Shown here: one piece after another, positions 1 through 64,000 of the stretch
Layout: each line of letters starts with the position of its first letter
How positions within the stretch are numbered: position 1 is the stretch's first letter
Source: Oceanicella sp. SM1341
GTDB taxonomy: Bacteria; Pseudomonadota; Alphaproteobacteria; Rhodobacterales; Rhodobacteraceae
Direction of reading: 5' to 3'
Length of the DNA stretch: 64,000 nucleotides
NCBI RefSeq assembly: GCF_003448965.1
Contig: NZ_QRGC01000006.1
Coordinates: 62,001-126,000, forward strand
Notes under the pieces: model-generated
Told to the model about the DNA's origin: nothing
What the model saw: the letters and a program-made list of their open reading frames with translations, nothing else
Databases searched by the model: none
Made by a program: the position numbers and the translations under genes

Positions 1-1
1 G

Positions 2-319
2 CGCAAGGCCGACATCCTGTGGGGAGACCTGCGCTTCTCGGCCCGCGGCCGGCTGCGGGTGAACCAGCTCGGCCAGCCGGAGGGCGAGCTGGAGATCACC
101 GCGCAGAACTGGAAGCGCATGCTGCAGACCGCGGTGGAGGCCGGGCTGGTGCCGCGCGACCTCTACGGCACGCTGGAAGCCGGCCTCGGCGTGGTCGCCA
201 TGCTCTCGGGCGACCCCGACACGCTGCGCGCGCCGCTCACCTTCTCCGGCGGGCAGGTGCGCATCGGCCCGGTGCCACTGGGCGAGACACCGGTGCTCGA
301 CGTGCCGAACGCCGGCTGA
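2..319 (+). CDS. DUF2125-type protein, C-terminal fragment
   Basis: The window opens inside this gene; only about 105 C-terminal residues are visible, in the frame that reads RKADILWGDLRF at its start. The segment alternates beta-strand-like stretches and ends in a short polar tail. It matches my recollection of DUF2125 proteins, an uncharacterised family of probably exported or membrane-anchored alphaproteobacterial proteins. No catalytic motif is visible. It converges on the dehydrogenase gene that follows, with a 17-bp gap. The family call rests on overall resemblance to the C-terminal repeats only. Confidence 0.6.
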   Translation, partial: RKADILWGDLRFSARGRLRVNQLGQPEGELEITAQNWKRMLQTAVEAGLVPRDLYGTLEAGLGVVAMLSGDPDTLRAPLTFSGGQVRIGPVPLGETPVLDVPNAG

Positions 320-322
320 GCC

Positions 323-350
323 TCAGCAAAGATCGGTCAGCAAAGATCGG
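323..350. repeat. 14-bp perfect tandem duplication at a convergent gene end
   Basis: TCAGCAAAGATCGG occurs twice back to back (323-336 and 337-350). The second copy supplies the stop codon of the minus-strand dehydrogenase gene; the first lies just outside it. A recent strand-slippage duplication is the simplest reading. Confidence 0.85.
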
Positions 351-1287
351 GGGGCGTCTTCCCGGCAAAGAAGGCGTCGAGATTGTCGACCACCTTCATG
401 CCCATGGCGTGGCGCGTCTCGTCGGTGGCCGAGCCGAGATGCGGCAGCAGGCTCACCATCGGCAGGCCGGCGAGCTCGGGGTGCAGCTTCGGCTCGTTCT
501 CGAACACGTCGAGCCCGGCCCCGGCCAGCGCGCCCGCCTTCAGCGCCGCCACCAGCGCCGCCTCGTCCACCACCTCGCCGCGGGCGGTGTTGATGAGATG
601 CGCGGTGGGCTTCATCTTCGAGAGCGCCGCGGCGTCGATCAGGTGGCGGTTTTCCGCGCCGCCGGGCAGGTGGAGCGAGAGGAAATCGGCCGCGGCCAGC
701 ACCTCCTCCAGCGGCAGCTGCCGCGCGCCGGGAATGCCGGTCTCCGCCACTTTCGAGCGGTTGTGGAACACCACGTCCATGCCGAAGCCGTAATGCGCCC
801 GCCGGGCCATGGCGATGCCGATGCGCCCCATGCCGACGATGCCGATGGTCTTGCCCGTCACGTGGCTGCCGATGAGCTGGGTGGGGGTCCAGCCCTGCCA
901 CTTGCCGGCCCGCACCAGCGCCTCGCCCTCCGAGGCGCGGCGGGCGGACATCAGCAGCAGGGTCATGCCGATATCGGCGGTGGCATCGGTGAGCACGCCG
1001 GGGGTGTTGACCACCGAAAGCCCGGCCGCCTTCGCCGCCGCGAGGTCGATATGCGAGATGCCGACGCCGAAATTCCCGAGGATCTTCGCGCGGATGCCGG
1101 GCTTGAGCACCCCGGCGTCGAGCTTGTCGGTCACCGTGGTGAGGACGGCGTCGGCCCCCTCCAGCGCGGCGCGCAGCTCGGGCGCGGAGAGCGGCCGGTC
1201 ATCGGGGTTGAGGACGGCGTCGTAGCGCTCGGAGAGAACGGCTTCGACGGTGGCGGGCCAGCGGCGGGTGAGGACGATGCGTTTCAT
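337..1287 (-). CDS. D-isomer-specific 2-hydroxyacid dehydrogenase
   Basis: An NAD(P)-dependent oxidoreductase of about 316 residues that interconverts 2-oxoacids and D-2-hydroxyacids in the cytoplasm, probably of the glyoxylate/hydroxypyruvate reductase type. The Rossmann motif GMGRIG lies at residues 152-157. The family catalytic triad is visible as Arg236 (in NTARGE), Glu265 (in ENEP) and His283 (in PHLGS). I start it at MKRIVLTRRW; an upstream in-frame ATG adds only ten residues of low-complexity sequence. It reads in the same direction as the liu operon but is separated by 118 bp of GC-rich sequence, so it may be transcribed separately. The exact substrate cannot be read from sequence. 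Confidence 0.88.
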   Translation of the reverse strand: MKRIVLTRRWPATVEAVLSERYDAVLNPDDRPLSAPELRAALEGADAVLTTVTDKLDAGVLKPGIRAKILGNFGVGISHIDLAAAKAAGLSVVNTPGVLTDATADIGMTLLLMSARRASEGEALVRAGKWQGWTPTQLIGSHVTGKTIGIVGMGRIGIAMARRAHYGFGMDVVFHNRSKVAETGIPGARQLPLEEVLAAADFLSLHLPGGAENRHLIDAAALSKMKPTAHLINTARGEVVDEAALVAALKAGALAGAGLDVFENEPKLHPELAGLPMVSLLPHLGSATDETRHAMGMKVVDNLDAFFAGKTPPDLC

Positions 1288-1405
1288 GCCCGCCACTCTT
1301 CCCCGGCCGCCCCGCACCCGTCAAGCGCGCGCCGGCGTGACGGTGCCCGAGCCCGGGGGCCCGGGGGTGTCCGCCGGGCCGGCACCGCGCCAGGGCCCGG
1401 GCGCC

Positions 1406-2185
1406 TCAGGCCTTCCAGGAGGGCTTGCGCCGCGCGAGGAAGGCGCCCACGCCCTCCTGCGCCTCGGCACCTTCCCAGGTGTCGGCCAGGCGGCGGATGG
1501 TATCGTCGATCACCGCGTCGTCGATCACCGGGCCCAGCGAGCGGGCCAGCGCCTTGGAGGCGGCCACCGCCTCGGGCGCCACGGAGAGATAGGGCGCCAC
1601 CTCGGCCTCGATCGCGGCGTCCAGATCGGGGGCGGGCACCACGCGGCCCACCAGCCCCAGCGCCACCGCCTCCTCCGGGCCGAAGATGCGCGAGGACATG
1701 AACACCTGCCGCGCCCGGCCCTCGCCCATGCGGGCGATCACGTAGGGCGAGATGGTGGCCGGGATCAGCCCCAGCCGGGTCTCGGTGAAGCCGAAGCGCG
1801 CCTCCTCGGCCGCCACCACCATGTCGCAGACCGAGATCAGCCCCAGCCCGCCGCCATAGGCCGCGCCGTGCACCCGGGCGATGAGCGGCTTGGGCAGGTC
1901 GTTGAACGCGCCGAAGGTGCGGGCGAGGCGCCGGCCCTCCTTCTCGCGCTGCTTGCGCGAGGCGGCGAACTGCTCCTTCATCCAGGTGAGGTCGCCGCCG
2001 GCGCAGAAGCTCGCGCCCTCGCCGGCCAGCACCACCACGCGCACCGCGCTGTCCATGCCGAGGCTCTCGGCGGCGGAGGCGAGATCGGACATCATTTCCG
2101 CCGAGATGGCGTTGTGCTTGTCGGGCCGGGTGAGGGTGAGGGTGGCGACCCCGCGCGCATCGGTCTCGATGCGGATCGTGCTCAT
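1406..2185 (-). CDS. liuC: Methylglutaconyl-CoA hydratase (enoyl-CoA hydratase family)
   Basis: A 259-residue crotonase-fold protein. The CoA-binding/oxyanion segments are FCAGGDL (60-66) and GAAYGGGLGL (107-116), followed by TETRLGLIP with Glu135 in the usual catalytic region. Crotonases are hard to assign by sequence alone. The position inside the leucine-degradation operon, overlapping the lyase gene by 4 bp (ATGA), makes hydration of 3-methylglutaconyl-CoA to HMG-CoA the likely reaction. Length is normal for the family and the start at MSTIRIETD is fixed by the overlap. It is the last gene of the liu operon. Confidence 0.88.
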   Translation of the reverse strand: MSTIRIETDARGVATLTLTRPDKHNAISAEMMSDLASAAESLGMDSAVRVVVLAGEGASFCAGGDLTWMKEQFAASRKQREKEGRRLARTFGAFNDLPKPLIARVHGAAYGGGLGLISVCDMVVAAEEARFGFTETRLGLIPATISPYVIARMGEGRARQVFMSSRIFGPEEAVALGLVGRVVPAPDLDAAIEAEVAPYLSVAPEAVAASKALARSLGPVIDDAVIDDTIRRLADTWEGAEAQEGVGAFLARRKPSWKA

Positions 2186-3048
2186 GCGCGCGCCTCCTCG
2201 CTGCGCAGGGAGCGGGCGAATTGCGCCGCTTCCCCAAGCCGTTGCGCGTCGAGCCCGGTGGAGAGGCCGAGGCTTTCCATCAGGCCCTGCACCGCCTCGG
2301 TGGCCACATTGCCGCGCGCGCCGGGGGCATAGGGGCAGCCGCCCAGGCCACCCACCGCGGCGTCGAACACGCGCAGGCCGCGCTCCAGGCTCACGCGGAT
2401 GTTGTCGAGCGCGCGGCCCTTGGTGTCATGGTAATGGCCGGCGAGGCGCTCGGCCGGCAGCACGGCGAGCACGGCGTCGAGCATGGCGCCGATGCTCTCG
2501 GGCGTGCCGTGGCCGATGGTATCGCCCAGGCTCACCTCGTAGCAGCCCATCTCGGCCAGCGCTCCGGCCACGCGGGCCACGGCGGCGGGGGCCACCGGGC
2601 CGTCATAGGGGCAGTCGGTCACGCAGGAGACATAGCCGCGCACCGGCACGCCGGCGGCCAGTGCTGCCTCGGCCACCGGGCGGAAGCGCTCCAGGCTTTC
2701 CTCGACCGAGCAGTTGATGTTGGCGCGCGAGAACCCCTCGGAGGCGGCGCCGAACACCGCCACCTCGTCGGCCTTCGCCGCGAGCGCGCCCTCGAGCCCG
2801 CGCAGGTTGGGGGTGAGCACGGTGTAGGCCACGCCGGGGCGGCGGGCGATGGCGGCCATCACCTCGGCCGCGTCGGCCATCTGCGGCACCCATTTCGGCG
2901 AGACGAAGCTGGTGACCTCGATCTTGGCGAAGCCGCAGGCGCTCAGCATGTCGACCAGCGCCACCTTGTCGGCGGTGGCGATGGGGCGTTTCTCGTTCTG
3001 CAGCCCGTCGCGCGGGCCCATCTCGAACAGGGTGACGTCGCGGCTCAT
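2182..3048 (-). CDS. liuE: Hydroxymethylglutaryl-CoA lyase
   Basis: A 288-residue lyase that cleaves HMG-CoA to acetoacetate and acetyl-CoA, the last step of leucine catabolism. The N-terminal catalytic segment RDGLQNE is at residues 13-19, and the family signature GLGGCPYAPGA, with its active-site Cys, lies near residues 229-239. The start ATG at 3048 overlaps the stop of the biotin carboxylase gene (ATGA), and the stop overlaps the start of the hydratase gene, so the genes are translationally coupled. A longer in-frame extension upstream exists but is only the antisense-like continuation inside liuD. Confidence 0.94.
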   Translation of the reverse strand: MSRDVTLFEMGPRDGLQNEKRPIATADKVALVDMLSACGFAKIEVTSFVSPKWVPQMADAAEVMAAIARRPGVAYTVLTPNLRGLEGALAAKADEVAVFGAASEGFSRANINCSVEESLERFRPVAEAALAAGVPVRGYVSCVTDCPYDGPVAPAAVARVAGALAEMGCYEVSLGDTIGHGTPESIGAMLDAVLAVLPAERLAGHYHDTKGRALDNIRVSLERGLRVFDAAVGGLGGCPYAPGARGNVATEAVQGLMESLGLSTGLDAQRLGEAAQFARSLRSEEARA

Positions 3049-4994
3049 GCCTCGGGCTCCAGCCGCATCAGCAGGGCGCCGTCGGCCACCTGCGCGCCTT
3101 CGGCGACCAGCACCTCGGCGATGATGCCGTCGCGCGGCGCGGTGAGGGTGTGTTCCATCTTCATTGCCTCCAGAATGGCGAGCGGCCGGCCCTTCTCGAC
3201 CGTGGCGCCGGCGCGCACGCCCACATGTTTCACAAGGCCGGGCATCGGGGCCAGCACGGAATCGCCTCCCGCGCCGGCCTCCGCCGCGGCGGTGAGCGGG
3301 TCGGGCAGGGCAGCGTAGCAGGCGCGCCCGCCGCTCCACACGCTCACGCCCCCGGCATGGCGCAGGATGCGCACCGCCCGGCGGTGGCCGTCGATCTCGG
3401 CCTGGTCCGGGCCGGGCAGGGCGATGGCAAGGCGGTGGCCCGCCACCTCTGCCGTGAAGCGTCCCGGGCCCTCCACCTCGATGATGACCTCCACGGGCTC
3501 CGCGTCAACTATCAGCGCGACGCTGCGGCGCAGCGGCCCCCAGAGGGTGAAGCCCTGCCGGGGGGCGGGCGCCTCGAGCCCGGCGGCGCCGATGGCGGCG
3601 AGGGCGAGCAGCCAGGCCGGCGGCGGCCCCTCGGGCGGCAGCAGGGCGGCGAGATCGCGCTCGATGAGCCCGGTGTCGACCGCGCCGCGCCCGAAGCCTT
3701 CGTGGCGGGCGAGGGCGGCGAGGAAGGCGATGTTGGTCACCGTGCCGGCCACTTCCGTGGCGTCGAGCGCGCGGGCGAGGGCGGTGAGCGCGGTTTCCCG
3801 CGTCGGGCCGTGCACCACCAGCTTGGCGATCATCGGGTCATACCAGGGGCTGATCTCGTCGCCCGCGCGCACCCCGGTGTCGGCGCGCACGCCGGGCGGG
3901 AAGCGCAGGTGGGCGAGGCGGCCGGTGGCGGGCAGGAAGCCGCGGCCCGCGTCCTCGGCATAGAGCCGGGCCTCGAAGGCATGGCCGGTGAGGGTGATCT
4001 CGCCTTGCTCACGCGGCAGCGCCTCGCCGGAGGCGACGCGGATCTGCCATTCCACCAGGTCGAGCCCGGTCACCGCCTCGGTCACCGGGTGTTCCACCTG
4101 CAGGCGGGTGTTCATCTCCATGAACCAGAACCGGTCCGGGCGCAGGCCCTCGGAGCCGTCGACGATGAACTCGATGGTGCCGGCGCCGGAATAGCCGATG
4201 GCCTGTGCGGCGCGCACGGCGGCGGCGCCCATCGCCTCGCGCATCTCGGGGGTCATGCCGGGGGCGGGGGCCTCCTCGATCACCTTCTGGTGGCGGCGCT
4301 GCAGCGAACAGTCCCGCTCGCCGAGGTGCACCGCGTTGCCATGGCTGTCGCCGAAGACCTGGATCTCGATGTGCCGCGGGGCGGTGACGTATTTCTCTAT
4401 CAGCACCGCGGGGTCGCCGAAGGCGGCACTCGCCTCGCGCTGCGCGCCCTCGAGCGCGGCGGCGAAACCCTCGGGCGCGTCGACGCGGCGCATGCCCTTG
4501 CCGCCACCGCCGGCGCGCGCCTTCACCAGCACCGGGAAGCCGATGCGGGCGGCCTCGGCGGCGAGGAACTCCGGCTCCTGCCGTTCGCCGTGATAGCCGG
4601 GAACCACGGGCACGCCCGCCTCCTCCATCAGCCGCTTGGCGGCGTCCTTCAGCCCCATGGCGCGGATGGCCGCCGCCGAGGGGCCGATGAAGGTGAGGCC
4701 GGCCGCCTCCACCGCCTCCACGAAGCCGGGGTTTTCCGAGAGGAAGCCGTAGCCGGGGTGGATGGCATCCGCCCCCGCCGCCCGCGCCGCGGCGATCACG
4801 AGGTCGCCGCGCAGGTAGCTCTCGGCGGCGGGCGCGGGCCCGAGGCGCAGCGCCTCGTCGGCCATCTCCACGTGCAGGGCGGCCGCGTCGGCGTCCGAGT
4901 AGACCGCCACGGTGGCGATGCCGAGCCGGCGGGCGGTGGCGATGACACGGGTGGCAATCTCGCCGCGGTTGGCGATGAGGATCTTGCGGATCAT
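3045..4994 (-). CDS. liuD: Methylcrotonyl-CoA carboxylase, biotin-containing alpha subunit
   Basis: A 649-residue biotin-dependent carboxylase subunit. Residues 1 to about 450 form the biotin carboxylase/ATP-grasp part (glycine-rich loop KARAGGGGKGM near 158-168, then a QVEHPVTE segment). A middle linker domain follows, and a C-terminal biotinyl domain carries EAMKMEH with the biotinylated Lys at about 612. With the beta subunit it carboxylates 3-methylcrotonyl-CoA to 3-methylglutaconyl-CoA. It lies 10 bp downstream of the beta-subunit gene and overlaps liuE by 4 bp. The same architecture serves propionyl- and geranyl-CoA carboxylases; the operon context selects methylcrotonyl-CoA. Confidence 0.94.
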   Translation of the reverse strand: MIRKILIANRGEIATRVIATARRLGIATVAVYSDADAAALHVEMADEALRLGPAPAAESYLRGDLVIAAARAAGADAIHPGYGFLSENPGFVEAVEAAGLTFIGPSAAAIRAMGLKDAAKRLMEEAGVPVVPGYHGERQEPEFLAAEAARIGFPVLVKARAGGGGKGMRRVDAPEGFAAALEGAQREASAAFGDPAVLIEKYVTAPRHIEIQVFGDSHGNAVHLGERDCSLQRRHQKVIEEAPAPGMTPEMREAMGAAAVRAAQAIGYSGAGTIEFIVDGSEGLRPDRFWFMEMNTRLQVEHPVTEAVTGLDLVEWQIRVASGEALPREQGEITLTGHAFEARLYAEDAGRGFLPATGRLAHLRFPPGVRADTGVRAGDEISPWYDPMIAKLVVHGPTRETALTALARALDATEVAGTVTNIAFLAALARHEGFGRGAVDTGLIERDLAALLPPEGPPPAWLLALAAIGAAGLEAPAPRQGFTLWGPLRRSVALIVDAEPVEVIIEVEGPGRFTAEVAGHRLAIALPGPDQAEIDGHRRAVRILRHAGGVSVWSGGRACYAALPDPLTAAAEAGAGGDSVLAPMPGLVKHVGVRAGATVEKGRPLAILEAMKMEHTLTAPRDGIIAEVLVAEGAQVADGALLMRLEPEA

Positions 4995-5004
4995 GACGGC
5001 AACC

Positions 5005-6612
5005 TCACATGCGGAACACGCCGAAGCGCGTCTCTTCGATGGGGGCGTTCAGCGCGGCGGAGAGCGAGAGGGCCAGCACGTCGCGGCTGCGGCGCGGGTC
5101 GATGATGCCATCGTCCCAGAGCCGAGCCGAGGCGTAGAGCGGGTGGGACTGGCGGGCGAACATCTCCAGCGTCGGGGCCTTGAAGGCGGCCTCCTCCTCG
5201 GCCGACCAGGTGCCGCCCTTGCGCTCGATCCCCTCGCGGCGGACGGTGGCGAGCACGCCGGCCGCCTGCTCGCCGCCCATCACCGAGATGCGGCTGGTGG
5301 GCCAGGTCCACAGGAAGCGCGGCTGGTAGGCCCGGCCGGCCATGCCGTAGTTTCCCGCACCGAAGGAGCCGCCGACCAGCAGGGTGATCTTCGGCACCGC
5401 GGTGGTGGCGACGGCGGTGACCAGCTTGGCGCCGTGGCGGGCGATGCCCTCGGCCTCGTATTTCCGGCCCACCATGAAGCCGGTGATGTTCTGCAGGAAC
5501 ACCAGCGGGACATGCCGCTGCGAGCAGAGTTCGACGAAATGCGCCCCCTTCACCGCGCTCTCGGAGAACAGCACGCCGTTGTTGGCGATGATGCCCACCG
5601 GGCAGCCCTCGACATGGGCGAAACCGCAGACCAGCGTGGTGCCGAAGCGCGCCTTGAACTCGTCGAAGCGCGAGCCGTCGACCAGCCGGGCGATCACCTC
5701 GCGGATGTCGTAGGGGGTGCGCAGGTCGGCGGGCACCACGTCGAAGATCTCCGCCGGGTCGTAGAGCGGCGGCTCGGGCGCCTGCAGGGCGATGCGCGCG
5801 CCGGCCCCGGCGCCGAGGTTCGACACCGCCTGCCGGGCGAGGGCGAGGGCATGGGCATCGTCCTCGGCGAGGTAGTCGGCCACGCCGGAGAGCCGGGTGT
5901 GCACGTCGCCGCCGCCGAGATCCTCGGCGGTCACCACCTCTCCCGTTGCGGCCTTCACCAGCGGCGGGCCGGCGAGGAAGATGGTGCCCTGCTCGCGCAC
6001 GATGATTGTGACGTCGGACATGGCGGGCACATAGGCGCCGCCGGCGGTGCAGGAGCCCATGACCACGGCGATCTGGGCGATGCCGGCGGCCGACATGCGG
6101 GCCTGGTTGTAGAAGATGCGGCCGAAATGGTCGCGGTCGGGGAAGACCTCGTCCTGGTTGGGCAGGTTGGCGCCGCCGGAATCCACCAGGTAGACGCAGG
6201 GCAGGCGGTTCTCGGCGGCGATCTCCTGCGCGCGCAGGTGTTTCTTCACCGAGAGCGGGTAGTAGGTGCCGCCCTTCACCGTGGCGTCGTTGCACAGCAC
6301 CATCACCTCGCGGCCCGAGACCCGGCCGATGCCGGCGATGAGCCCGGCGCAGGGGGCGGCGCCGTCGTAGAGCCCGTGCGCCGCGGTGGCGCCGATCTCG
6401 AGGAAAGGGGAGCCGGGGTCGAGCAGGTTTGCCACGCGCTCGCGCGGGGGCATCTTGCCGCGCGCGACATGGCGGGCGCGCGGGCCCTCGCCGCCGCCCT
6501 CGGCCGCGAGGCGGGCGGCCTCGGCCACCTCGGCCAGCGCGGCCTCATGGGCGGCGCGGTTGGCCCGGGCGGCTTCCGAGCCCGGGGCAAAGGCGCTCTG
6601 CAGGACCGCCAT
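5005..6612 (-). CDS. liuB: Methylcrotonyl-CoA carboxylase, carboxyltransferase beta subunit
   Basis: A 535-residue carboxyltransferase subunit with the two crotonase-like halves expected for acyl-CoA carboxylases. Glycine-rich acyl-CoA-binding stretches such as [13 protein letters not shown] lie in the first half, and a biotin-contact region around [16 protein letters not shown] in the second. It transfers the carboxyl group from biotin on LiuD to 3-methylcrotonyl-CoA. Its ATG overlaps the liuA stop by one base (TGATG), which implies coupled translation, and liuD follows after 10 bp. Length and gene order are those of a standard bacterial liu operon. Confidence 0.94.
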
Positions 6613-7775
6613 CAGGAGGTGATCCGCATCAGCTCGCGGCCGCAGAGCATGCGGCGGATCTCCGAGGTGCCGGCGCCGATCTCCATCAGCTTCGCGTCGC
6701 GCATCAGCCGCGAGACCGGGCTTTCGTTCATGAAGCCGGCGCCGCCCATGGCCTGCACCGCCTGCACGGCCTGTTCCATCGCTCGCTCGGAGGCGTAGAG
6801 CACGCAGGCGGCGGCGTCCTGCCGGGTCACCTGCCCGCGGTCGCAGGCGCCGGCCACGGCATAGACATAGGCGCGGGAGGTGTTCATGGCGGTGTACATG
6901 TCGGCGATCTTGGCTTGCATGAGCTGGAAATCGCCGATCTTCTGGCCGAACTGCTTGCGCTCATGCATGTAGGGCATCACGTGGTCCATGCAGGCGGCCA
7001 TGATCCCGCAGCCGATGCCCGAGAGCACCACGCGCTCGTAGTCGAGCCCGGACATCAGCACGTTCACGCCGCGCCCCTCCTCGCCCAGCACGTTCTCGAA
7101 GGGGATCTCCACATCCTCGAAGATCAGCTCGGCGGTGTTGGAGCCGCGCATGCCCAGCTTGTCGAAATGCGGGCTGGTGGAGAAACCCTTCATGGTCTTC
7201 TCGACGATGAAGGCGGTGAGGCCGCGGGCGCCGGCCTCGGGGTCGGTCTTGGCGTAGACCACGAGCGTGTCGGCGTCCGGGCCGTTGGTGATCCAGTATT
7301 TCGTGCCGTTGAGCACGTAGCGGTCGTTCCGGCGCTCGGCGCGCAGGCGCATGGAGACCACGTCGGAGCCGGCACCGGCCTCGGACATCGCCAGCGCGCC
7401 CACGTGCTCGCCCGAGATCAGCCCCGGCAGGTATTTCCGCTTCTGCTCCTCCGAGCCGTTGAGGCGGATCTGGTTCACGCAGAGGTTGGAGTGCGCGCCG
7501 TAGGAGAGCGAGACCGAGGCCGAGGCGCGGGCGATCTCCTCCACCACCACCGTGTGGGCGAGATAGCCCATGCCGGCGCCGCCGTAGGCCTCGTCCACCG
7601 TCACGCCGAGGATGCCGAGCGCGCCCATCTCCTCCCACAGCTCGGGGGGAAAGGCGTTCGAGCGGTCGATCTCGGCGGCCATCGGCGCCACGCGCTCCTG
7701 CGCCCAGCGGTGCACGAGTTCGCGCAGGGCGGCGATGTCCTCGCCGAGGTCGAAGCTCATCGATGCGGTGAACAC
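6612..7775 (-). CDS. liuA: Isovaleryl-CoA dehydrogenase
   Basis: An acyl-CoA dehydrogenase of 387 residues, first committed enzyme of leucine degradation after the branched-chain oxoacid dehydrogenase. The substrate assignment is supported by Glu in [11 protein letters not shown] (about residue 247), the position that carries the catalytic base in isovaleryl-CoA dehydrogenases. The C-terminal site used by medium-chain enzymes reads GAGFMNE, without that base. I choose the GTG start at 7775: GGGGAGGA lies 5 bases upstream of it, whereas the upstream ATG at 7790 lies within that Shine-Dalgarno region. An internal ATG at 7760 is an alternative. First gene of the liu operon. Confidence 0.93.
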
Positions 7776-7792
7776 GGCATTCCTCCCCATGA

Positions 7793-7839
7793 TTCGTTTT
7801 GTGTAAAAGTGAACGCGTGTTCAGTTATACGCAAACGAA
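7793..7839 (-). promoter_or_regulatory. Candidate two-layer operator upstream of the liu operon
   Basis: The 72-bp gap before liuA is AT-richer than its surroundings and contains two nearly concentric inverted repeats: TGAAC-GCGT-GTTCA (7810-7823) inside TTCGTTT (7793-7799)/AAACGAA (7833-7839). It sits 18-64 bases upstream of the GTG start, where a promoter and a repressor site would be expected. No liu regulator gene is present in the window, so the cognate protein is unknown. Confidence 0.45.
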
Positions 7840-7847
7840 AACCGCCC

Positions 7848-8450
7848 TCAGCCCACCACGCGGCAGGTGAGGTTGATGCGCCCCGGGGCGGGCAGGAGGG
7901 TGGAGCTGCCGGGCAGGATGCGCGAGATGCCGTGATGGGCGAGGCGCGAGGGGCCGGTGAGCAGCAGCGCGTCGCCGCTGGCGAGGTCGATACGGTCGGT
8001 CCGGCCACCGCGGGTCTCGGCGCCGATGCGGAACACGCCGGTGTCGCCGAGCGAGAGCGACAGCACGGGGGCGGAGAAATCCGCCTCGTCGCGGTCCTGG
8101 TGCAGGCCCATGCGGGCGCCGGGGTCGTACCAGTTCACCAGGCAGCAGTCCGGCGGGGCGGGCCAGCCGGAGATCGCCTCCCAGGCGGCGGCGACGGTGG
8201 GGGGCAGCGGCGGCCAGGGCATGCCGTCGGGGTGGCGGGGCTCGTAGCGGTAGCCGCGCCGGTCCGACACCCAGCCGCAGCGGCCGGCCGAGGTCATGCG
8301 CACCGACAGCGGCAGGCCCCGGCGGGTGACCGGGGTGAACAGCGGCGCCGCGGCCACCACGGCGCGGATCTCCTCCACCAGCCGCTCCTGCGCCTCGCGG
8401 CTGAGGAAGCCGCGGAACCAGAGCGCGCCGCGGACGGAGATCGGGCTCAC
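7848..8450 (-). CDS. AlkB-family Fe(II)/2-oxoglutarate dioxygenase
   Basis: A 200-residue protein with the dioxygenase iron-binding facial triad: His117-x-Asp119 in LHQDRDE and a distal His172 in AHHGIS. The 2-oxoglutarate-binding RINLTCR segment supplies Arg191 and Arg197. This matches AlkB enzymes that demethylate alkylated bases (1-methyladenine, 3-methylcytosine). Its ATG overlaps the stop of the MBL hydrolase gene by 4 bp, so it is the distal gene of the ABC/CNB/MBL operon rather than part of an adaptive-response cluster with ada. Whether that linkage is functional or incidental is not visible. Confidence 0.88.
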   Translation of the reverse strand: MSPISVRGALWFRGFLSREAQERLVEEIRAVVAAAPLFTPVTRRGLPLSVRMTSAGRCGWVSDRRGYRYEPRHPDGMPWPPLPPTVAAAWEAISGWPAPPDCCLVNWYDPGARMGLHQDRDEADFSAPVLSLSLGDTGVFRIGAETRGGRTDRIDLASGDALLLTGPSRLAHHGISRILPGSSTLLPAPGRINLTCRVVG

Positions 8451-9295
8451 AACTCCAGCTCCATCCCGTCGCGCGCGAACTGCCAGCGCACCGGTGCGGC
8501 GGCGAGGGCGAGGGCGGCGGCATCCAGCATCTCGTCGGTGGAATGGGGGGAGTGGTGGACGAGCAGGGTCTGCTTCACGGCGGCGGCCTCGGCCACCTTC
8601 AGCCCGACTTCCCAGGTGGAATGGCCCCAGCCGCGGCGCAGCGGGTACTCGGCGTTGGAATAGGCGGCATCGTAGAGCATCAGGTCGGCGCCGCGGGCCA
8701 TGGCGATGACCTGGGCGTCGATCTCCGGCACGCCGTGCTCATGGTCGGTGACCGAGACGATCACCCGCCCGCCGAGCTCGATGCGGAAGCCGGTGCAGCC
8801 GCCGGGGTGGTTGAGCGGGAAGGTCTGCACCCGGGCGCCGCCGATCTCGGAGCGCGGCTCGAGCTGGCACAGCGGCAGGCGGTACTTGTCGGGGATGCGG
8901 ATGGGCCAGAGCGGCGGGCCATAGAGCCGCTCCAGCGCCTCGCGCACCGTGCCGGGCTCCTGGCCGGTCCAGATGGTCACCTCGGACTGGCCGGTGACCA
9001 GCGGCATGAAGAAGCCCAGGCCGATCAGGTGGTCGAAATGGCTGTGGCTTAGCAGGATGTCGGTGCGCGCCTTCGGGGCGGAAAGCATGGACTGGCCGAG
9101 CCCGCGCAGGCCCGAGCCGCAGTCGATCACCAGTCCCTTGCCCTCCGGCCCGACGAGCTCGAAGCAGGTCGTGTCGCCGCCGTAGCGGCGCATCGCGGGG
9201 TCGGGCACGGGCAGGGAGCCGCGGCAACCCCAGACCCGCAGGCGCACCGGGCCCGGCTTCGACTGTCCGCTGGTTCCGGCGCTTTCCTGGCTCAT
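8447..9295 (-). CDS. MBL-fold metallo-hydrolase, possibly a phosphodiesterase
   Basis: A 282-residue metallo-beta-lactamase-fold protein. The metal-binding HSHFDH motif is at residues 84-89, with later candidate ligands in NHPGG, VTDHEHG and YDAAYS. The opening RVWGCRGSLPVP followed by a GGDTTCFE strand is typical of the MBL branch with nucleotide or cyclic-phosphate phosphodiesterase members, but the substrate cannot be read from sequence. It overlaps the cyclic-nucleotide-binding gene upstream and alkB downstream by 4 bp each. The context suggests it could act on the ligand of the neighbouring CNB protein; that is an inference. No signal peptide is visible. Confidence 0.82.
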   Translation of the reverse strand: MSQESAGTSGQSKPGPVRLRVWGCRGSLPVPDPAMRRYGGDTTCFELVGPEGKGLVIDCGSGLRGLGQSMLSAPKARTDILLSHSHFDHLIGLGFFMPLVTGQSEVTIWTGQEPGTVREALERLYGPPLWPIRIPDKYRLPLCQLEPRSEIGGARVQTFPLNHPGGCTGFRIELGGRVIVSVTDHEHGVPEIDAQVIAMARGADLMLYDAAYSNAEYPLRRGWGHSTWEVGLKVAEAAAVKQTLLVHHSPHSTDEMLDAAALALAAAPVRWQFARDGMELEL

Positions 9296-9777
9296 GCCGG
9301 AGACCCGGAGCTGCCCGAGGCGGCGCAGGCGAGGGCGGCGCGGGCGTTGGCGAGCTCGGCCGTGGTGTGTTCCAGCCGGTCTGTCATCACCCGCAGCAGC
9401 TCCAGCCCCATTTCCGGGAACTGCTTGAGCAGCTTGAGGAAGGTGGTGCGGTCGATGCGCAGGGCCTGCACGGTGCCGAGCGCGCGCACCGTGGCGCTGC
9501 GCGGCCCCTCGGTGAGCAGGGCCATCTCGCCCACCACCTCATGGGCGCCCACCCGGGCCACGGCCGTGTCCTTGCCATGCGCCTCGACCAGGATCTCGGC
9601 GTCGCCGTTGAGCAGCACGAAGGCGGCGTTGCCGTCCTCGCCCTGGCGCATCAGGCACTCGCCGTCATGGAAGGTGCGGTTCTCCGCCATGAGCACCAGC
9701 AGCTTGAGCTGGGCAAGGTCCACCCCGGCGAAGAGGGGTGAGTGCCGCAGTATCTCGCATTCCCGGGACAGGCTCAT
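9292..9777 (-). CDS. Free-standing cyclic-nucleotide-binding domain protein
   Basis: A 161-residue protein made almost entirely of one CNB (Crp-like) domain. The phosphate-binding cassette at residues 83-99 reads GEMALLTEGPRSATVRA, which fits the cAMP/cGMP-binding consensus including the Arg that contacts the cyclic phosphate. There is no helix-turn-helix; the domain is followed by an alpha-helical tail. This points to a regulatory subunit rather than a transcription factor. The ATG at 9777 has AGGAGG nine bases upstream. It follows the ABC gene by 19 bp and overlaps the MBL gene by 4 bp. CNB domains that regulate a partner protein in trans are the closest analogues. Confidence 0.85.
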   Translation of the reverse strand: MSLSRECEILRHSPLFAGVDLAQLKLLVLMAENRTFHDGECLMRQGEDGNAAFVLLNGDAEILVEAHGKDTAVARVGAHEVVGEMALLTEGPRSATVRALGTVQALRIDRTTFLKLLKQFPEMGLELLRVMTDRLEHTTAELANARAALACAASGSSGSPA

Positions 9778-9796
9778 GCTGAACAACCTCCTGTAC

Positions 9797-12376
9797 TCAT
9801 GCCGCGTCGTCCGACGCGAAGATTTCCGACGGTGGCCCGGAGGCCACGACCTTGCCCCGGGACAGGCGGACCACAAGGTCCGCCTCGCGCGCCAGGGCCT
9901 CGTTCTGGGTGCCGAAGACACGGGTGCCCCCGGGCTGGATCTTCTCCATCGCCTCGCGCAGGGCGCGATGGTTGTCCGAACTGTCGTCCGCCACGCCGTC
10001 GAGCACCAGCAGGGCCGGCTTGGCCGCCAGCGCCCGGGCCAGCGCCACCCGGCGCGCCTGCGAGGGCGAGAGCGTGCTGCCCGCCAGCCCAACTTCCGTG
10101 CGCAGCCCGGCCGCGATCACGAACTGGTGGATGTCATGGCTCAGCATCGCCTGGCCCAGCCGCTGCTCCACGGGCGGCTGCGCGTCGCGGCGGTCGATGC
10201 GGGGGCGGCCGCCGAGCACGTTCTCGATCAGCGGCAGGCCGGGCAGGTAGCCCGTGTCGTCGAAGTAGTGCAGCCAGCCCTCGGCGTCGATGCGCGCGCG
10301 CAGCGGCCGGCGGGCCTTCACGATGCGCTCGCGCCGCTCCGGGCTGTCGAGCACGCCGAGCCGGTGGCGCAGCGGCACGATCTCGAAGGCGAGGCGCATC
10401 AGCATCACCTTGTCGCCCCGCGACAGCCAGCGCAGCGAGCGCCGGCGCTGCGCGGCCACGATGCGGGCGTAATCCTCGATCTCGGCGTGCTCGATGAGCC
10501 CGAGCTGCTCGACCAGCGCACCGTCGCGCCCGAGCGAGCCCAGCAGCTCGACCAGCATTTCCGCCGCCTCGAGGCCGATGCGCAGCACCTCCTCCTCCAT
10601 GCCCGTCGCCACCAGCGCCTTGCGGACATCGGTCCGCCGGGCCAGGGTCGCCGAGCGCATCTTCGGGGAATCCGGAACCCCGAAGAACAGGTTTTCGGCC
10701 AGCGTCGCATTTTCCAGATAGGCATCGCGCTGCCAGCGTTCAACGAGCCCGCTGAGGCCGGCATCCGCGTCCCGCGTCACGAGCTGGCGCGCCGCCATCG
10801 CCTGCTCGGCGAGCTGCGGCTCGCGCCGGGGGTCGAGCCGGGTCCAGAGCCCGCGGATGAACAGCTCGCGGGTGAGGCCGAGCGCGCCGAGGATCTCGAG
10901 CACGTAGGCGTCGAAGGCCTCGGCGTCGCGGATGCCGATGCGCTCGTAGTCCACCCAGTCCATCTCGGGGTTCTCCGGCGTGGCGCCGGTGAGCCGCGCC
11001 TCGCGCTCGCGGCGGGCCCAGTCCTCCGGCTTCTCGCCATGGCCCTGCTGGCCGAGCAGCGAATAGGCCACGTTCTCGCGGAAGGTGCCGGAGAGGATGT
11101 GCGGCGCCCGGGTGACATGCGCGAGGTCGCGGTAGGCGCGGGTGAGCACGTCGCGCCCGCGCTCCGAGCCCACGCGCACCGTGCCGCGCGCCGGCAGGGC
11201 CAGCCCGGCGATGAGCTTGAGCAGCACGGTGCGGCCGCCCTCCTCCTCGCCCAGCACCACCACGGTCTGGCCCGGGCGGATGGTGAGGGAGACCTCCTCC
11301 ACCCCGCCGGCCTCCAGCGGCACGTCGGAGCCGATGTTGTCCAGCACGATCTCCTCGCCCTGCAGCCGCACCGGCTCGGGCCGGCCCACCAGGCGCTCGC
11401 GGCCGTAGGCGTCGTAGACGGCGTCGTAGCGGGCGGAGATATCGGAGTAGGACTGGTAGTAGTTCAGCAGCTCGCGCCAGGGCGAGGCGATGTCCTTGTA
11501 GGCGGCGAGGATGGCCACCAGCGCGCCCAGCTCCATCCGGCCCTGGATCACCAGGTAGCCGCCGAAGGAGTAGAAGAAGAACGGCGTGATGTTGTTGATC
11601 ACGTTGTTCGCGAACTTGATGGCGTATTTGAGCAGGAAGATGCGGTAGCGGATGCGGAAGTTGGTGTAGAGCCGCTCCGACATGCGCGCCAGGTGCCATT
11701 CCCGGGCGTCGTTGATGCGCATCGCCTCCATGCCGCCGACGGCCTCGTTGATCTCGGCGGTCATCGAGCGCACGTTGCGGATGCGCTTCTGCACCAGCCG
11801 CACCACGATGCGCTGCACCTTGGGCACCACGTAGGCCTGCACGGGGAAGAGGAAGATGGCAGCAAGGCCGAGGAACGGGTCCTGCGCCAGGATGAAGCCG
11901 ATGTAGACCAGCAGCTGGCCACCCTGGTAGACCGGTGTCGCCACCATCTCGCCGGCGAAACCGCCGATGGGCTCCACCTCGGCGGCGACGATCTGCACCA
12001 CCTCGCCGGGCGAGGTGTTGCGCAGCCGGGGCAGGGGGAAGAGCGTCACCCGCTCGAACACCACGTAGCGCAGCCGGCGCAGCAGGCGCTCGCCCGTGAG
12101 CCCCTTCTGCACGTTGATGAAGTACTTCACCCCGTTGTTGACGATGATCAGCGCCAGCAGCGAGGCGCAGAGCGCGATCAGGAAATCGAGCTGTTCCAGC
12201 TCCATGCCCAGGTAGGACTTGGGGAAGTTCTCGCCGCGCAGGGCCTCGTCGACGATCAGCTTCGGGATGTAGAGCGTCGCGAGGATGATCGGGAAGGAGA
12301 CGAGCGAGGCGATGACGATGATCAGCTGATCCCGCCAGGAGCTCTTCCACACGAATTGCAGCAGGGTGCGGTCCAT
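9797..12376 (-). CDS. ABC exporter-like protein with degenerate, insertion-bearing ATPase domain
   Basis: An 859-residue half-transporter. Residues 1 to about 320 form an exporter-type transmembrane domain with several long hydrophobic helices. The nucleotide-binding domain is heavily altered. The Walker A region reads GEEEGGRTVLL near 375-385, with Arg where Lys is normal. The signature reads LSPSQARRV near 769. The Walker B end reads VLDGVADD near 790, where Gly replaces the catalytic Glu. The H-switch region near 822 reads GTQNEA without His. About 300 extra residues separate the Q-loop region from the signature. ATP hydrolysis is therefore doubtful. It leads an operon with CNB, MBL and AlkB genes. 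A frameshift is unlikely because the frame is open throughout and codon use is uniform. Confidence 0.85.
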   Translation of the reverse strand: MDRTLLQFVWKSSWRDQLIIVIASLVSFPIILATLYIPKLIVDEALRGENFPKSYLGMELEQLDFLIALCASLLALIIVNNGVKYFINVQKGLTGERLLRRLRYVVFERVTLFPLPRLRNTSPGEVVQIVAAEVEPIGGFAGEMVATPVYQGGQLLVYIGFILAQDPFLGLAAIFLFPVQAYVVPKVQRIVVRLVQKRIRNVRSMTAEINEAVGGMEAMRINDAREWHLARMSERLYTNFRIRYRIFLLKYAIKFANNVINNITPFFFYSFGGYLVIQGRMELGALVAILAAYKDIASPWRELLNYYQSYSDISARYDAVYDAYGRERLVGRPEPVRLQGEEIVLDNIGSDVPLEAGGVEEVSLTIRPGQTVVVLGEEEGGRTVLLKLIAGLALPARGTVRVGSERGRDVLTRAYRDLAHVTRAPHILSGTFRENVAYSLLGQQGHGEKPEDWARREREARLTGATPENPEMDWVDYERIGIRDAEAFDAYVLEILGALGLTRELFIRGLWTRLDPRREPQLAEQAMAARQLVTRDADAGLSGLVERWQRDAYLENATLAENLFFGVPDSPKMRSATLARRTDVRKALVATGMEEEVLRIGLEAAEMLVELLGSLGRDGALVEQLGLIEHAEIEDYARIVAAQRRRSLRWLSRGDKVMLMRLAFEIVPLRHRLGVLDSPERRERIVKARRPLRARIDAEGWLHYFDDTGYLPGLPLIENVLGGRPRIDRRDAQPPVEQRLGQAMLSHDIHQFVIAAGLRTEVGLAGSTLSPSQARRVALARALAAKPALLVLDGVADDSSDNHRALREAMEKIQPGGTRVFGTQNEALAREADLVVRLSRGKVVASGPPSEIFASDDAA

Positions 12377-12460
12377 TCACTCCCGTCCGGTTTGCGCCAC
12401 CTCGGTGGGGGATCGTAGACCGGCGCATGCGCGCTGTGCAAACGCCCTTTCCGATACGAG

Positions 12461-12476
12461 TGTGATCCGCGTCACA
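12461..12476. promoter_or_regulatory. Perfect CRP-type palindrome upstream of the ABC/CNB operon
   Basis: TGTGA-TCCGCG-TCACA is an exact match to the classical CRP half-sites with the 6-bp spacer. It is centred about 92 bases upstream of the ABC gene start, in the 157-bp gap before the VOC gene end. It fits a cAMP-receptor-type regulator controlling an operon that itself encodes a cyclic-nucleotide-binding protein. Confidence 0.6.
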
Positions 12477-12533
12477 GACAGCGGTGCCGAAATCGGGCAG
12501 ACCGCCTGCCGCGGCACGATCAGAGACCGGGTT

Positions 12534-12923
12534 TCAGAGGCCCGGGCCGTCGGCGCCGGGGCGCAGGTCGAGGGCGAAGCAGATCACGTTGCCGTCGCGG
12601 TCGGTCACCTCGACCTCGCGGGTGCCGTAGGGGCGGGCCTCGGGGCCGGACACGGCGAAACCGCCGGCGCGGCCGAGATCGGCGATCGCCTCCACGTCAT
12701 CGACATAGACATAGGCGGCCCAGCCCGGCGCGGGGGCCACCGCCTCGACCCGGCGCAGGCCCAGCGTCACCAGCCCGAGCCGCAGGATGGAGAACTGCGC
12801 CGCGCCGTCATCCCCGCGCCAGAACCCGGCCGCCTCGAAGCCGAAGCCGCGGGCAAGCGCATCGGCACTGGCCTCGACATCGGTGACCGAGAGCATCGGC
12901 ATGGCGCGCAGGCCTGTGGGCAT
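12534..12923 (-). CDS. VOC (glyoxalase/bleomycin-resistance fold) protein
   Basis: A 129-residue protein with the paired beta-alpha-beta-beta-beta pattern of the vicinal-oxygen-chelate superfamily. It starts LSVTDVEASADALARGFGF and ends with a VTDRDGNVICFAL strand. The usual metal-ligand Glu/His positions are not all evident, so it may be a non-enzymatic binding protein. The ATG at 12923 has GGGAG seven bases upstream; an in-frame ATG at 12959 lacks such a site. Function unknown beyond the fold. Confidence 0.75.
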   Translation of the reverse strand: MPTGLRAMPMLSVTDVEASADALARGFGFEAAGFWRGDDGAAQFSILRLGLVTLGLRRVEAVAPAPGWAAYVYVDDVEAIADLGRAGGFAVSGPEARPYGTREVEVTDRDGNVICFALDLRPGADGPGL

Positions 12924-13239
12924 GGCAAGTCTCCCTTCGCAACGGAACGCCCTGCGCATAGCACGGGCCGCCCGCGGGGCGGGAGTTATTTCTCGGTGCG
13001 AGAGAGTCCGGCCCCGGCCGGTTCAGGTTCAGGTTCAGCTTTCGGGGGGCGTCGCGCGGGAGCGGACCTGTCCCGGGCGGGGAACCCGGATCACCCCCGG
13101 CCGGCGTGGGCCGCCCGGAGATGCACCGCCCGGGGGCGCGGGATCACGCCTCCGGCGGGGCAGGCGCCGGCCCCGGGGTGCTCCGCCGCGGCCGGTCGCT
13201 CGGGATGGCGCCGCCCGGGCGGGGCGGCGCCGGAGGGGC
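12924..13239. other. Intergenic 316 bp between VOC and grpE genes
   Basis: It contains the VOC upstream region, a (GTTCAG)x3 hexamer repeat at 13021-13038, and a strong hairpin just after grpE. I see no coding potential and no convincing promoter. Confidence 0.6.
13207..13231 (-). terminator. GC hairpin 8 bp after grpE
   Basis: GGCGCCGCCC (13207-13216) pairs perfectly with GGGCGGCGCC (13222-13231) around a 5-nt loop. There is no T-run on the minus-strand side, so it could be a Rho-assisted end or an RNA 3' stabiliser rather than an intrinsic terminator. Confidence 0.4.
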
Positions 13240-13836
13240 TCAGCCCTCGGCCCGGGCCTCGGCGGGCAGGGCGGCGGCGACACCCACCTGGGCGGGGCGC
13301 AGCAGGCGGTCGGAGATGGTGAAGCCCTCGACCATCACCTGGATGACCGAGCCGGGCTCGGCGCCGGGCACCGGGGCCTCGAACATCGCCTGGTGCAGCT
13401 TGGGATCGAACTTCTCGCCCACGGCGGGGCTGATCTTCTCGATCTTGTGCTTGGCGAAGGTGGAGACCAGCTCGCGCTGGGTGAGCTCGAGCCCCTCGAC
13501 CACGGCGCTGAGCTTCTCGCGCATCTCGTCGTCGATCATGCCGAGGGCACGGCCGAGGTTGTCATGCACCGAGAGCAGGTCGCGGGCGAGCTTGGTGCCG
13601 CCGTAGGCCTCGGCGTCGCGGCGGTCACGCTCGGCGCGCTTGCGGATGTTCTCGTTCTCGGCGAGCGCGCGCAGCAGCCGGTCCTTCAGCTCGTCACGCT
13701 CGGTGGTCACGGCGAGGAGCTCTGCCTCGCGCGGGTCGAGCGCGTCTTCCTGCTCGGCCGCAGTCGCTTCGGCGGGCTGCTGCTCGACGTCGTCGCGCAT
13801 GTCGTCCTGAGGATTGGTCGTCATGTTTGCGTTCAT
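13240..13836 (-). CDS. grpE: Nucleotide exchange factor GrpE
   Basis: A 198-residue DnaK co-chaperone. An acidic, low-complexity N-terminus (residues 1-40) is followed by a long charged coiled coil with ENENIRKRAERDR. The C-terminal beta domain has FDPKLHQAMFEAPV and a VMVEGFTISDRLLRPAQV strand, the usual GrpE signature. It releases ADP from DnaK in the cytoplasm. Its ATG overlaps the hrcA stop by 4 bp, so it is co-translated with its heat-shock repressor. A second in-frame ATG four codons on (MTTNPQDD) is possible. Confidence 0.95.
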   Translation of the reverse strand: MNANMTTNPQDDMRDDVEQQPAEATAAEQEDALDPREAELLAVTTERDELKDRLLRALAENENIRKRAERDRRDAEAYGGTKLARDLLSVHDNLGRALGMIDDEMREKLSAVVEGLELTQRELVSTFAKHKIEKISPAVGEKFDPKLHQAMFEAPVPGAEPGSVIQVMVEGFTISDRLLRPAQVGVAAALPAEARAEG

Positions 13837-14906
13837 CCCGTGTTTGTCCGACCGGACATCAGCCGGCCCACGAGCCGGGCCGTATAATCCACGATCGGAA
13901 CGATCCGTCCATAGTTGAGCCGGGTGGGGCCGATCACGCCGACGGCCCCGATGATCCGGCGGTCGGCGTTCATATAAGGAGAAATAACCAGAGAGGAACC
14001 GGAAAGTGAGAAGAGTTTGTTCTCCGATCCGATGAAAACCCGCACACCGTCGCCCTCCTGCGCGAGGTCGAGCAGCTGGGTGATGTCCTGCTTGCGCTCC
14101 AGATCGTCGAAGAGCTGGCGGATGCGGTCGAGGTCGCCGGCGGCGACATTGTCGAGCAGGTTGGAGCGGCCGCGCACGATCAGCCGGTCGGGCGTGGGGC
14201 TGCCCTGGCCGTCCCAGATCGCGAGGCCCTGCTCGACGAGGCTCTGGGCCAGGGTGTCGAGCTCCTGCCGGCGCTCGGCGATCTGCCGGGCGATGACGGT
14301 CTTGACCTCGGCCAGCGTGTGGCCGCGCAGCACGGCGTTGAGGAAGTTCGACGCCGCCTGCATCGCCGAGGGGGTCATGCCCGGCGGCGGGTTCATCAGC
14401 CGGTTCTCGACATGCCCGTCCTCCATCACCAGCACGGCGAGCGCGTTGTCCCCCGAGAGGGGCACGAACTCGATATGCTTGATCGGCGCCTCGTATTTAG
14501 GCGCCAGCACCAGGCTCGCGCCATGGGTGAGGCCGGAGAGCAGGGCGCCGGCACGGTCGAGCACGCCGGCCATGTCGGGCTCGGGCTGGCCGAGGTTGCG
14601 CTCGATCTCGCTGCGCTCCTCGCCGGTCACGTCGCCGATCTCGAGCAGGCCGTCGACGAAGAGGCGCAGGCCGGAATGGGTGGGGATGCGCCCGGCCGAG
14701 ACATGCGGGCTGTCGAGCAGGCCGAGTTCCTCCAGGTCCTGCATCACGTTGCGGATCGAGGCGGGGGAGAGCGACTCCGCCAGGCTGCGCGACAGGGTGC
14801 GCGAGCCCACGGGCTCGCCGGTCTCGAGGTAGGTCTCCACGAGCTGGCGGAACACCGCGCGGCTGCGCTCGTTGAGGCTGGCGAGAGTGGAATTGTCCTT
14901 GTTCAT
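13833..14906 (-). CDS. hrcA: Heat-inducible transcription repressor HrcA
   Basis: A 357-residue repressor of the class I heat-shock genes. An N-terminal winged helix contains EPVGSRTLSRSL and the ISAGRIPT-like stretch VSAGRIPTHSGLRLFVD, followed by the GAF-like and dimerisation domains. HrcA normally binds CIRCE inverted repeats. I do not see a CIRCE element (TTAGCACTC-N9-GAGTGCTAA) in the 49 bp upstream, so autoregulation is not supported here and groESL elsewhere would be the target. It is first in the hrcA-grpE pair. Confidence 0.95.
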   Translation of the reverse strand: MNKDNSTLASLNERSRAVFRQLVETYLETGEPVGSRTLSRSLAESLSPASIRNVMQDLEELGLLDSPHVSAGRIPTHSGLRLFVDGLLEIGDVTGEERSEIERNLGQPEPDMAGVLDRAGALLSGLTHGASLVLAPKYEAPIKHIEFVPLSGDNALAVLVMEDGHVENRLMNPPPGMTPSAMQAASNFLNAVLRGHTLAEVKTVIARQIAERRQELDTLAQSLVEQGLAIWDGQGSPTPDRLIVRGRSNLLDNVAAGDLDRIRQLFDDLERKQDITQLLDLAQEGDGVRVFIGSENKLFSLSGSSLVISPYMNADRRIIGAVGVIGPTRLNYGRIVPIVDYTARLVGRLMSGRTNTG

Positions 14907-14955
14907 CCGATCCGTCCGAGGGTGGGCCCCAAGGATACCGTGCGGGCACGTGCGG

Positions 14956-15711
14956 TCAATGGCGGCTGGTGGCCTTTCCGGGCGTTTCGCCGGCCTCCAT
15001 GCGCCGCACCATGCCGTCGTAATCCGGGTGGACGGTGCCCAGCAGCCGGTCCCAGATGGAGAAGATGTTGCCGAAATTGTAGCGGAACTGCGAGTGGTGC
15101 AGGTCGTGGAAGGTGGAGCAGATCATCGGCGAGGGCGCGCGGGAGGAGGAGCCGGCGAAATACTCGAACCCGGCGTGGCCGATCATCCCCGAGATCTGGT
15201 CGAACAGCCGCAGCGCGAACACCGAGAGCGCGGGCACCGGCAGCACGAACCACACCACGAGGTAGAACCCGTGCTCGATGAGCGTGTCGACGAGGCCCGA
15301 GCTGTCGTTGCTCCACACCGTGGGCGCCACCGATTTGTGGTGCAGGGCGTGGAACCGGTAGAAGGGCTTCCAGTGCAGCAGGCGGTGGCCGAAGTAGAAC
15401 CAGGCGTCGAAGATCACCAGCGACACCACGAAGCCCAGCGGGAAGGACCACCAGGACAGCTCCAGCGGCGCCGGTGTCCAGCCCTGGCCTTGCGCGAAAT
15501 ACCCGGTGGCGAGCAGCAGCGAGGACAGCGCGAGCGCGGCGAGTGAATGGCGGATCTCCTCCACCATGCGCTTCTCGCCGCGGCGGTTTTCCTGGATGCG
15601 CCGGTCGGGGTGGCGGGCGTTCCACCAGGTGAGCGCGAGGCCGGTGGCGAAATAGACCGCCACCATGGCGATGTAGGCGACACCCCATGTGGCGAGGAAC
15701 TCGAGCAGCAT
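14956..15711 (-). CDS. Sterol desaturase/fatty acid hydroxylase family membrane protein
   Basis: A 251-residue di-iron membrane oxygenase. Three histidine boxes are clear: HRLLH at 109-113, HALHH at 121-125 and HDLHH at 202-206. They are separated by hydrophobic helices, two of them N-terminal. Such enzymes hydroxylate or desaturate lipid chains, carotenoids or sterol-like molecules; the substrate cannot be inferred. The start at [10 protein letters not shown] has AGGAG seven bases upstream, and the long upstream extension reads as noise. It lies between hrcA and the divergent rph, a pair I expect to be adjacent in related genomes, so it may be an insertion. Confidence 0.85.
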
Positions 15712-15859
15712 ACGTGATCTCCTGTGCCCTGCGGGCCTGTGGCGAACATGGGCCCGTGCGGGCCCGGGGGCAATGGTGCATCGGGCCGCGGACCCCCCGC
15801 GGCTGGACGCGGGCACGGCCGCTCTGATATGCGGAACCCGAGAAAACACAGGAGTTCCC

Positions 15860-16573
15860 ATGCGCCCTTCCGGCAGAGCGGCCGACGCTCTTCGTCCCGT
15901 CAGCATCGAGACCGGCGTCTCGCTTCACGCGGAAGGCTCCTGCCTGATCCGCTGCGGCAACACGCAGGTGCTGTGCACCGCCTCGCTGGAGCCCCGGGTG
16001 CCGCCCTTCCTGCGCAACACCGGGCTGGGCTGGGTGACGGCCGAATACGGCATGTTGCCCCGGGCCACCACCAGCCGCAACCAGCGCGAGGCGAAAAAGG
16101 GCCAGACCGGCCGCACGCAGGAGATCCAGCGGCTGATCGGCCGCGCCCTGCGCGCCGGGCTCGACCGCGCCGCCCTCGGCGAGCGGCAGATCACCATCGA
16201 CTGCGACGTGCTGCAGGCCGACGGCGGCACCCGCTGCGCCTCGATCACCGGCGGCTGGGTGGCGCTGCGCCTCGCGGTGAACCGGCTGATGAAGTCCGGC
16301 GAGGTGAAGATGGACCCGCTGACCGACCATGTCGCGGCCGTGTCCTGCGGCATCTTCGGCGGCATGCCGCTGCTCGACCTCGACTATGCCGAGGACAGCG
16401 AGGCCGGCACCGACGCGAACTTCGTGATGACCGGCCGCGGTGGGCTGGTGGAGATCCAGGCCTCGGCCGAGGGCGCCACCTTCAGCCGCGCCGAGCTCGA
16501 CGCCATGATGGCGCTGGCCGAGGCCGGCACCGCGCAGCTGGTGGAGGCCCAGAAGGCCGCCATCGCCGGCTGA
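15860..16573 (+). CDS. rph: Ribonuclease PH
   Basis: A 237-residue phosphorolytic 3'-5' exoribonuclease that trims tRNA precursors. It has the family N-terminus [17 protein letters not shown], the strand [13 protein letters not shown], and the substrate loop [10 protein letters not shown] with [12 protein letters not shown] after it, all strongly conserved in RNase PH. Length is exactly typical. The ATG has AGGAG five bases upstream; longer in-frame extensions have none. It is divergent from the desaturase gene and is followed by a strong hairpin before rdgB. Confidence 0.96.
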
Positions 16574-16620
16574 ACCCTTCCTGAAGGGCCCCCGCGCCCG
16601 ACCCTTCCGGGCCCCGCGAC

Positions 16621-16650
16621 GGCGGCCCGGAGCCCCCCTTCCGGGCCGCC
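16621..16650 (+). terminator. 11-bp GC hairpin between rph and rdgB
   Basis: GGCGGCCCGGA (16621-16631) and TCCGGGCCGCC (16640-16650) are perfect complements around an 8-nt C-rich loop, 48 bp after the rph stop. No T-run follows, so termination would be unconventional. It may instead protect the rph 3' end. Confidence 0.45.
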
Positions 16651-16724
16651 CCCGCTCTCCCCGAGTTGCCGCGCGGCCGCATGCCCCCCACATTCCCGGT
16701 AACGCAGAGCCACACGAGGACAGG

Positions 16725-17339
16725 ATGCGGAAATTCACTGAGACACGGCTGGTCATCGCCTCGCACAACGCCGGCAAGGTGGACGAGATCGGCGCGCTGC
16801 TCGCCCCCTTCGGCGTGGAGGTGGTCTCGGCCGGCGCGCTCGGCCTGCCCGAGCCCGAGGAGACCGAGGACAATTTCGCCGGCAACGCCCGGCTGAAGGC
16901 GCATGCGGCGGCGAAGGCCACCGGCCTGCCCGCGCTCTCCGACGATTCCGGCATGGAGGTCGACGTGCTCGACGGCGCGCCGGGTGTCTATACCGCCAAC
17001 TGGGCCGAAACGCCGGAGGGCCGCGACTTCACCATGGCGATGCACAAGGTGCACGACGAGATCGCCGCCCGCGGCGCCGCGGAGCCTGCCACCGGGCGCT
17101 TCGTGTGCACGCTCTGCCTCGCCTGGCCCGACGGGCATGACGAGATCTTCCGCGGCGAGGCCGAGGGCCATGTCATCTGGCCGATGCGCGGCCACATGGG
17201 CCACGGCTTCGACCCCGTGTTCCGCCCGCTCGGCCAGGACCTGACCTTCGCGGAGATGGACCCGGTGCGCAAGAACGCCATCAGCCACCGCGCCGACGCT
17301 TTCGCAAAGCTCGTCGCCGGCCCCTTCGCGAAGGAATGA
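16725..17339 (+). CDS. rdgB: XTP/dITP pyrophosphatase (RdgB/HAM1)
   Basis: A 204-residue house-cleaning nucleotide hydrolase that removes ITP and XTP. It has [11 protein letters not shown] at the N-terminus (substrate grip), the metal site around [17 protein letters not shown], the GEAEGHV strand, HGFDPVF and a C-terminal [10 protein letters not shown], all in the usual order. Length is normal. The ATG has a weak AGGA site. The stop overlaps the start of the RidA-type gene by 4 bp, so rdgB, that gene and hemW form one operon. Confidence 0.95.
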
Positions 17340-17728
17340 CCATGGCCTCCGAACGCCGCCTGATCTCCACCGGCTCGCCCATGGAGCGCGACATCGGCTA
17401 TTCCCGCGCCGTGGTGCAGGGCGACTGGTGCTTCGTCTCCGGTGTCACCGGCTACGACTATGCCACGATGACCATGCCCGAGGGCGTGGCCGCACAGGCG
17501 CGCAACTGCATGGCCACCATCGCCTCGGTGCTGGCCGAGGCGGGCTTCGGGATGGAGAACATCGCCCGGGTGCAGTACACGGTGACCGACCGCGCGCTGG
17601 TGCCCGAACTTACCCCGGTGCTTGGCGAGGCGCTGGGGGAGATCCGCCCCGCGGCCACCATGGTGATCGCGGAGCTGATCCGGCCGGAAATGCTGGTGGA
17701 GATCGAAGTCACGGCGTTCCGGGGGTGA
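17336..17728 (+). CDS. RidA/YjgF-family protein
   Basis: A 130-residue protein of the RidA superfamily, small trimeric proteins of which the archetype hydrolyses reactive enamine/imine intermediates. It shows the usual strand pattern, the [13 protein letters not shown] opening and a C-terminal EIEVTAFRG. The canonical Arg of RidA's active site (in the RxTxxxxD-like region) is not obvious, so this is probably one of the Rid subfamilies of unknown substrate. Start is ATG at 17336 (overlapping rdgB) or two codons later. Confidence 0.85.
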
Positions 17729-17730
17729 GC

Positions 17731-18882
17731 ATGGACTGGCAGCAGGGCGGCTTCGGCGTCTACGTGCACTGGCCGTTCTGCCTGGCCAAGTGCCCCTATT
17801 GCGACTTCAACAGCCATGTGCGCGCGGGCGTCGACCAGGCCGCCTGGCGCAGGGCCCTCACCGCCGAGATCGCCCGCGTGGCGGCCGAAACTCCCGACCG
17901 GCAGGTCGACACGGTGTTCTTCGGCGGCGGCACCCCGAGCCTGATGGAGCCGGAGACCGTGGCAGCGGTGATCGAGGCCATCGGCACGCACTGGCGCCTC
18001 GCCTCCGGGGCGGAGATCAGCCTCGAGGCCAACCCCACCTCGGTGGAGGCCGGGCGCTTCCGCGGCTACCGCGACGCGGGCGTGAACCGCATCTCGATGG
18101 GCATCCAGTCGCTCGACGACCGGGCGCTGAAGGCACTCGGCCGCATGCACTCCGCCGCCGAAGCCCGCGCCGCCTTCGACGTGGCCCGTGGCCTGTTCGA
18201 CCGCGTGAGCTTCGACCTGATCCACGCCCGGCAGGGCCAGGAGCTCGACGCCTGGCGCGCCGAACTCTCCGAGGCGCTCTCCATGGCGGTGGACCACCTG
18301 TCGCTCTACCAGCTCACCATCGAGCCGGGCACGCGCTTTCACGACCTGTTCGAGCGCGGCCGCCTGAAGGGCCTGCCCGAGCCCGACCTCGCCGCCGACA
18401 TGTACGAGCTCACCCAGGAACTCTGCGAGGCCGCGGGCTATCCCGGCTACGAGATCTCCAACCACGCCCGCCCCGGCGCCGAGAGCCGCCACAACCGGAT
18501 CTACTGGCGCTACGGCGACTATGCCGGCATCGGCCCCGGCGCGCATGGCCGCCTCACGCTGCAGGACGGCCGCACAGCCACGGAGACGCTCCGTGAGCCC
18601 ATGTCCTGGCTTTCCGCGGTCACGGAGCAGGGCAGCGGCGAAAGCCTGCGAGAGAGCGTCTCCGCCGCCGACCAGGCCACCGAATACATGCTGATGTCGC
18701 TTCGGCTCGCCGAGGGCAGCGACCTCGCCCGCTACGCCGCGCTCGGCGGCACGGCGGTGAGCCCCGACACCGTGGCGGGGCTGGAGGAGGCCGGGCTGTT
18801 GTGGCAGCGCGGCAGCCGCATCGGCGCCACCCGCACCGGCCGTCCGCTGCTCAACGCCATCCTGCGCGAACTGCTGGCCTGA
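17731..18882 (+). CDS. hemW: Radical SAM heme chaperone HemW
   Basis: A 383-residue radical SAM protein. The iron-sulfur motif C17-LAK-C21-PY-C24 is followed by the GGGTPSL S-adenosylmethionine site and the HNRIYWRYGDYAGIG segment. HemW carries the HNxxYW motif and lacks the extra N-terminal Cys that marks true coproporphyrinogen dehydrogenases (HemN). It delivers heme to membrane or respiratory proteins. It starts 2 bp after the RidA-type gene. Related genes are often labelled HemN in older annotations. Confidence 0.93.
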   Translation: MDWQQGGFGVYVHWPFCLAKCPYCDFNSHVRAGVDQAAWRRALTAEIARVAAETPDRQVDTVFFGGGTPSLMEPETVAAVIEAIGTHWRLASGAEISLEANPTSVEAGRFRGYRDAGVNRISMGIQSLDDRALKALGRMHSAAEARAAFDVARGLFDRVSFDLIHARQGQELDAWRAELSEALSMAVDHLSLYQLTIEPGTRFHDLFERGRLKGLPEPDLAADMYELTQELCEAAGYPGYEISNHARPGAESRHNRIYWRYGDYAGIGPGAHGRLTLQDGRTATETLREPMSWLSAVTEQGSGESLRESVSAADQATEYMLMSLRLAEGSDLARYAALGGTAVSPDTVAGLEEAGLLWQRGSRIGATRTGRPLLNAILRELLA

Positions 18883-18903
18883 GCCCCGGTCGAGGAGACC
18901 CCC

Positions 18904-19272
18904 ATGCGCCTGTTCTGGCTGTCACTCGGATTGCTGAGCTTGCTCGCGGGCATCGCCGGCGCGGTGCTGCCGCTGCTGCCCACCGTGCCCTTCCTGCTGC
19001 TGGCGGCCTTCTGCTTCAGCCGCTCCTCCGAGCGGCTGCACGTCTGGCTCACCACGCATCCGCGCCTCGGCCCGCCGATCACCGACTGGCAGCGCCACGG
19101 CGCCATCCGGCGGCGGGTGAAGCTGATCGCGACGGCCACCATCGCGGCCGCCTTCCTGCTGTCCCTCGCGCTCGGCGTGCCCGGCTACGTGCTGGGCATC
19201 CAGGCGGTGGTGCTGTCGCTGGTGCTGGTGTTCCTCTGGACCCGGCCGGAAGGGCCGCGGACACCCGGCTGA
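18904..19272 (+). CDS. YbaN/DUF454 inner-membrane protein
   Basis: A 122-residue protein with two hydrophobic hairpins: residues 5-38 with a proline-rich LPLLPTVPF turn, and 78-115. A short polar loop with SRSSERLHVWL and HPRLGPPITDW separates them, the recognisable DUF454 pattern. Function unknown; predicted integral membrane protein. It follows hemW by 21 bp and may be co-transcribed. It converges on parB. Confidence 0.85.
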   Translation: MRLFWLSLGLLSLLAGIAGAVLPLLPTVPFLLLAAFCFSRSSERLHVWLTTHPRLGPPITDWQRHGAIRRRVKLIATATIAAAFLLSLALGVPGYVLGIQAVVLSLVLVFLWTRPEGPRTPG

Positions 19273-19291
19273 GCGCCCGCGTACCCGGGCC

Positions 19292-20200
<909 letters not shown>

Positions 20201-20209
20201 ATCAATATC

Positions 20210-21040
20210 TTAAGCTCCAGCGCGGAGGGCATCATGCTCCCGCGTGAGCAGCTCGGCGGCCAATTTCTGATAGGCGATACTGCCGGCGCAGGTGTGGTCG
20301 TAGATCAGCGCCGGAATGGCGTGAGAGGGCGCCTCCGACAGGCGCACGTTCCGCGGGATGACCGTATCGTAGATCATGTCCTGCAGGTTTTCCCGCACAT
20401 CTGCCTCGACCTGGGCGGAGAGATTGTTGCGCCGGTCGTACATCGTGAGAACCACCCCCTGAACGCGCAACTCCGGGTTCTGCGCCTGGCGGATCTCGCG
20501 AATGGTGACAAGCAGCTGGCTCAGCCCCTCCAGCGCGAAGAACTCGCACTGCAGCGGCACGAGCACCGAATCCGCCGCCACCATGGCGTTCACCGTAAGC
20601 AGGTTGAGCGAGGGCGGGCAGTCGATCAGCACGTAGTCATAGCTCTCGAGCATGCGCCGGTCGTCCGCGCCGCGCAGCGCCTCGCGCAGGCGGCGCGTGC
20701 GGTTGGAATCGCGGTACAATTCAACATCGATCGAGCTCAGGTCGGTGGTCGCCGGCGCTATATCGAGATTGGGAATACCGGTAGGCGTGCGCACATCGGC
20801 CAGCCCCGCCTCCCCCATCAGCAGATCGAAGGTGTTCATGTCACGCTTCTCGCCCGTGATGCCCAGACCGGTCGAAGCATTGCCCTGCGGATCGAGATCG
20901 ACCAGCAGCACCTTGCGCCCCACGGCCGCCAACGCCGTCCCCAGATTGATGGTGGTGGTGGTTTTCCCCACGCCTCCCTTCTGGTTGGCAATCGCGATGA
21001 TCTGGCCGCGGTCGGACCGGTCAGAAGACTCAATGGACAC
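20210..21040 (-). CDS. parA: Chromosome-partitioning ATPase ParA (Soj)
   Basis: A 276-residue deviant Walker ATPase with KGGVGKTT at residues 21-28 (the signature Lys included), LVDLDPQGNASTGLG as switch I and LIDCPPSLNLLTVNAM as Walker B/switch II. It forms a nucleoid gradient that moves ParB-parS complexes and so segregates the origin. It overlaps rsmG by 11 bp and precedes parB by 9 bp in the classical gidAB-parAB order next to an alphaproteobacterial origin. Confidence 0.97.
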   Translation of the reverse strand: MSIESSDRSDRGQIIAIANQKGGVGKTTTTINLGTALAAVGRKVLLVDLDPQGNASTGLGITGEKRDMNTFDLLMGEAGLADVRTPTGIPNLDIAPATTDLSSIDVELYRDSNRTRRLREALRGADDRRMLESYDYVLIDCPPSLNLLTVNAMVAADSVLVPLQCEFFALEGLSQLLVTIREIRQAQNPELRVQGVVLTMYDRRNNLSAQVEADVRENLQDMIYDTVIPRNVRLSEAPSHAIPALIYDHTCAGSIAYQKLAAELLTREHDALRAGA

Positions 21041-21662
21041 GGTGAACCTCCGAAATGGATAGGATCCGAGCGGCCGGGTCGGTCAGACTCTCGATCTGCT
21101 CGACCTCAATATGCCAATCAGCTGCGGCCGAGGTCAATTCCGATTCGACCCTTTCCCCCTTCAGAAAGAGACATTTTCCTCCCGGAGCGAGGTGAGGTGC
21201 GGCATATGCGAGCAGGAGCGGCAACGCCGCCAGCGCCCGGGCGGAAACGACATCATGCGGTGCAGGGGGCAGCGCCTCGATACGCATGTTCCGGACATTC
21301 ACCGAAACGCCGACCTGCCTCGCGACTTCCTGCAGGAACACGCATTTGCGGATGTCGCTTTCCACCATCGTAACCCGCAATCCGGAATTCAGCTCTCGGG
21401 CCATGATCGCAACGACCAGGCCGGGCAGGCCCCCGCCGGATCCAAGATCCAGCCAACTTGTCGCCCCTTGCGGCGCATGGGCGAAAACTTGCGCCGAGTC
21501 GAGGAAGTGCCGCTCCCAGACGGTAGCAAGCGTGGATCTCGCAACCAGATTGATGCTCGGTGACCACTTCTGGAGCAGAGTCTCGTAGGTCGTCAGCGCG
21601 TCCAGTGTTTCACGTGAAACATTGAACCGGGCCGCGAAGCTGTCGCGCAGGGCAGTGGTCAT
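21030..21662 (-). CDS. rsmG: 16S rRNA (guanine527-N7)-methyltransferase RsmG
   Basis: A 210-residue SAM-dependent methyltransferase. The SAM-binding motif [12 protein letters not shown] starts at residue 71. The N-terminus has the ERHFLDSAQ segment typical of GidB. Codons 14-19 (NVSRET) are written by a perfect parS palindrome, so this coding region doubles as a ParB loading site. The start overlaps the mnmG stop by 4 bp. Confidence 0.96.
21606..21621. promoter_or_regulatory. parS centromere site inside rsmG
   Basis: TGTTTCACGTGAAACA is a perfect 16-bp palindrome identical to the conserved bacterial parS consensus. It is read in rsmG as the codons for V-S-R-E-T. ParB binding is expected. Confidence 0.95.
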
Positions 21663-23536
21663 GCCGATCGACGTCCTTCCAGATGCCGGATACGCGCCAG
21701 AAGCAAGGTCAGAGCCGCGGGCGTCATACCTTCGATCCGCGCAGCCTGACCCAGTGTCTCGGGCCGAATCGTAGAAAGCTTCACCTTCTGCTCTGTCGTG
21801 AGGCCGACGACCTCCGAATAGTCGAGCGCCTCGGGCAATTGCAACGCCTCATCCCTCTGCATACGCGCCACATCACGCTCCTGCCGCGCAACATATTGTG
21901 CATAAAGCGCGTCCCGACCCAACTGGATGCGAATCTCCGGCGCGATGCCGTTGAGCTCCGGCCAGATGGCAGCAAGGCTTGCCATGTCGACATCAGGGAA
22001 GGTCAGGAGCTCCAGGGCAGTTCTGGTGGGCCCATCCGTATTCACGGGCAGTCCTGCAGCCGCAGCGTCACGCGCCTTGATCCGCAGACCGCCGAGCGTG
22101 GCCTTCCCGGTCGCGAGCTGGTCCGACTTATCAGAAAACGCGCGAGCCCGCGCGGGCGAGACACATCCCAGTGCAATCCCCAGTGGGGTGAGGCGCTGAT
22201 CCGCATTGTCCGCGCGCAGCGACAGCCTGAACTCGGCGCGCGAAGTAAACATCCTGTATGGTTCACTCACCCCGCGAGTGATGAGATCGTCGATCATCAC
22301 CCCGATATAGCTCCCGGTGCGCTCAAACCGGGCCGGCTCGCGCCCGAGAGCCTCGGCTGCGGCGTTCAATCCGGCCACGAGGCCCTGGGCAGCGGCCTCT
22401 TCATAGCCGGTGGTGCCATTGATCTGGCCAGCAAGATAGAGGCCTGGCTGAACTCGGGTTTCGAGCGTGGCGCGCAGAGCGCGGGGGTCGACATAGTCGT
22501 ATTCGATCGCATAGCCCGGCTGAAGGATCTGAGCCCGCTCCAGCCCGCGGATCGAGCGCACGTATCTCTCCTGCACGTCCGCCGGAAGCGAAGTCGAGAT
22601 CCCGTTCGGGTAGACCGTGTTGTCGTCAAGTCCTTCAGGTTCAAGGAAAATCTGGTGCGATTCCTTGTCGGCAAACCTCACGATCTTGTCTTCGATGGAG
22701 GGGCAATAGCGCGGCCCGACTCCCCGGATATGCCCACCGTACATCGCTGAACGGTCGAGGTTCTCGCGGATGATCTCGTGGGTACGTTCGTTGGTATGGG
22801 TGATACCGCAGGCAATCTGCCGCGCGCTTGGCGCGGTCGACAGGAAGGAGAACAGGACGGGTTCCTCGTCTGCCTCCTGCATCTCGAGCACAGACCAGTC
22901 GATGCTGCGCGAGTCGAGTCGGGGAGGGGTGCCGGTCTTGAGGCGGCCGAGCGGCAACTCCATGGCTTCGATCCGCTGCGCCAGTGCCACTGACGACGCA
23001 TCCCCCCAACGCCCGCCCTCGCGCCGGACGTCACCGATGTGAATCACCCCGCGCAGGAAGGTTCCGGCCGTGAGAATCGCGGATCGGCAGGGGATGACGC
23101 TGCCGTCGGCCAGGACCACGCCGGAAACCCGGCCCTCACTCACTCGAATATCAGCAACTTCGGCCTCGAGCACGCTGAGCCCGCACTGTTCCGTGGTCAC
23201 ACGCTGCATCGCCTTGCGGTAGAGCGCTCGGTCTGCCTGGGTGCGAGGCCCCTGAACTGCCGGACCCTTGCGACGGTTGAGCAAGCGGAACTGAATGCCC
23301 GCCTCATCCGCAATGCGCCCCATAACCCCGTCCAGGGCATCGATCTCGCGCACCAGATGACCCTTGCCGAGCCCGCCAATGGCCGGATTGCACGACATTT
23401 CGCCAATGCGCGCGGCATTCTGGGTTACCAGCAGGGTAGGCACCCCCATGCGCGCGGAAGCGTGGGCGGCCTCCGTGCCGGCGTGGCCGCCACCGATGAC
23501 GACGACGTCGAAGTGGTCATGTTTCACGTGAAACAT
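21659..23536 (-). CDS. mnmG: tRNA uridine 5-carboxymethylaminomethyl modification protein MnmG (GidA)
   Basis: A 625-residue FAD enzyme that, with MnmE, installs the cmnm5 group on U34 of certain tRNAs. The FAD-binding GGGHAG lies at 15-20; [18 protein letters not shown] and the GTPPRLD stretch are signature segments, and the C-terminal helical domain binds MnmE. The first six residues MFHVKH are encoded by a perfect parS palindrome. It starts 3 bp after the mnmE stop and overlaps rsmG. Length is normal. Confidence 0.97.
23520..23535. promoter_or_regulatory. parS centromere site at the mnmG start
   Basis: This is a second perfect TGTTTCACGTGAAACA palindrome. It overlaps the mnmG start codon and codes for F-H-V-K-H. 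It lies about 3.4 kb from the proposed origin and 1.9 kb from the other parS. Confidence 0.95.
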
Positions 23537-23539
23537 TTC

Positions 23540-24832
23540 TCATTTCCCAAGGCAGAAGTTCGCGAAGATATCGTCGAGCACATGCTCAATATCTACCTTT
23601 CCGACCAGAAGGTCCACCGCGTGTGTGGCTGCGCGGATCTCCTCCGCCGCAAGATCATCGCTGCCCGCCTCTACATGAGAACGAGCGGTAAGCAGGCCTG
23701 TGACAGCGGCCTCAAGCGCCAGCCTGTGCCGCTGCCGGATGAGCGTGGAGGCGGAAGCGTAGCGGCCGGAGAGATCCGCGGCGAGCAGGTCCAGAAGCTG
23801 CGGAACGCCGGCGCCAGTTCTGGCCGAGATCGCATTGGCCGCCTCGGTGTCCAGAAGATCGGATTTCGTCGCGAGCACGATATCTCCGGGAGCGCGCAAT
23901 GCTTCCAGGTCGCCGAGACTGTCCCCCGGGGCTACCAGGAACAGTCGCAGGTCGGCGTCCAGGGCGCGCTGGCGTGCGCGCTCGACCCCGATGGCCTCCA
24001 CCTCGTCGGTGGTCTGCCTTACGCCGGCCATGTCGAGCAACGTCACGGGCAGCCCCTTGAGGTCCATGCGGACCTCGATAACGTCGCGGGTCGTTCCGGC
24101 GACGGCGGAGGTAATCGCAGCCTCGCGACCGGCAAGCAAGTTGAGAAGCGTGGACTTTCCCGCATTCGGTCGCCCGACAAGCGCGATCTCGAAGCCCTCG
24201 CGTATCCGCTCGGCCATCATGGCGCCGTCAAGCTGGGCTTTCATGCCGGAGATCGTTTCAAGGAGCAGCGCCGAAACCTCCGGAGTCACCTGTTCCGGCA
24301 CATCCTCATCGGCGAAATCGATGGTTGCTTCGAGAAGGGCGCGCGCTCGGATCAGCTTGCTGCGCCACTCGCCGGAGAGGGTGGAGAGTTCTCCGCGCAT
24401 CACTCTCATGGCCTGCCGGCGTTGGGCTTCTGTCTCGGAGGCGATCAGGTCGCCGAGCCCCTCGACCTGCGCGAGATCGAGCCGGCCATTGGACAGTGCG
24501 CGCCGCGTGAACTCTCCCGGGTCGGCCAGTCGGGCCTCCGGCTGCCGGGTAAGCCAGGCCGTGACAGCATCGACCACCGCCATCGCGCCATGCAGGTGAA
24601 GTTCGACGACAGGTTCGCCGGTGAAGCTGGCCTCGGCTTCGAAGGCGAGCACGAGAGCCTCATCGATGATTTCGCCCTCGTCATCGCGAAGCTGTCGCAG
24701 GCCGGCGTGGCGCGGCGCGGGCAGGGGGGTGAGACGCGCGGCAACGGGCCAAGCGTCCGGCCCGGATATCCGCATGACCGCGATGCCGGCCTTGCCCCGG
24801 GCACTGGCGAGGGCGAATATCGTCTCTGTCAT
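23540..24832 (-). CDS. mnmE: tRNA modification GTPase MnmE (TrmE)
   Basis: A 430-residue partner of MnmG. The N-terminal folate-binding domain is followed by a helical domain interrupted by a G domain with GRPNAGKST (220-228) and GTTRD. The switch II motif reads DMAG rather than the common DTAG. The C-terminal FCLGK supplies the catalytic Cys motif. It follows rho by 72 bp with a terminator between. The start codon and Shine-Dalgarno lie within an 8-bp hairpin (24829-24850), which may tune translation. Confidence 0.96.
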   Translation of the reverse strand: MTETIFALASARGKAGIAVMRISGPDAWPVAARLTPLPAPRHAGLRQLRDDEGEIIDEALVLAFEAEASFTGEPVVELHLHGAMAVVDAVTAWLTRQPEARLADPGEFTRRALSNGRLDLAQVEGLGDLIASETEAQRRQAMRVMRGELSTLSGEWRSKLIRARALLEATIDFADEDVPEQVTPEVSALLLETISGMKAQLDGAMMAERIREGFEIALVGRPNAGKSTLLNLLAGREAAITSAVAGTTRDVIEVRMDLKGLPVTLLDMAGVRQTTDEVEAIGVERARQRALDADLRLFLVAPGDSLGDLEALRAPGDIVLATKSDLLDTEAANAISARTGAGVPQLLDLLAADLSGRYASASTLIRQRHRLALEAAVTGLLTARSHVEAGSDDLAAEEIRAATHAVDLLVGKVDIEHVLDDIFANFCLGK

Positions 24833-24850
24833 ATCAACCTTCTGATATGA
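24829..24850 (-). promoter_or_regulatory. Hairpin sequestering the mnmE start
   Basis: TCATATCA (24829-24836) and TGATATGA (24843-24850) are perfect complements with a 6-nt loop. On the mRNA the loop holds the GAAGG ribosome-binding sequence, and the 3' arm contains the AUG. It is a plausible translational control element or RNA thermometer. Confidence 0.45.
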
Positions 24851-24858
24851 AACGGAAA

Positions 24859-24882
24859 AGCCCGAAACCTCGGTTCCGGGCT
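24859..24882 (-). terminator. Intrinsic terminator after rho
   Basis: On the minus strand AGCCCGGAA pairs with TTTCGGGCT around CCGAGG (one G-T pair), followed directly by TTTCCGTTTC. It lies 22 bp past the rho stop and separates rho from mnmE, although read-through is possible. Confidence 0.65.
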
Positions 24883-24904
24883 CTCCGCGTGACTGTCGGC
24901 CTGA

Positions 24905-26188
<1,284 letters not shown>

Positions 26189-26267
26189 TCTGAATCCGGT
26201 ACAATGGGACTTTTGGGCATGGGGGGAGGCGCCACCGGCCCGCGGCCAGTCAGCTTGAGGTGGCGAC

Positions 26268-26296
26268 TAGATAGGTAAAAACGAGACGCTTGTCAA
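26268..26296 (-). promoter_or_regulatory. Sigma-70-type promoter of rho
   Basis: On the minus strand TTGACA (26296-26291) is followed by a 17-bp spacer and TATCTA (26273-26268). This gives a predicted 5' leader of about 70 nt before the rho ATG. The -35 box is consensus and the -10 differs in two positions. Confidence 0.7.
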
Positions 26297-26306
26297 ACAA
26301 ATCGGC

Positions 26307-26765
26307 TCAGAATGGGCGTAAGACCACCAGCAGCACGATTCCGATCATCAGCAGGGTCGGGGCTTCGTTCCATATCCGGTAAAATCGCCCGTTGCGGGTG
26401 TTCGCGTCACGCGCGAACTGCTTGCGCCAGCGGCCGAGCGCATGGTGGTAGGCGGTCATCAGCACCACGAGCAGCAGTTTCATGTGAAACCAGCCGTCGG
26501 AGGCCCAGTCGACGATCCCCGGGGTGAAGGCGAGCAGCGCTCCGAACACCCAGGTGGCGATCATCGCAGGGTTCATGATCAGCCTCAGGAGCTTCCTCTC
26601 CATCTCCTGGAAGGTGGAGGACATGTCCGAGCCCGGAGGGGCCTTCTCGGCGTGATACACGAAGAGTCTGGGCAGGTAGAAGATGCCCGCCATCCAGGTG
26701 ATCAGCGAGATGATGTGGAACGCCTTCGTCCAGGGGTACAGGGCGGTGAGGATGTCGGCGATCAT
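26307..26765 (-). CDS. hemJ: Protoporphyrinogen oxidase HemJ
   Basis: A 152-residue membrane protein with four hydrophobic helices. The first contains WTKAFHIISLITWMAGIFYLPRL with the conserved His and Arg, and the third the MKLLLVVLMTAYHHALGRW segment, both diagnostic of HemJ (UPF0093). It oxidises protoporphyrinogen IX to protoporphyrin IX in the membrane. Its 5' end borders the proposed origin. A degenerate parS-like palindrome lies inside it. Length is standard. Confidence 0.93.
   Translation of the reverse strand: MIADILTALYPWTKAFHIISLITWMAGIFYLPRLFVYHAEKAPPGSDMSSTFQEMERKLLRLIMNPAMIATWVFGALLAFTPGIVDWASDGWFHMKLLLVVLMTAYHHALGRWRKQFARDANTRNGRFYRIWNEAPTLLMIGIVLLVVLRPF
26476..26491. promoter_or_regulatory. 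Degenerate parS-like palindrome in hemJ
   Basis: AGTTTCATGTGAAACC matches parS at 13 of 16 positions and keeps the GTTTCA...TGAAAC arms. The central CACGTG is changed to CATGTG. It may be a weak ParB site or a decayed one. Confidence 0.35.
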
Positions 26766-26883
26766 GGCGTGTCTCCGGTTTGCGGGGCCCTCCTATCAAA
26801 GAGAAAGACTCTTTTAAAAGGTTGGTGTTGTTGTAGGGCGCTGAATCATGGGGATTAACGCATTCATAAAGCCGTCCACACAG

Positions 26884-26892
26884 TTATCCACA
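26884..26892 (+). promoter_or_regulatory. Consensus DnaA box
   Basis: TTATCCACA is an exact match to the DnaA consensus. It is flanked directly by the weaker boxes CCGTCCACA and TTGCCCACA in the same orientation. Confidence 0.8.
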
Positions 26893-27143
26893 TTGCCCAC
26901 AGGCGTTTTCGGGGCATTTCGCCGTCTCGTGTGGTTACCCTAACCGTTTGCAAAAATAGGCGAAAATGCGATTCGCAAGCCTCGGTGTGCCGCGGGCAGG
27001 CAGAGCAGGGCCGAATAATTTTCAACATCGGTCGATTTTAACCATTAACAGCTGGAAGACTCCCCCGCTTTCCACGGGCAAACGCTTCCTCGCAAAAATC
27101 ACACACATTGCTCCTCGATTCCCCAACCGGGTTACCCACCCCT

Positions 27144-27152
27144 TTTTCCACA
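27144..27152 (+). promoter_or_regulatory. DnaA box variant
   Basis: TTTTCCACA fits TTWTNCACA and lies near the ppsR end of the origin region, same orientation as the 26884 box. Confidence 0.6.
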
Positions 27153-27194
27153 GGCGCGTTCGTGCACTATGGCGGCAGCATGCAGGAAGACCCG

Positions 27195-28028
27195 ATGGAA
27201 GAAGAGCCGATCACGCTTCACATCCACCTCGTCTCGGATTCCACGGGAGAGACGGTCTCGGCGGTTCTGGAGGCGGCCTCGAGCATGTTTCCGGTTCTGG
27301 AGCCGCAGACCCATCTGCACCCGTTCGTGCGCACGCGCGCTGCCCTCGACGAGGTGATCGCCGCGCTGGAGGCGGAGCCGGGCCCGGTGTTCTGTTCCAT
27401 CGCCGACACCTCGGTGAGCTCCGAGCTGTCCGAGCGGGCCGCGCGGCTGCAACTCGAGGTGGTGGACGTGCTCGCGCCGGTCGTCTCGGCGCTGAGCCGG
27501 GTCGGCGGATCACGCCGGGTGGAGCGGCCCGGGAGCCAGTATCGCGTGGATGCGGGGTATCTCGAGCGGGTGGCCGCGCTGGATTACGCGATCAGCCATG
27601 ATGACGGGCTGAGCCCGGATTACCTGCTGCAGGCGGACGTGATTCTCGTCGGGGTGAGTCGGACCTCCAAGACCCCCACCTGCATCTACCTCGCCTACCA
27701 GGGCATCCGGGCGGCGAACGTGCCGCTGGTGCATGGCGAGGCGCCGCCCGAGGGGCTGTTCGAGGCGCAGCGCGCCGGGCTGCCGGTGATCGGGCTCACC
27801 GCCTCGCCGCAGCGCCTGGCGCAGATCCGCCGGCACCGGCTCTCCAATATGGAGATCATCGGGGAAAACCCCTATGCAGACATTCATCACATTCGCGACG
27901 AGGTGACCGATGCACGCCTGTTCTTCGAGAAACACGGTATCCCGATGATCGATGTCACCCGCCGCTCGATCGAGGAAACCGCGGCCGCCGTGCGCGTGCT
28001 GCTGCGCAGGAGCAGGGTGCCGAGTTGA
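27195..28028 (+). CDS. ppsR: Pyruvate, phosphate dikinase regulatory-type kinase/pyrophosphorylase
   Basis: A 277-residue DUF299 protein. N-terminal HIHLVSDSTGETVSAVLEA leads into the P-loop-like GVSRTSKTPTCIYLAYQG, the family hallmark. Members phosphorylate and dephosphorylate pyruvate phosphate dikinase or PEP synthase with ADP and Pi. I prefer the ATG at 27195, which has AGGA seven bases upstream; an ATG at 27180 adds five residues. The homologue of this gene borders oriC in Caulobacter-like genomes. It overlaps maf. Confidence 0.92.
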   Translation: MEEEPITLHIHLVSDSTGETVSAVLEAASSMFPVLEPQTHLHPFVRTRAALDEVIAALEAEPGPVFCSIADTSVSSELSERAARLQLEVVDVLAPVVSALSRVGGSRRVERPGSQYRVDAGYLERVAALDYAISHDDGLSPDYLLQADVILVGVSRTSKTPTCIYLAYQGIRAANVPLVHGEAPPEGLFEAQRAGLPVIGLTASPQRLAQIRRHRLSNMEIIGENPYADIHHIRDEVTDARLFFEKHGIPMIDVTRRSIEETAAAVRVLLRRSRVPS

Positions 28029-28621
28029 GCCAGGTCATTCTTGCCTCCCGTTCGGCGGCGCGCGTGCAGATGCTGCGCGATGCCGGTGTCTCTTTCGAGG
28101 CGGTGGGTGCCGCCGTGGACGAGGACGCGATGAAGGCCGCGTTGCGGGCGGAAGACCTGCGGCCGCGTGACATCGCCGATGCCCTGGCCGAGGCGAAGGC
28201 GCTGAAGATCTCCCGCCGCCACCCGGAGGCGCTGGTGATCGGCGCCGACCAGGTGCTGGAGCTCGACGGCGAGATGTTCGACAAGCCCGGCACGGTGGCC
28301 CAGGCACGCGCGCATCTGCTGGCGCTGCGCGGCAAGGCACACCTGCTGCATTCCGCCGCGGTGATCGCGCGCGGGGGGGCGCCGCTGTGGCGGCATGTCG
28401 GGCGCGCGCGCCTCACCGTGCGGCCGTTTTCCGACGCGTTTCTCGACGATTACCTCGACCTCGAGGGCGAGGCGGTGCTCGGCTGTGTCGGGGCCTACCG
28501 GCTGGAAGGCCCGGGCGTGCAACTCTTTTCCAGGGTGGAGGGCGACCATTTCACCGTGCTCGGCCTGCCCCTGTTCGAAACACTGGACTATCTCAGGACA
28601 ACGGGAGCGCTTCTTTCATGA
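28025..28621 (+). CDS. maf: Maf-family nucleoside triphosphate pyrophosphatase
   Basis: A 198-residue house-cleaning pyrophosphatase. The family loop ILASRSAARVQMLRDAG lies at residues 5-21, with IGADQVLELDG in the middle and GCVGAYRLEGPGVQLF later. It probably hydrolyses modified UTP/TTP or m7GTP. The start is a TTG that overlaps the ppsR stop (TTGA). Its stop overlaps the aroE start (ATGA). Confidence 0.92.
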   Translation: MSQVILASRSAARVQMLRDAGVSFEAVGAAVDEDAMKAALRAEDLRPRDIADALAEAKALKISRRHPEALVIGADQVLELDGEMFDKPGTVAQARAHLLALRGKAHLLHSAAVIARGGAPLWRHVGRARLTVRPFSDAFLDDYLDLEGEAVLGCVGAYRLEGPGVQLFSRVEGDHFTVLGLPLFETLDYLRTTGALLS

Positions 28622-29457
28622 CGCATGAGACCCCCGCCCTCGCTGCCGTGATCGGCTGGCCGGTCGGTCACACGAAATCGCCGATGCTGCATGGCTACTG
28701 GCTGCGGAAATACGGGATTCGCGGGCACTACATTCCCATCGCCCTGCGGCCGGAGAACTTCGAATCCGGCATCCGCGCGCTGCCCAAGCTGGGCTTCGGC
28801 GGGGCGAACATCACCATCCCCTACAAGGAGACGGTGCTGCACATGGCAAGCTCGGTGAGCGACCGCGCGGCGCTGATCGGGGCGGCGAACACCATCTCCT
28901 TCCGCCCCGACGGCTCGATCCACGCCGACAACACCGATGGCTACGGCTTCATCGAGAACCTGCGCCAGACCGTGCCGGACTGGGAGCCCCGCTCCGGCCC
29001 CGCGCTGGTGGTGGGCGCGGGCGGTGCGGCGAAGGCGGTGATGAGTGCGCTGCTCTCGGCCGGGGTGCCGGAGCTGCGGGTGGCCAACCGCACCCGGGCC
29101 CGGGCGCAGAACCTCGCCGACACCTACGGCGCCAAGGTGGTGGTGGTGGACTGGTATCACCTGAGCGAGGCGGTGGCCGGCGCGAAGACCATCGTGAACA
29201 CCACCTCGCTGGGCATGGTGGGCCAGCCGGCGCTCAACATCAGCCTGAACGCCGCCCCGTCGGACGCGCTGGTGACCGATATCGTCTACGTGCCGCTCAT
29301 CACCCCGCTGCTGGAGCAGGCCCAGGCGCGCGGGCTGCGCACGGTCGACGGGCTGGGAATGCTGCTGCACCAGGCGGTGCCCGGCTTCCAGCACTGGTTC
29401 GGCATCCGCCCCGAGGTGGACGAGGAGCTGCGCCAGTACATGCAGAGCCTCGCCTGA
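28618..29457 (+). CDS. aroE: Shikimate dehydrogenase
   Basis: A 279-residue NADP enzyme converting 3-dehydroshikimate to shikimate. It has the substrate loop WPVGHTKSPMLHGYWL, catalytic Lys70 (in TIPYKE) and Asp107 (in ADNTDG). The Rossmann motif GAGGAAKA is at 133-140 and the NADP-preferring NRT follows (ANRTRARA). Overlap with maf fixes the start. It is part of the outward-reading ppsR-maf-aroE-coaE-dnaQ operon. Confidence 0.95.
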   Translation: MTHETPALAAVIGWPVGHTKSPMLHGYWLRKYGIRGHYIPIALRPENFESGIRALPKLGFGGANITIPYKETVLHMASSVSDRAALIGAANTISFRPDGSIHADNTDGYGFIENLRQTVPDWEPRSGPALVVGAGGAAKAVMSALLSAGVPELRVANRTRARAQNLADTYGAKVVVVDWYHLSEAVAGAKTIVNTTSLGMVGQPALNISLNAAPSDALVTDIVYVPLITPLLEQAQARGLRTVDGLGMLLHQAVPGFQHWFGIRPEVDEELRQYMQSLA

Positions 29458-29467
29458 GGCGGCCGCG

Positions 29468-30064
29468 ATGAAGATCCTCGGGCTCACCGGCTCCATCGGC
29501 ATGGGCAAGTCGACCACGGCGGGGTTTTTCCGCGCCGCCGGCGTGCCGGTGTGGGATGCGGATGAGGCGGTGCACCGGGTCTATGCCCCCGGTGGGGCCG
29601 CGGTGGCGGCGGTGACCGCGCTGGTGCCGGCGGCGCTGAAGGACGGCGGGGTGGACCGCGGCGCGCTGCGCGAGGCGATCCTGGCCGACAAGGGCCTGCT
29701 GGCGCGCATCGAGGCGGCGGTGCACCCGGTGGTGGGGCGGGACCGGGCTGAGTTTCTCGCGCGCAGCCGCGCGGCGGGCGTGCCGCTGGTGGTGTGCGAC
29801 ATTCCGCTGCTCTACGAGAGCGGCGATGTCTCCTGGCTCGACGCGGTGCTTGTGGTCACCGCGCCGGCCGAGGTACAGCGGGCCCGGGTGATGGAGCGGC
29901 CGGGGATGACCGAGGCGGCCTTCGCCGCCATCCTCGCCCGGCAGGTGCCCGACGCCGAGAAGCGCGCGCGGGCGGATTACATCATCGACACCTCGCAGGG
30001 GCTGGCGGCGGCAGAGGCCGCGGTGCGCCGGGTGATCGACAGCATGGGAGACGGCGATGCGTGA
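29468..30064 (+). CDS. coaE: Dephospho-CoA kinase
   Basis: A 198-residue P-loop kinase for the last step of coenzyme A synthesis. Walker A GSIGMGKS is at 8-15. The [12 protein letters not shown] segment contacts the substrate, followed by the [10 protein letters not shown] strand and an [16 protein letters not shown] lid region. It is 10 bp after aroE and overlaps dnaQ by 8 bp. Confidence 0.95.
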
Positions 30065-30758
30065 GATCGTGCTCGATACCGAGACCACCGGCTTCAACCC
30101 GTTCGAGGGCGACCGGCTGGTGGAAATCGGCGCGGTGGAACTGCTAAACCACCTGCCCACCGGCAACGTGTATCACCAGTACATCAACCCCGAGCGCGAC
30201 ATGCCGGCGGATGCCTTCGCGGTGCACGGGCTGTCGGAGGAATTCCTCTCCGACAAGCCGGTGTTCGCCGCGGTGGCCGATGCCTTCCTCGAGTTCGTGG
30301 GCGACGCGAAACTGGTGATCCACAACGCCAGCTTCGACATGCGCTTCCTCAACGCCGAGCTGGGCTGGGCGAAGCGCCCGGCGCTTCCCAACGATCGGGC
30401 GGTGGACACGCTGGAGATAGCGCGGCGGCGCTTTCCCGGCGCGCAGAACTCGCTCGACGCGCTGTGCCGGCGCTTCGGCATCGACAATTCCGCCCGCACG
30501 CTGCACGGCGCGCTGCTCGACAGCGAGATCCTGGCGGAAGTGTACCTGGAGCTGATCGGCGGGCGGCAGCCCGACCTGGTGCTCGCGCCCGCGGGGGCCG
30601 TGGCCCGCTCCGGCGGCGGCGAGAGCGTCGCGGGGGCCGACTGGCGGCCCCCCGCCCGGCCGCAGCCCCTGCCGCCCCGGATCACCGCGGCGGAGGAGGC
30701 GGCCCATGCGGAGTTCGTCGCCGGTCTCGGCGGAACCCCGCTCTGGCAGAAGGCCTGA
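30057..30758 (+). CDS. dnaQ: DNA polymerase III epsilon subunit (proofreading exonuclease)
   Basis: A 233-residue DEDDh 3'-5' exonuclease. Asp7 and Glu9 lie in LDTETTG, Asp94 in ASFDMRF, and His150 with Asp155 in HGALLDSE. The C-terminal tail after residue 170 is flexible and carries the polymerase-binding region of epsilon. It proofreads during replication. It overlaps coaE by 8 bp and ends one base before the convergent secB. Confidence 0.95.
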
Positions 30759-30759
30759 C

Positions 30760-31239
30760 TCAGGAGAGCGTGGTCGGCGCCTCGCTCTGGGCGGCGGCGC
30801 GGCGGCGCTCCACCTCCTGGCGGTACAGGTTCACGAAGTCGATGTTGTCGACGTTCAGAGGCGGGTAGCCGCCGTCACGCGTGACGTCGCCGATGATGCG
30901 GCGCACGTAGGGGAAGATCATCCGCGGGCACTCGATGAGCAGGAACGGGTGAAGCTGGGCCTCCGGCACGTTCTGCACCACGAAGCGGCCGGCGTATTCC
31001 ATCTCCAGCACGAAGATCTTGTTGCCCTCCGCGGTGGCGTCGATGTTCACCTTCATCTTGACCTCGTAGAGGTCGTCGCCGAGCTTCCCGGCGTCGAGCC
31101 CGACATTCACGGTGATCTCGGGCTTGGCCTCGCTGGCGTTGAGGCTCTTCTGGGCGGCGACATTCTCGAAGGAGAGGTCGCGGATAAACTGCGAAACAAC
31201 CTGCAGGCGCGGCTGCACTGGGGTGTCGTTCTCGGCCAT
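30760..31239 (-). CDS. secB: Protein-export chaperone SecB
   Basis: A 159-residue tetrameric chaperone that keeps preproteins unfolded for SecA. IRDLSFENVAAQKSL at the N-terminus, the LEMEYAGRFVVQNVPE segment and PPLNVDNIDFVNLY near the C-terminus are the family signatures. The ATG has GGAGG five bases upstream; the longer in-frame extension upstream has no support. It is convergent with dnaQ (1-bp gap). Confidence 0.95.
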   Translation of the reverse strand: MAENDTPVQPRLQVVSQFIRDLSFENVAAQKSLNASEAKPEITVNVGLDAGKLGDDLYEVKMKVNIDATAEGNKIFVLEMEYAGRFVVQNVPEAQLHPFLLIECPRMIFPYVRRIIGDVTRDGGYPPLNVDNIDFVNLYRQEVERRRAAAQSEAPTTLS

Positions 31240-31443
31240 TATGCCCTCCGGCAACATGCGTTCAAATTTCGTGTGGGGGTGGTAACACGCATTCCCCGGC
31301 CAAACAATCGGCCGGCCGGGAAAGCCGTGCACCCGCATGAGGCGAGGGTTAGCGCAGTGTCCCTCACGCCCGGTTAATCGCGGGAGGGGAGCATGCACGG
31401 CTGATCGCGCGCGGCCGGGTGCGCGCGATCGGTCACCGCGCGG

Positions 31444-31968
31444 TCATTCGCGCTCGGGCGGCAGGCGCGGGTCGTCGCGGCCGGGTCGGGGCTCGTCGGT
31501 GTCCTGCACCTCGTACTCGCCGTCGATCACGTCACCGCCCGGGCCGCGCCGCCAGCCGGGGCCGGCGGGCCCGCCGGGGCCGAAGCCGCCGCCGGTGGTG
31601 TAGGTGGTGGTGTGCACCCGCCGGGCCAGCGCCGGGCCGAGCTTGCGCAGCAGGCCCGTGCGCACCGCCGGGATCATCAGCAGGATGCCCAGCGTGTCGG
31701 TGAAGAAGCCGGGCGTGAGCAGCAGCATGCCGGCAACGAGCACCAGCGCGCCGTGGGCCATGGGGCTGGCCGGGTTCTCGCCGGTGGCGAGGGCGTTCTG
31801 GATCTGCATCATCGCCCGCACCCCCTCCGACCGCATGAGCGTGGAGCCGATCACCGCCGTGACGAGCACGATCAGGATCGTCGGCCACAGACCGATGGCC
31901 CCGCCCACGGTGACGAAGAGCGAGATTTCGATGACGGGGACGGCGATGAAGAGCAGAAAAAACCACAT
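31444..31968 (-). CDS. FxsA-family membrane protein
   Basis: A 174-residue protein. The hydrophobic N-terminal segment MWFFLLFIAVPVIEISLFV leads into the FxsA core with GSTLMRSEGVRAMMQIQ, and TPGFFTDTLGILLMIP is the family motif. The C-terminus is a glycine/proline-rich cytoplasmic tail. FxsA was first described in E. coli for relieving phage T7 exclusion by F; its molecular role is unclear. The Shine-Dalgarno is weak and distant, so the exact start is less certain. Divergent from the Tim44-like gene. Confidence 0.82.
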   Translation of the reverse strand: MWFFLLFIAVPVIEISLFVTVGGAIGLWPTILIVLVTAVIGSTLMRSEGVRAMMQIQNALATGENPASPMAHGALVLVAGMLLLTPGFFTDTLGILLMIPAVRTGLLRKLGPALARRVHTTTYTTGGGFGPGGPAGPGWRRGPGGDVIDGEYEVQDTDEPRPGRDDPRLPPERE

Positions 31969-32108
31969 GCGAGGACGCGGACCTCCCTTTCCGATGGCTC
32001 GAGTTTCGCGGGCTGGGCAATGGACTCGCGGCCAGCCCCACCTTACATATGGTTCTGACCGGACCATTGCCATGCGGCAGGGTCACAGGCCGACAAGGTA
32101 AGGGATCC

Positions 32109-32777
32109 ATGAACTCGGAGATCATACAGGTTCTCGTTCTCGCGGCAATCGCGCTGTTCCTCGTGCTGAGGCTGCGCAGCGTGCTCGGAACACGCAGCGG
32201 ATTCGAGAAGCCCGATGGTGCCCCGACCCCGGGGCAGATGCGCCCCGCGCCAAAGAAAGCAGCGCCTTACGAGGTGGTTGAGGGGGGTGACGCCGACATC
32301 GCCGCCCATGCCGAGCCGGGCAGCGCCACGGCGAAGGCGCTGATGGCGATGAAGGACGTGGAGCCGAATTTCAACGTGTCCGAGTTCATGGGCGGCGCGC
32401 GCCAGGCCTACGAGATGATCGTGACCGGCTTCGAGAAGGGTGACCTTTCCGGGCTCGAGCGACTGCTCTCGCCCGAGGTGCGCGGCGGCTTCGAGGAGGT
32501 CATCGCCCAGCGGAAGGCCGCCGGGCTGACCGTGGAAGCCAACTTCGTGGGCGTGCGCTCGGCGCGGCTCGTTGCCGCAGAGTTCGACCCGAAGACCTCC
32601 GTGGCGGAGCTCACGCTCGAGCTGGTGGGCGAGCTTTTCGTGGTGGTGCGCAACGAGGCCGGCGAGGTGGTGGAGGGCGACCCCAACCACCCGCACCAGC
32701 AGACCGACATGTTCACCTTCGAGCGCCGGCTCGGCCAGTCTGACCCGAACTGGGTGCTCGTCGCCACGGGCGAATGA
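32109..32777 (+). CDS. Tim44/TimA-like domain membrane-anchored protein
   Basis: A 222-residue protein with an N-terminal membrane anchor (residues 5-22, VLVLAAIALFLVLRL). A polar linker follows, then a Tim44-like domain with FMGGARQAYEMIVTGFEKGD and a DMFTFERRLGQSDPNW strand. Bacterial relatives are uncharacterised or linked to inner-membrane protein handling. It overlaps mltA (ATGA), and mltA is followed by smr, so it may share an envelope operon. Confidence 0.82.
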   Translation: MNSEIIQVLVLAAIALFLVLRLRSVLGTRSGFEKPDGAPTPGQMRPAPKKAAPYEVVEGGDADIAAHAEPGSATAKALMAMKDVEPNFNVSEFMGGARQAYEMIVTGFEKGDLSGLERLLSPEVRGGFEEVIAQRKAAGLTVEANFVGVRSARLVAAEFDPKTSVAELTLELVGELFVVVRNEAGEVVEGDPNHPHQQTDMFTFERRLGQSDPNWVLVATGE

Positions 32778-33823
32778 GGCGGCGCGGGCGCTCTCTCCTC
32801 GCGGCCGCGACCGTCGCGGCCGGCTTGGCGGGAGCAGCCGCGGCTCACGACATGCGCACCATCGGTTTCGGCGAACTCAAGGGCTGGATGCATGACGACC
32901 ATGCCGCCGGGCTCGCCACTTTCCTCACCAGTTGCGATCTGCTGCGCCCCGTCCCGCCGGAAACGGCGGAGGACTGGCAGGCGGTCTGCGCCGAGGCGCG
33001 CGGCATAGAACCGGAGGACGCCAAGGCCTTCTTCGAGCGCGCCTTCGTGCCGATGGTGGACGGGCGGCGGCCGGAGAGCCTGTTCACCGGATATTTCGAG
33101 CCTGAGCTGGAAGGCGCGCGGGAGCGCAGCGAAAGCTTCGCCTGGCCGCTCTACGCCCTGCCGGAGGACGCGCCGAAATCCGACCCCTGGTTCACCCGCG
33201 CCGAGATCGAGGCCGGGGCGCTGGCGGGCCGGGGGCTCGAGCTCGTCTGGCTGCGAGACCCGGTTGCGGCCTTCTTCCTGCATGTGCAGGGCTCGGGCCG
33301 GGTGCGGCTGCAAAACGGCCACACCATCCGGCTGGGCTATGCCGGGCGCAACAACCAGCCCTACCGCTCCATCGGCCGCTACCTGCTCGACAACGGGCTG
33401 ATGAAGCGCGGCTCGATCAGCGCGCAGGGCATTGCCGACTGGGTGAAGGCCGACCCGGACAGCCGGCTGAAGGTGCTCAACGAGAACCCCAGCTTCATTT
33501 TCTTCCAGGAGCGCGAGATCGACCCCGCCTTCGGCCCCGTGGGCGCGCTCGGCGTGCCGCTGACGCCCGAGCGCTCGGTGGCGGTGGACCCGGAGCGCGT
33601 GGCGCTGGGAAGCCCGGTCTGGGTGGAGACGGCCGGGCGCATGGGCCCGATCCGCAAGCTGATGGTGGCGCAGGACCGCGGCGCGGCGGTGACCGGCGCA
33701 CAGCGCGCCGACATCTTCTTCGGCTGGGGGCTCGACGCGTTCCGCAGCGCCTCGGTGCAGAATTCGCGCGGGCGGCTGGTGCGGCTGGTGCCGCGCGCCG
33801 CCGCCGCCCGGCTGGAGCGCTGA
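32774..33823 (+). CDS. mltA: Membrane-bound lytic murein transglycosylase A
   Basis: A 349-residue exported glycosidase that cleaves peptidoglycan to anhydromuropeptides. Residues 1-24 are a signal peptide (RRRGRSLLAAATVAAGLAGAAAA). The MltA barrel follows, with FTGYFEPELEG and FFLHVQGSGRVRL. The C-terminal 3D domain has VAQDRGAAVTGAQRADIFFG with its conserved Asp residues. No lipobox is apparent, so the lipoprotein status typical of E. coli MltA is not supported. Its start overlaps the Tim44-like gene. Confidence 0.92.
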   Translation: MRRRGRSLLAAATVAAGLAGAAAAHDMRTIGFGELKGWMHDDHAAGLATFLTSCDLLRPVPPETAEDWQAVCAEARGIEPEDAKAFFERAFVPMVDGRRPESLFTGYFEPELEGARERSESFAWPLYALPEDAPKSDPWFTRAEIEAGALAGRGLELVWLRDPVAAFFLHVQGSGRVRLQNGHTIRLGYAGRNNQPYRSIGRYLLDNGLMKRGSISAQGIADWVKADPDSRLKVLNENPSFIFFQEREIDPAFGPVGALGVPLTPERSVAVDPERVALGSPVWVETAGRMGPIRKLMVAQDRGAAVTGAQRADIFFGWGLDAFRSASVQNSRGRLVRLVPRAAAARLER

Positions 33824-33826
33824 GCC

Positions 33827-34426
33827 ATGGCGCGCAAGCCGCGAAAGCTGGGCGAGGAGGATGCCGCGCTGTGGTCGGCCGTGGCACGCACCACCAACCC
33901 GCTGCGCGGCAAGGCTGCCCAGAGCACCGGGCCGGGCGAGGCCGAGGCCGTCACCCCGCGCCCGATGCGCGTGCCCGAGCGCACCGAGCCGATGATGCTG
34001 ACCCGGCCGATCCTGCCGGCAGCGCCCCGCACGGAATGGGTGGTGGCCGACGAGCCGGTGCGCGAGCTCGGCCCCTCCACCCCCGGGCTCGACCGGCGCA
34101 CGGCCGAGCGGCTGCGCCGCGGCCGCACCCCGCCCGAGGCGCGCATCGACCTGCATGGCCACACGCTGGAGCGCGCGCATGGCGTTCTGGCGGGGTTCAT
34201 CGCCGGGTCGCATGCCCGGGGCCTGCGCTGCGTGCTGGTGATCACCGGAAAGGGTCGCCCGCGCGAGGAGGCCTTCCACCACTCGCGCAACGGCATCCTG
34301 AAGGACAGCGTGCCGCGCTGGCTGTCGCTGCCGCCGCTGGGCCCGCTGGTGGTGGGGGTGTACCCCGCGCACCGCAAGCATGGCGGCGGCGGGGCATTCT
34401 ACGTGTACCTGCGGCGGGCGCGCTGA
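33827..34426 (+). CDS. Smr-domain protein (MutS2-like nuclease domain)
   Basis: A 199-residue protein. The first ~100 residues are charged and low in complexity. The C-terminal Smr domain has [12 protein letters not shown] with the LDLHG-like motif at 108-113, VITGKG at 140-143, and a C-terminal [13 protein letters not shown]. Smr domains are nucleases or nucleic-acid binders; the biological role of stand-alone members is unresolved. It starts 3 bp after mltA and ends 4 bp before the convergent hslU stop. Confidence 0.88.
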
Positions 34427-34430
34427 GGCG

Positions 34431-35750
34431 CTACAGGATGTAGCGCCCGAGGTCGGCGTTGCGGGCCAGCTCGCCCACGTTGCGTTCCACGAAATCGGCG
34501 TCGACGGTGACCGTCTCGCCGCCGCGGTCGGGCGCGGTGAAGCTCAGTTCCTCGAACACCCGTTCCAGCACCGTGTGCAGGCGGCGCGCACCGATGTTCT
34601 CCACCGTGCGGTTCACGTCGGCCGCGATGCGGGCGAGGGCGGCGGTGCCTTCCTCGGTGAACTCCACCGTGATGCTCTCGGTCTGCATCAGCGCCATGTA
34701 CTGGCGGGTGAGGGAATTGTCGGTCTCCGACAGGATGCGGACGAAATCCTCCTCCGACAGCGCGCGCAGCTCCACCCGGATGGGCAGGCGGCCCTGCAAC
34801 TCGGGCAGCAGGTCGGACGGCTTGGCGATGTGGAAGGCGCCGGAGGCGATGAACAGGATGTGGTCGGTCTTCACCGGCCCGTACTTGGTCGAGACGGTGG
34901 TGCCCTCGATAAGCGGCAGCAGGTCGCGCTGCACGCCCTCGCGGGAGACATCGCCGCCGCGTGCCTCGGCACGGGCACAGACCTTGTCGATCTCGTCGAT
35001 GAAGACGATGCCGCTCTGTTCCACCGTCTCCAGCGCCTCGCGGGTGACGGTTTCCTGGTCGACCAGCTTGTCGGCCTCCTCGGCCAGCAGGATGGCATGG
35101 CTCTGGGCCACGGTGAGCTTGCGCTTCTGCTTGCGGCCGCCGCCGAGCGCCTTGCCGAAGATATCGCCGAGATTCATCATGCCGGCGCCGCCGCCGCCCA
35201 TGCCGGGTTGGCCGGGGATTTCCAGCATCGAGAGCGGGTTGGACGTGTCGGCCACCTCGATCTCGATCTCGGTATCGTCGAGCTCGCCGGAGCGCAGCTT
35301 GCGGCGGAACATGTCGCGGGTGCTGTCACGCGCGTCCGCCCCGCAGAGGGCGGCGAGCACGCGCTCCTCGGCGGCGTGATGGGCCTGGGCCTCCACCGTC
35401 TCGCGCTTCTGCTCGCGCACCATGATGATGGCGCTTTCCACCAGGTCGCGGATGATCTGCTCCACGTCGCGGCCCACGTAGCCCACCTCGGTGAACTTGG
35501 TGGCCTCCACCTTGATGAAGGGCGCGCGGGCGAGCTTTGCCAGCCGGCGGGAGATCTCGGTCTTGCCGACGCCGGTGGGGCCGATCATCAGGATGTTCTT
35601 CGGGTAGACCTCCTCGCGGATCTCGTCGGGCAGCTGCTTGCGGCGCCAGCGGTTGCGCAGGGCCACGGCCACGGCGCGCTTGGCCTCCGACTGTCCGATG
35701 ATGAAACGGTCGAGCTCGGAGACGATCTCCCTCGGGGTCAGGTCCGTCAT
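34431..35750 (-). CDS. hslU: ATP-dependent protease ATPase subunit HslU
   Basis: A 439-residue AAA+ unfoldase working with HslV. Walker A GPTGVGKT is at 57-64, [16 protein letters not shown] follows, and the I domain (about 120-235) carries a glycine-rich insert. The Walker B reads [11 protein letters not shown], and [20 protein letters not shown] is a sensor region. It threads substrates into HslV. It follows hslV by 69 bp that contain GC-rich inverted repeats. It is transcribed toward the smr gene. Confidence 0.97.
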
Positions 35751-35819
35751 GTGTCCTCCGTGAGTATGTGGCCGGGGCGGGCGCGCCTGTGCGGGCGCCG
35801 CGTGCCCCGGGAAGCCGGG

Positions 35820-36359
35820 TCAGCCGATGGTCTCGACCGTGAGGTTTCCGTTGGTGTAGACGCAGATGTCCGCCGCGATGGCCATGGCCCGGCGGGCGAT
35901 CTCCTCCGCGTCGCGGTCGCTGTCCATCATGCCGCGCGCGGCGGCGAGGGCGAAGTTGCCGCCCGAGCCGATGGCGGCCACGTCATGCTCGGGGGCGAGC
36001 ACGTCTCCCGCGCCGGTGACCACGAGAAGCTCGGTGCCGTCGGTGACGATCAGCATCGCCTCGAGCTTCTGGAGGTACTTGTCGGTGCGCCAGTCCTTCG
36101 CGAGCTCGACGCAGGCGCGCAGCAGCTGGCCGGGTGCCGCCTCCAGCTTGGTCTCGAGCCGCTCGAGCAGGGTGAAGGCATCGGCGGTGGAGCCGGCGAA
36201 GCCGCAGACCACGTCACGCCCGCCGGGCGACAGCCGGCGCACCTTGCGCGCGGTGCCCTTGATCACGGTCTGCCCGAGGCTGACCTGCCCGTCGCCCGCC
36301 ACCACGACCTTGCCGCCCTTGCGGACGCCGATGATGGTGGTTCCGTGCCATGCTTCCAT
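35820..36359 (-). CDS. hslV: HslV peptidase subunit with N-terminal propeptide
   Basis: A 179-residue threonine peptidase. The start at 36359 has AGGAGG six bases upstream. The translated N-terminus is [11 protein letters not shown], so the catalytic Thr would be residue 7 and a six-residue propeptide ending in Gly must be removed. The rest matches proteasome beta-like Hsl[32 protein letters not shown] and [15 protein letters not shown]. It is divergent from hisB, with a 99-bp gap. Confidence 0.95.
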
Positions 36360-36458
36360 TGCCTGCCTCCTTCTTTCAGGGGGCCATATAGGGCGACGAG
36401 GTGCTTTGCACCAGCCCGCCCCCCGCGCTATAGGAAGCGCGAGCATGAGGAGAGCCCG

Positions 36459-37052
36459 ATGCGCAAGGCCGAGATCGCCCGCAAGACCGCCGAAACCGAT
36501 ATCCGCGTCGAGATCGAGCTCGACGGCAGCGGCAAGTACGACAATGACACCGGCGTGGGTTTCTTCGACCACATGCTGGACCAGCTTGCCCGCCACGCCC
36601 TGATCGACATGCGGGTGCGCGCCAGCGGCGACCAGCATATCGACGACCACCACACGGTGGAGGACGTGGGCATCGCGCTCGGCCGCGCTCTGGCCGAGGC
36701 GGTGGGCTCGAAGCGCGGCATCACCCGCTACGGCTCCTGCATGCTGGTGATGGACGAGGCGCTGATCCGCGCGGCGCTCGACATCTCGGGCCGGCCCTTC
36801 CTGGTGTGGAAGGTGGAATTCCCGACCGAGAAGATCGGCACCTTCGACACCCAGCTGGTGCGCGAGTTCTTCACCGCCTTCGCGATGAATTCCGGCATCA
36901 CCCTGCATGTCGAGCGGCTGGACGGGTTCAACAGCCACCATATCGCCGAGGCCGCCTTCAAGGCCGTGGCCCGCGCGCTGCGCATGGCGCTGGAGACCGA
37001 CCCGCGCCGCGCCGACGCGGTGCCCTCCACCAAGGGGACGCTGAGCGAATGA
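36459..37052 (+). CDS. hisB: Imidazoleglycerol-phosphate dehydratase
   Basis: A 197-residue enzyme of histidine synthesis. It converts imidazole glycerol phosphate to imidazole acetol phosphate. Two metal-binding repeats are visible: HHTVEDV (64-70), with an upstream FFDHML, and [12 protein letters not shown] in the C-terminal half. It is the dehydratase only, without the phosphatase domain found in E. coli. The start at MRKAEIARK is in frame with the long ORF and follows a GAG-rich leader. It overlaps hisH by 4 bp. Confidence 0.96.
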
Positions 37053-37684
37053 AGACCGTCATCGTCGATTACGGCTCCGGCAACCTCGCCTCGGCCGAGA
37101 AGAGCTTCCAGCGCATGGCGGCCGAGACCGGGGGCGGGCTGGTGCTTGTCTCCGGCAAGGCCGAGGACGTGCTGGCGGCCGACCGCATCGTGCTGCCGGG
37201 CGTCGGCGCCTTTGCCGATTGCCGGGCCGGGCTGATGGCCGTGGAGGGGATGTTCGAGGCGATCTCCGAGCGGGTGAAGCAGGGCACGCCCTTCATGGGC
37301 ATCTGCGTGGGCATGCAGCTCATGGCCACCCGCGGGCTGGAGCATGGCGAGACCCCGGGGTTCGACTGGATCCACGGCGACGTGGTGCGCATGGTGCCCA
37401 ACGACCCGGAGCTGAAGATCCCGCACATGGGCTGGAACGAGCTGATGATCGACCGGCCGCACCCGGTGTTCGAGGGCGTGGAGCCGGGCGACCACGCCTA
37501 TTTCGTGCATTCCTACCACCTGACGCCGCGCGAGCCCTCGCACCGCATCGCCCACGTGGCCTACGGCGAGTTCATCACCGCCGCGGTGGCGCGGGGCAAT
37601 ATCGTGGGCACCCAGTTTCACCCGGAGAAGAGCCAGAAGACCGGCCTGCGCGTGATCGCCAATTTCCTGAAGTGGAAGCCCTGA
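37049..37684 (+). CDS. hisH: Imidazole glycerol phosphate synthase, glutamine amidotransferase subunit
   Basis: A 211-residue class I amidotransferase. Nucleophile Cys86 lies in [18 protein letters not shown] is near residue 51, and the catalytic His/Glu lie in FHPEKS near the C-terminus. It supplies ammonia to HisF. The partner hisF is not in this window. It is co-translated with hisB (ATGA). Confidence 0.95.
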
Positions 37685-37693
37685 GGCCGGCGC

Positions 37694-38017
37694 TCAGCCG
37701 CTGATGCGCCCCGGCCTGGCGGAGATGAGCCCGACGAGCTCGGGCTCCATGTAGCCATACCTGTCCGGGATATCGAGGCAGACCAGCCGCTTGCCCTTCA
37801 GGCAGTGCCCGAGCTGACGCTTCAGCCGGGAGAGCTGCGCGCGCTCCATCACCACCACCACATCGGCCCAGGCGAGGTGCTCGGGCGTCACGCGCTCGTC
37901 CGCATCGGCACTCAGCCCGGCGCAATCGGTGGGCAGGCCCAGCCGTTCGGCCGCCACGGCCGCGGCCGTGGGGCTGCGCCGGCGGGCCTTGCCGCAGATG
38001 AAGAGCAGGTTGGTCAT
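37694..38017 (-). CDS. Short low-molecular-weight phosphatase-like protein
   Basis: A 107-residue protein with the LMW-PTP-type loop FICGKARRRSPTA: Cys8-x5-Arg14-Ser15, as required for the P-loop of cysteine phosphatases. A C-terminal LDIPDRYGYME segment includes a candidate general-acid Asp. At 107 residues it is shorter than the about 150 of typical LMW-PTPs, so it may have a minimal fold. It lies convergently 9 bp after hisH. Related short proteins are uncharacterised; phosphatase activity is plausible but not demonstrated by sequence. Confidence 0.7.
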   Translation of the reverse strand: MTNLLFICGKARRRSPTAAAVAAERLGLPTDCAGLSADADERVTPEHLAWADVVVVMERAQLSRLKRQLGHCLKGKRLVCLDIPDRYGYMEPELVGLISARPGRISG

Positions 38018-38097
38018 CGGCGCAGTAGCGCCGTGCAGGCGCGTGGCGTCAAGCCGGGCCGGGATTTTTCATTGCCTGCCGGGGGCGGGCTCGCTAA

Positions 38098-38113
38098 GGA
38101 TTTTATAAAATCC
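38098..38113. promoter_or_regulatory. GntR-type operator upstream of the FAH hydrolase gene
   Basis: GGATTTTATAAAATCC is a perfect 16-bp palindrome, 43 bp upstream of the hydrolase start. Its core GATTTTATAAAATC recurs before the dioxygenase gene on the other side of the GntR gene. Confidence 0.75.
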
Positions 38114-38156
38114 AATCGCGGGCCGGGCGGCCCGCCCGAGACGGGGACGACGGGCG

Positions 38157-39068
38157 ATGAAACTGGTGACCTATCGCAGGCATGTGGAGGCGGAGGCGCG
38201 GCTGGGCGCGCTGGTCGACGGGCTGGTGGTCGATATCGCGATGCTGGGGGCCGCGGCGGGGGTGGAGCTGCCCGCGCGCATGCTCGACTTCATCGCCGCC
38301 GGGCCGGCGGCGCTCAGGGCGGCGAACCGGCTCATCGAGGCAGGCATCGACAGCTGGCCGGTGCCCGGCGTGCTGCCGGCGGCGAACGTGACCCTGCTGG
38401 CGCCGATCCCGCGGCCGGCGAAGAACATCTTCGGCATCGGGCTCAACTACGTGGAGCACGTGGAGGAATCGGCCCGCACGCTCGACACGTCGCGCGACCT
38501 GCCCAAGCAGCCGGTGATCTTCTCCAAGCCGCCCACGGCGGTGATCGGGCCGGGCGAGCCGGTGCGCCACAATGGCGCGCTGACCCAGCAGCTCGACTGG
38601 GAAGTGGAGCTCGCCGCCATCATCGGCACGCGCGCGCACAGGGTGAGCAAGGCCGACGCGATGGCGCATGTCTTCGGCTATTCGGTGATGATCGACATCT
38701 CCGCGCGCGACAACCGCCGCTCGGGGCAGTGGATCGTCTCGAAGGGGCAGGACACGTTCGCGCCCTTCGGCCCCTGCATCGTGACGGCCGACGAGATCGG
38801 CGACCCGCAGGGGCTCGACCTCTGGCTCACGGTGAACGGGGTGGAGAAGCAGCGCTCCAACACCCGCCACATGCTGTTCAGGATCGACACGCTGGTCTCC
38901 GACATCTCGTCGTGCATGACGCTGGAGCCGGGCGACATCATCGCCACCGGCACGCCCGAGGGGGTGGGCGCCGGGCGCGACCCGCAGGAATGGCTCTGGC
39001 CGGGCGACGAGATCGAGTGTGGCGTCGAAGGCATCGGCACCCTGCGCCACTCGGTGATCAGGGCGTGA
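38157..39068 (+). CDS. Fumarylacetoacetate hydrolase-family protein (C-C hydrolase)
   Basis: A 303-residue FAH-domain enzyme. It has the IFGIGLNYVEHVEESART segment, DWEVELAAIIG with metal-ligand acids and VFGYSVMIDISARDN. FMLTxST-like substrate contacts are replaced by SDISSCMTLEPGDIIATGTPEGVG. It probably hydrolyses a fumarylpyruvate- or maleylpyruvate-type ring-cleavage product, given the dioxygenase next door. No maleylpyruvate isomerase is in the window, so either direct hydrolysis or a remote isomerase is needed. A shared operator links it to the dioxygenase gene. Its stop lies in a 17-bp tandem duplication. Confidence 0.85.
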   Translation: MKLVTYRRHVEAEARLGALVDGLVVDIAMLGAAAGVELPARMLDFIAAGPAALRAANRLIEAGIDSWPVPGVLPAANVTLLAPIPRPAKNIFGIGLNYVEHVEESARTLDTSRDLPKQPVIFSKPPTAVIGPGEPVRHNGALTQQLDWEVELAAIIGTRAHRVSKADAMAHVFGYSVMIDISARDNRRSGQWIVSKGQDTFAPFGPCIVTADEIGDPQGLDLWLTVNGVEKQRSNTRHMLFRIDTLVSDISSCMTLEPGDIIATGTPEGVGAGRDPQEWLWPGDEIECGVEGIGTLRHSVIRA

Positions 39069-39085
39069 CGGTGATCAGGGCGTGA
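39052..39085. repeat. 17-bp perfect tandem duplication at a convergent gene end
   Basis: CGGTGATCAGGGCGTGA is duplicated (39052-39068 and 39069-39085). The first copy supplies the stop of the FAH hydrolase gene and the second that of the GntR gene. Confidence 0.85.
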
Positions 39086-39776
39086 CGGGCTCCGGGGCGG
39101 CGCGGGCCAGCGCCGCCTCGATGAACTCGCCGGTGCGGGTGTAGTGGCGGGCGAGCAGGTCGCAGGCCAGGCCCGCGTCGCGCGCAAGGGCGGCATCGCG
39201 CAGGGCGCCGTGTTCGGCGATCACGGTCTCGGCGCTGTCGGCCATCAGGTGCGGCCGGCGGTAGCGCTCGGTCTGCAGGTAGAGCTGCCGGGCGAGGCGC
39301 AGCAGCGAGGGGGAGCCGCAGGCCTCGATGAGCGTGCCGTGAAAGACCGCGTGGTAATGCTCGAAGACGGCGCGGCTCTCCTCGTCGGCCGGGCCGGGGG
39401 CGGTGACGCAGTGCGAGAAGGCGGCGAGGGTCGCCTGCACGCGGGCCTCCCAGGCGGCGTCTCCCTTGTCGATCGCGAGGCGCAGGGCCTCGCCTTCGAT
39501 GAGGATGCGGGTGCGCAGGATGTCCCACATCTCGGCCAGCGAGAACTCGGCCACGCGGAAGCCGCGCAGGCTGGACTGGCTGACGAGACGGTCGGCCGCG
39601 AGGCGGGTCAGCGCCTCGCGCAGGGGTGAGAAGCTGTAGCCGTAGCGGGCGCGCAGCGGCTCCAGCCGCAAGGGCTGGCCCGGGGCGAAGCCACCGCCCA
39701 GGATGTCCGAGCGGAGCCGGGAATAGGCGCGGTCGGCCAGGCTCTCCGCGGGCTGGGGTTTGCTGATCTGGTTCAT
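39075..39776 (-). CDS. GntR-family regulator with FCD domain
   Basis: A 233-residue FadR-type regulator. The N-terminal winged helix is residues 12-75, including SDILGGGFAPGQPLRLEPL and a SPLREALTRLAADRLV recognition region. The C-terminal FCD domain is all-helical, with candidate metal ligands in an EHYHAVFHGTL segment. It is divergent from the dioxygenase gene and 6 bp from the convergent hydrolase stop. Two copies of a palindromic operator before the hydrolase and dioxygenase genes make it the likely local repressor, with a ring-cleavage product as possible inducer. Confidence 0.88.
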   Translation of the reverse strand: MNQISKPQPAESLADRAYSRLRSDILGGGFAPGQPLRLEPLRARYGYSFSPLREALTRLAADRLVSQSSLRGFRVAEFSLAEMWDILRTRILIEGEALRLAIDKGDAAWEARVQATLAAFSHCVTAPGPADEESRAVFEHYHAVFHGTLIEACGSPSLLRLARQLYLQTERYRRPHLMADSAETVIAEHGALRDAALARDAGLACDLLARHYTRTGEFIEAALARAAPEPVTP

Positions 39777-39863
39777 GCGTGCGGCCTCTGCCCCCTGCGA
39801 TCCCTGATGCGGTTTTATAGGATGGTGCGTCGCGGGAAAAGCGTGCGGTTCGACACATCCCGG

Positions 39864-39877
39864 GATTTTATAAAATC
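39864..39877. promoter_or_regulatory. GntR-type operator upstream of the dioxygenase gene
   Basis: GATTTTATAAAATC is identical to the palindrome core before the FAH gene, 66 bp upstream of the dioxygenase start. A weaker half-match, GGTTTTATAGGATG, lies nearby at about 39811-39824, close to the GntR promoter side. Confidence 0.75.
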
Positions 39878-39943
39878 ATTGACTGACTCCGCGCAGTGTC
39901 TAACCTCGGGTAAGCTTGAGAGCCTGCGACCGGAGGACAGGGC

Positions 39944-41068
39944 ATGGACACCGACTACGACAGCCATCGCGAGGACGTGGCAGGCCGCGCGAACGTGGAA
40001 ACCACGCCCGAGCTGCGCGCCTATTACGAGGAGCTGGCGGGCGCCGAGGCCGGCGCGCTCTGGACCGTGGCCAACAAGATCGAGCCCTGGGAGCCTGTGT
40101 CGGCCTCGCTTCCCGTGCTGTGGCGCTACGAGGCGCTGCGCGACAAGGTGCTGAAATCGCTCGACCTGGTGACGCCGGAGCAGGCGGGGCGGCGGGTGAT
40201 CTACCTCAGCAACCCCGGGCGGCGCGACGTGGTGGCGGCGGTGGGCTGGCTCTATTCCGGCCTGCAGGTGATGCGGGCGGGGGAGCGGGCCTCGGCGCAT
40301 ATCCACACCGCCTCGGCGCTGCGCTTCATCATCGAGGGGCAGGGCGCCTACACGGTGGTGGACGGCCACAAGATGACCCTCGGGCCCAATGATTTCGTGC
40401 TCACCCCCAACGGCACCTGGCACGAGCATGCCGTGGCCGAGGAGGGCACGGACTGCATCTGGCAGGACGGGCTGGACATCCCGCTCACCAACGCGATGGA
40501 GGCGAATTCCTACGCGGTGCACGAGGATCTCACCCAGGCGGTGACCTACCCGGTGGATGCTTCTTCCGGGGTGTGGGCGGCGCCGGGGCTGGTGCCCACC
40601 GGGCATCGCTGGAACAAGGGCTACTCGCCGCTGCTGAAATACCAGTGGGAGGCGACCTACGAGGCGCTGCAACGCCATGCGAAGGTTTCCGACGGCTCCG
40701 AGTTCGACGGCATCATGATGACCTTCGTGAACCCGGCCACCGGCGGCCACGTGATGCAGACCATCGGTGCCAGCATGCAGATGCTGCGGCCGGGCGAGCG
40801 CACCAAGGCGCACCGGCACACGGGCAGCTTCCTCTATCACTGCGCGAAGGGCGCGGGACATTCCATCATCAACGGCAAGCGCTTCGACTGGAAGGAGCAC
40901 GACATCTTCTGCGTGCCCTCCTGGGCCTGGCACGAGCATGCCAATGCCTCCGACACCGAGGATGCCTGCCTGTTCTGCTTCAACGACCTGCCGGTGATGG
41001 AGAAGCTGGGCTACTGGCGCGAGGAGGCCTTCGGCGACAATGGCGGCCGCCAGCCCGTGCTGGCCTGA
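39944..41068 (+). CDS. Gentisate/salicylate 1,2-dioxygenase (bicupin)
   Basis: A 374-residue ring-cleaving dioxygenase. The N-terminal cupin carries His119-Ile-His121 and His160 as the iron ligands, with Arg127 and His162 nearby. To my memory these positions coincide with the numbering reported for the Pseudaminobacter salicylate dioxygenase, and the family also acts on gentisate. The C-terminal cupin ([16 protein letters not shown], about 287-302) is less likely to be catalytic. It would feed maleylpyruvate to the neighbouring FAH hydrolase. A GntR operator lies 66 bp upstream. Which substrate is used cannot be decided from sequence. Confidence 0.85.
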
Positions 41069-41142
41069 AGGCGCCCGCGCGGCTTTGCATTCGCCGGGCG
41101 AACCGGCTATGGGCTGGGGCGCAATCTCACGGGAGCCCCGCC

Positions 41143-41865
41143 ATGATCCTCTACCCCGCGATCGACCTGAAGGACGGCCAGTGCGTGCGCCTCTACAAGG
41201 GCGAGATGGACCAGGCCACCGTGTTCAGCGACGACCCGGCGGCGCAGGCGAAGCTGTTCGAGGACGCGGGTTGCGAGTGGCTGCACCTGGTCGATCTCAA
41301 CGGGGCTTTCGCCGGCGAGCCGGTGAATGCCGCGGCGGTGGAGGGCATCCTCGAGCGCTGCCGCGTGCCGGCGCAACTCGGCGGCGGCATCCGCGACATG
41401 GCCACCATCGAGCGCTGGCTCGACAAGGGCCTCGCGCGGGTGATCCTCGGTACCGTGGCGGTGCGCGACCCCGGGCTGGTGAAGCAGGCGGCGAAGGCCT
41501 TCCCCGGCAAGGTCGCCGTGGGGATCGACGCGCGTGACGGGCTGGTGGCCGTGCAGGGCTGGGCGGAGGCGACCGACATCCTGGCCGTCGACCTCGCGCG
41601 GCAGTTCGAGGACGCGGGCGTGGCGGCGATCATCTACACCGACATCGACCGCGACGGCGCGATGGGCGGCCCGAACGTGGGCGCCACCGCGGCGCTGGCG
41701 CAGGCGGTCTCCATCCCGGTGATCGCCTCGGGCGGGGTGTCCTCGCTCGACGACCTGCGGGCGCTGAAGGACTGCGGCGCGCCGCTCGACGGCGCCATCT
41801 CGGGCCGCGCGCTCTACGACGGCAAGATCGACCTCGCCGAGGCCGTGGCGCTGCTGAAGGGCTGA
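41143..41865 (+). CDS. hisA: Phosphoribosylformimino-5-aminoimidazole carboxamide ribotide isomerase
   Basis: A 240-residue (beta/alpha)8 isomerase of histidine synthesis. The catalytic Asp8 is in [10 protein letters not shown], and the second acid lies in [12 protein letters not shown]. It has the phosphate-binding GGGIRD and ASGGVSS motifs of the HisA/HisF fold. It is separated from hisH by a ring-cleavage cassette and followed by a spike cassette rather than hisF. The ATG is preceded by GGGAG. Confidence 0.95.
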
Positions 41866-41979
41866 TCCGCCCCAGCGGGACGCTCCGGGGCCGGCCTGCG
41901 CAACGCCCCCCGGCCTTCGTGTATCACCTTCCCGGACGACCGGCTCCGTACCCGCCGGCATTCGTGGAAGGAGATTGTT

Positions 41980-42240
41980 GTGAAGGACATTTTCGCGAAC
42001 CAGACCTCGAGCCTCACGTCCCCCTTCGGATATGCCGAAGTGGTGATCACGAGCGACTCGCTGGACCTGCCCTACGCCTCGCGCGCGCTCTACATCGGCG
42101 TGACCGGCGACATCAAGGTGACGACGCTCGGCGGAACGGTGGTGACCTTCCGCAACCACCCGGTGGGCTACCTGCCGGCGCGCGTCTCGCGGGTGCACAG
42201 CACCGGTACCACCGCGGCCGAAATCATCGCCGTCTGGTAA
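41980..42240 (+). CDS. GTA/phage head-spike base-type protein (RCAP_rcc01079-like)
   Basis: An 86-residue small beta-rich protein. The pattern FANQTSSLTSPFGYAEVV, a DLPYASRALYIGVTGDI strand pair and a C-terminal SRVHSTGTTAAEIIAVW resemble the small spike-base protein described for the Rhodobacter capsulatus gene transfer agent (rcc01079 type). I recognise it from pattern memory. It starts with GTG, with AGGAG six bases upstream. It ends 3 bp before the fibre-like gene, so the two are coupled. In R. capsulatus this protein plugs the base of the head spike. Confidence 0.72.
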   Translation: MKDIFANQTSSLTSPFGYAEVVITSDSLDLPYASRALYIGVTGDIKVTTLGGTVVTFRNHPVGYLPARVSRVHSTGTTAAEIIAVW

Positions 42241-42243
42241 GAC

Positions 42244-43791
42244 ATGATCTCGCTCGGTCTCGACCCCATCGCGCTTGCCGTGCTCTACGGCAGCCGCGAA
42301 CCGCCGCTGCCGCCGGTGAACACGGCTGCGCCGACGATCGCGGGCACGCCGCAGATCGGCAGCAGCCTCACCGGCACGACGGGCAGCTGGGACAACATCA
42401 CCGACCAGAACCTCGTCTGGTCCTGGCAGCTCAACAACGCCGACATCCCGGCGCAGAACGGCACCGGCGCGCTGGTGGAGCCGCTGCTGCTGGAGGCATC
42501 CTACCTGCTGGGTGCCGTGCGGCTGCGCGTGACGGCCACCACCGGCGGCGGGCGCGTGACCAGCGTCTCGGCGCCGCTCACCGTGGTGCACGTGCCGCCG
42601 GTGGCCAAGACCGGCACGCCGGTGATCTCGTTCCGGATCGACGATCCGGGGCTGACGCAATCCGTGAGCTCGGGTTTCACCGGCGAGGGGCTGAGCTATG
42701 CGCTGGCGCCCGGCTCGCCCGCGCTGCCGGCCGGTCTCTCGCTCTCGGCCTCGGGGGCGATCACCGGCACGGCCACGGGGCCTGCGGGAGACACCACGAT
42801 CACGGTGCGGGCCACCAACACCGGCGGCTTTGCCGACCGGAACTGGGTGGTGCGCATCGCGACGCCGGCGTTTCTCGCGGATTACGAGACCGGCAGCTAC
42901 TCGGCCACCGGCATTCCCGGCGCCGGGTTCGACGACCTGCACGCCTTCTCCCGGGCCTCGACCGCGTCCTACACCAACGCGAGCGGGCTGGTGGCCTTCG
43001 CGGCGGCAAACGAGCCACGCCTGCAGCACAACGCAGCCGGCGCGCCGCTGGGGCTGCTGGTGGAACCGGCGGCGACGAACATCTTCGTGCATTCCGAGGA
43101 TTTCACCCATTCCGGCCTGCAGCTCGGCGGGTTCACCGCGACGGCAGATGCCGCCGTGGCGCCCGACGGCACCATGACGGCGGATTTCCTGGACGCCACC
43201 GGCAGCTATCCCGCGGTGCGACGGCAGGTGTCCTGCATTCCGGGAGTGACCTATCGCTTCTCGATCTGGATGCGGCTGCCGTCCGGGTCCTTCGCCATTC
43301 CGCTGCGGCTGCGCAGGGCGGCGGGGGGCATCTTCGCCGAGAAGTTCGTGCAGGTCACCACGAGCTGGCAACGCTTCGAGGTGACCGGAACCGTGCCGAG
43401 CGGGGAGACCGCGATGAAGGCCGCCATCGGCGGCGAGGCGTCCTTCCCGCCGGGTGAGTCGATCTACCTGTGGGGCGCGCAGGTGGAGGAGGTCGCCGGG
43501 CCCTCCAGCACCTACGTGCGTGCCGGCGCCTCGCCGGGCATGCGCGCGGCGGACATGATCGCCCTCGACGTGCTCGCCCCCGGCATCCACGACATCACCA
43601 CCATCGACACCGACAACACCCGGCGCGTGCAGTTCGGCGTCGTGGTGTCCGGCCCCTACTGGCCGGCCCATGTTCAGATGCCGCGGCGCATCTTCGGCTA
43701 CCCCTCGGCCTTCGAGGGGCTGACCCTGCCGGACGGCAGCTTCCTGCAGACCGAATCCGGACTGGCCCTCACACTGGAGACCCGCTCATGA
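42244..43791 (+). CDS. Head-spike/fibre-type protein with Ig-like and fibre domains
   Basis: A 515-residue protein. Residues 1 to about 110 form an N-terminal beta domain, and a putative Ig-like (He_PIG-like) motif LPAGLSLSASGAITGT lies at 161-176. From about 235 onward comes a spike-fibre/carbohydrate-binding-like domain with SRASTASYTNASGLV and the LVEPAATNI motif. No signal peptide is seen. Its position directly after a spike-base gene and the domain order match the GTA head-spike fibre (rcc01080) arrangement, which is thought to bind capsule. It overlaps the next gene (ATGA). Confidence 0.72.
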   Translation: MISLGLDPIALAVLYGSREPPLPPVNTAAPTIAGTPQIGSSLTGTTGSWDNITDQNLVWSWQLNNADIPAQNGTGALVEPLLLEASYLLGAVRLRVTATTGGGRVTSVSAPLTVVHVPPVAKTGTPVISFRIDDPGLTQSVSSGFTGEGLSYALAPGSPALPAGLSLSASGAITGTATGPAGDTTITVRATNTGGFADRNWVVRIATPAFLADYETGSYSATGIPGAGFDDLHAFSRASTASYTNASGLVAFAAANEPRLQHNAAGAPLGLLVEPAATNIFVHSEDFTHSGLQLGGFTATADAAVAPDGTMTADFLDATGSYPAVRRQVSCIPGVTYRFSIWMRLPSGSFAIPLRLRRAAGGIFAEKFVQVTTSWQRFEVTGTVPSGETAMKAAIGGEASFPPGESIYLWGAQVEEVAGPSSTYVRAGASPGMRAADMIALDVLAPGIHDITTIDTDNTRRVQFGVVVSGPYWPAHVQMPRRIFGYPSAFEGLTLPDGSFLQTESGLALTLETRS

Positions 43792-45269
43792 CCACGCTTT
43801 CCCAGATCGCCAAACACGTGAGCCAGCCGGAGGCGACCGACAGGCTCTACGTGCTCGACGTGTCCGACACCACCGAAGGCCCGGGCGGCAGCAGCGGCTA
43901 CACCACGCCGGGCGACCTGCTGGCCCCGGTGCGCTACGGCTTCCAGACCCGCGCGCTGGCCCAGACCACCGCCGTGCCGGCGGGGGCGAATTTCATCAGC
44001 GTCGCCGGCCTGCACTACAAGGTGGACAACAACGGCACCGCGCTCACCACGCTCGACGGGCGGAAATGGTCGCCCGACGGCACGGCGACCTACGAGCATT
44101 GGGGCGCCACCGCGAGCGATGCCAGCGACGACACGGTGGCCCTGCGCGCCGCGCACGACTGGGCGATGAAGAACAACGTGCCCCTGCGCCCGCAGGCCGG
44201 CGTGTACCGCGTGAGCGGCACGATCATCGACTACGACGTCCAGCGCGACGGCACCAACTGCAGCCTCAACCTGGTGGGCGACGGTATCGAGCGCACCAAG
44301 ATCCGCGTGATCGGCGCGCCCGGCGACTACCTGATCAAGATCGTCGGCGACACCTCGGCCTACGGGCTGCCGCATGCGAAGTTCTTCAACATCGAGAACC
44401 TCAGCATCGAGGGCGACGGCGCCTCGACCTGCGACGTGTTCTACATCGTCTGTGCGGGAAAGGTGCACCTGAAACGGATCAACGTGTTCAACTGCCGCGG
44501 CTACGTGGTGCGCGCGCTGGAATGGTGGGACAGCGAGTTCGACCTCTCCTGCACCCGCTGCGGCGACGACGGGCTGGGCGCGAACAGCGGCTCCAACGGC
44601 GTGCAGGTGCGCCCGGCTTTCCAGAAGCCGGCGGTCTACTTCAACTACTGGTTCGCCTCGGCGGTGGCGAACTCGGCCTGCAACAACATCTACATGCCCA
44701 AGACCTTCCAGATCGAGAGCTCGCGGCACACCGCGATGTACTGGGGCCCGGGCACGCGCAAATGCGCGCTCTACGGCAAGATCCACGGCTATCCGCCGCA
44801 GGAGATCCACTTTCCGCACCTGATCATGGACGGCGCCCGGCAGAACTTCATCATCGGCGCCAACCTCACCGAGTGCAACGGCATCGCCATCCGGATCATC
44901 AACGACAATGCCTACATCCCCACCGAGAACATGATCGTGGGCTCCTACATCGACGCGGATTCGGGCAATTGCGTGGAGATCAACGGCGGGCGGCGCAACA
45001 TCGTGGTGGGGAACTGCTTCGATACCACCGGCATCGCCGTGAACGTGCTGAGCGGGCTCGACAACGTGGTGCATTCGAACCTGAATTCCGGTGGCGCGGT
45101 GGTGGCCTCGGCCACGGACCTCTCGGCGCTCGAGCCGTTCCACGTGCTCACGGATTTCGAGATGACCACGGCGGGGGCTGCCGTGGTGCTCACCGCGGGC
45201 AACGGCACCAAGCACCGGCTCACGGTGTCGAACGCCGGCCAGCTGCTGATCAACGGCACCAGGGTGTGA
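43788..45269 (+). CDS. Tail-spike-like right-handed beta-helix protein
   Basis: A 493-residue protein whose N-terminal 70 residues (SQIAKHVSQPEATDRLYVLD...) look like a particle-attachment region. Residues 100 to about 460 carry repeating beta-strand turns with Asn/Gly-rich motifs (NLVGDGIERTKIRV, FNIENLSIEGDGAS, NGIAIRIINDNAY), the pectate-lyase/tail-spike fold. Phage tail spikes of this kind degrade or bind polysaccharide. No catalytic residues can be assigned. It is coupled to the spike-fibre gene by ATGA overlap and closes the three-gene cassette. The R. capsulatus spike locus is described with two genes, so this third is notable. Confidence 0.68.
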   Translation: MTTLSQIAKHVSQPEATDRLYVLDVSDTTEGPGGSSGYTTPGDLLAPVRYGFQTRALAQTTAVPAGANFISVAGLHYKVDNNGTALTTLDGRKWSPDGTATYEHWGATASDASDDTVALRAAHDWAMKNNVPLRPQAGVYRVSGTIIDYDVQRDGTNCSLNLVGDGIERTKIRVIGAPGDYLIKIVGDTSAYGLPHAKFFNIENLSIEGDGASTCDVFYIVCAGKVHLKRINVFNCRGYVVRALEWWDSEFDLSCTRCGDDGLGANSGSNGVQVRPAFQKPAVYFNYWFASAVANSACNNIYMPKTFQIESSRHTAMYWGPGTRKCALYGKIHGYPPQEIHFPHLIMDGARQNFIIGANLTECNGIAIRIINDNAYIPTENMIVGSYIDADSGNCVEINGGRRNIVVGNCFDTTGIAVNVLSGLDNVVHSNLNSGGAVVASATDLSALEPFHVLTDFEMTTAGAAVVLTAGNGTKHRLTVSNAGQLLINGTRV

Positions 45270-45296
45270 CGCGCCGCCCCCGCGGGCGCCGGCCGC

Positions 45297-46046
45297 TCAC
45301 CCGGTGAGCCGGTCGGCGCTCGCGGCGAAGAGCTCGCGGGTATACTCCGCCTGCATCGTGCCACCCGCAAGGGCGGCGCGATCGAGCTGTTCCACCGCCC
45401 GGCCCTCCTTCATCACCAGCAGGCGGTCACACATGTGGTCGACCACGGCGAGGTCGTGGCTCACCATCAGGAAGGTGAGGCCGCGCTCCTCGCGCAGGCG
45501 CGAGAGCAGGTTGAGCGCCTCGGCCTGCACCGAGGCGTCGAGCGCGGAGGTGGGCTCGTCGAGCAGCAGGATCTCGGGCTCGAGCATCAACGCGCGCGCG
45601 ATGGCCACGCGCTGGCGCTGCCCGCCGGAAAGCTGGTGCGGGAAGCGGAAGCGGAAGCCGCGGCCGAGGCCCACGTCCTCCAGTGCCTGGTTCACCTTCG
45701 CGTCACGGTCGCCGATGCCGTGTATGGCCAGCGGCTCGGAGAGCGTGCGGTCGATGGTGTGGCGCGGGTGGAGCGAGGCGAACGGGTCCTGGAACACCAT
45801 CTGCACCCGGCGGGTGAAGGCGCGGCCGTGGCGCACCCGCTCGCCGGCGATGCGGATGCTGCCGGCGGTGACCGGGGCCATGCCGCAGATGGCGCGCAGG
45901 ATGGTGCTCTTGCCAGAGCCGCTCTCGCCCACCAGGCCGAAGCTCTCGTGGCGTTCGACCGACAGGCTGACGCCGCGCACGGCATGCACCAGCCGGCCCT
46001 TGGCGCGGAAGGTGACCTCGAGGTCGTCTATCTCGATGAAGGACAT
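45297..46046 (-). CDS. Dipeptide/oligopeptide ABC transporter ATPase (DppF/OppF type)
   Basis: A 249-residue ATPase. Walker A GESGSGKST lies in the first 50 residues, with a Q-loop at MVFQDPFASLHP, signature LSGGQRQRVAIARAL and Walker B LLLDEPTSALD. The D-loop and H-switch VSHDL are intact. It lacks the C-terminal oligopeptide domain seen in some members. It is the last gene of the five-gene operon 45297-50490, 3 bp after the other ATPase. Confidence 0.92.
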   Translation of the reverse strand: MSFIEIDDLEVTFRAKGRLVHAVRGVSLSVERHESFGLVGESGSGKSTILRAICGMAPVTAGSIRIAGERVRHGRAFTRRVQMVFQDPFASLHPRHTIDRTLSEPLAIHGIGDRDAKVNQALEDVGLGRGFRFRFPHQLSGGQRQRVAIARALMLEPEILLLDEPTSALDASVQAEALNLLSRLREERGLTFLMVSHDLAVVDHMCDRLLVMKEGRAVEQLDRAALAGGTMQAEYTRELFAASADRLTG

Positions 46047-46049
46047 GGC

Positions 46050-46886
46050 TTACTCCGCCCAGGCTGCGTCGCGCTGCAGGGTGGGCAGCGGCCCGCGGTC
46101 GCCGCCGATGCGCGGCAGGCAGTTGAGCAGGCCGCGGGTGTAGGGATGCCGGGCGGCGTCGAGGCCGGTGGCGTCGAGCTCCTCCACCACCCGGCCGCGG
46201 TACATCACCAGCACCCGGTCGCAGAAGCGGCTCACGAGGCGCAGGTCGTGGCTGATGAAGATCAGCCCCATGCCGCGCTCGCGCACCAGCCCGTCGAGGA
46301 TGCGCAGAACCTCGGCCTGCACGGTGACGTCGAGCGCCGAGGTGGGCTCGTCGGCGATCAGCAGGGCGGGGTCGGGGATCAGCATCATCGCGATCATCAC
46401 CCGCTGGCCCATGCCGCCGGAGAGCTCGTGCGGGTAGGCGTGGAACACCCGCTCGGGGTCGCGGATCTGCACTGCTTCGAGGGCGGCGAGGGCGCGGCGC
46501 TTCGCCTCGGCGCGGCTCACCCGCTCGCGCCGGCGCAGGCCCTCGGTGAGCTGCTCGCCCACCTTCATCACCGGGTTGAGCGAGTATTTCGGGTCCTGCA
46601 TCACCATGGCGATGCGACTGCCGCGCAGGGCGCGCATGCGCCGCTCGGGCAGGGTGAGCAGGTCCTGCCCGTCGAAGCGCATCGCCTTCGCGGTGATGCG
46701 GCCGGGCGGGCGGATGAGGCGCAGCACGGAGCGGCCGGTCATCGTCTTGCCCGAGCCGCTCTCGCCCACGATGCCGAGGCGCTCGCGCCCCAGCGAGAAG
46801 CTCACCCCGCGCACCGCCTCCACCACGCCGGCGGCGGTGTGGAAGCTCACGTGCAGGTCGTCGACCTCGAGAAGGGGCGTGGTCAT
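46050..46886 (-). CDS. Dipeptide/oligopeptide ABC transporter ATPase (DppD/OppD type)
   Basis: A 278-residue ATPase with Walker A GESGSGKTM, Q-loop MVMQDPKYSLNP, signature LSGGMGQRV and Walker B LIADEPTSALDV, followed by ISHDL. The signature has a Met-Gly variation common in DppD. The start ATG at 46886 overlaps the permease stop (ATGA) and has AGGAG nine bases upstream. It pairs with DppF to energise the transporter. Confidence 0.92.
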   Translation of the reverse strand: MTTPLLEVDDLHVSFHTAAGVVEAVRGVSFSLGRERLGIVGESGSGKTMTGRSVLRLIRPPGRITAKAMRFDGQDLLTLPERRMRALRGSRIAMVMQDPKYSLNPVMKVGEQLTEGLRRRERVSRAEAKRRALAALEAVQIRDPERVFHAYPHELSGGMGQRVMIAMMLIPDPALLIADEPTSALDVTVQAEVLRILDGLVRERGMGLIFISHDLRLVSRFCDRVLVMYRGRVVEELDATGLDAARHPYTRGLLNCLPRIGGDRGPLPTLQRDAAWAE

Positions 46887-47785
46887 CGGCTGGCACTCCT
46901 TGGGTCGAGCACGTCGCGCAGCCCGTCGCCGAGCAGGTTGAACCCGAGCGAGACGATGAAGATGGCGAGGCCCGGCATGGTGGCCACCCACCACTGGTCG
47001 AAGAGGAACTTGCGCCCCGACGAGATCATCAGCCCCCATTCCGGCAGCGGCGGCTGCGCGCCGAGCCCGAGGAAGCCGAGCCCGGCGGCGGTGAGGATGA
47101 TGCCCGCCATGTCGAGCGTGACGCGGATGATGACGGAGGGCAGGCACATCGGCATCACGTGGCCGAGGATGATCCGCCCCGGCCCCGCGCCCTGCAGGCG
47201 CACGGCGGCGATGTAGTCCGAGTTGCGCACGGTCAGCGTCTCGGCCCGGGCCACGCGGGCGTAGGGCGGCCAGGCCGTGAGGGCGATGGCGAGCACCGCG
47301 TTCTCGATGCCGGGGCCGAGCGCCGCCACGAAGGCCAGCGCCAGGATGAGCCGCGGGAAGGCGAGGAAGATGTCGGTGACCCGCATCAGCACCGTGTCGA
47401 CCCAGCCGCCGAAATAGCCCGAGACCGTGCCGATGATCAGCCCGAAGACCGGGGCGGTCACCGTGACCAGCGCGACGATGTAGAGGGTGATGCGCGCGCC
47501 GAACACCAGGCGGGACCAGATGTCCCGCCCGAACTCGTCGGAGCCGAGCAGGTAGCCGCCGGAGCCGGGCGGCTGCAGGCGGCCGGCGAGCTCCTGCGCC
47601 ACGGGGTCATGCGTGGCGATCAGGGGCGCCGCGGCGGCGGCGAAGAGCAGGGCGAGAACGATGACGAGCCCGGTCATCGCCAGCGGGTTGCGCGCGAAGC
47701 GCAGCCAGCCGAGCCAGGCCTGCCCGGCGCGGGCCTGCAGGCGCGAGCGGGGGTTGGGGTCACGCAGCCAGGTGGTGGCGCTCAT
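46883..47785 (-). CDS. Dipeptide/oligopeptide ABC permease (DppC type)
   Basis: A 300-residue permease. An N-terminal cytoplasmic stretch precedes the helix MTGLVIVLALLFAAAAAPLI, followed by the GSDEFGRDIWSRLVFGARI segment typical of DppC. The EAA-like loop AAVRLQGAGPGRII couples to the ATPase. Six transmembrane helices are expected. It overlaps its neighbours by 4 bp on both sides. Confidence 0.92.
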   Translation of the reverse strand: MSATTWLRDPNPRSRLQARAGQAWLGWLRFARNPLAMTGLVIVLALLFAAAAAPLIATHDPVAQELAGRLQPPGSGGYLLGSDEFGRDIWSRLVFGARITLYIVALVTVTAPVFGLIIGTVSGYFGGWVDTVLMRVTDIFLAFPRLILALAFVAALGPGIENAVLAIALTAWPPYARVARAETLTVRNSDYIAAVRLQGAGPGRIILGHVMPMCLPSVIIRVTLDMAGIILTAAGLGFLGLGAQPPLPEWGLMISSGRKFLFDQWWVATMPGLAIFIVSLGFNLLGDGLRDVLDPRSASR

Positions 47786-48843
47786 GTGCGGGCCCTCGGG
47801 TCGATCAGCTTGTAGAGCACGTCGGAGATCATGTTCAGCAACACGAAGGTGGCGCCCACGATCACCGTGCCGCCCATCACCGCGTTCATGTCGGCTGAGA
47901 ACAGCGCGTTGGTGATGTAGAGGCCGAGACCCGGCCAGGCGAAGACGGTCTCCGTGAGCACGGATCCCTCCAGCAGGTTGGCGTAGGAGAGCGCGATCAC
48001 CGTGATCAGCGGCACCGAGACGTTGCGCAGCGCGTGCACCCAGACCACGCGCCATTCCGGCATGCCCTTCACCCGGGCGGTGGTGACGTATTCCTGGGAG
48101 AGCTCGTTCATCATGAAGCTCCGGGTCATGCGGCTGATGTAGGCCATGGAATAGTAGCCCAGCACGCCGGCGGGCAGGATGATGTGGGTGAGCGCGTTGG
48201 CGAACACGTCCCAGGCGCCGGCAAGGGCGCTGTCGATCAGGATCATGCCGGTCACCGGGGTGACATCGAGCTCGAAGGTGAACTGGTAGGAGGTGTCGAG
48301 CCGGCCCGGGCCGCCCACCCAGCCGAGATTGCCGTAGAACACCAGCAGCCCGATGAGCCCGAGCCAGAAGATCGGCATCGAGTAGCCCGCGAGGCCGATG
48401 AGCCGCACCAGCTGGTCGACCCAGCTTCCCGGCCGGGTGGCGGCCAGCACGCCCGCCGGCACGCCGAGGGCCACGCCGAAGATTGTGGCGATGGTCGAGA
48501 GCTCCAGCGTGGCGGGAAACACCCGGGCGATATCGCTCAGCACCGGCTGCGAGGTGAGCAGCGAGCGGCCGAAATCGCCGCGCAGCGCGTCGCCAACGTA
48601 GATGAGGAACTGGGTGAGCAGCGGCTCGTTGAGGCCGAGCGCCTCGCGCGCCGCCTCGTATTGCGCCGTGGTGGCGCGCTCGCCGACCACGGCGAGAACG
48701 GGGTCGATCGGCACCACGCGGCCGATGACGAAGGTCACGGCCAGCAGGCCGAGCAGGGTCACCGCGAGGGTGACGAGGAAGCCGCCCACCTGCCGCGCGG
48801 TGCGCAGCAGCGGCGATGTCTCGATGAGGGTGCTTTCAGCCAT
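47782..48843 (-). CDS. Dipeptide/oligopeptide ABC permease (DppB type)
   Basis: A 353-residue permease with an N-terminal helix GFLVTLAVTLLGLLAVTFVIG and the ERATTAQYEAAREALGLN periplasmic segment common to DppB proteins. The EAA-like loop VTTARVKGMPEWRVV is followed by the IPLITVI-like helix. It precedes DppC by ATGA overlap and follows the binding-protein gene by 42 bp. Confidence 0.92.
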   Translation of the reverse strand: MAESTLIETSPLLRTARQVGGFLVTLAVTLLGLLAVTFVIGRVVPIDPVLAVVGERATTAQYEAAREALGLNEPLLTQFLIYVGDALRGDFGRSLLTSQPVLSDIARVFPATLELSTIATIFGVALGVPAGVLAATRPGSWVDQLVRLIGLAGYSMPIFWLGLIGLLVFYGNLGWVGGPGRLDTSYQFTFELDVTPVTGMILIDSALAGAWDVFANALTHIILPAGVLGYYSMAYISRMTRSFMMNELSQEYVTTARVKGMPEWRVVWVHALRNVSVPLITVIALSYANLLEGSVLTETVFAWPGLGLYITNALFSADMNAVMGGTVIVGATFVLLNMISDVLYKLIDPRART

Positions 48844-48885
48844 GAGGGAAACGGCGGGGGCGCGCCGCGGCGCCCCCGGCCATGA

Positions 48886-50490
48886 TCATTTCGTGACCGA
48901 CCAGTAGAAGGCGGAGTGGATCGAGCCGCCGGCGTTGAACCCCTCCACGTTGGCGCGCAGCGCGTTCTGCTGGATGACCTGGAACATCGGGATGAAGGGC
49001 GACTGCGCCTGATGCTTGCGCTGGATGTCGAGGTACATCTCGGCGCGGGTGTCGGAATCCTTCTCCAGCACGGCGGCGTCCACCTCGTCCTGGATGTCCT
49101 TGGGCACGGCCCAGGCGGTGCGCCAGGCCAGCAGGCCGGTGAGCTGCGCCTCGTCCGAGTTGTCGGGGTTGCGGGCGAACGTGTCGGCGTTGGTGTGCGG
49201 GTCGGGATAGTCCGGGCCCCAGCCCTCGAGGGCGATCTGGTGCTCGCGGGCGCGGTATTCGCCGAGCACTTCCTTGCCGGTGCCCACCTTCAGCTCCACG
49301 TTGATGCCGGCCTGGCCGAGGGTGTTCTGCAGCGACTGGGCCATTTCCATGCGGTCCTGGTTGTTGCGCACGGTGAGGGTGAGCGAGAGGTCGGACACCC
49401 CGGCCTCCGCCAGCAGGGCCTTGGCCTTCTCCACGTCCAGCGAATAGGGCGTGTCGGACAGCGCGCCGAGGAAGCCGTTGGGCAGGAAGGCCTGGTGCAC
49501 CTCGTACTGGCCCTTGAGGAAGGTCGAGGCCATGCCCTCGTAATCCACCAGGTACTTGATCGCCTCGATCACCTTCGGGTCGGCCAGCGGCTCGACCTTC
49601 TGGTTGAGGGCGAGATACATGATCTGGCCCTTCTCGGTGTCCTCCACCTTCAGGTCCTCGTTGCCGCCGATGCCCTCGATGTCGACCGGGGTGAGCTTGC
49701 GGGCGATGTCGATGTCGCCCTTCTCCAGCAGCAGCCGCTCGGTGGCGGGCTCGGGCACGTGGCGCACGAAGACGCGCTTCATCGCCGGGGTGCCGCGCCA
49801 GTATTCCTCCTTGGCCTCCAGCACGTAGCTGTCGGCGGGCTTGTAGGTGCGCAGGTAGTAGGCGCCGGAACCGGCGGTGTTGGTCTTGAGCCACTCGTAG
49901 CCCATGTCGCCGTCGGTCTCGTGCTCCATCGCGGTCTGCTTGTCGACGATCGAGCCGATGGTGGCGGTGAGGCAGTTGTAGAAGAACGACGGCGCGTAGG
50001 GCTGGTCGGTCACGATGGTGAGCGTGTCGCCCTCGGCGGTGATCTTCTCCTCCACGTTCTCGGGGGTGAAGCCGAACTGGGTGAGGATGAAGGAGGGCGT
50101 CTTGTCGAGCTTCACGGCGCGCTGCAGGCTCCAGGCGGCGTCCTCGGCGGTCACCGGGTTGCCGGAGGCGAACTTGGCGTCCGAGCGCATCTTGAACGTG
50201 TAGGTCACGCCGTCATCGGCCAGTTCCCAGCTCTCGGCGAGGCCGGGCACCAGCGGGCCGAGGTTGGACGGGTCGAGCTCGACCAGCGTGTCGTAGGTGT
50301 TGTTGAGCAGGTCGCTGCCGGACCACTCGAAGGCCTCCGCCGGGTCGAGCGAGACGATGTCGTCGATCGCGTCGGCGATCACCAGCGTGTCCGCCGGCGT
50401 TTCCGCCATCATGGCCTGCGGTGCGGCACCAAGCAGGAGCGCGGCCATGACGGCCGGCCCCGCCTTCCTGAGGAGGGGGTTGAAGATCAT
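48886..50490 (-). CDS. Dipeptide/oligopeptide ABC substrate-binding protein (SBP_bac_5)
   Basis: A 534-residue periplasmic protein. Residues 1-29 form a signal peptide (RKAGPAVMAALLLGAAPQAMMA), with cleavage probably after AMMA. The cluster-C fold follows with LVIADAIDDIVSLDPAEAFEWS, VTYTFKMRSDAKFASGNPVT and a WGPDYPDPHTNADTF lobe segment that often contacts peptides. The start at 50490 is preceded by GGAG. It heads the operon; the divergent dipeptidase lies 143 bp away. Confidence 0.92.
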   Translation of the reverse strand: MIFNPLLRKAGPAVMAALLLGAAPQAMMAETPADTLVIADAIDDIVSLDPAEAFEWSGSDLLNNTYDTLVELDPSNLGPLVPGLAESWELADDGVTYTFKMRSDAKFASGNPVTAEDAAWSLQRAVKLDKTPSFILTQFGFTPENVEEKITAEGDTLTIVTDQPYAPSFFYNCLTATIGSIVDKQTAMEHETDGDMGYEWLKTNTAGSGAYYLRTYKPADSYVLEAKEEYWRGTPAMKRVFVRHVPEPATERLLLEKGDIDIARKLTPVDIEGIGGNEDLKVEDTEKGQIMYLALNQKVEPLADPKVIEAIKYLVDYEGMASTFLKGQYEVHQAFLPNGFLGALSDTPYSLDVEKAKALLAEAGVSDLSLTLTVRNNQDRMEMAQSLQNTLGQAGINVELKVGTGKEVLGEYRAREHQIALEGWGPDYPDPHTNADTFARNPDNSDEAQLTGLLAWRTAWAVPKDIQDEVDAAVLEKDSDTRAEMYLDIQRKHQAQSPFIPMFQVIQQNALRANVEGFNAGGSIHSAFYWSVTK

Positions 50491-50593
50491 TGGTAGCTCC
50501 CTGTTTTTCAGCGGCGGCCCTGCGGCGCGCCTCGGAGGGGAGTTTGACAAGCCCGGCCCCATGTTGTCCAGATGGTCAGGCAGATTGACTAAC

Positions 50594-50615
50594 GCGGAAC
50601 GCAACGTCGTTCCGC
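50594..50615. promoter_or_regulatory. Inverted repeat between peptide-uptake operon and dipeptidase
   Basis: GCGGAACG (50594-50601) and CGTTCCGC (50608-50615) are perfect complements around CAACGT, 19 bp before the dipeptidase start. It could be an operator for both divergent units. Confidence 0.4.
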
Positions 50616-50633
50616 CTCGGCGGGAGCGATCCG

Positions 50634-51683
50634 ATGACCCAGCCGGTCTTCGACGGCCACAACGACCTTCTTCTCCATCTCTGGCGGGCGGGCGACCGCA
50701 CGGGGCGTGCCTTCTTCGAGGGCCGCGCCGGGCACATCGACCTGGCGAAATGCCGGGCAGGCGGCCTGCAGGGCGGCTTCTTCGCCGTCTTCGTGCCCAA
50801 CGGCCCGGCCGAGCCGGAGCCCGATGACGGCGATGACGGCGAGGTGCTGGAGATGCCGCCCATCGGCACCGTGGGCGCCACCCAGGCCCGGCGCGGCACG
50901 CTGGAGATGGCCTCCATCCTGATCCGCATGGCCGCCGCCCGGCCCGACGCGCTGCGCCTCTGCCGCTCGGCGGCGGAGATCGGGGCGGCGCAGGCGGCCG
51001 GCGCCATCGCCGCCATCCTGCATGTGGAGGGCTGCGAGGGCATCGGCGAGGACCTCGACGAGCTGCAGGTGCTGCATGCCGCCGGCCTGCGCTCGCTCGG
51101 GCCGGTGTGGTCGCGGCCCAACATCTTCGGGCATGGCGTGCCCTTCCGCTTCCCCTCCTCGCCCGACACCGGGCCCGGCCTCACCGATGCCGGGCGGCGG
51201 CTGGTGGCGGAGTGCAACCGGCTCGGCATCGTCGTCGACCTCTCGCATCTCAACGAGGCCGGCTTCCGGGAGGTGGAGAAGCTCTCCGACGCCCCCCTCG
51301 TCGCCACGCATTCCAACGTGCACGCGCTCTCCGCCTCCTCGCGCAACCTCACCGACCGCCAGCTCGACGCCATCGCCGCCTCCGGCGGCGTGGTGGGGCT
51401 GAACTACGCGGTGAGCTTCCTGCGCGAGGACGGCCGCAAGCGCGCCGACACGCCGCTTGCCACCTGTGTCGCCCATCTCGCCCACATGGTGGAGCGGCTG
51501 GGCGAGGGCGGCGTGGCGCTGGGGTCGGATTTCGACGGGGCGCTGGTGCCCGAGGGCATCGGCTCCGCCGCCGGGCTGCAGAACCTCGTGGGCGCCATGC
51601 GCGAGGCGGGCTTCGGCGAGGCGCTCATCGCCCGCATCTGCTGGGGCAACTGGCTCGACCTGGTGAAGCGCACCTGCGGGTGA
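50634..51683 (+). CDS. Membrane dipeptidase-family metallopeptidase (M19)
   Basis: A 349-residue zinc dipeptidase. His9 and Asp11 lie in FDGHNDLL. The bridging Glu is in HVEGCEGIG, two further His in DLSHLNEAGF and ATHSNVHALS, and the metal Asp in GSDFDG. These give the binuclear site of M19 enzymes, which hydrolyse dipeptides, often with a D-residue. It is divergent from a dipeptide ABC importer, which suggests uptake followed by hydrolysis. No signal peptide is visible, so it is probably cytoplasmic. Confidence 0.9.
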   Translation: MTQPVFDGHNDLLLHLWRAGDRTGRAFFEGRAGHIDLAKCRAGGLQGGFFAVFVPNGPAEPEPDDGDDGEVLEMPPIGTVGATQARRGTLEMASILIRMAAARPDALRLCRSAAEIGAAQAAGAIAAILHVEGCEGIGEDLDELQVLHAAGLRSLGPVWSRPNIFGHGVPFRFPSSPDTGPGLTDAGRRLVAECNRLGIVVDLSHLNEAGFREVEKLSDAPLVATHSNVHALSASSRNLTDRQLDAIAASGGVVGLNYAVSFLREDGRKRADTPLATCVAHLAHMVERLGEGGVALGSDFDGALVPEGIGSAAGLQNLVGAMREAGFGEALIARICWGNWLDLVKRTCG

Positions 51684-51751
51684 TGCGGGGCTTGCCCCGG
51701 GGCCGGCGCCGGGGCTAAGCCTGCGGGGCAGTCGCGGAGCAAGGAGAGACC

Positions 51752-52519
51752 ATGCGCAAGGTGTTCATTCTGGGGGCCCACCGCTCCGGAACCTCGAAGC
51801 TCGCCTCCTATTTCTCCGAGGTGCTGGGCTTTCGCGGCTGGGCGGAGGGGCACATCTACCGCCTCGTGCCGCACCTGATGCAGGGCAACCGCGCCATCCA
51901 GAAGACCATCCCGGAGAATGCCTTCGAGATAAACCGCATCGGCAAGCGCACCATCATCGACCACCTGGTGCGCAGCCTCGACGCGCTCATCTCCGAGCAC
52001 CACGAGCACCAGGATTATTACGACAAGACCCCCGGCTTCCAGATGCTCGACGCCGCACCGGTCATCCACCGCGTGCTGCCGGAGGCGCGTTTCATCCACG
52101 TGCGCCGCAACGGCATCGACAACGTGGCCTCCAACCTGCGCAACTGGGAGCGCCGCGGCTTCAAGGACGCCTGCGGCATGTGGAAATCGGCGCTCGACGC
52201 CTGGTTCCGGGTGCAGGAGCGCATCGCTGACCGCACCTGCGAGATCGAGATGGACGACCTGAAGACCGGGAGCTGGCGCATCCACCAGGAGATCTGCGCC
52301 CATCTGGGCCTGGAAAACCGCTGGAGCCGCGAGGAGATCGAGGCCTATTTCGGCCAGGGCAGCCCCACCTCCACCGTGCCGCTCGCCCCCCGGGCCGAGA
52401 CCACGCTGGAGGCGATGGACTGGACGCCCGAGCAGAAGGCGCTCTTCATCGAGACCTGCGGCGAGAACATGCGCCGCTGCGGCTACTGGCCGGCCGAGGA
52501 AACCGCGCCCGGGGCCTGA
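51752..52519 (+). CDS. Sulfotransferase-family protein
   Basis: A 255-residue PAPS-type transferase. The 5'-phosphosulfate loop GAHRSGTSKL is at residues 8-17, and the 3'-phosphate-binding region is RFIHVRRNGIDNVAS. It transfers sulfate to an unknown acceptor, possibly glycan or lipid. It is followed after 24 bp by a convergent second sulfotransferase with low similarity to it, so this is not a recent tandem duplicate. Confidence 0.85.
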   Translation: MRKVFILGAHRSGTSKLASYFSEVLGFRGWAEGHIYRLVPHLMQGNRAIQKTIPENAFEINRIGKRTIIDHLVRSLDALISEHHEHQDYYDKTPGFQMLDAAPVIHRVLPEARFIHVRRNGIDNVASNLRNWERRGFKDACGMWKSALDAWFRVQERIADRTCEIEMDDLKTGSWRIHQEICAHLGLENRWSREEIEAYFGQGSPTSTVPLAPRAETTLEAMDWTPEQKALFIETCGENMRRCGYWPAEETAPGA

Positions 52520-52543
52520 GCCCCCGGCCTGCTGCCCCCGGCC

Positions 52544-53326
52544 TCAGTCGAGCATCCAGCCGAAGCCGCCGGCGCGCACCGCCGCCTCGAGTGCGCCGTA
52601 GTTTTCCACCAGCTCGGAGACCGGCTCGGGGTTCATCCGGGCGTTGGACGGTTTGGGGTCGAGGTCGGTGCGGCCGAGCACCTGGCCGGCGCCGTTCATC
52701 ACCACGGGGGCGAAGCCGCCGTCGGGGCGGAACATGCCCTCGTAGATCACCTCGCGGCGGTTCGGCACGTTGGCGAACATCAGCTTCGCCGCCCGGTCGT
52801 CCTCGATCATGGTGCGGATGCGCATCACGGTCTGCACCGGGTCCACGCTCACCTTGCCCTTTTCCCTGGGCATGTCGCCCTGGTGGCGGGCCGACCATTT
52901 GCCGGTCTTCTTCGCCATTTCCTCGGAGATGTGCATGCGCAGCTTGTTGCGCCGGATCACGTGGAACACCGGGTTGCGGCTCTCCTCCATGAAGCGCACC
53001 AGCCAGGGCACCTGCCCGGTGAGCGGGCCCTCGGGCGGGATGGCGTTGAGCGCGAAGTACTTCAGGTCGATCACCACCGGGTTGTCGCCCGCCTTGCCGT
53101 GCAGCCCGTCGAGGTATTCGCGGAACAGCCAGCCGTGATGGGCGGGGTTCACCAGCCGCGGCTCCTGCGCCACGCGCTCGGCGAGGAAGCCGTAGAAGCG
53201 GTTGGGCCGCTCGATCTCGCCGTGGAAGGCCTCGTCGGCGTTGAAGGCGCCGTATTTCATGAAGAGCTCGCGGAGAACGGTGGTGCCGCTGCGCTGGCGG
53301 CCGACGATGAAAACTGTCTTCTGCAT
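52544..53326 (-). CDS. Sulfotransferase-family protein
   Basis: A 260-residue protein with the PAPS loop GRQRSGTTVL at 9-18 and a VFHVIRRNKLRMHIS segment for the 3'-phosphate. The middle region (DLKYFALNAIPPEG) and the C-terminal half differ from the neighbouring sulfotransferase. The acceptor is unknown. It is transcribed in the same direction as the antiporter gene but 189 bp downstream of it. Confidence 0.85.
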   Translation of the reverse strand: MQKTVFIVGRQRSGTTVLRELFMKYGAFNADEAFHGEIERPNRFYGFLAERVAQEPRLVNPAHHGWLFREYLDGLHGKAGDNPVVIDLKYFALNAIPPEGPLTGQVPWLVRFMEESRNPVFHVIRRNKLRMHISEEMAKKTGKWSARHQGDMPREKGKVSVDPVQTVMRIRTMIEDDRAAKLMFANVPNRREVIYEGMFRPDGGFAPVVMNGAGQVLGRTDLDPKPSNARMNPEPVSELVENYGALEAAVRAGGFGWMLD

Positions 53327-53515
53327 GAATGATCTGTCCGGGAAGTGGATCTTGCGCCCCGGGCGGGGCGGCTCGGCGGGTGCTGTCGGGGCCCTTCGGG
53401 CTGGCCTCGCGGGGCGCGGGGGAGGTTCGAATTCCCTCCCCTGTTACGGCCTGCGGGGGCGGTTTGTCGAGGAAAAGCCGGCCGGGGCCCGGGCGGCGCG
53501 GGGCCGCGGCCGGGC

Positions 53516-55522
53516 TCAGTCCGGCCCGGCGCCGGCGGGCTGGCGCAGGGGGGCGGTGCCGCCGTCGGCCATGCTCTCGGGGCTCACCGGGGCGCCGGCG
53601 GCGGCCGGGACGGGTTTCGCCGCCGGTTTCGCCGGAGCGGAGGGGGGCGCAACGGGGGCCTCGTCGTCCGGGGCGTCGAAGGCGCCGGCGTCGCGCAGGG
53701 CGGCGGCGCGTTCCTTGCGCAGCACCTCGCGCAGGGTCTCGAAGCGCAGCCGGCTCTCGTTCACGTAGGAGGTGTTGAGATGCACGGCCACCCGGCGGTC
53801 CCAGAAGCCGTAGAGATCCTGCACCGTGCGGGCGTCGTGGCGGGCGAAGGCGGCGGTGAGCCGGTCGGCGGCGCGCTCCTCCTTGCCGAGCGAGAGCAGG
53901 GCCTGGCGCGCGGCCTCCAGCGCGGAGTGGAAGGTCTCGCGGATCACCACATCGGCGCCGGCGTCCATCAGTTCGTACTGGTGGATGCGGTCATAGGCCC
54001 GCGCCAGCACCCGCACCGAGGGCCAGTTGTGCTTGGCGAGCTGCACCAGCCGCACCGCCTTCTCGCGGTCGTCGATGGCCACCACCAGCACCGCGGCATC
54101 GGCGATGCCCGAGGCGCGCAGGATCTCCGGGCGCACCGGGTCGCCATAATAGGCCTTCTGGCCGAAATGCCCCACCGCGCCCACGCGCTCGGCGGCGTTG
54201 TCGACCACCACCACGGGCACGCCGATGCCGGTCATCATGCGCTGCACGATCTGCCCGAAGCGGCCGATGCCGGCGATGATCACCGTGCCGGTCTCGTCGA
54301 TCTCGTCGGCCTCGCGCGTGGCGGCGGTGGCGGCGGGGCGGCGCAGGAAGCGCTCGGCCAGCACGAAGAGCAGCGGGCTCGCCAGCATCGACAGCGCCAC
54401 CACCAGCGAGAGCGGGCCGCTCATGCTCGCCGGCAGCACGTTGGCGCCGGTGGAGAAGGCGATGAGCACGAAGGCGAATTCGCCCGCCTGCGCCAGCCCC
54501 AGCGACACCAGCATCGAATCTCCCGAGCCGAGGCGGAACACCCGGGTGAGCAGCAGCACCACGCCGAATTTCACCGCCATCAGCGCCGCGGTGGCGGCGA
54601 TGATCGGCAGGGGGTCGGCGAAGAGGGCGAACAGGTCGAACCCCGCGCCCACGGTGATGAAGAACAGCCCCAGCAGCAGGCCCTTGAACGGCTCGATATG
54701 CGACTCGATCTCGTGGCGATACTCGCTGCCCGAGAGCGCCACGCCGGCGGTGAAGGCGCCGAGCGCGGGGGTGAGGCCCACGTAGCCCATGGCCCAGGCA
54801 ATGCCGATGATCATCAGCAGCGTGGCGGCGGCGAAGATCTCGGTGAGCTGGCCGCGGGCGATGAAGCGGAACACCGGCCGGCTGAGGTAGCGCCCGCCCA
54901 CGATGATGGCGGTCATCTCGGCGAGGATGACGAGGGCGCGCGCCCAGTCCGGCAGCTCCGCCACCAGCGAGCCGGTGGAGATCAGCTCCGCCCCCTCGCC
55001 GGGCGCCTGCATGGCGAGCAGCGGCAGGAGCGCGATGATCGGGATCACCGCGATGTCCTGGAACAGCAGGATGGCGAAGGCGGTCTGCCCGCCGGGGCGG
55101 CGCATCCAGCCGCGCTCGCGCAGGGTCTGCAGCACGATGGCGGTGGAGGAGAGCGCGAGGATGAGGGCGATGGCCAGCGCGTGCTGCCACAGATTTCCCC
55201 AGAACAGCACCAGCGCCCCGGTGATCAGCCCGGCGGTGAGGGTGATCTGCAGCCCGCCCAGCCCCAGCAGCCGCGAGCGCATGCGCCACAGCTTGGCGGG
55301 GTCGAGCTCGAGCCCGATGAGGAACAGCATCATCACCACGCCGAACTCGGCGAAATGCTGGATGTCGGTCGCCTCCTCCCCGGCCCAGCCGAGGATCGGC
55401 CCGATCACCACGCCGGCGATGAGATAGCCCAGCACCGAGCCGAGGCCCAGACGGTTCGACAGCGGCACCGCCACCACCGCGGCGGCGAGGTAGAGGATGG
55501 CCTCGAGCAGGATACCTTCCAT
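53516..55522 (-). CDS. CPA2-family cation:proton antiporter with RCK domain
   Basis: A 668-residue transporter. A Kef-type membrane domain of about 12 helices (residues 1-380, beginning MEGILLEAILYLAAAVVAVP) includes GLELDPAKLWRMRSRLLGLG. A cytosolic RCK/TrkA-N domain follows with VIIAGIGRFGQIVQRM and a VVVVDN strand. The last 50 residues are Pro/Ala-rich. It probably exchanges K+ or Na+ for H+. Its ATG overlaps the stop of the Crp-family gene (TGATG), which suggests co-expression. Confidence 0.9.
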   Translation of the reverse strand: MEGILLEAILYLAAAVVAVPLSNRLGLGSVLGYLIAGVVIGPILGWAGEEATDIQHFAEFGVVMMLFLIGLELDPAKLWRMRSRLLGLGGLQITLTAGLITGALVLFWGNLWQHALAIALILALSSTAIVLQTLRERGWMRRPGGQTAFAILLFQDIAVIPIIALLPLLAMQAPGEGAELISTGSLVAELPDWARALVILAEMTAIIVGGRYLSRPVFRFIARGQLTEIFAAATLLMIIGIAWAMGYVGLTPALGAFTAGVALSGSEYRHEIESHIEPFKGLLLGLFFITVGAGFDLFALFADPLPIIAATAALMAVKFGVVLLLTRVFRLGSGDSMLVSLGLAQAGEFAFVLIAFSTGANVLPASMSGPLSLVVALSMLASPLLFVLAERFLRRPAATAATREADEIDETGTVIIAGIGRFGQIVQRMMTGIGVPVVVVDNAAERVGAVGHFGQKAYYGDPVRPEILRASGIADAAVLVVAIDDREKAVRLVQLAKHNWPSVRVLARAYDRIHQYELMDAGADVVIRETFHSALEAARQALLSLGKEERAADRLTAAFARHDARTVQDLYGFWDRRVAVHLNTSYVNESRLRFETLREVLRKERAAALRDAGAFDAPDDEAPVAPPSAPAKPAAKPVPAAAGAPVSPESMADGGTAPLRQPAGAGPD

Positions 55523-56256
55523 CAGTCCCCCGGTCCGGTGAGTGTTGCGAGGGTGATCTCCTCCTCCAGCGCGGTGATGGAGGGCACGACCAGCGTGCGC
55601 CCCTCGCGGCGGATGAGCCCGGCCTTGAGCATGCGGCCCATCTCGCGCGCCACCGTCTCGCGGTTGGTGGAGAGGTAGCCGGCGATCTCGAGCTGGGTGG
55701 GGGGCGAGACGATGCGCGCGCGGTCGGTGCCGCCCAGCCGGTGGTGGCGGGCGAGGCGCAGCACCTCGCGCGCCGCGCGCTGCGGCGCGGTGAGCGAGGA
55801 GATGTCGGTCATCCGCTCGGTCATGCCGCGCAGCTTGCCCACCAGGATGCGGCACAGCGCGAAGGAGAAATCGGGCCGCTCGCGCACCAGGTCGCGGAAG
55901 GCGGCGGAGGAGATGCGGGCCGCGATGCACTCGCTCTGCGCCACCACGGAGGAGGAGCGCGGCGCGTGGTCGATGGCCGAGAACTCGCCGAAACAGTCTC
56001 CGGGCGCGAGGCTGAGGAAGGCCACCTCGCGGCCGCTCTCGGTGAAGACCGTGGCCTTGGCCGCGCCGGTGAGCAGGAACCACACGTCCTGCTCGGGGTC
56101 GTCGGCGTTGATCATCAGGCTGTCGACCGGGTAGCTGCGCGCCCGCCAGCGCACGCCGAGCGCATCGAGCGAGGGCTGCTCGAGCATGCTCAGCAGGCTG
56201 CCTTCCCTGAACTTCACGCTCAGGCCCCAGAGTTTGCGCCCCGTCGGCTCGGCCAT
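55522..56256 (-). CDS. Crp/Fnr-family transcriptional regulator
   Basis: A 244-residue regulator. The N-terminal cyclic-nucleotide-binding-like barrel has a PGDCFGEFSAIDHAPRSSSV cassette, which keeps the GE..A....R pattern, so ligand binding is possible. The C-terminal winged helix is QLEIAGYLSTNRETVAREM (about 193-211). There are no N-terminal Cys clusters, so it is not FNR. It is co-translated with the CPA2 antiporter and probably regulates it. Confidence 0.9.
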   Translation of the reverse strand: MAEPTGRKLWGLSVKFREGSLLSMLEQPSLDALGVRWRARSYPVDSLMINADDPEQDVWFLLTGAAKATVFTESGREVAFLSLAPGDCFGEFSAIDHAPRSSSVVAQSECIAARISSAAFRDLVRERPDFSFALCRILVGKLRGMTERMTDISSLTAPQRAAREVLRLARHHRLGGTDRARIVSPPTQLEIAGYLSTNRETVAREMGRMLKAGLIRREGRTLVVPSITALEEEITLATLTGPGD

Positions 56257-56697
56257 GGCCCGGCTCCCCGTTCCCGCATGTTGAGATCCGGCCGAGGATA
56301 TTCCGCCGGGCCGAATTCCCGCAATGCATCAAACGTGCGCTTGCGCACAGTTCTGCCCGCGAACGCGTGCCAGAGTTACCTCATTGGGAGCGGCGAGACC
56401 AGTGATGTCGGGATCGGATCGTGCCCCGCCTTGTGGGGTCGGCCGCTGGGTGCGTCAACGAGTAAGAGCAGTGCAAGTAGTGCGTAACGCCGTCTGTATA
56501 GCTGCAAGCCATTGACACAACTTCATTTTCCGCATGCCGGCCTGCCTTGCGGGTCGGGCGTCGGGCCGGTGCCCTGCTTCCCCGGGGTGCCGGTTCCGGC
56601 GGCGGAAGGCGGCGGGCCGTGCCCGGCACGGTTGGATTCCCGCGCCGGTGGCGTATATTTCCCGGCAAACCTCCCCCCGCGCCGGATCGTGCCCCCC
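56257..56697. other. Intergenic 441 bp between Crp-family and MFS genes
   Basis: This is a less GC-rich divergent promoter region. It contains the palindrome GTGCGC-TT-GCGCAC (56335-56348) and a TTGACA box at 56512-56517 without a clear -10. A short open frame on the minus strand looks random. I see no gene. Confidence 0.5.
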
Positions 56698-58080
56698 GTG
56701 AACCGTGTCATTCCCATTGTCCTGTCCGTGGCGCTCTTCATGGAGAACATGGACAGCACCATCCTCTCCACCGCGCTGCCCACCATCGCCGCCGACATCG
56801 GCACCAACCCCATCGCGCTCAAGCTCGCCCTCACCAGCTACTACGTGGCGCTGGCGATCTTCATCCCGATCTCCGGCCGGCTGGCTGACCGGATCGGGCC
56901 GCGCAAGGTGTTCCGCGCCGCCCTCGGCGTGTTCATGCTCGGCTCGCTGGCCTGCGCCTTCGCCGGCTCGCTGGAAGGCTTCGTGGCGGCGCGGTTCCTG
57001 CAGGGCATGGGCGGGGCGATGATGACGCCGGTGGGCCGGCTCCTGCTGGTGCGCTCGGTGCCCAAGGCCGAGCTGGTGACGGCCATGGCCTGGTTCACCA
57101 TCCCGGCGCTGATCGGGCCGCTGGTGGGGCCGCCTGTCGGCGGGGCCATCGCCACCTGGGCGCACTGGCAGTGGATCTTCCTCATCAACCTGCCCATCGG
57201 GGCCATCGGCATCGTGCTCGCCACGCTCTACCTGCCCAAGGTGGAGCGGATGGAGAACATCACCTTCGACTGGACCGGCTTCCTGCTCTCGGGCCTTGCC
57301 TGCGCGGGGATCGTCTTCGGCTCCTCGGTGATCTCGCTGCCGGTGCTGCCGCCGGTGGTGGGCATCGCGCTGATGGCGGGCGGCGTGCTGGCGGTGCTGG
57401 CCTACCTGCGCCACGCGCGCCGGGTGGAGGCGCCGCTGCTGCGCCTGTCGATGATCCGCGCGCCGGTGTTCGGCGTGGCGCTGCGCGCGGGGTTTCTCTT
57501 CCGCATCGGCACCGGGGCGGTGCCCTTCCTGATGCCGCTGCTGCTGCAGCTGGGGTTCAACTTCTCGCCATTCGTCTCGGGCGTGATCACCTGCATGGGC
57601 ATCGGCGGGGCGATCGCGATGAAGTTCCTTGCCCGGCCGATCCTGCGCGCGCTCGGCTTCCGCCAGACGCTGATCCTCGCCGCGCTGCTCGGCGGGCTGC
57701 TGATCGCGCCGCTCGGCTTCTACCGGCCGGAGCTCTCGGTGGCGCTGCTGGTGGCGATGCTGCTGGGTGGCGGCTTCTTCCGCTCGCTGTTCTTCACCGG
57801 GGTGAACGCGCTCGCCTTCTCCGACCTCGACGAGAAGCGCTCGGGCGACGGCACGGCGCTGATGAGCGTGTCGCAGCAGCTCTCCATCGCGCTCGCCGTG
57901 GCCATCGCCGGGGCGGTGCTGGAGGTGTGCATGGTGCTCGCCGGGCGCGACGTGCCGGCGGTGGGCGATTTCACCGTGGCCTTCCTGCTGATCGGGGTGA
58001 TCACCGCCTCGGCCTCCGCCCAGTTCCTGGCGCTGGAGCCGGATGCGGGCGCCGAGGTTTCCGGCCACCGGGCGGGCTGA
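56698..58080 (+). CDS. MFS drug-efflux-type transporter (DHA2-like)
   Basis: A 460-residue multi-helix transporter. MFS motif D1-like LFMENMDSTILSTALPTIA is near the N-terminus, motif A GRLADRIGPRKVF is at about 60, and motif C-like ALIGPLVGPPVGG follows. An AMAWFTIPALIGP helix and more than 12 helices fit the DHA2 family. I start it at GTG 56698 (VNRVIPIVL) because upstream residues are not membrane-like; nearby alternatives exist. It ends convergently with the P450 gene. The substrate is unknown. Confidence 0.85.
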   Translation: MNRVIPIVLSVALFMENMDSTILSTALPTIAADIGTNPIALKLALTSYYVALAIFIPISGRLADRIGPRKVFRAALGVFMLGSLACAFAGSLEGFVAARFLQGMGGAMMTPVGRLLLVRSVPKAELVTAMAWFTIPALIGPLVGPPVGGAIATWAHWQWIFLINLPIGAIGIVLATLYLPKVERMENITFDWTGFLLSGLACAGIVFGSSVISLPVLPPVVGIALMAGGVLAVLAYLRHARRVEAPLLRLSMIRAPVFGVALRAGFLFRIGTGAVPFLMPLLLQLGFNFSPFVSGVITCMGIGGAIAMKFLARPILRALGFRQTLILAALLGGLLIAPLGFYRPELSVALLVAMLLGGGFFRSLFFTGVNALAFSDLDEKRSGDGTALMSVSQQLSIALAVAIAGAVLEVCMVLAGRDVPAVGDFTVAFLLIGVITASASAQFLALEPDAGAEVSGHRAG

Positions 58081-58105
58081 GGCGGGCCGGCCCCGATGGC
58101 GCGAG

Positions 58106-58127
58106 GCCCCGGCTCTGCGGCCGGGGC
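58106..58127. terminator. Hairpin between convergent MFS and P450 genes
   Basis: GCCCCGGC (58106-58113) and GCCGGGGC (58120-58127) are perfect complements with a 6-nt loop, midway in the 70-bp gap. No T-run is present. Confidence 0.45.
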
Positions 58128-58150
58128 AGCGGCGCGCGGGGTGTGTGCGG

Positions 58151-59314
58151 TCAGTCCCAGGCGCAGGGCAGGGTGAGCGGGCCGCGGAACACCCAGCCGC
58201 CGCAGTGTACCGGGCCGGCGAGGCGCAGGCGCGGCAGGCGGGCGAAGAGCCGCGGCAGCGCCACCTCGGCCACCTGGGTGCGCGCCACCCAGGCCCCGGC
58301 GCAGAAATGCGGCCCGGCGCCGAAGGCCACGTGCTGGCTCTTCTCGCGGGAGAGGTCGAAGCGCTCGGGGGCCTCGAACTTCGTCTCGTCGCGGTTCGCC
58401 GAGCCGAAGAGCAGCGCCACCCGGTCTCCCGCCTTCAGGCGCACGCCGGCAAGCTCTGTCTCGCGCGAGACGGTGCGCGGCACCATGCCGATGGGCGAGA
58501 TCCAGCGGATGTATTCCTCGAAGGCCCGGCCCCAGAGCCCGGCATCCGCCGCCACGAGCGCGCGTTGCGCGGGGTCGGCCAGCAGGGCCCAGGCGAGGCC
58601 GGCGATGGCGTCGCGCGGCTCGTTCTGGCCGCCGCCGATGATCACCTTCACGTTGGCGCGGATCAGCTCTGTCGGCATGCCGGCGGCGAGCAGGACGGAG
58701 AGCACGCTGCCATCCGGCTCGGCCCTGAGGCGGGGGGTCATCGCGTCGATCGCCGCGTCGATGCCGGCGGTGGCCTCGGCGCCGCGGCGGGCCAGCTCGG
58801 GGTCGCCGTGGTAATTGCCCACCGCGTCCATCATCCACTGGCTCCAGCGCGCCATGTCCTGCCAGGCGATGGTGGCAAGGCCCGTCACCTCCACCAGGCT
58901 GCGCGCCGCCATGGGGGCTGCGAAATCGGTGAAGAGATCGGCGGCGCCGCGGGGCTCCAGCCCGTTGAGCAGCGCGTCGGCGATGCTCTCGAAGGCGGTG
59001 CGCCAGCGCCTCTTCACCGCGGCGGGCGAGAAGGCCGGCATCACCTGGCGGCGGTCGGCGGCATGGTCGTCGCCGTCCTTGCGGATGAAGGCATGGCCCA
59101 TCACCCGGTGCACCAGGCTCTCCGGCGCGGTGGAGTTGAAGATCTCGCCGTTGCGCTCGGCATGGACCACGTCGTCGAAGCGGGTGAGGAAGTAGTGGCC
59201 GGCCGAGGGCACCCAGGCCACCGGGTTTTCGGCGCGCAGCCGGGCGAAGGTGGGGTAGGGGTCGTCCCAGAGCGCGCCGAGGTCGATGTCCTCGGCGATC
59301 AGCGTCTGCGCCAT
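58151..59314 (-). CDS. Cytochrome P450
   Basis: A 387-residue bacterial P450. The heme-ligand Cys338 is in FGAGPHFC, and the ExxR pair is Glu267-Arg270. The I-helix reads GGGQNEPRD near 227-235, where most P450s carry an acid-alcohol pair (AGxDT), so oxygen activation may differ. Start is at 59314 (MAQTLIAED), with GGAGG eight bases upstream; the ATG at 59329 lies in the Shine-Dalgarno. No ferredoxin partner is adjacent. It is divergent from a LysR gene with a palindrome between. Confidence 0.9.
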   Translation of the reverse strand: MAQTLIAEDIDLGALWDDPYPTFARLRAENPVAWVPSAGHYFLTRFDDVVHAERNGEIFNSTAPESLVHRVMGHAFIRKDGDDHAADRRQVMPAFSPAAVKRRWRTAFESIADALLNGLEPRGAADLFTDFAAPMAARSLVEVTGLATIAWQDMARWSQWMMDAVGNYHGDPELARRGAEATAGIDAAIDAMTPRLRAEPDGSVLSVLLAAGMPTELIRANVKVIIGGGQNEPRDAIAGLAWALLADPAQRALVAADAGLWGRAFEEYIRWISPIGMVPRTVSRETELAGVRLKAGDRVALLFGSANRDETKFEAPERFDLSREKSQHVAFGAGPHFCAGAWVARTQVAEVALPRLFARLPRLRLAGPVHCGGWVFRGPLTLPCAWD

Positions 59315-59378
59315 CGCGGTGTCCTCCATGTGTTCGCCGGGCGCTTGCGGCCCGTTTCCGCCAGCCTGCGCGCCGGGC

Positions 59379-59397
59379 TTGATCGGATCAATCCGAT
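59379..59397. promoter_or_regulatory. Probable LysR operator between P450 and lysR-type genes
   Basis: ATCGGAT-CA-ATCCGAT (59382-59397) overlaps TTGAT-CGG-ATCAA (59379-59391). The dyad lies in the 99-bp divergent gap, 16 bp before the LysR start, where LysR-type autoregulators usually bind. Confidence 0.6.
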
Positions 59398-59413
59398 GGG
59401 CTCAATGTGACTC

Positions 59414-60331
59414 ATGGAGAAATTCGATACGGAGCCCGGTCCCCTCGCCACCGATTTCGCCGCGCTGCGCCTGCTGGCGACGGTGGCGGAGCTGCGCTCC
59501 TTCTCGCGCGCGGCGGAGGCGCTGGGGCTGCACCAGTCGACGGTGAGCTACACGGTGGACCGGCTGCGCCGGGTGTTTGCCGACCCGCTGTTCACCCGCG
59601 AGGGCCGCGGCATCCGCCCCACGGCGCGCTGCGAGGCGATCGTGGCCGGGGCCGAGCAGCTGATCGACGGGTTCGAGGCGCTGGTGCGCCCGGCCGCCTT
59701 CGACCCCGCCACCGCCCGGGCCGAGGTGACCGTGTCGTGCAACCATTACGAGCAGGTGCTGGTGCTGCCCGGGCTCATCCGCCACCTGCGCGCCCGGGCG
59801 CCCGGCGTGCGCCTGCGGGTGATCCCCTCGCAGGCCAGCGGCCACGAGCAGCTGCGCCGCGGCGCCTGCGACCTGCTGATGAGCCCGCTCGCCCGCGACG
59901 CGGCGGGGCTCTACGTCACCCGCCTGCTCACCGACCGCTATGTCTGCGTGACCGACCCGGCCCGCCCCGGCGCGCTCGACATGGAAGGCTACCTCGCCGC
60001 CGAGCATGTGGTGACCGGCTATGGCGGCGGCTGGAAGCCGCTGTTCCTCGACATGCTGGCGGCGCGGGGGCACGGGCTCGCCATCGCGGTGGACCTGCCG
60101 AGCTCGGGCTCCATCGCCGAGACCATCCGCGGCACCGACCTGGTGGCGACCACGCTCTCGCTGCTGGCGGGCGCCACCTGCGCCGGGCTCGTGGTGCGGC
60201 CGGCGCCCTTCGAGACCGAGCTGCCCATCCGCCTCTACTGGACCGAGCGCACCCATGCCTCGCCCCTGCACGCCTGGCTGCGCGGCGCGCTCACCGAGGT
60301 GGCGCGCGGGCTGGAGACCGGCGCGGGCTGA
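59414..60331 (+). CDS. LysR-family transcriptional regulator
   Basis: A 305-residue regulator. The N-terminal winged helix, about residues 10-70, contains AELRSFSRAAEALGLHQSTV and a DPLFTREGRGIRPT wing. The C-terminal two-lobed effector-binding domain follows. It probably controls the divergent P450 gene and senses the substrate or product of that enzyme; the effector is unknown. Confidence 0.9.
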   Translation: MEKFDTEPGPLATDFAALRLLATVAELRSFSRAAEALGLHQSTVSYTVDRLRRVFADPLFTREGRGIRPTARCEAIVAGAEQLIDGFEALVRPAAFDPATARAEVTVSCNHYEQVLVLPGLIRHLRARAPGVRLRVIPSQASGHEQLRRGACDLLMSPLARDAAGLYVTRLLTDRYVCVTDPARPGALDMEGYLAAEHVVTGYGGGWKPLFLDMLAARGHGLAIAVDLPSSGSIAETIRGTDLVATTLSLLAGATCAGLVVRPAPFETELPIRLYWTERTHASPLHAWLRGALTEVARGLETGAG

Positions 60332-60344
60332 GAGCCACACCCTT

Positions 60345-60425
60345 CCCCGGCGCGAGCCGAACAGTCTGCGCCCGATCATCTCCCGCTGGCGCTTGCCGCC
60401 CGAGAGCGTGCCGGTGCGCCGGCCG
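60345..60425 (-). pseudogene. Vestige of an ABC ATPase signature
   Basis: On the minus strand this stretch reads TGTLSGGKRQREMIGRRLFG, which resembles the LSGGQ signature helix of an ABC transporter ATPase. It lies in a GC-rich spacer between the LysR and DMT genes with no remaining Walker motifs. It may be a decayed fragment of a replaced transporter gene, or chance. Confidence 0.3.
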
Positions 60426-60462
60426 CCCGGGCCCCCAGGTGAGGGTTTCTCTGGAGTTGTAC

Positions 60463-60478
60463 GATACGGTACCGTATC
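60463..60478. promoter_or_regulatory. TetR operator before the DMT gene
   Basis: GATACGGTACCGTATC is a perfect 16-bp palindrome, 65 bp upstream of the exporter start. The TetR regulator is encoded directly downstream in the same operon, so autorepression is likely. A partial repeat, CGTATCGAATC, follows. Confidence 0.7.
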
Positions 60479-60543
60479 AAGTCACCACATCACGTATCGA
60501 ATCACCCCGCACGGCGGACCACGACAATCGTCTGAGAGGTCAC

Positions 60544-61449
60544 ATGACACTTCCTCCGAAAGCCGCGGCCGCTGCCGCAACGATACTCTGGGGGTTCACC
60601 TACATCCTCACCACCTCCATGCTGCCGGCGAACCCCTGGTTCATCGCGGCGGTGCGCGCGCTCGGCGGCGCGCTGCCGCTGCTCCTGCTGGCGCGCGAGA
60701 CGCTGCCGCGCGCCTGGTGGGGCCGGATGGTGGTGCTCGGCACGCTCAACAACGGGCTGTTCTTCGGTCTGCTCTTCGTCGCGGCCATCCGGCTGCCGGG
60801 CGGGGTGGCGGCCACATTCCAGGCGCTGGGGCCGCTGTTCATGGTGTTGCTCGCCCTGCCGGTGCTGGGCGCGATCCCGGGGCGGGGCAAGCTCGCGGCG
60901 GTGGCGGCGGGGGCCATCGGCGTGTCGATGGTGGTGCTGCGCGGCGGGGCGCAGCTCGATGTCATCGGCGTGCTCGCGGCGCTCGGCGCGGCCTTCTCGG
61001 TGGCCCTCGGCGGCACGCTGGTGCACAAGTGGGGCCGGCCGGCCTCGATCATCGGGCTCGCGGCCTGGCAGATGCTCATCGCGGGGGTCGAGCTCGCGGT
61101 GGTGGCGGCGCTGCTGGGCGACGTGCCGGACAGGCTCACGGCGCTCAACTTCGCCGGGCTGGCGATCGTGGCGCTGCTGATCACCGCGCTGCCCTTCGTG
61201 CTGTGGTTCACCGGCATCCAGGGCGCCGGGCCCTCGGCGGTGGCGCCGATGCTGCTGCTCACCCCGATCACCGCCTTCGTGCTCGACGCGGTGTTCCGCG
61301 GCATGGTGCCCACGCCGGTGCAGGCGCTGGGGGTGGCCATCGTCATCGCTTCGCTGTTGTATGGCCAGCACGTGGACCGCAAGGCCTTCCGCATCGCCCA
61401 CCACCACGCGCCATCGCCCAGGCAGGAGGCAGCCCGGAAATCGACATGA
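60544..61449 (+). CDS. DMT/EamA-family transporter
   Basis: A 301-residue ten-helix exporter with two EamA repeats. The first begins AAAAAATILWGFTYILTTSM, the second with DVIGVLAALGAAFSVALGGTL. The substrate is unknown, perhaps amino acids or metabolites. The ATG has GAGAGG upstream. It overlaps the TetR gene (ATGA) and is preceded by a palindrome. Confidence 0.85.
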   Translation: MTLPPKAAAAAATILWGFTYILTTSMLPANPWFIAAVRALGGALPLLLLARETLPRAWWGRMVVLGTLNNGLFFGLLFVAAIRLPGGVAATFQALGPLFMVLLALPVLGAIPGRGKLAAVAAGAIGVSMVVLRGGAQLDVIGVLAALGAAFSVALGGTLVHKWGRPASIIGLAAWQMLIAGVELAVVAALLGDVPDRLTALNFAGLAIVALLITALPFVLWFTGIQGAGPSAVAPMLLLTPITAFVLDAVFRGMVPTPVQALGVAIVIASLLYGQHVDRKAFRIAHHHAPSPRQEAARKST

Positions 61450-62030
61450 CCGAACGCCCGACCCTTACCGCCCGCGGCCTCGCCCGCCAGCAGGCCCTGA
61501 TGCTTGAGGCGGCGGAGCTGTTTCTCTCGCGCGGTTTCGCCGCGGTGACGGTGGACGAGATCGTGGCCGCGGCCGGCGGGTCGAAGACCAATGTCTACAA
61601 GCAGTTCGGCGGCAAGGAGGGGCTGTTCATCGCCGTGGTCGAGCGGCTGAGCGAGGAGTTCCTCTCGCCGCTCGAGCAGCTCGCGCCCGGGCCGGTCGAC
61701 AGCGGGACCGCTCTCGCGGCGCTGGGGCGCACCCTGCTGCACCAGCTGCTCGCACCGCGGCACATCGCCTTCCAGCGCATGATCATCGCGAGCTCGGACC
61801 AGTTTCCCCAGCTCATGGAGCACTGGTATGCGGTGGGGCCGCGGCGCAGCCAGGCGATCATCGCGCGCCACCTGCCCGGCGTGGACGATGCCCCGCGCCT
61901 CGCGATGCTGTTCCACGACATGCTGGTGACCGAGCCGGTGCTGCGCGCGATGATGGGCCGGCCCTGCAGCGCCGCCGAGACCGAGGCGCACCTGCTGGAC
62001 GCCGTGCGCACCATCGCCGGCCGGCTCTGA
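61446..62030 (+). CDS. TetR-family transcriptional regulator
   Basis: A 194-residue regulator. The N-terminal HTH is residues 15-58 (FAAVTVDEIVAAAGGSKTNVY, with KQFGGKEGLF), followed by a C-terminal ligand domain of the TetR_C type. It is translated from an ATGA overlap with the exporter gene and probably represses the pair through the GATACGGTACCGTATC operator. Confidence 0.9.
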   Translation: MTERPTLTARGLARQQALMLEAAELFLSRGFAAVTVDEIVAAAGGSKTNVYKQFGGKEGLFIAVVERLSEEFLSPLEQLAPGPVDSGTALAALGRTLLHQLLAPRHIAFQRMIIASSDQFPQLMEHWYAVGPRRSQAIIARHLPGVDDAPRLAMLFHDMLVTEPVLRAMMGRPCSAAETEAHLLDAVRTIAGRL

Positions 62031-62060
62031 CGCCCGGGCGGCAGGGCCCGGCGCGGCAGC

Positions 62061-62744
62061 TCAAGCCTCGCGCCAGCGGCCCGCTTCGGTGCGGCGCAGG
62101 AGCGGGGTTTCGAAGGCGCCGCGCAGCGGGCCGTCCCACTCGGCGCGGACGGTTTCCTCCCAGCGGCGGGTCTGGATCATCGCCACGGTGACACCCACGG
62201 GGATGCAGCCCGCCTTCGCCAGCACCCGCAGCGTGGCGGCGAGGGAGCGGCCGCTGGAGACCACGTCATCGACCACCACCACCCTGCGCCCGGCGAGCAC
62301 CGGCAGCATGCGCGGGTCGACGTAGAGGCGTTTCTGCTGCTCGGGGCTGGTGATGGAGGACATCGGCTCGGAGTAGCGCTCCTCGTACCAGAACTTGCGC
62401 GAGGTGCCGAGGGCGACGTAGCGCCGGTGGCCGAGGGCGCGGGCCACGCCATGCGCCAGCGGCAGGCCCAGCGTGGGCACGCCGACGATGCGCTCGGCGC
62501 CCATGGCGCTGGCATGGCCGGCCATCGCGGCGATGAGCTCTTCCTCCACCGCGAAACTGGCCTGGGTGACGATGAGCGAGGCGACGCCGGTGCCCTGGCC
62601 GCCGGGCAGCTCGCGGATCGGCATGGCGATCTGGTGGCCGTCGGGGAGCTGTGCGGGGTAGAGCCCGTCGAAATCGCCTGCCGTCTCGAAATGCCCCGGC
62701 GCGTAGATGTGCTGCCAGAACTCGTGGGGGGCGAAGTCGGTCAC
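62061..62744 (-). CDS. Phosphoribosyltransferase-family protein
   Basis: A 227-residue type I PRTase. The PRPP-binding motif VVVVDDVVSSGRSL lies near 160-173 and the catalytic loop near GTSRKFWYEERYSEPMSS. I use the GTG at 62744 because GAGGAG lies seven bases upstream and the in-frame extension is low in complexity. The substrate base is not clear; relatives include orphan PRTases near purine genes. It is convergent with the TetR gene. Confidence 0.8.
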   Translation of the reverse strand: MTDFAPHEFWQHIYAPGHFETAGDFDGLYPAQLPDGHQIAMPIRELPGGQGTGVASLIVTQASFAVEEELIAAMAGHASAMGAERIVGVPTLGLPLAHGVARALGHRRYVALGTSRKFWYEERYSEPMSSITSPEQQKRLYVDPRMLPVLAGRRVVVVDDVVSSGRSLAATLRVLAKAGCIPVGVTVAMIQTRRWEETVRAEWDGPLRGAFETPLLRRTEAGRWREA

Positions 62745-62985
62745 GGGCGGTCTCCTCGCTTGGTCGGGACCTGTGTACCAGACCCCGACGGGGGGTTCCA
62801 GTAACCGCCCGGGGGGATGCCCGCCGCGCCGAGGGGGCCTGCCGGCCCCCGCAGCTTGGGCGGGCATGGCGAAGGCCGCTCCGGGCCTCCGCCGGCGCGG
62901 GGTGGCGGCCGGGGCTTGTCATCCGGCCGGGGAGGGGGGATTGTCCGGGCCCGCGCCCAGCCTGCCAGCCCGGAGACAGCCGACG

Positions 62986-64000
62986 ATGACCATCCCTCTT
63001 GCCGACGACGAACTCGCCCGCCTCACCGCCCTGCGCCGCGACCTGCACGCCCACCCCGAGCTCGGCTTCGAGGAGGAGCGCACGGCCTCCATCGTGGCCG
63101 AGCGCCTCGCCGCTGCCGGCATCGCGGTCACCCGCGGGCTGGGGCGCACGGGCGTGGTGGGCACGCTCACCACCGGGCCGGGCCGCGCGGTGGCGCTGCG
63201 CGCCGACATGGACGCGCTGGCGATGCCCGAGGTGGGCACGCCGCCCTGGGCCTCCACCGTGCCGGGCAGGATGCATGCCTGCGGCCATGACGGCCACACC
63301 ACCATGCTGCTGGGCGCGGCCGAGCGGCTGGCCCGCGCGCGGGATTTCACCGGCACGGTGCATTTCGTCTTCCAGCCGGCGGAGGAGGGGCGCGGCGGCG
63401 CGAAGGCGATGGTGGAGGACGGGTTCTTCGAGCGTTTCCCGGTGGATGCGGCTTACGGGCTGCACAACATGCCCGGCCTGCCGGTGGACCGGATCGCCGC
63501 GGTGCCCGGCCCGCAGCTCGCCTCCTCCGACAGCTGGGAGGTGGTGTTCACCGGCCGGGGCAGCCATGGCGCGAAACCCCACCAGGGGCGCGACGCGGTG
63601 ACCGCCGCCGGCCATTTCCTCACCCAGCTTTCCATCGTCACCGCCCGGCGGGTGGACCCGCTGGAGCCCGCGGTGGTGAGCGCCTGCGCGCTGGAGGCCG
63701 GCGATTTCGCCGCGCTGAACGTGATCCCCGAGACGGTGCGGGTGGGCGGCACGGCGCGGGCCTATTCCGCCCCGGTGCGCGACCTTCTGGAGGAGGAGAT
63801 CGGCCGGCTGGCGCAGGGCGTGGCGGCCTCCTTCGGCATCCGGGCCGACTACACGTTCCGCCGCCGCATCCCGCCGGTGGTGAACGAGCCCGCCTGCACC
63901 GACATCGCCCGCGCCGCCATCGCTGCGGCGCTGGGGCCCGACGCGGTGGTGCCCGCCTTCCCGCCCTCCACGGCGGGAGACGATTTCGCCGAGTTCTCCG
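62986..64000 (+). CDS. M20-family amidohydrolase/aminoacylase (truncated at window end)
   Basis: The first 338 residues are visible. The metal site HACGHDGH is at 97-104, FQPAEEGRGGAKAM carries the catalytic Glu pair, and YGLHNMPGLP is a further ligand region. These are features of the hippurate hydrolase/N-acyl-amino-acid amidohydrolase family. A GGAG site lies ten bases upstream. The C-terminus continues past the window. Confidence 0.88.
   Translation, partial: MTIPLADDELARLTALRRDLHAHPELGFEEERTASIVAERLAAAGIAVTRGLGRTGVVGTLTTGPGRAVALRADMDALAMPEVGTPPWASTVPGRMHACGHDGHTTMLLGAAERLARARDFTGTVHFVFQPAEEGRGGAKAMVEDGFFERFPVDAAYGLHNMPGLPVDRIAAVPGPQLASSDSWEVVFTGRGSHGAKPHQGRDAVTAAGHFLTQLSIVTARRVDPLEPAVVSACALEAGDFAALNVIPETVRVGGTARAYSAPVRDLLEEEIGRLAQGVAASFGIRADYTFRRRIPPVVNEPACTDIARAAIAAALGPDAVVPAFPPSTAGDDFAEFS

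Follow-up and report, generated by a model that had tools for sequence, protein, structure and literature searches.

Our results point to a putative, undescribed, signal-controlled step in cell-surface sugar synthesis, centered on an ABC-exporter-like pseudo-ATPase and a CNB-domain protein encoded side by side in the window (the whole stretch of DNA analysed here, 64,000 nucleotides from Oceanicella sp. SM1341). On a slight balance of probability, we regard this pair as an ATPase-dead membrane unit that responds to cyclic nucleotides and belongs to a surface-glycan pathway. We infer a scheme in which cAMP or cGMP would bind the CNB domain, present either as a partner protein or as a fused tail of the ABC protein, and the ligand-bound CNB would alter the state of the non-hydrolysing, type-IV-exporter-shaped ABC part; this state would in turn switch a membrane step in the glycan pathway of a glycosyltransferase (GT) operon. 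Candidate steps are access through a gated path, flipping of a lipid-linked sugar, and assembly of a synthesis complex or enzyme scaffold.

Gene organization of the locus

All four open reading frames of the locus were confirmed (Table 1) and are closely spaced or overlapping as the preliminary description had reported, with 4-bp overlaps between the CNB and MBL genes and between the MBL and AlkB genes, and a gap of 19 bp between the ABC and CNB genes; the AlkB gene falls outside the interval assigned to the operon in that description (8447-12476). Comparison with a congener (G001) gave dN/dS values of about 0.17 for the ABC gene, 0.09 for the CNB gene and 0.28 for the MBL gene, all well below 1, and the three genes are therefore under purifying selection between the two congeneric species. 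Elsewhere in the window, positions 20001-28000 have a G+C content of 62-65%, against about 70% in the remainder, and may be an acquired stretch.

Table 1. Features of the locus, in window positions
Feature	Position	Strand	Basis or remark
ABC-exporter-like pseudo-ATPase, 859 aa	9797..12376	-	ORF; PF00664 and PF00005 above Pfam cut-off
Free CNB-domain protein, 161 aa	9292..9777	-	ORF; PF00027 above Pfam cut-off
MBL-fold hydrolase, 282 aa, HSHFDH motif, optional companion	8447..9295	-	ORF; PF12706 above Pfam cut-off
AlkB-like 2OG-Fe(II) dioxygenase, 200 aa	7848..8450	-	ORF; PF13532 above Pfam cut-off
Transmembrane domain (TMD) of the ABC protein	11387..12376	-	Best-conserved region of the family
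Thrice-repeated segment, ABC residues 412-812	9941..11143	-	Profile comparison
CRP-type palindrome TGTGATCCGCGTCACA	12461..12476		Motif scan of the window
Promoter-like TTGCAC-18-TACGAT	12412..12441	-	Read by eye; equal spacing in G001

An exporter fold with decayed ATPase motifs

The ABC protein consists of a TMD (residues about 1-330) followed by an enlarged NBD (about 340-859), and its matches to PF00664 and PF00005 place it in the type IV exporter fold. The AlphaFold model (pLDDT 86, pTM 0.81) has the fold of an ABC exporter, with Z scores of 21-23 to solved exporters and NBDs (up to 23.3, VIA), and the heterodimeric exporters TmrAB and TM287/288 turned up in these comparisons; a model of the fused ABC-CNB form reached a pTM of 0.67. 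No curated NCBIfam model captures the family. The NBD contains three repeated segments, at residues about 412-540, 538-690 and 695-812, and in every one of them an asparagine is invariant (N435, N562 and N719). These were found by comparing segment against segment, which gave probabilities of 97.9 for copies 2 and 3, 90.6 for copies 1 and 2 and 84.7 for copies 1 and 3, and an hhalign run of the whole NBD against itself listed no repeat.

The broken ATPase proposed in the preliminary description was borne out and extends well beyond the window. Walker A reads GEEEGGRT and Walker B LLVLDG in the window protein, and the switch histidine is replaced by glutamine. None of the 73 family members retains all five of the Walker A lysine, the Ser/Thr, the Walker B aspartate, the catalytic glutamate and the switch histidine, and a search for LSGGQ in the same members found it in none (0/73). 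A canonical Walker A occurs in two of the 73, and in most members a glutamate or aspartate directly follows the Walker A Lys/Arg. Three canonical ABC proteins from the same genome, used as positive controls, showed every motif that was searched. Judged by its motifs, the ATPase is decayed across the whole family, from which loss of the activity itself would follow; ATP might still be bound without turnover, since the Walker A lysine is kept in 33/73 members. The retention of that lysine, and of the catalytic glutamate in 29/73, could also be taken to mean that these proteins are ordinary exporters with a divergent yet active ATPase, but this is very improbable given the absence of any member with the five residues, the missing LSGGQ and the acidic residue after the Walker A Lys/Arg in most members.

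Heterodimeric ABC exporters with a single degenerate site are common, TmrAB and TM287/288 being the examples among our structural matches, and the protein could likewise be the degenerate half of such an exporter, with the ATPase-competent half encoded outside the locus. We consider this improbable as well, because degeneration affects the signature, Walker A and Walker B together in one chain, no recurrent half-transporter family adjoins in the mapped loci, and the only ABC genes that recur nearby, in some loci, are those of Opp-type importers.

Pairing with the CNB protein and extent of the family

The check for co-occurrence or fusion of the ABC and CNB proteins in relatives that the preliminary description had proposed gave a uniform result. 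A CNB accompanies the ABC protein in all 73 full-length loci examined, the window included, as the next gene downstream in 54 and as a C-terminal fusion in 19. Adjacent CNB genes lie on the same strand and nearly always less than 200 bp from the ABC gene, and the label of fused or adjacent changes only twice on the tree. ABC and CNB are best explained as the two parts of a single obligate unit. The 54 include a locus of Sinorhizobium meliloti strain R11 with a truncated ABC reading frame; the full ABC-CNB arrangement is annotated in strain ml46.

The phosphate-binding cassette of the window CNB (GEMALLTEGPRSA; PF00027, 74.9 bits) is intact, as had been claimed, with both the glutamate and the arginine present (GE...PRS). 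Stand-alone CNBs keep the glutamate in 52/55 cases and the arginine in 55/55, followed by threonine or serine. Cassettes of fused CNBs are looser, with aspartate in place of glutamate in 6/19, and because of this loosening some of them may have lost cyclic-nucleotide binding. Pfam found PF00027 alone in the 161-aa window protein and no helix-turn-helix or other DNA-binding domain. The annotation of the S. meliloti CNB gene (L139, 16311-16775) names a Crp/Fnr transcriptional regulator, a label that is probably wrong, since its window relative has no DNA-binding domain. A role in anti-phage defence was considered and rejected: the CNB resembles those of Pycsar effectors and cyclases, yet the MBL and AlkB proteins have no defence match and neither a Pycsar effector nor a cyclase is found among the four genes.

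The family is broader than the window alone could reveal. A TMD profile matched in 129 of 385 sampled alphaproteobacterial genomes, a few of which may carry a TMD-only form alone, and among 398 genomes drawn from the phylum it found a relative in one genome outside the class. ABC relatives beyond the genus share 28-37% identity, and plasmid records with relatives come from Rhizobium, Sinorhizobium, Azospirillum, Ruegeria and others. TMD-only relatives of about 310-340 aa (L111-L114; G004, G005), with neither an NBD nor a CNB nearby, often share a genome with full-length members. A divergent ABC-CNB clade (L109, L110) from one family lies near exonuclease III, with no GT cluster nearby.

A glycosyltransferase operon as main partner

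The main partner of ABC-CNB is a GT operon that adjoins it in most relatives and was missed in the preliminary description. ABC-CNB stands beside glycosyltransferase genes in about 40 loci, most often divergent from a GTa-HisPase-GTb-GTb-GTa array, in which GTa is GT28-like, GTb is GT4 and a histidine phosphatase is often part of the operon; a small methyltransferase gene often comes next after ABC-CNB. Rhizobial versions of the cluster add an Opp-type importer, and on pSymB of S. meliloti the first genes of the cluster encode an adenylate/guanylate cyclase and a polysaccharide lyase.

The window genome has an intact GT operon that is unlinked to the locus and lies on a different contig (G000:C39, 56475-61633), with an RTX-like protein carrying GGxGxD repeats encoded upstream of it (L129, 418-2517). 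The ABC family and the GT operon co-occur. A protein search with GTa across the 385 genomes found both in 123, the ABC family only in 6, the GT only in 3 and neither in 253, so that the GT28/GT4 operon is present in 123/129 genomes with the ABC family; the Fisher p of about 7e-89 is overstated and the counts are inflated, since the genomes share ancestry, and the GT query had been picked for neighbouring the ABC family. In at least 26 genomes ABC and GT lie on separate contigs or with more than 15 kb between them, and contig breaks may hide linkage in some of these; in G190, G167, G415, G337 and G198, however, both are on one contig and far apart, and distances on one contig range from 40 kb to megabases. 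In a set of 61 near relatives, every one of the 10 genomes that have a full-length ABC protein also carries GTa with a high score, and of three further genomes with GTa, two (G004 and G005) hold TMD-only relatives.

How the ABC protein would serve a glycan pathway can be read in more than one way. One proposal, which we put forward tentatively, is that it represents a class of bacterial membrane proteins derived from ABC exporters that would flip a lipid-linked glycan, or open a gate for it, under ligand control. The binding of a cyclic nucleotide would then have taken over from ATP hydrolysis in triggering the conformational change, with the triplicated NBD segment as coupling element. A non-transporter role, with the dead ABC fold as a membrane scaffold or assembly platform for glycosyltransferases to which the CNB relays the signal, seems to us just as doubtful. 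The family-wide loss of catalytic residues, a TMD better conserved than the NBD, the invariant positions of the repeated segment, the tight co-occurrence with the GT operon and the existence of TMD-only relatives all agree with a scaffold. However, the TMD still has the fold of an exporter, lipid-linked-saccharide exporters and flippases such as MsbA, HepA and PglK are among its nearest named models, and no other recurrent exporter gene is found in the mapped ABC-CNB clusters. The cyclic-nucleotide-responsive, ATPase-dead unit that we favour spans transport and scaffolding alike.

MBL and AlkB genes

The ABC-CNB-MBL gene order pointed out earlier recurs in rhizobia (L106, L107), and to that extent the observation holds, but most loci lack the MBL gene. 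MBL relatives (34-83% identity) are present at 7 of about 73 loci. In four of these (the window, G001, L106 and L107) the gene directly follows the CNB gene in the same orientation; in L039 it adjoins the CNB gene convergently, and in L118 and L060 it lies farther away. The window genome holds essentially one copy of the gene. Its association with the CNB exceeds chance and is far from universal, and MBL is an optional companion. The AlkB gene is linked to MBL and ABC-CNB within the window genus only and is not supported as a part of the system.

The circuit originally envisaged, in which the CNB senses a ligand, MBL degrades it and the ABC protein is gated, would fit the three genes in that order on one strand in four loci and the related MBL genes near the CNB in three more. 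We find it unlikely as a whole, given the few loci that have MBL at all and the scores of the protein itself. MBL reached 59.8 bits against a cut-off of 400 for the cyclic-nucleotide phosphodiesterase model NF041851, which makes a ligand-degrading enzyme only a guess, and RNase Z models score it alike, so that the scores do not separate a phosphodiesterase from an RNase Z-like enzyme.

CRP-type operator and possible signal sources

A perfect TGTGA-N6-TCACA palindrome stands 85 bp upstream of the ABC gene and is the sole one in the window (0.01 expected), in agreement with the operator reported before. The site is conserved within the genus: in G001 the half-sites are kept and the core is changed (TGTGACGGATATCACA), with unchanged geometry and an equal distance to the promoter-like pair. 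The palindrome would lie near -63 of that pair, a class I position. A CRP-type regulator probably also activates transcription in the window genus. Another perfect site precedes the gene for the fused ABC-CNB protein in Ruegeria sp. TM1040, and with the window, G001 and one near match it completes the CRP-type sites upstream of ABC genes (0.2 expected in 72 relatives); such sites are not general to the family.

Both a signal and a reader of the operator plausibly exist in the window genome, since it contains six matches to class III cyclases as well as CRP-family proteins whose recognition helix reads RExxxR, one of them near a cyclase on contig C12. There (G000:C12, 74784-77289; L124, L135), about 2 kb separates the class III cyclase match from a CRP-family gene whose helix reads RETVNR. 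A CRP-family regulator with an RETVAR recognition helix is also encoded in the window itself (55561-55782, minus strand) and is a possible operator reader.

Significance and comparison with known systems

Cyclic-nucleotide signalling in alphaproteobacteria is known chiefly through transcription factors, and a widespread candidate membrane effector would tie cAMP/cGMP directly to surface-glycan synthesis. The ABC-CNB family occurs in Sinorhizobium meliloti and other tractable bacteria, and it is a natural test case for the function of an ABC fold that has lost ATP hydrolysis. The literature searched contained no description of the family, and the locus is not named in the accessible part of the S. 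meliloti Clr regulon paper. SMb20813, which has been termed an msbA homolog (PMC10945364), may be a candidate S. meliloti member of the ABC family.

The nearest case, and the only related one that literature searches for the combination brought up, was HetC of Nostoc PCC 7120, a peptidase-containing ABC exporter whose CNB domain is needed for function and bound ppGpp, not cAMP (PMC10986499). A cyclic-nucleotide ligand for the CNB described here is thus less certain, because CNB domains can bind other ligands. HetC resembles the ABC-CNB family in joining an ABC exporter to a CNB, but it has an N-terminal CNB, a C39 peptidase and an essential catalytic ATPase residue, whereas our family has decayed ATPase motifs, no peptidase (Pfam gave no C39 match in the window ABC protein) and a CNB that forms the C-terminus or has a gene of its own. 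MsbA, HepA and PglK share the type IV exporter fold and are among the best-scoring named models, but scores are far under the curated cut-offs (119.3 bits for the window protein against 602 for the MsbA model TIGR02203), and the family differs in its decayed and enlarged NBD and its CNB partner. NHLM/NHLP bacteriocin export systems (TIGR03796, TIGR03797, TIGR03896) likewise associate an ABC exporter with a CNB protein, but all scores are far under the cut-offs and the context of the ABC-CNB family is one of glycosyltransferases. As an analogy only, SUR uses an ABC fold for regulating another protein, and the ABC-CNB protein may similarly regulate and not pump, although SUR is eukaryotic and has nucleotide-sensing NBDs.

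Follow-up and report, generated by a model that had tools for sequence, protein, structure and literature searches.

The question raised by this locus is what a cassette of three genes, lying between hisA and a peptide ABC-transporter operon in Oceanicella sp. SM1341, does there, and what its third gene adds to the first two. Our analysis of the window (the whole stretch of 64,000 nucleotides of contig NZ_QRGC01000006.1) indicates that the cassette is probably the unlinked head-spike locus of the RcGTA-type gene transfer agent (GTA) of this genome itself, enlarged by a third gene.

The ORF listing of the window gave the order hisA, ORF1, ORF2 and ORF3, at the positions reported in an earlier note on this DNA. 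The upstream anchor hisA (41143..41865, +), which is context outside the cassette, was recognized as an ORF with the HisA motif PAIDLKDG at 41155, and it also adjoins the cassette in the sister species and in MAG J013 (RFGB01000142.1), which belongs to another genus. It is followed by an intergenic region of 114 bp (41866..41979, +), where the promoter and the ribosome-binding site are expected. ORF1 (41980..42240, +; 86 aa) starts with GTG, the MAG J013 orthologue having ATG at the equivalent position, and its ribosome-binding site, AAGGAGATTGTT, is common to the sister species. ORF2 (42244..43791, +; 515 aa) begins after a gap of 3 nt, close-set to ORF1 without overlap. The start of ORF3 (43788..45269, +; 493 aa) was placed at the ATG at 43788, where its orthologues start; the mechanical ORF runs from 43470. 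This ATG overlaps the ORF2 stop by 4 bases as ATGA, and the same 4-base overlap between fibre and third gene was found in all three genomes. The peptide ABC-transporter operon, from 45297, reads toward the cassette. Coordinates and gene order in three genomes agree with the place that the earlier note gave to the three ORFs. No integrase or capsid gene was found adjoining the cassette, as the note had also stated, and the neighbours scanned within the window include no polysaccharide genes.

ORF1 is predicted to encode a head-spike base of the GhsA/Rcc01079 family. It matched the RcGTA spike base Rcc01079 in PDB 6tb9 (6tb9_E3) with an E-value of 3.4e-6 and phrog_12296 with an E-value of 7e-23, and it can be aligned end to end with the other bases of the family. 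Its identity is 96% to the base of the sister species, 73% to that of MAG J013, and 38% to Rcc01079. In RcGTA, the Rcc01079 base is a pentameric jelly-roll whose Glu12 coordinates a cation with the capsid, whereas ORF1 has Thr at this position. Position 12 is variable in the family, however, with Glu in 11 and Thr in 16 of 43 bases, and Glu12 is therefore not family-defining.

ORF2 is predicted to encode a head-spike fibre of the GhsB/Rcc01080 family. It matched Rcc01080 (PDB 6tb9_F3) with an E-value of 1.1e-11 and phrog_5939 with an E-value of 2.1e-33, and a profile made from the three ORF2 sequences matched Rcc01080 with an E-value of 2.6e-15, residues 234–468 aligning with 44–302. These matches of ORF1 and ORF2 bear out the earlier proposal that the two genes resemble the unlinked head-spike genes of RcGTA. 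The layout of ORF2 comprises an N-terminal putative base-binding peptide (MISLGLDP..), an Ig domain at 118–206 (PF05345, E-value 2.6e-9) and a lectin/CBM-like receptor domain at about 250–450; the carbohydrate-binding module PF02018 was matched with a weak score. The Ig and CBM-like regions were modelled with a pLDDT of about 70–90, but the mean confidence of the whole ORF2 model is low, as is that of ORF3, because only three sequences exist. In the RcGTA fibre, five alternating (iso)leucines at the N-terminus fill five pockets of the base pentamer (PMC7296036). The start peptide of ORF2, MISLGLDPIALAVL, has three hydrophobics in register, after which Asp-Pro shifts the phase. At least three alternating hydrophobics at the start were found in 18 of 24 genes directly after a base, versus 5% of background ORFs. 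Between the sister species, the receptor-like region at about 250–450 shows 54–68% identity per 50-residue block, compared with 80–92% upstream; the lectin-like domain is the fastest-diverging part of the fibre.

The genome search showed that the base and the full-length fibre are each present in a single copy, and that the GTA TIM-barrel domain occurs once. The 15 kb around the latter encode terminase, portal, HK97 capsid, connector, head completion, tail tube, distal tail, hub, NlpC peptidase, the megatron (NF048004, 1819.6 bits) and a DUF2793 protein, and the capsid matched the RcGTA capsid with 590 bits over nearly its full length. By these similarities, the genome possesses a complete RcGTA-type cluster, on a contig other than that of the cassette. 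An open frame of 396 aa that combines a helix-turn-helix with DUF6456 was found on another contig as well. GafA homologues are annotated as DUF6456 (PMC9638019), and this protein is identified, on its domain content, as a putative GafA-type regulator. The earlier note proposed to check for a main GTA cluster and GafA/CtrA control in this genome and for a shared promoter motif. A main cluster and a GafA-type gene are present on other contigs; a promoter shared with the main cluster was not found in a search upstream of the cassette. In the 114 bp upstream of ORF1 we identified no sigma70-type promoter, no CtrA site and no main-GTA-cluster promoter, and the leader box described below was not found upstream of the cassette. 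Three blocks, GCGCAACGCCC, TGTAT and GGAGATTG, are kept upstream of ORF1 in all three genomes. The papers surveyed define no binding motif for GafA. Absence of a recognizable motif therefore does not exclude control by GafA, which may act on the cassette. We infer that the cassette would be expressed together with the GTA.

The main GTA cluster itself is preceded by a promoter-like TTGAC-N17-GTA, or a close variant of it, in 10 of the 11 genomes whose terL could be aligned; relative to this gene it lies at −328 to −355. In nine aligned sequences the promoter-like element is followed first by a conserved box (consensus CAAGCTGGAAGAANTGGGC) and next by a strong hairpin with a T run, all of them lying upstream of the first GTA gene. 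The GTA cluster of Caulobacter is under GafZ anti-termination control (PMC11150451), and by analogy the putative terminator in this leader suggests the same logic. An Rfam search of the leader gave no family above the gathering score, and no mention of a terminator or hairpin was found in two papers on RcGTA regulation.

In the sister species the cassette occupies the same site, with identities of 75% for the fibre and 89% for ORF3, and MAG J013 has hisA, base, fibre and ORF3 in this order, with 39% identity for ORF3. Between the sister species, dN/dS rises from 0.07 in the base through 0.20 in ORF3 to 0.34 in the fibre, with 0.05 for hisA as the reference; all three ORFs are genuinely coding and under purifying selection. 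The base profile matched 110 of the 296 family genomes, nearly one per genus, and the GTA marker was found in 263 of the 296; the spikes are patchy, whereas the GTA core is nearly universal. The marker was present in 106 of 110 spike-positive and 157 of 186 spike-negative genomes (Fisher p 0.001, indicative only, as the genomes are related), leaving 4 of the 110 spike-positive genomes without it. Base-fibre loci track the GTA cluster, and ORF1-ORF2 is an ordinary member of a known locus type; ORF3 is the unusual part of the cassette. Among the neighbours of other spike loci, glycosyltransferase and polysaccharide-export families dominate (100 ORFs, some of them spurious, counted without a random-locus control). 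This extends the proximity of ghsAB to capsule genes known from R. capsulatus (PMC10218006). The location of the present cassette beside hisA is an exception. No further full-length ORF3 was found in the 296 family genomes, in viral contigs, phages and plasmids, or in 84,980 GTDB genomes scanned by pattern, a type of scan that reaches close relatives only. Partial matches elsewhere correspond to the neck module or to a generic beta-helix. With a full-length copy in only 3 of the 296 genomes, ORF3 was rejected as a general partner of GTA spikes.

ORF3 can be divided into a possible adaptor (residues 1–48), a tailspike neck (50–106) and a cap with beta-helix (about 107–440). It has no Pfam match itself, but its MAG J013 orthologue passes PF13229 Beta_helix (30.1 bits against a cut-off of 25.9) and has a trace of PF12218, an endosialidase cap model also seen in TspA, whose cap has been described (PMC13420450). 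PHROG matches of ORF3 were to tailspike/EPS-depolymerase families and weak. The neck module is common to tailspike-like frames in other genera, one of which lies within a polysaccharide locus. The AlphaFold model is of low confidence (mean pLDDT 48.5), and its Foldseek matches, with TM-scores near 0.2, were to phage tailspikes, depolymerases, alginate epimerases and WceF; the model supports a fold class and nothing finer. A search of solved structures with the ORF3 profile gave no match, neither catalytic residues nor a glycosidase family could be assigned, and no signal peptide was evident in the sequence. Profile and model matches together indicate that ORF3 probably folds as a right-handed beta-helix and is most likely a lineage-specific, GTA-borne tailspike, which perhaps stands in for TspA.

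TspA is the biofilm-degrading tailspike of GTAs. A profile made from the genes recognized as its homologues, of 763–831 aa and downstream of lysS in relatives, matched 238 of the 296 family genomes but had no match in this genome, in the sister species or in MAG J013. The flanks of lysS in this genome carry a chemoreceptor and a peptidase gene and no tspA. ORF3 was rejected as a TspA orthologue, since hhalign gave a probability of 17.7% over 44 columns only. Among GTA-positive genomes, TspA is missing from 23 of 106 with a spike base versus 16 of 157 without one (p 0.013, uncorrected for kinship among these related genomes). Twenty further spike-positive genomes have neither TspA nor ORF3. Replacement of the one by the other therefore does not hold as a general rule; it is a hypothesis consistent with three genomes from two lineages. 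It is possible, though we would put it forward only tentatively, that TspA was lost in this lineage and that an unrelated tailspike was taken up into the head-spike operon, a non-orthologous replacement in a GTA. Cutting of polysaccharide would then have moved from a baseplate-associated protein to one made together with the capsid spikes and possibly mounted through them.

The reading that we favour can be put as follows. By homology, five copies of ORF1 would form a spike base on the capsid pentamers, into which the alternating hydrophobic peptide at the N-terminus of ORF2 would plug, and the fast-changing lectin-like domain of ORF2 would hold the surface polysaccharide of the recipient. ORF3, presumably translated with ORF2 through the ATGA overlap, would most likely be a trimeric beta-helix tailspike, released with the particle or attached to it, that binds and probably cleaves capsule or biofilm polysaccharide, which is the job of TspA in most relatives. 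As the lineage lacks TspA, this job must be filled otherwise. The base on the capsid and adhesion by the lectin fibre are well supported. Action of the tailspike against a polysaccharide barrier, the presence of ORF3 on particles, its enzyme activity and its taking the place of TspA are inferred.

Other explanations were weighed against this reading. The cassette could be a leftover tail-fibre module of an RcapMu-like prophage, unrelated to the resident GTA. In RcapMu and RcWaterboi a base-like gene does precede a fibre gene whose lectin domain is the same, and the base-fibre pair is not exclusive to GTAs but occurs also in phages such as RcapMu. However, the phage bases are only about 38–44% identical, and ORF3 has no phage relative, with no phage match at an E-value of 0.01 or better; it was absent from the phages, plasmids and viral contigs searched. 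No other phage gene adjoins the cassette, which is under purifying selection and is found at the same post-hisA site in another genus. The genome, which has a complete GTA cluster, contains no spike base other than ORF1. We regard such an origin as highly improbable. A phage origin of the whole cassette was likewise unsupported in the phages, plasmids and viral contigs. The earlier note's view that this is not an ordinary prophage remnant stands: there is no phage gene among the annotated neighbours, the three genes have no common best prophage match, and the genome does contain a GTA cluster.

The remaining alternatives concern ORF3 alone. While ORF1 and ORF2 would still be GTA spikes, ORF3 might be a host enzyme of the WceF type, one that would modify the exopolysaccharide of its own cell and have no tie to the spikes beyond the common operon. 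Its overlap with the fibre gene in every one of the three genomes argues against this, as do the lack of an evident signal peptide and of polysaccharide genes among the scanned neighbours, and we think it unlikely, even though Pantoea WceF, a biofilm glycan enzyme with a tailspike fold, is among the fold matches of the low-confidence model, a frame with the same neck module lies in a polysaccharide locus of another genus, and spike loci of the family often lie among glycosyltransferase genes. A possibility to be taken more seriously, though still not a likely one, is that ORF3 is a second receptor-binding fibre, non-enzymatic, which widens the range of recipients without cutting polysaccharide. 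It would agree with the failure to assign catalytic residues or a glycosidase family. But the fold matches and weak profile matches are mostly to depolymerases or polysaccharide enzymes, and ORF3 is without the local hypervariability seen in the fibre between the sister species.

GTA spikes determine which cells get DNA. If ORF3 is a GTA-borne tailspike, a spike operon with its own tailspike in a TspA-less lineage means that GTAs may be able to exchange the part that deals with polysaccharide, and the cassette offers a natural test of whether GTAs need a polysaccharide enzyme in biofilms. The survey also yields a simple signature by which spikes can be found: a small base gene and, after it, a gene for a fibre that starts with alternating hydrophobics.

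Comparison with known systems places the cassette as follows. TspA (Rcc02623; PMC13420450) is a detachable GTA tailspike, and ORF3 is like it in being a probable beta-helix tailspike whose gene, in Rhodobacterales with a GTA, lies apart from the main cluster. Their similarity is faint, however, and lies within about 44 residues of the cap. ORF3 (493 aa versus 763 aa) is too short for the N-terminal beta-sandwich of TspA, lies in the spike cassette rather than next to lysS, and occurs where TspA is missing. With phage beta-helix tailspike depolymerases (such as CBA120 TSP3 and those of Klebsiella K2) and the host enzyme WceF of Pantoea, ORF3 shares the neck and beta-helix layout and, according to the low-confidence model, the general fold; there is no sequence homology beyond the neck, and its activity is predicted only. 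Genes 57–58 of RcapMu and similar phage pairs consist, as here, of a base-like gene and, directly after it, a fibre gene whose lectin domain is related, but the RcapMu pair lies inside a phage tail module, lacks an ORF3 and is about 38% identical. The closest parallel is GhsA/GhsB of RcGTA (Rcc01079/Rcc01080; PMC7296036, PMC10218006). The cassette differs from it in its third, tailspike-like gene, in the extra Ig domain of its fibre (515 versus 325 aa), in its location beside hisA instead of capsule genes, in not keeping Glu12, and in the interruption of the hydrophobic peptide by Asp-Pro. In both, a small base gene precedes a fibre gene at a site unlinked to the main cluster, and both have homologous proteins, a hydrophobic start peptide and a lectin-like fibre domain.

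In the sister species, a stretch of about 6 kb (L007, local coordinates 2598-8778), encoding molybdopterin dehydrogenase subunits and a zinc dehydrogenase, separates the cassette from the ABC operon; the window does not possess it. Upstream, the GATase gene at 36806-37684 of the window is probably hisH. In MAG J013, of another genus, the GATase gene directly adjoins hisA, while in the window they are separated by a block (38157-41068) of a hydrolase, a GntR-type regulator and a cupin dioxygenase, all named by eye.

No recognisable fibre gene was found directly 3′ of the spike base at L046, L047, L053, L065 or L072. The fibre genes of these bases may therefore lie at another site, or the base may function by itself. 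Large third genes were identified in three other spike loci (L063: 7491-9419; L060: 4232-6313; L055: 8344-10623). They carry a beta-helix trace or PKD domains, and blastp showed them to be unrelated to ORF3. Across the family, genes for glycosyltransferases, UDP-sugar dehydrogenases and polysaccharide flippases tend to surround the head-spike base genes (loci among L043-L082); the scoring covered 100 neighbouring ORFs and had no control set of random loci. A tailspike-like frame with the neck module of ORF3 (residues 50-106) was found in genome G155 (L121: 4784-6937), flanked by the polysaccharide genes YjbH and Polysacc_synt_2. The window's own genome also contains a 6038-codon open frame (contig C30, near 54000), probably a giant repeat adhesin, which matches the fibre profile twice, in the profile's Ig-domain part.

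The gene of the GTA biofilm-degrading tailspike, tspA, was present in 238 of the 296 family genomes surveyed and missing from MAG J013 and both genomes of the window's genus (L099, the lysS region of the window's genome; L104, sister species).

The main GTA cluster of the window's genome is preceded by a conserved leader (L006: 4602-4690; also in L123, L124, L139 and L141-L145), in which a promoter-like TTGAC-N17-GTA site is followed by a box with the consensus CAAGCTGGAAGAANTGGGC. Between this box and the first gene lies a hairpin resembling an intrinsic terminator (fold −38 kcal/mol, z −5.8 in the window's genome). The leader had no match in Rfam. This layout before the first GTA gene suggests control by anti-termination or attenuation, or a short RNA.
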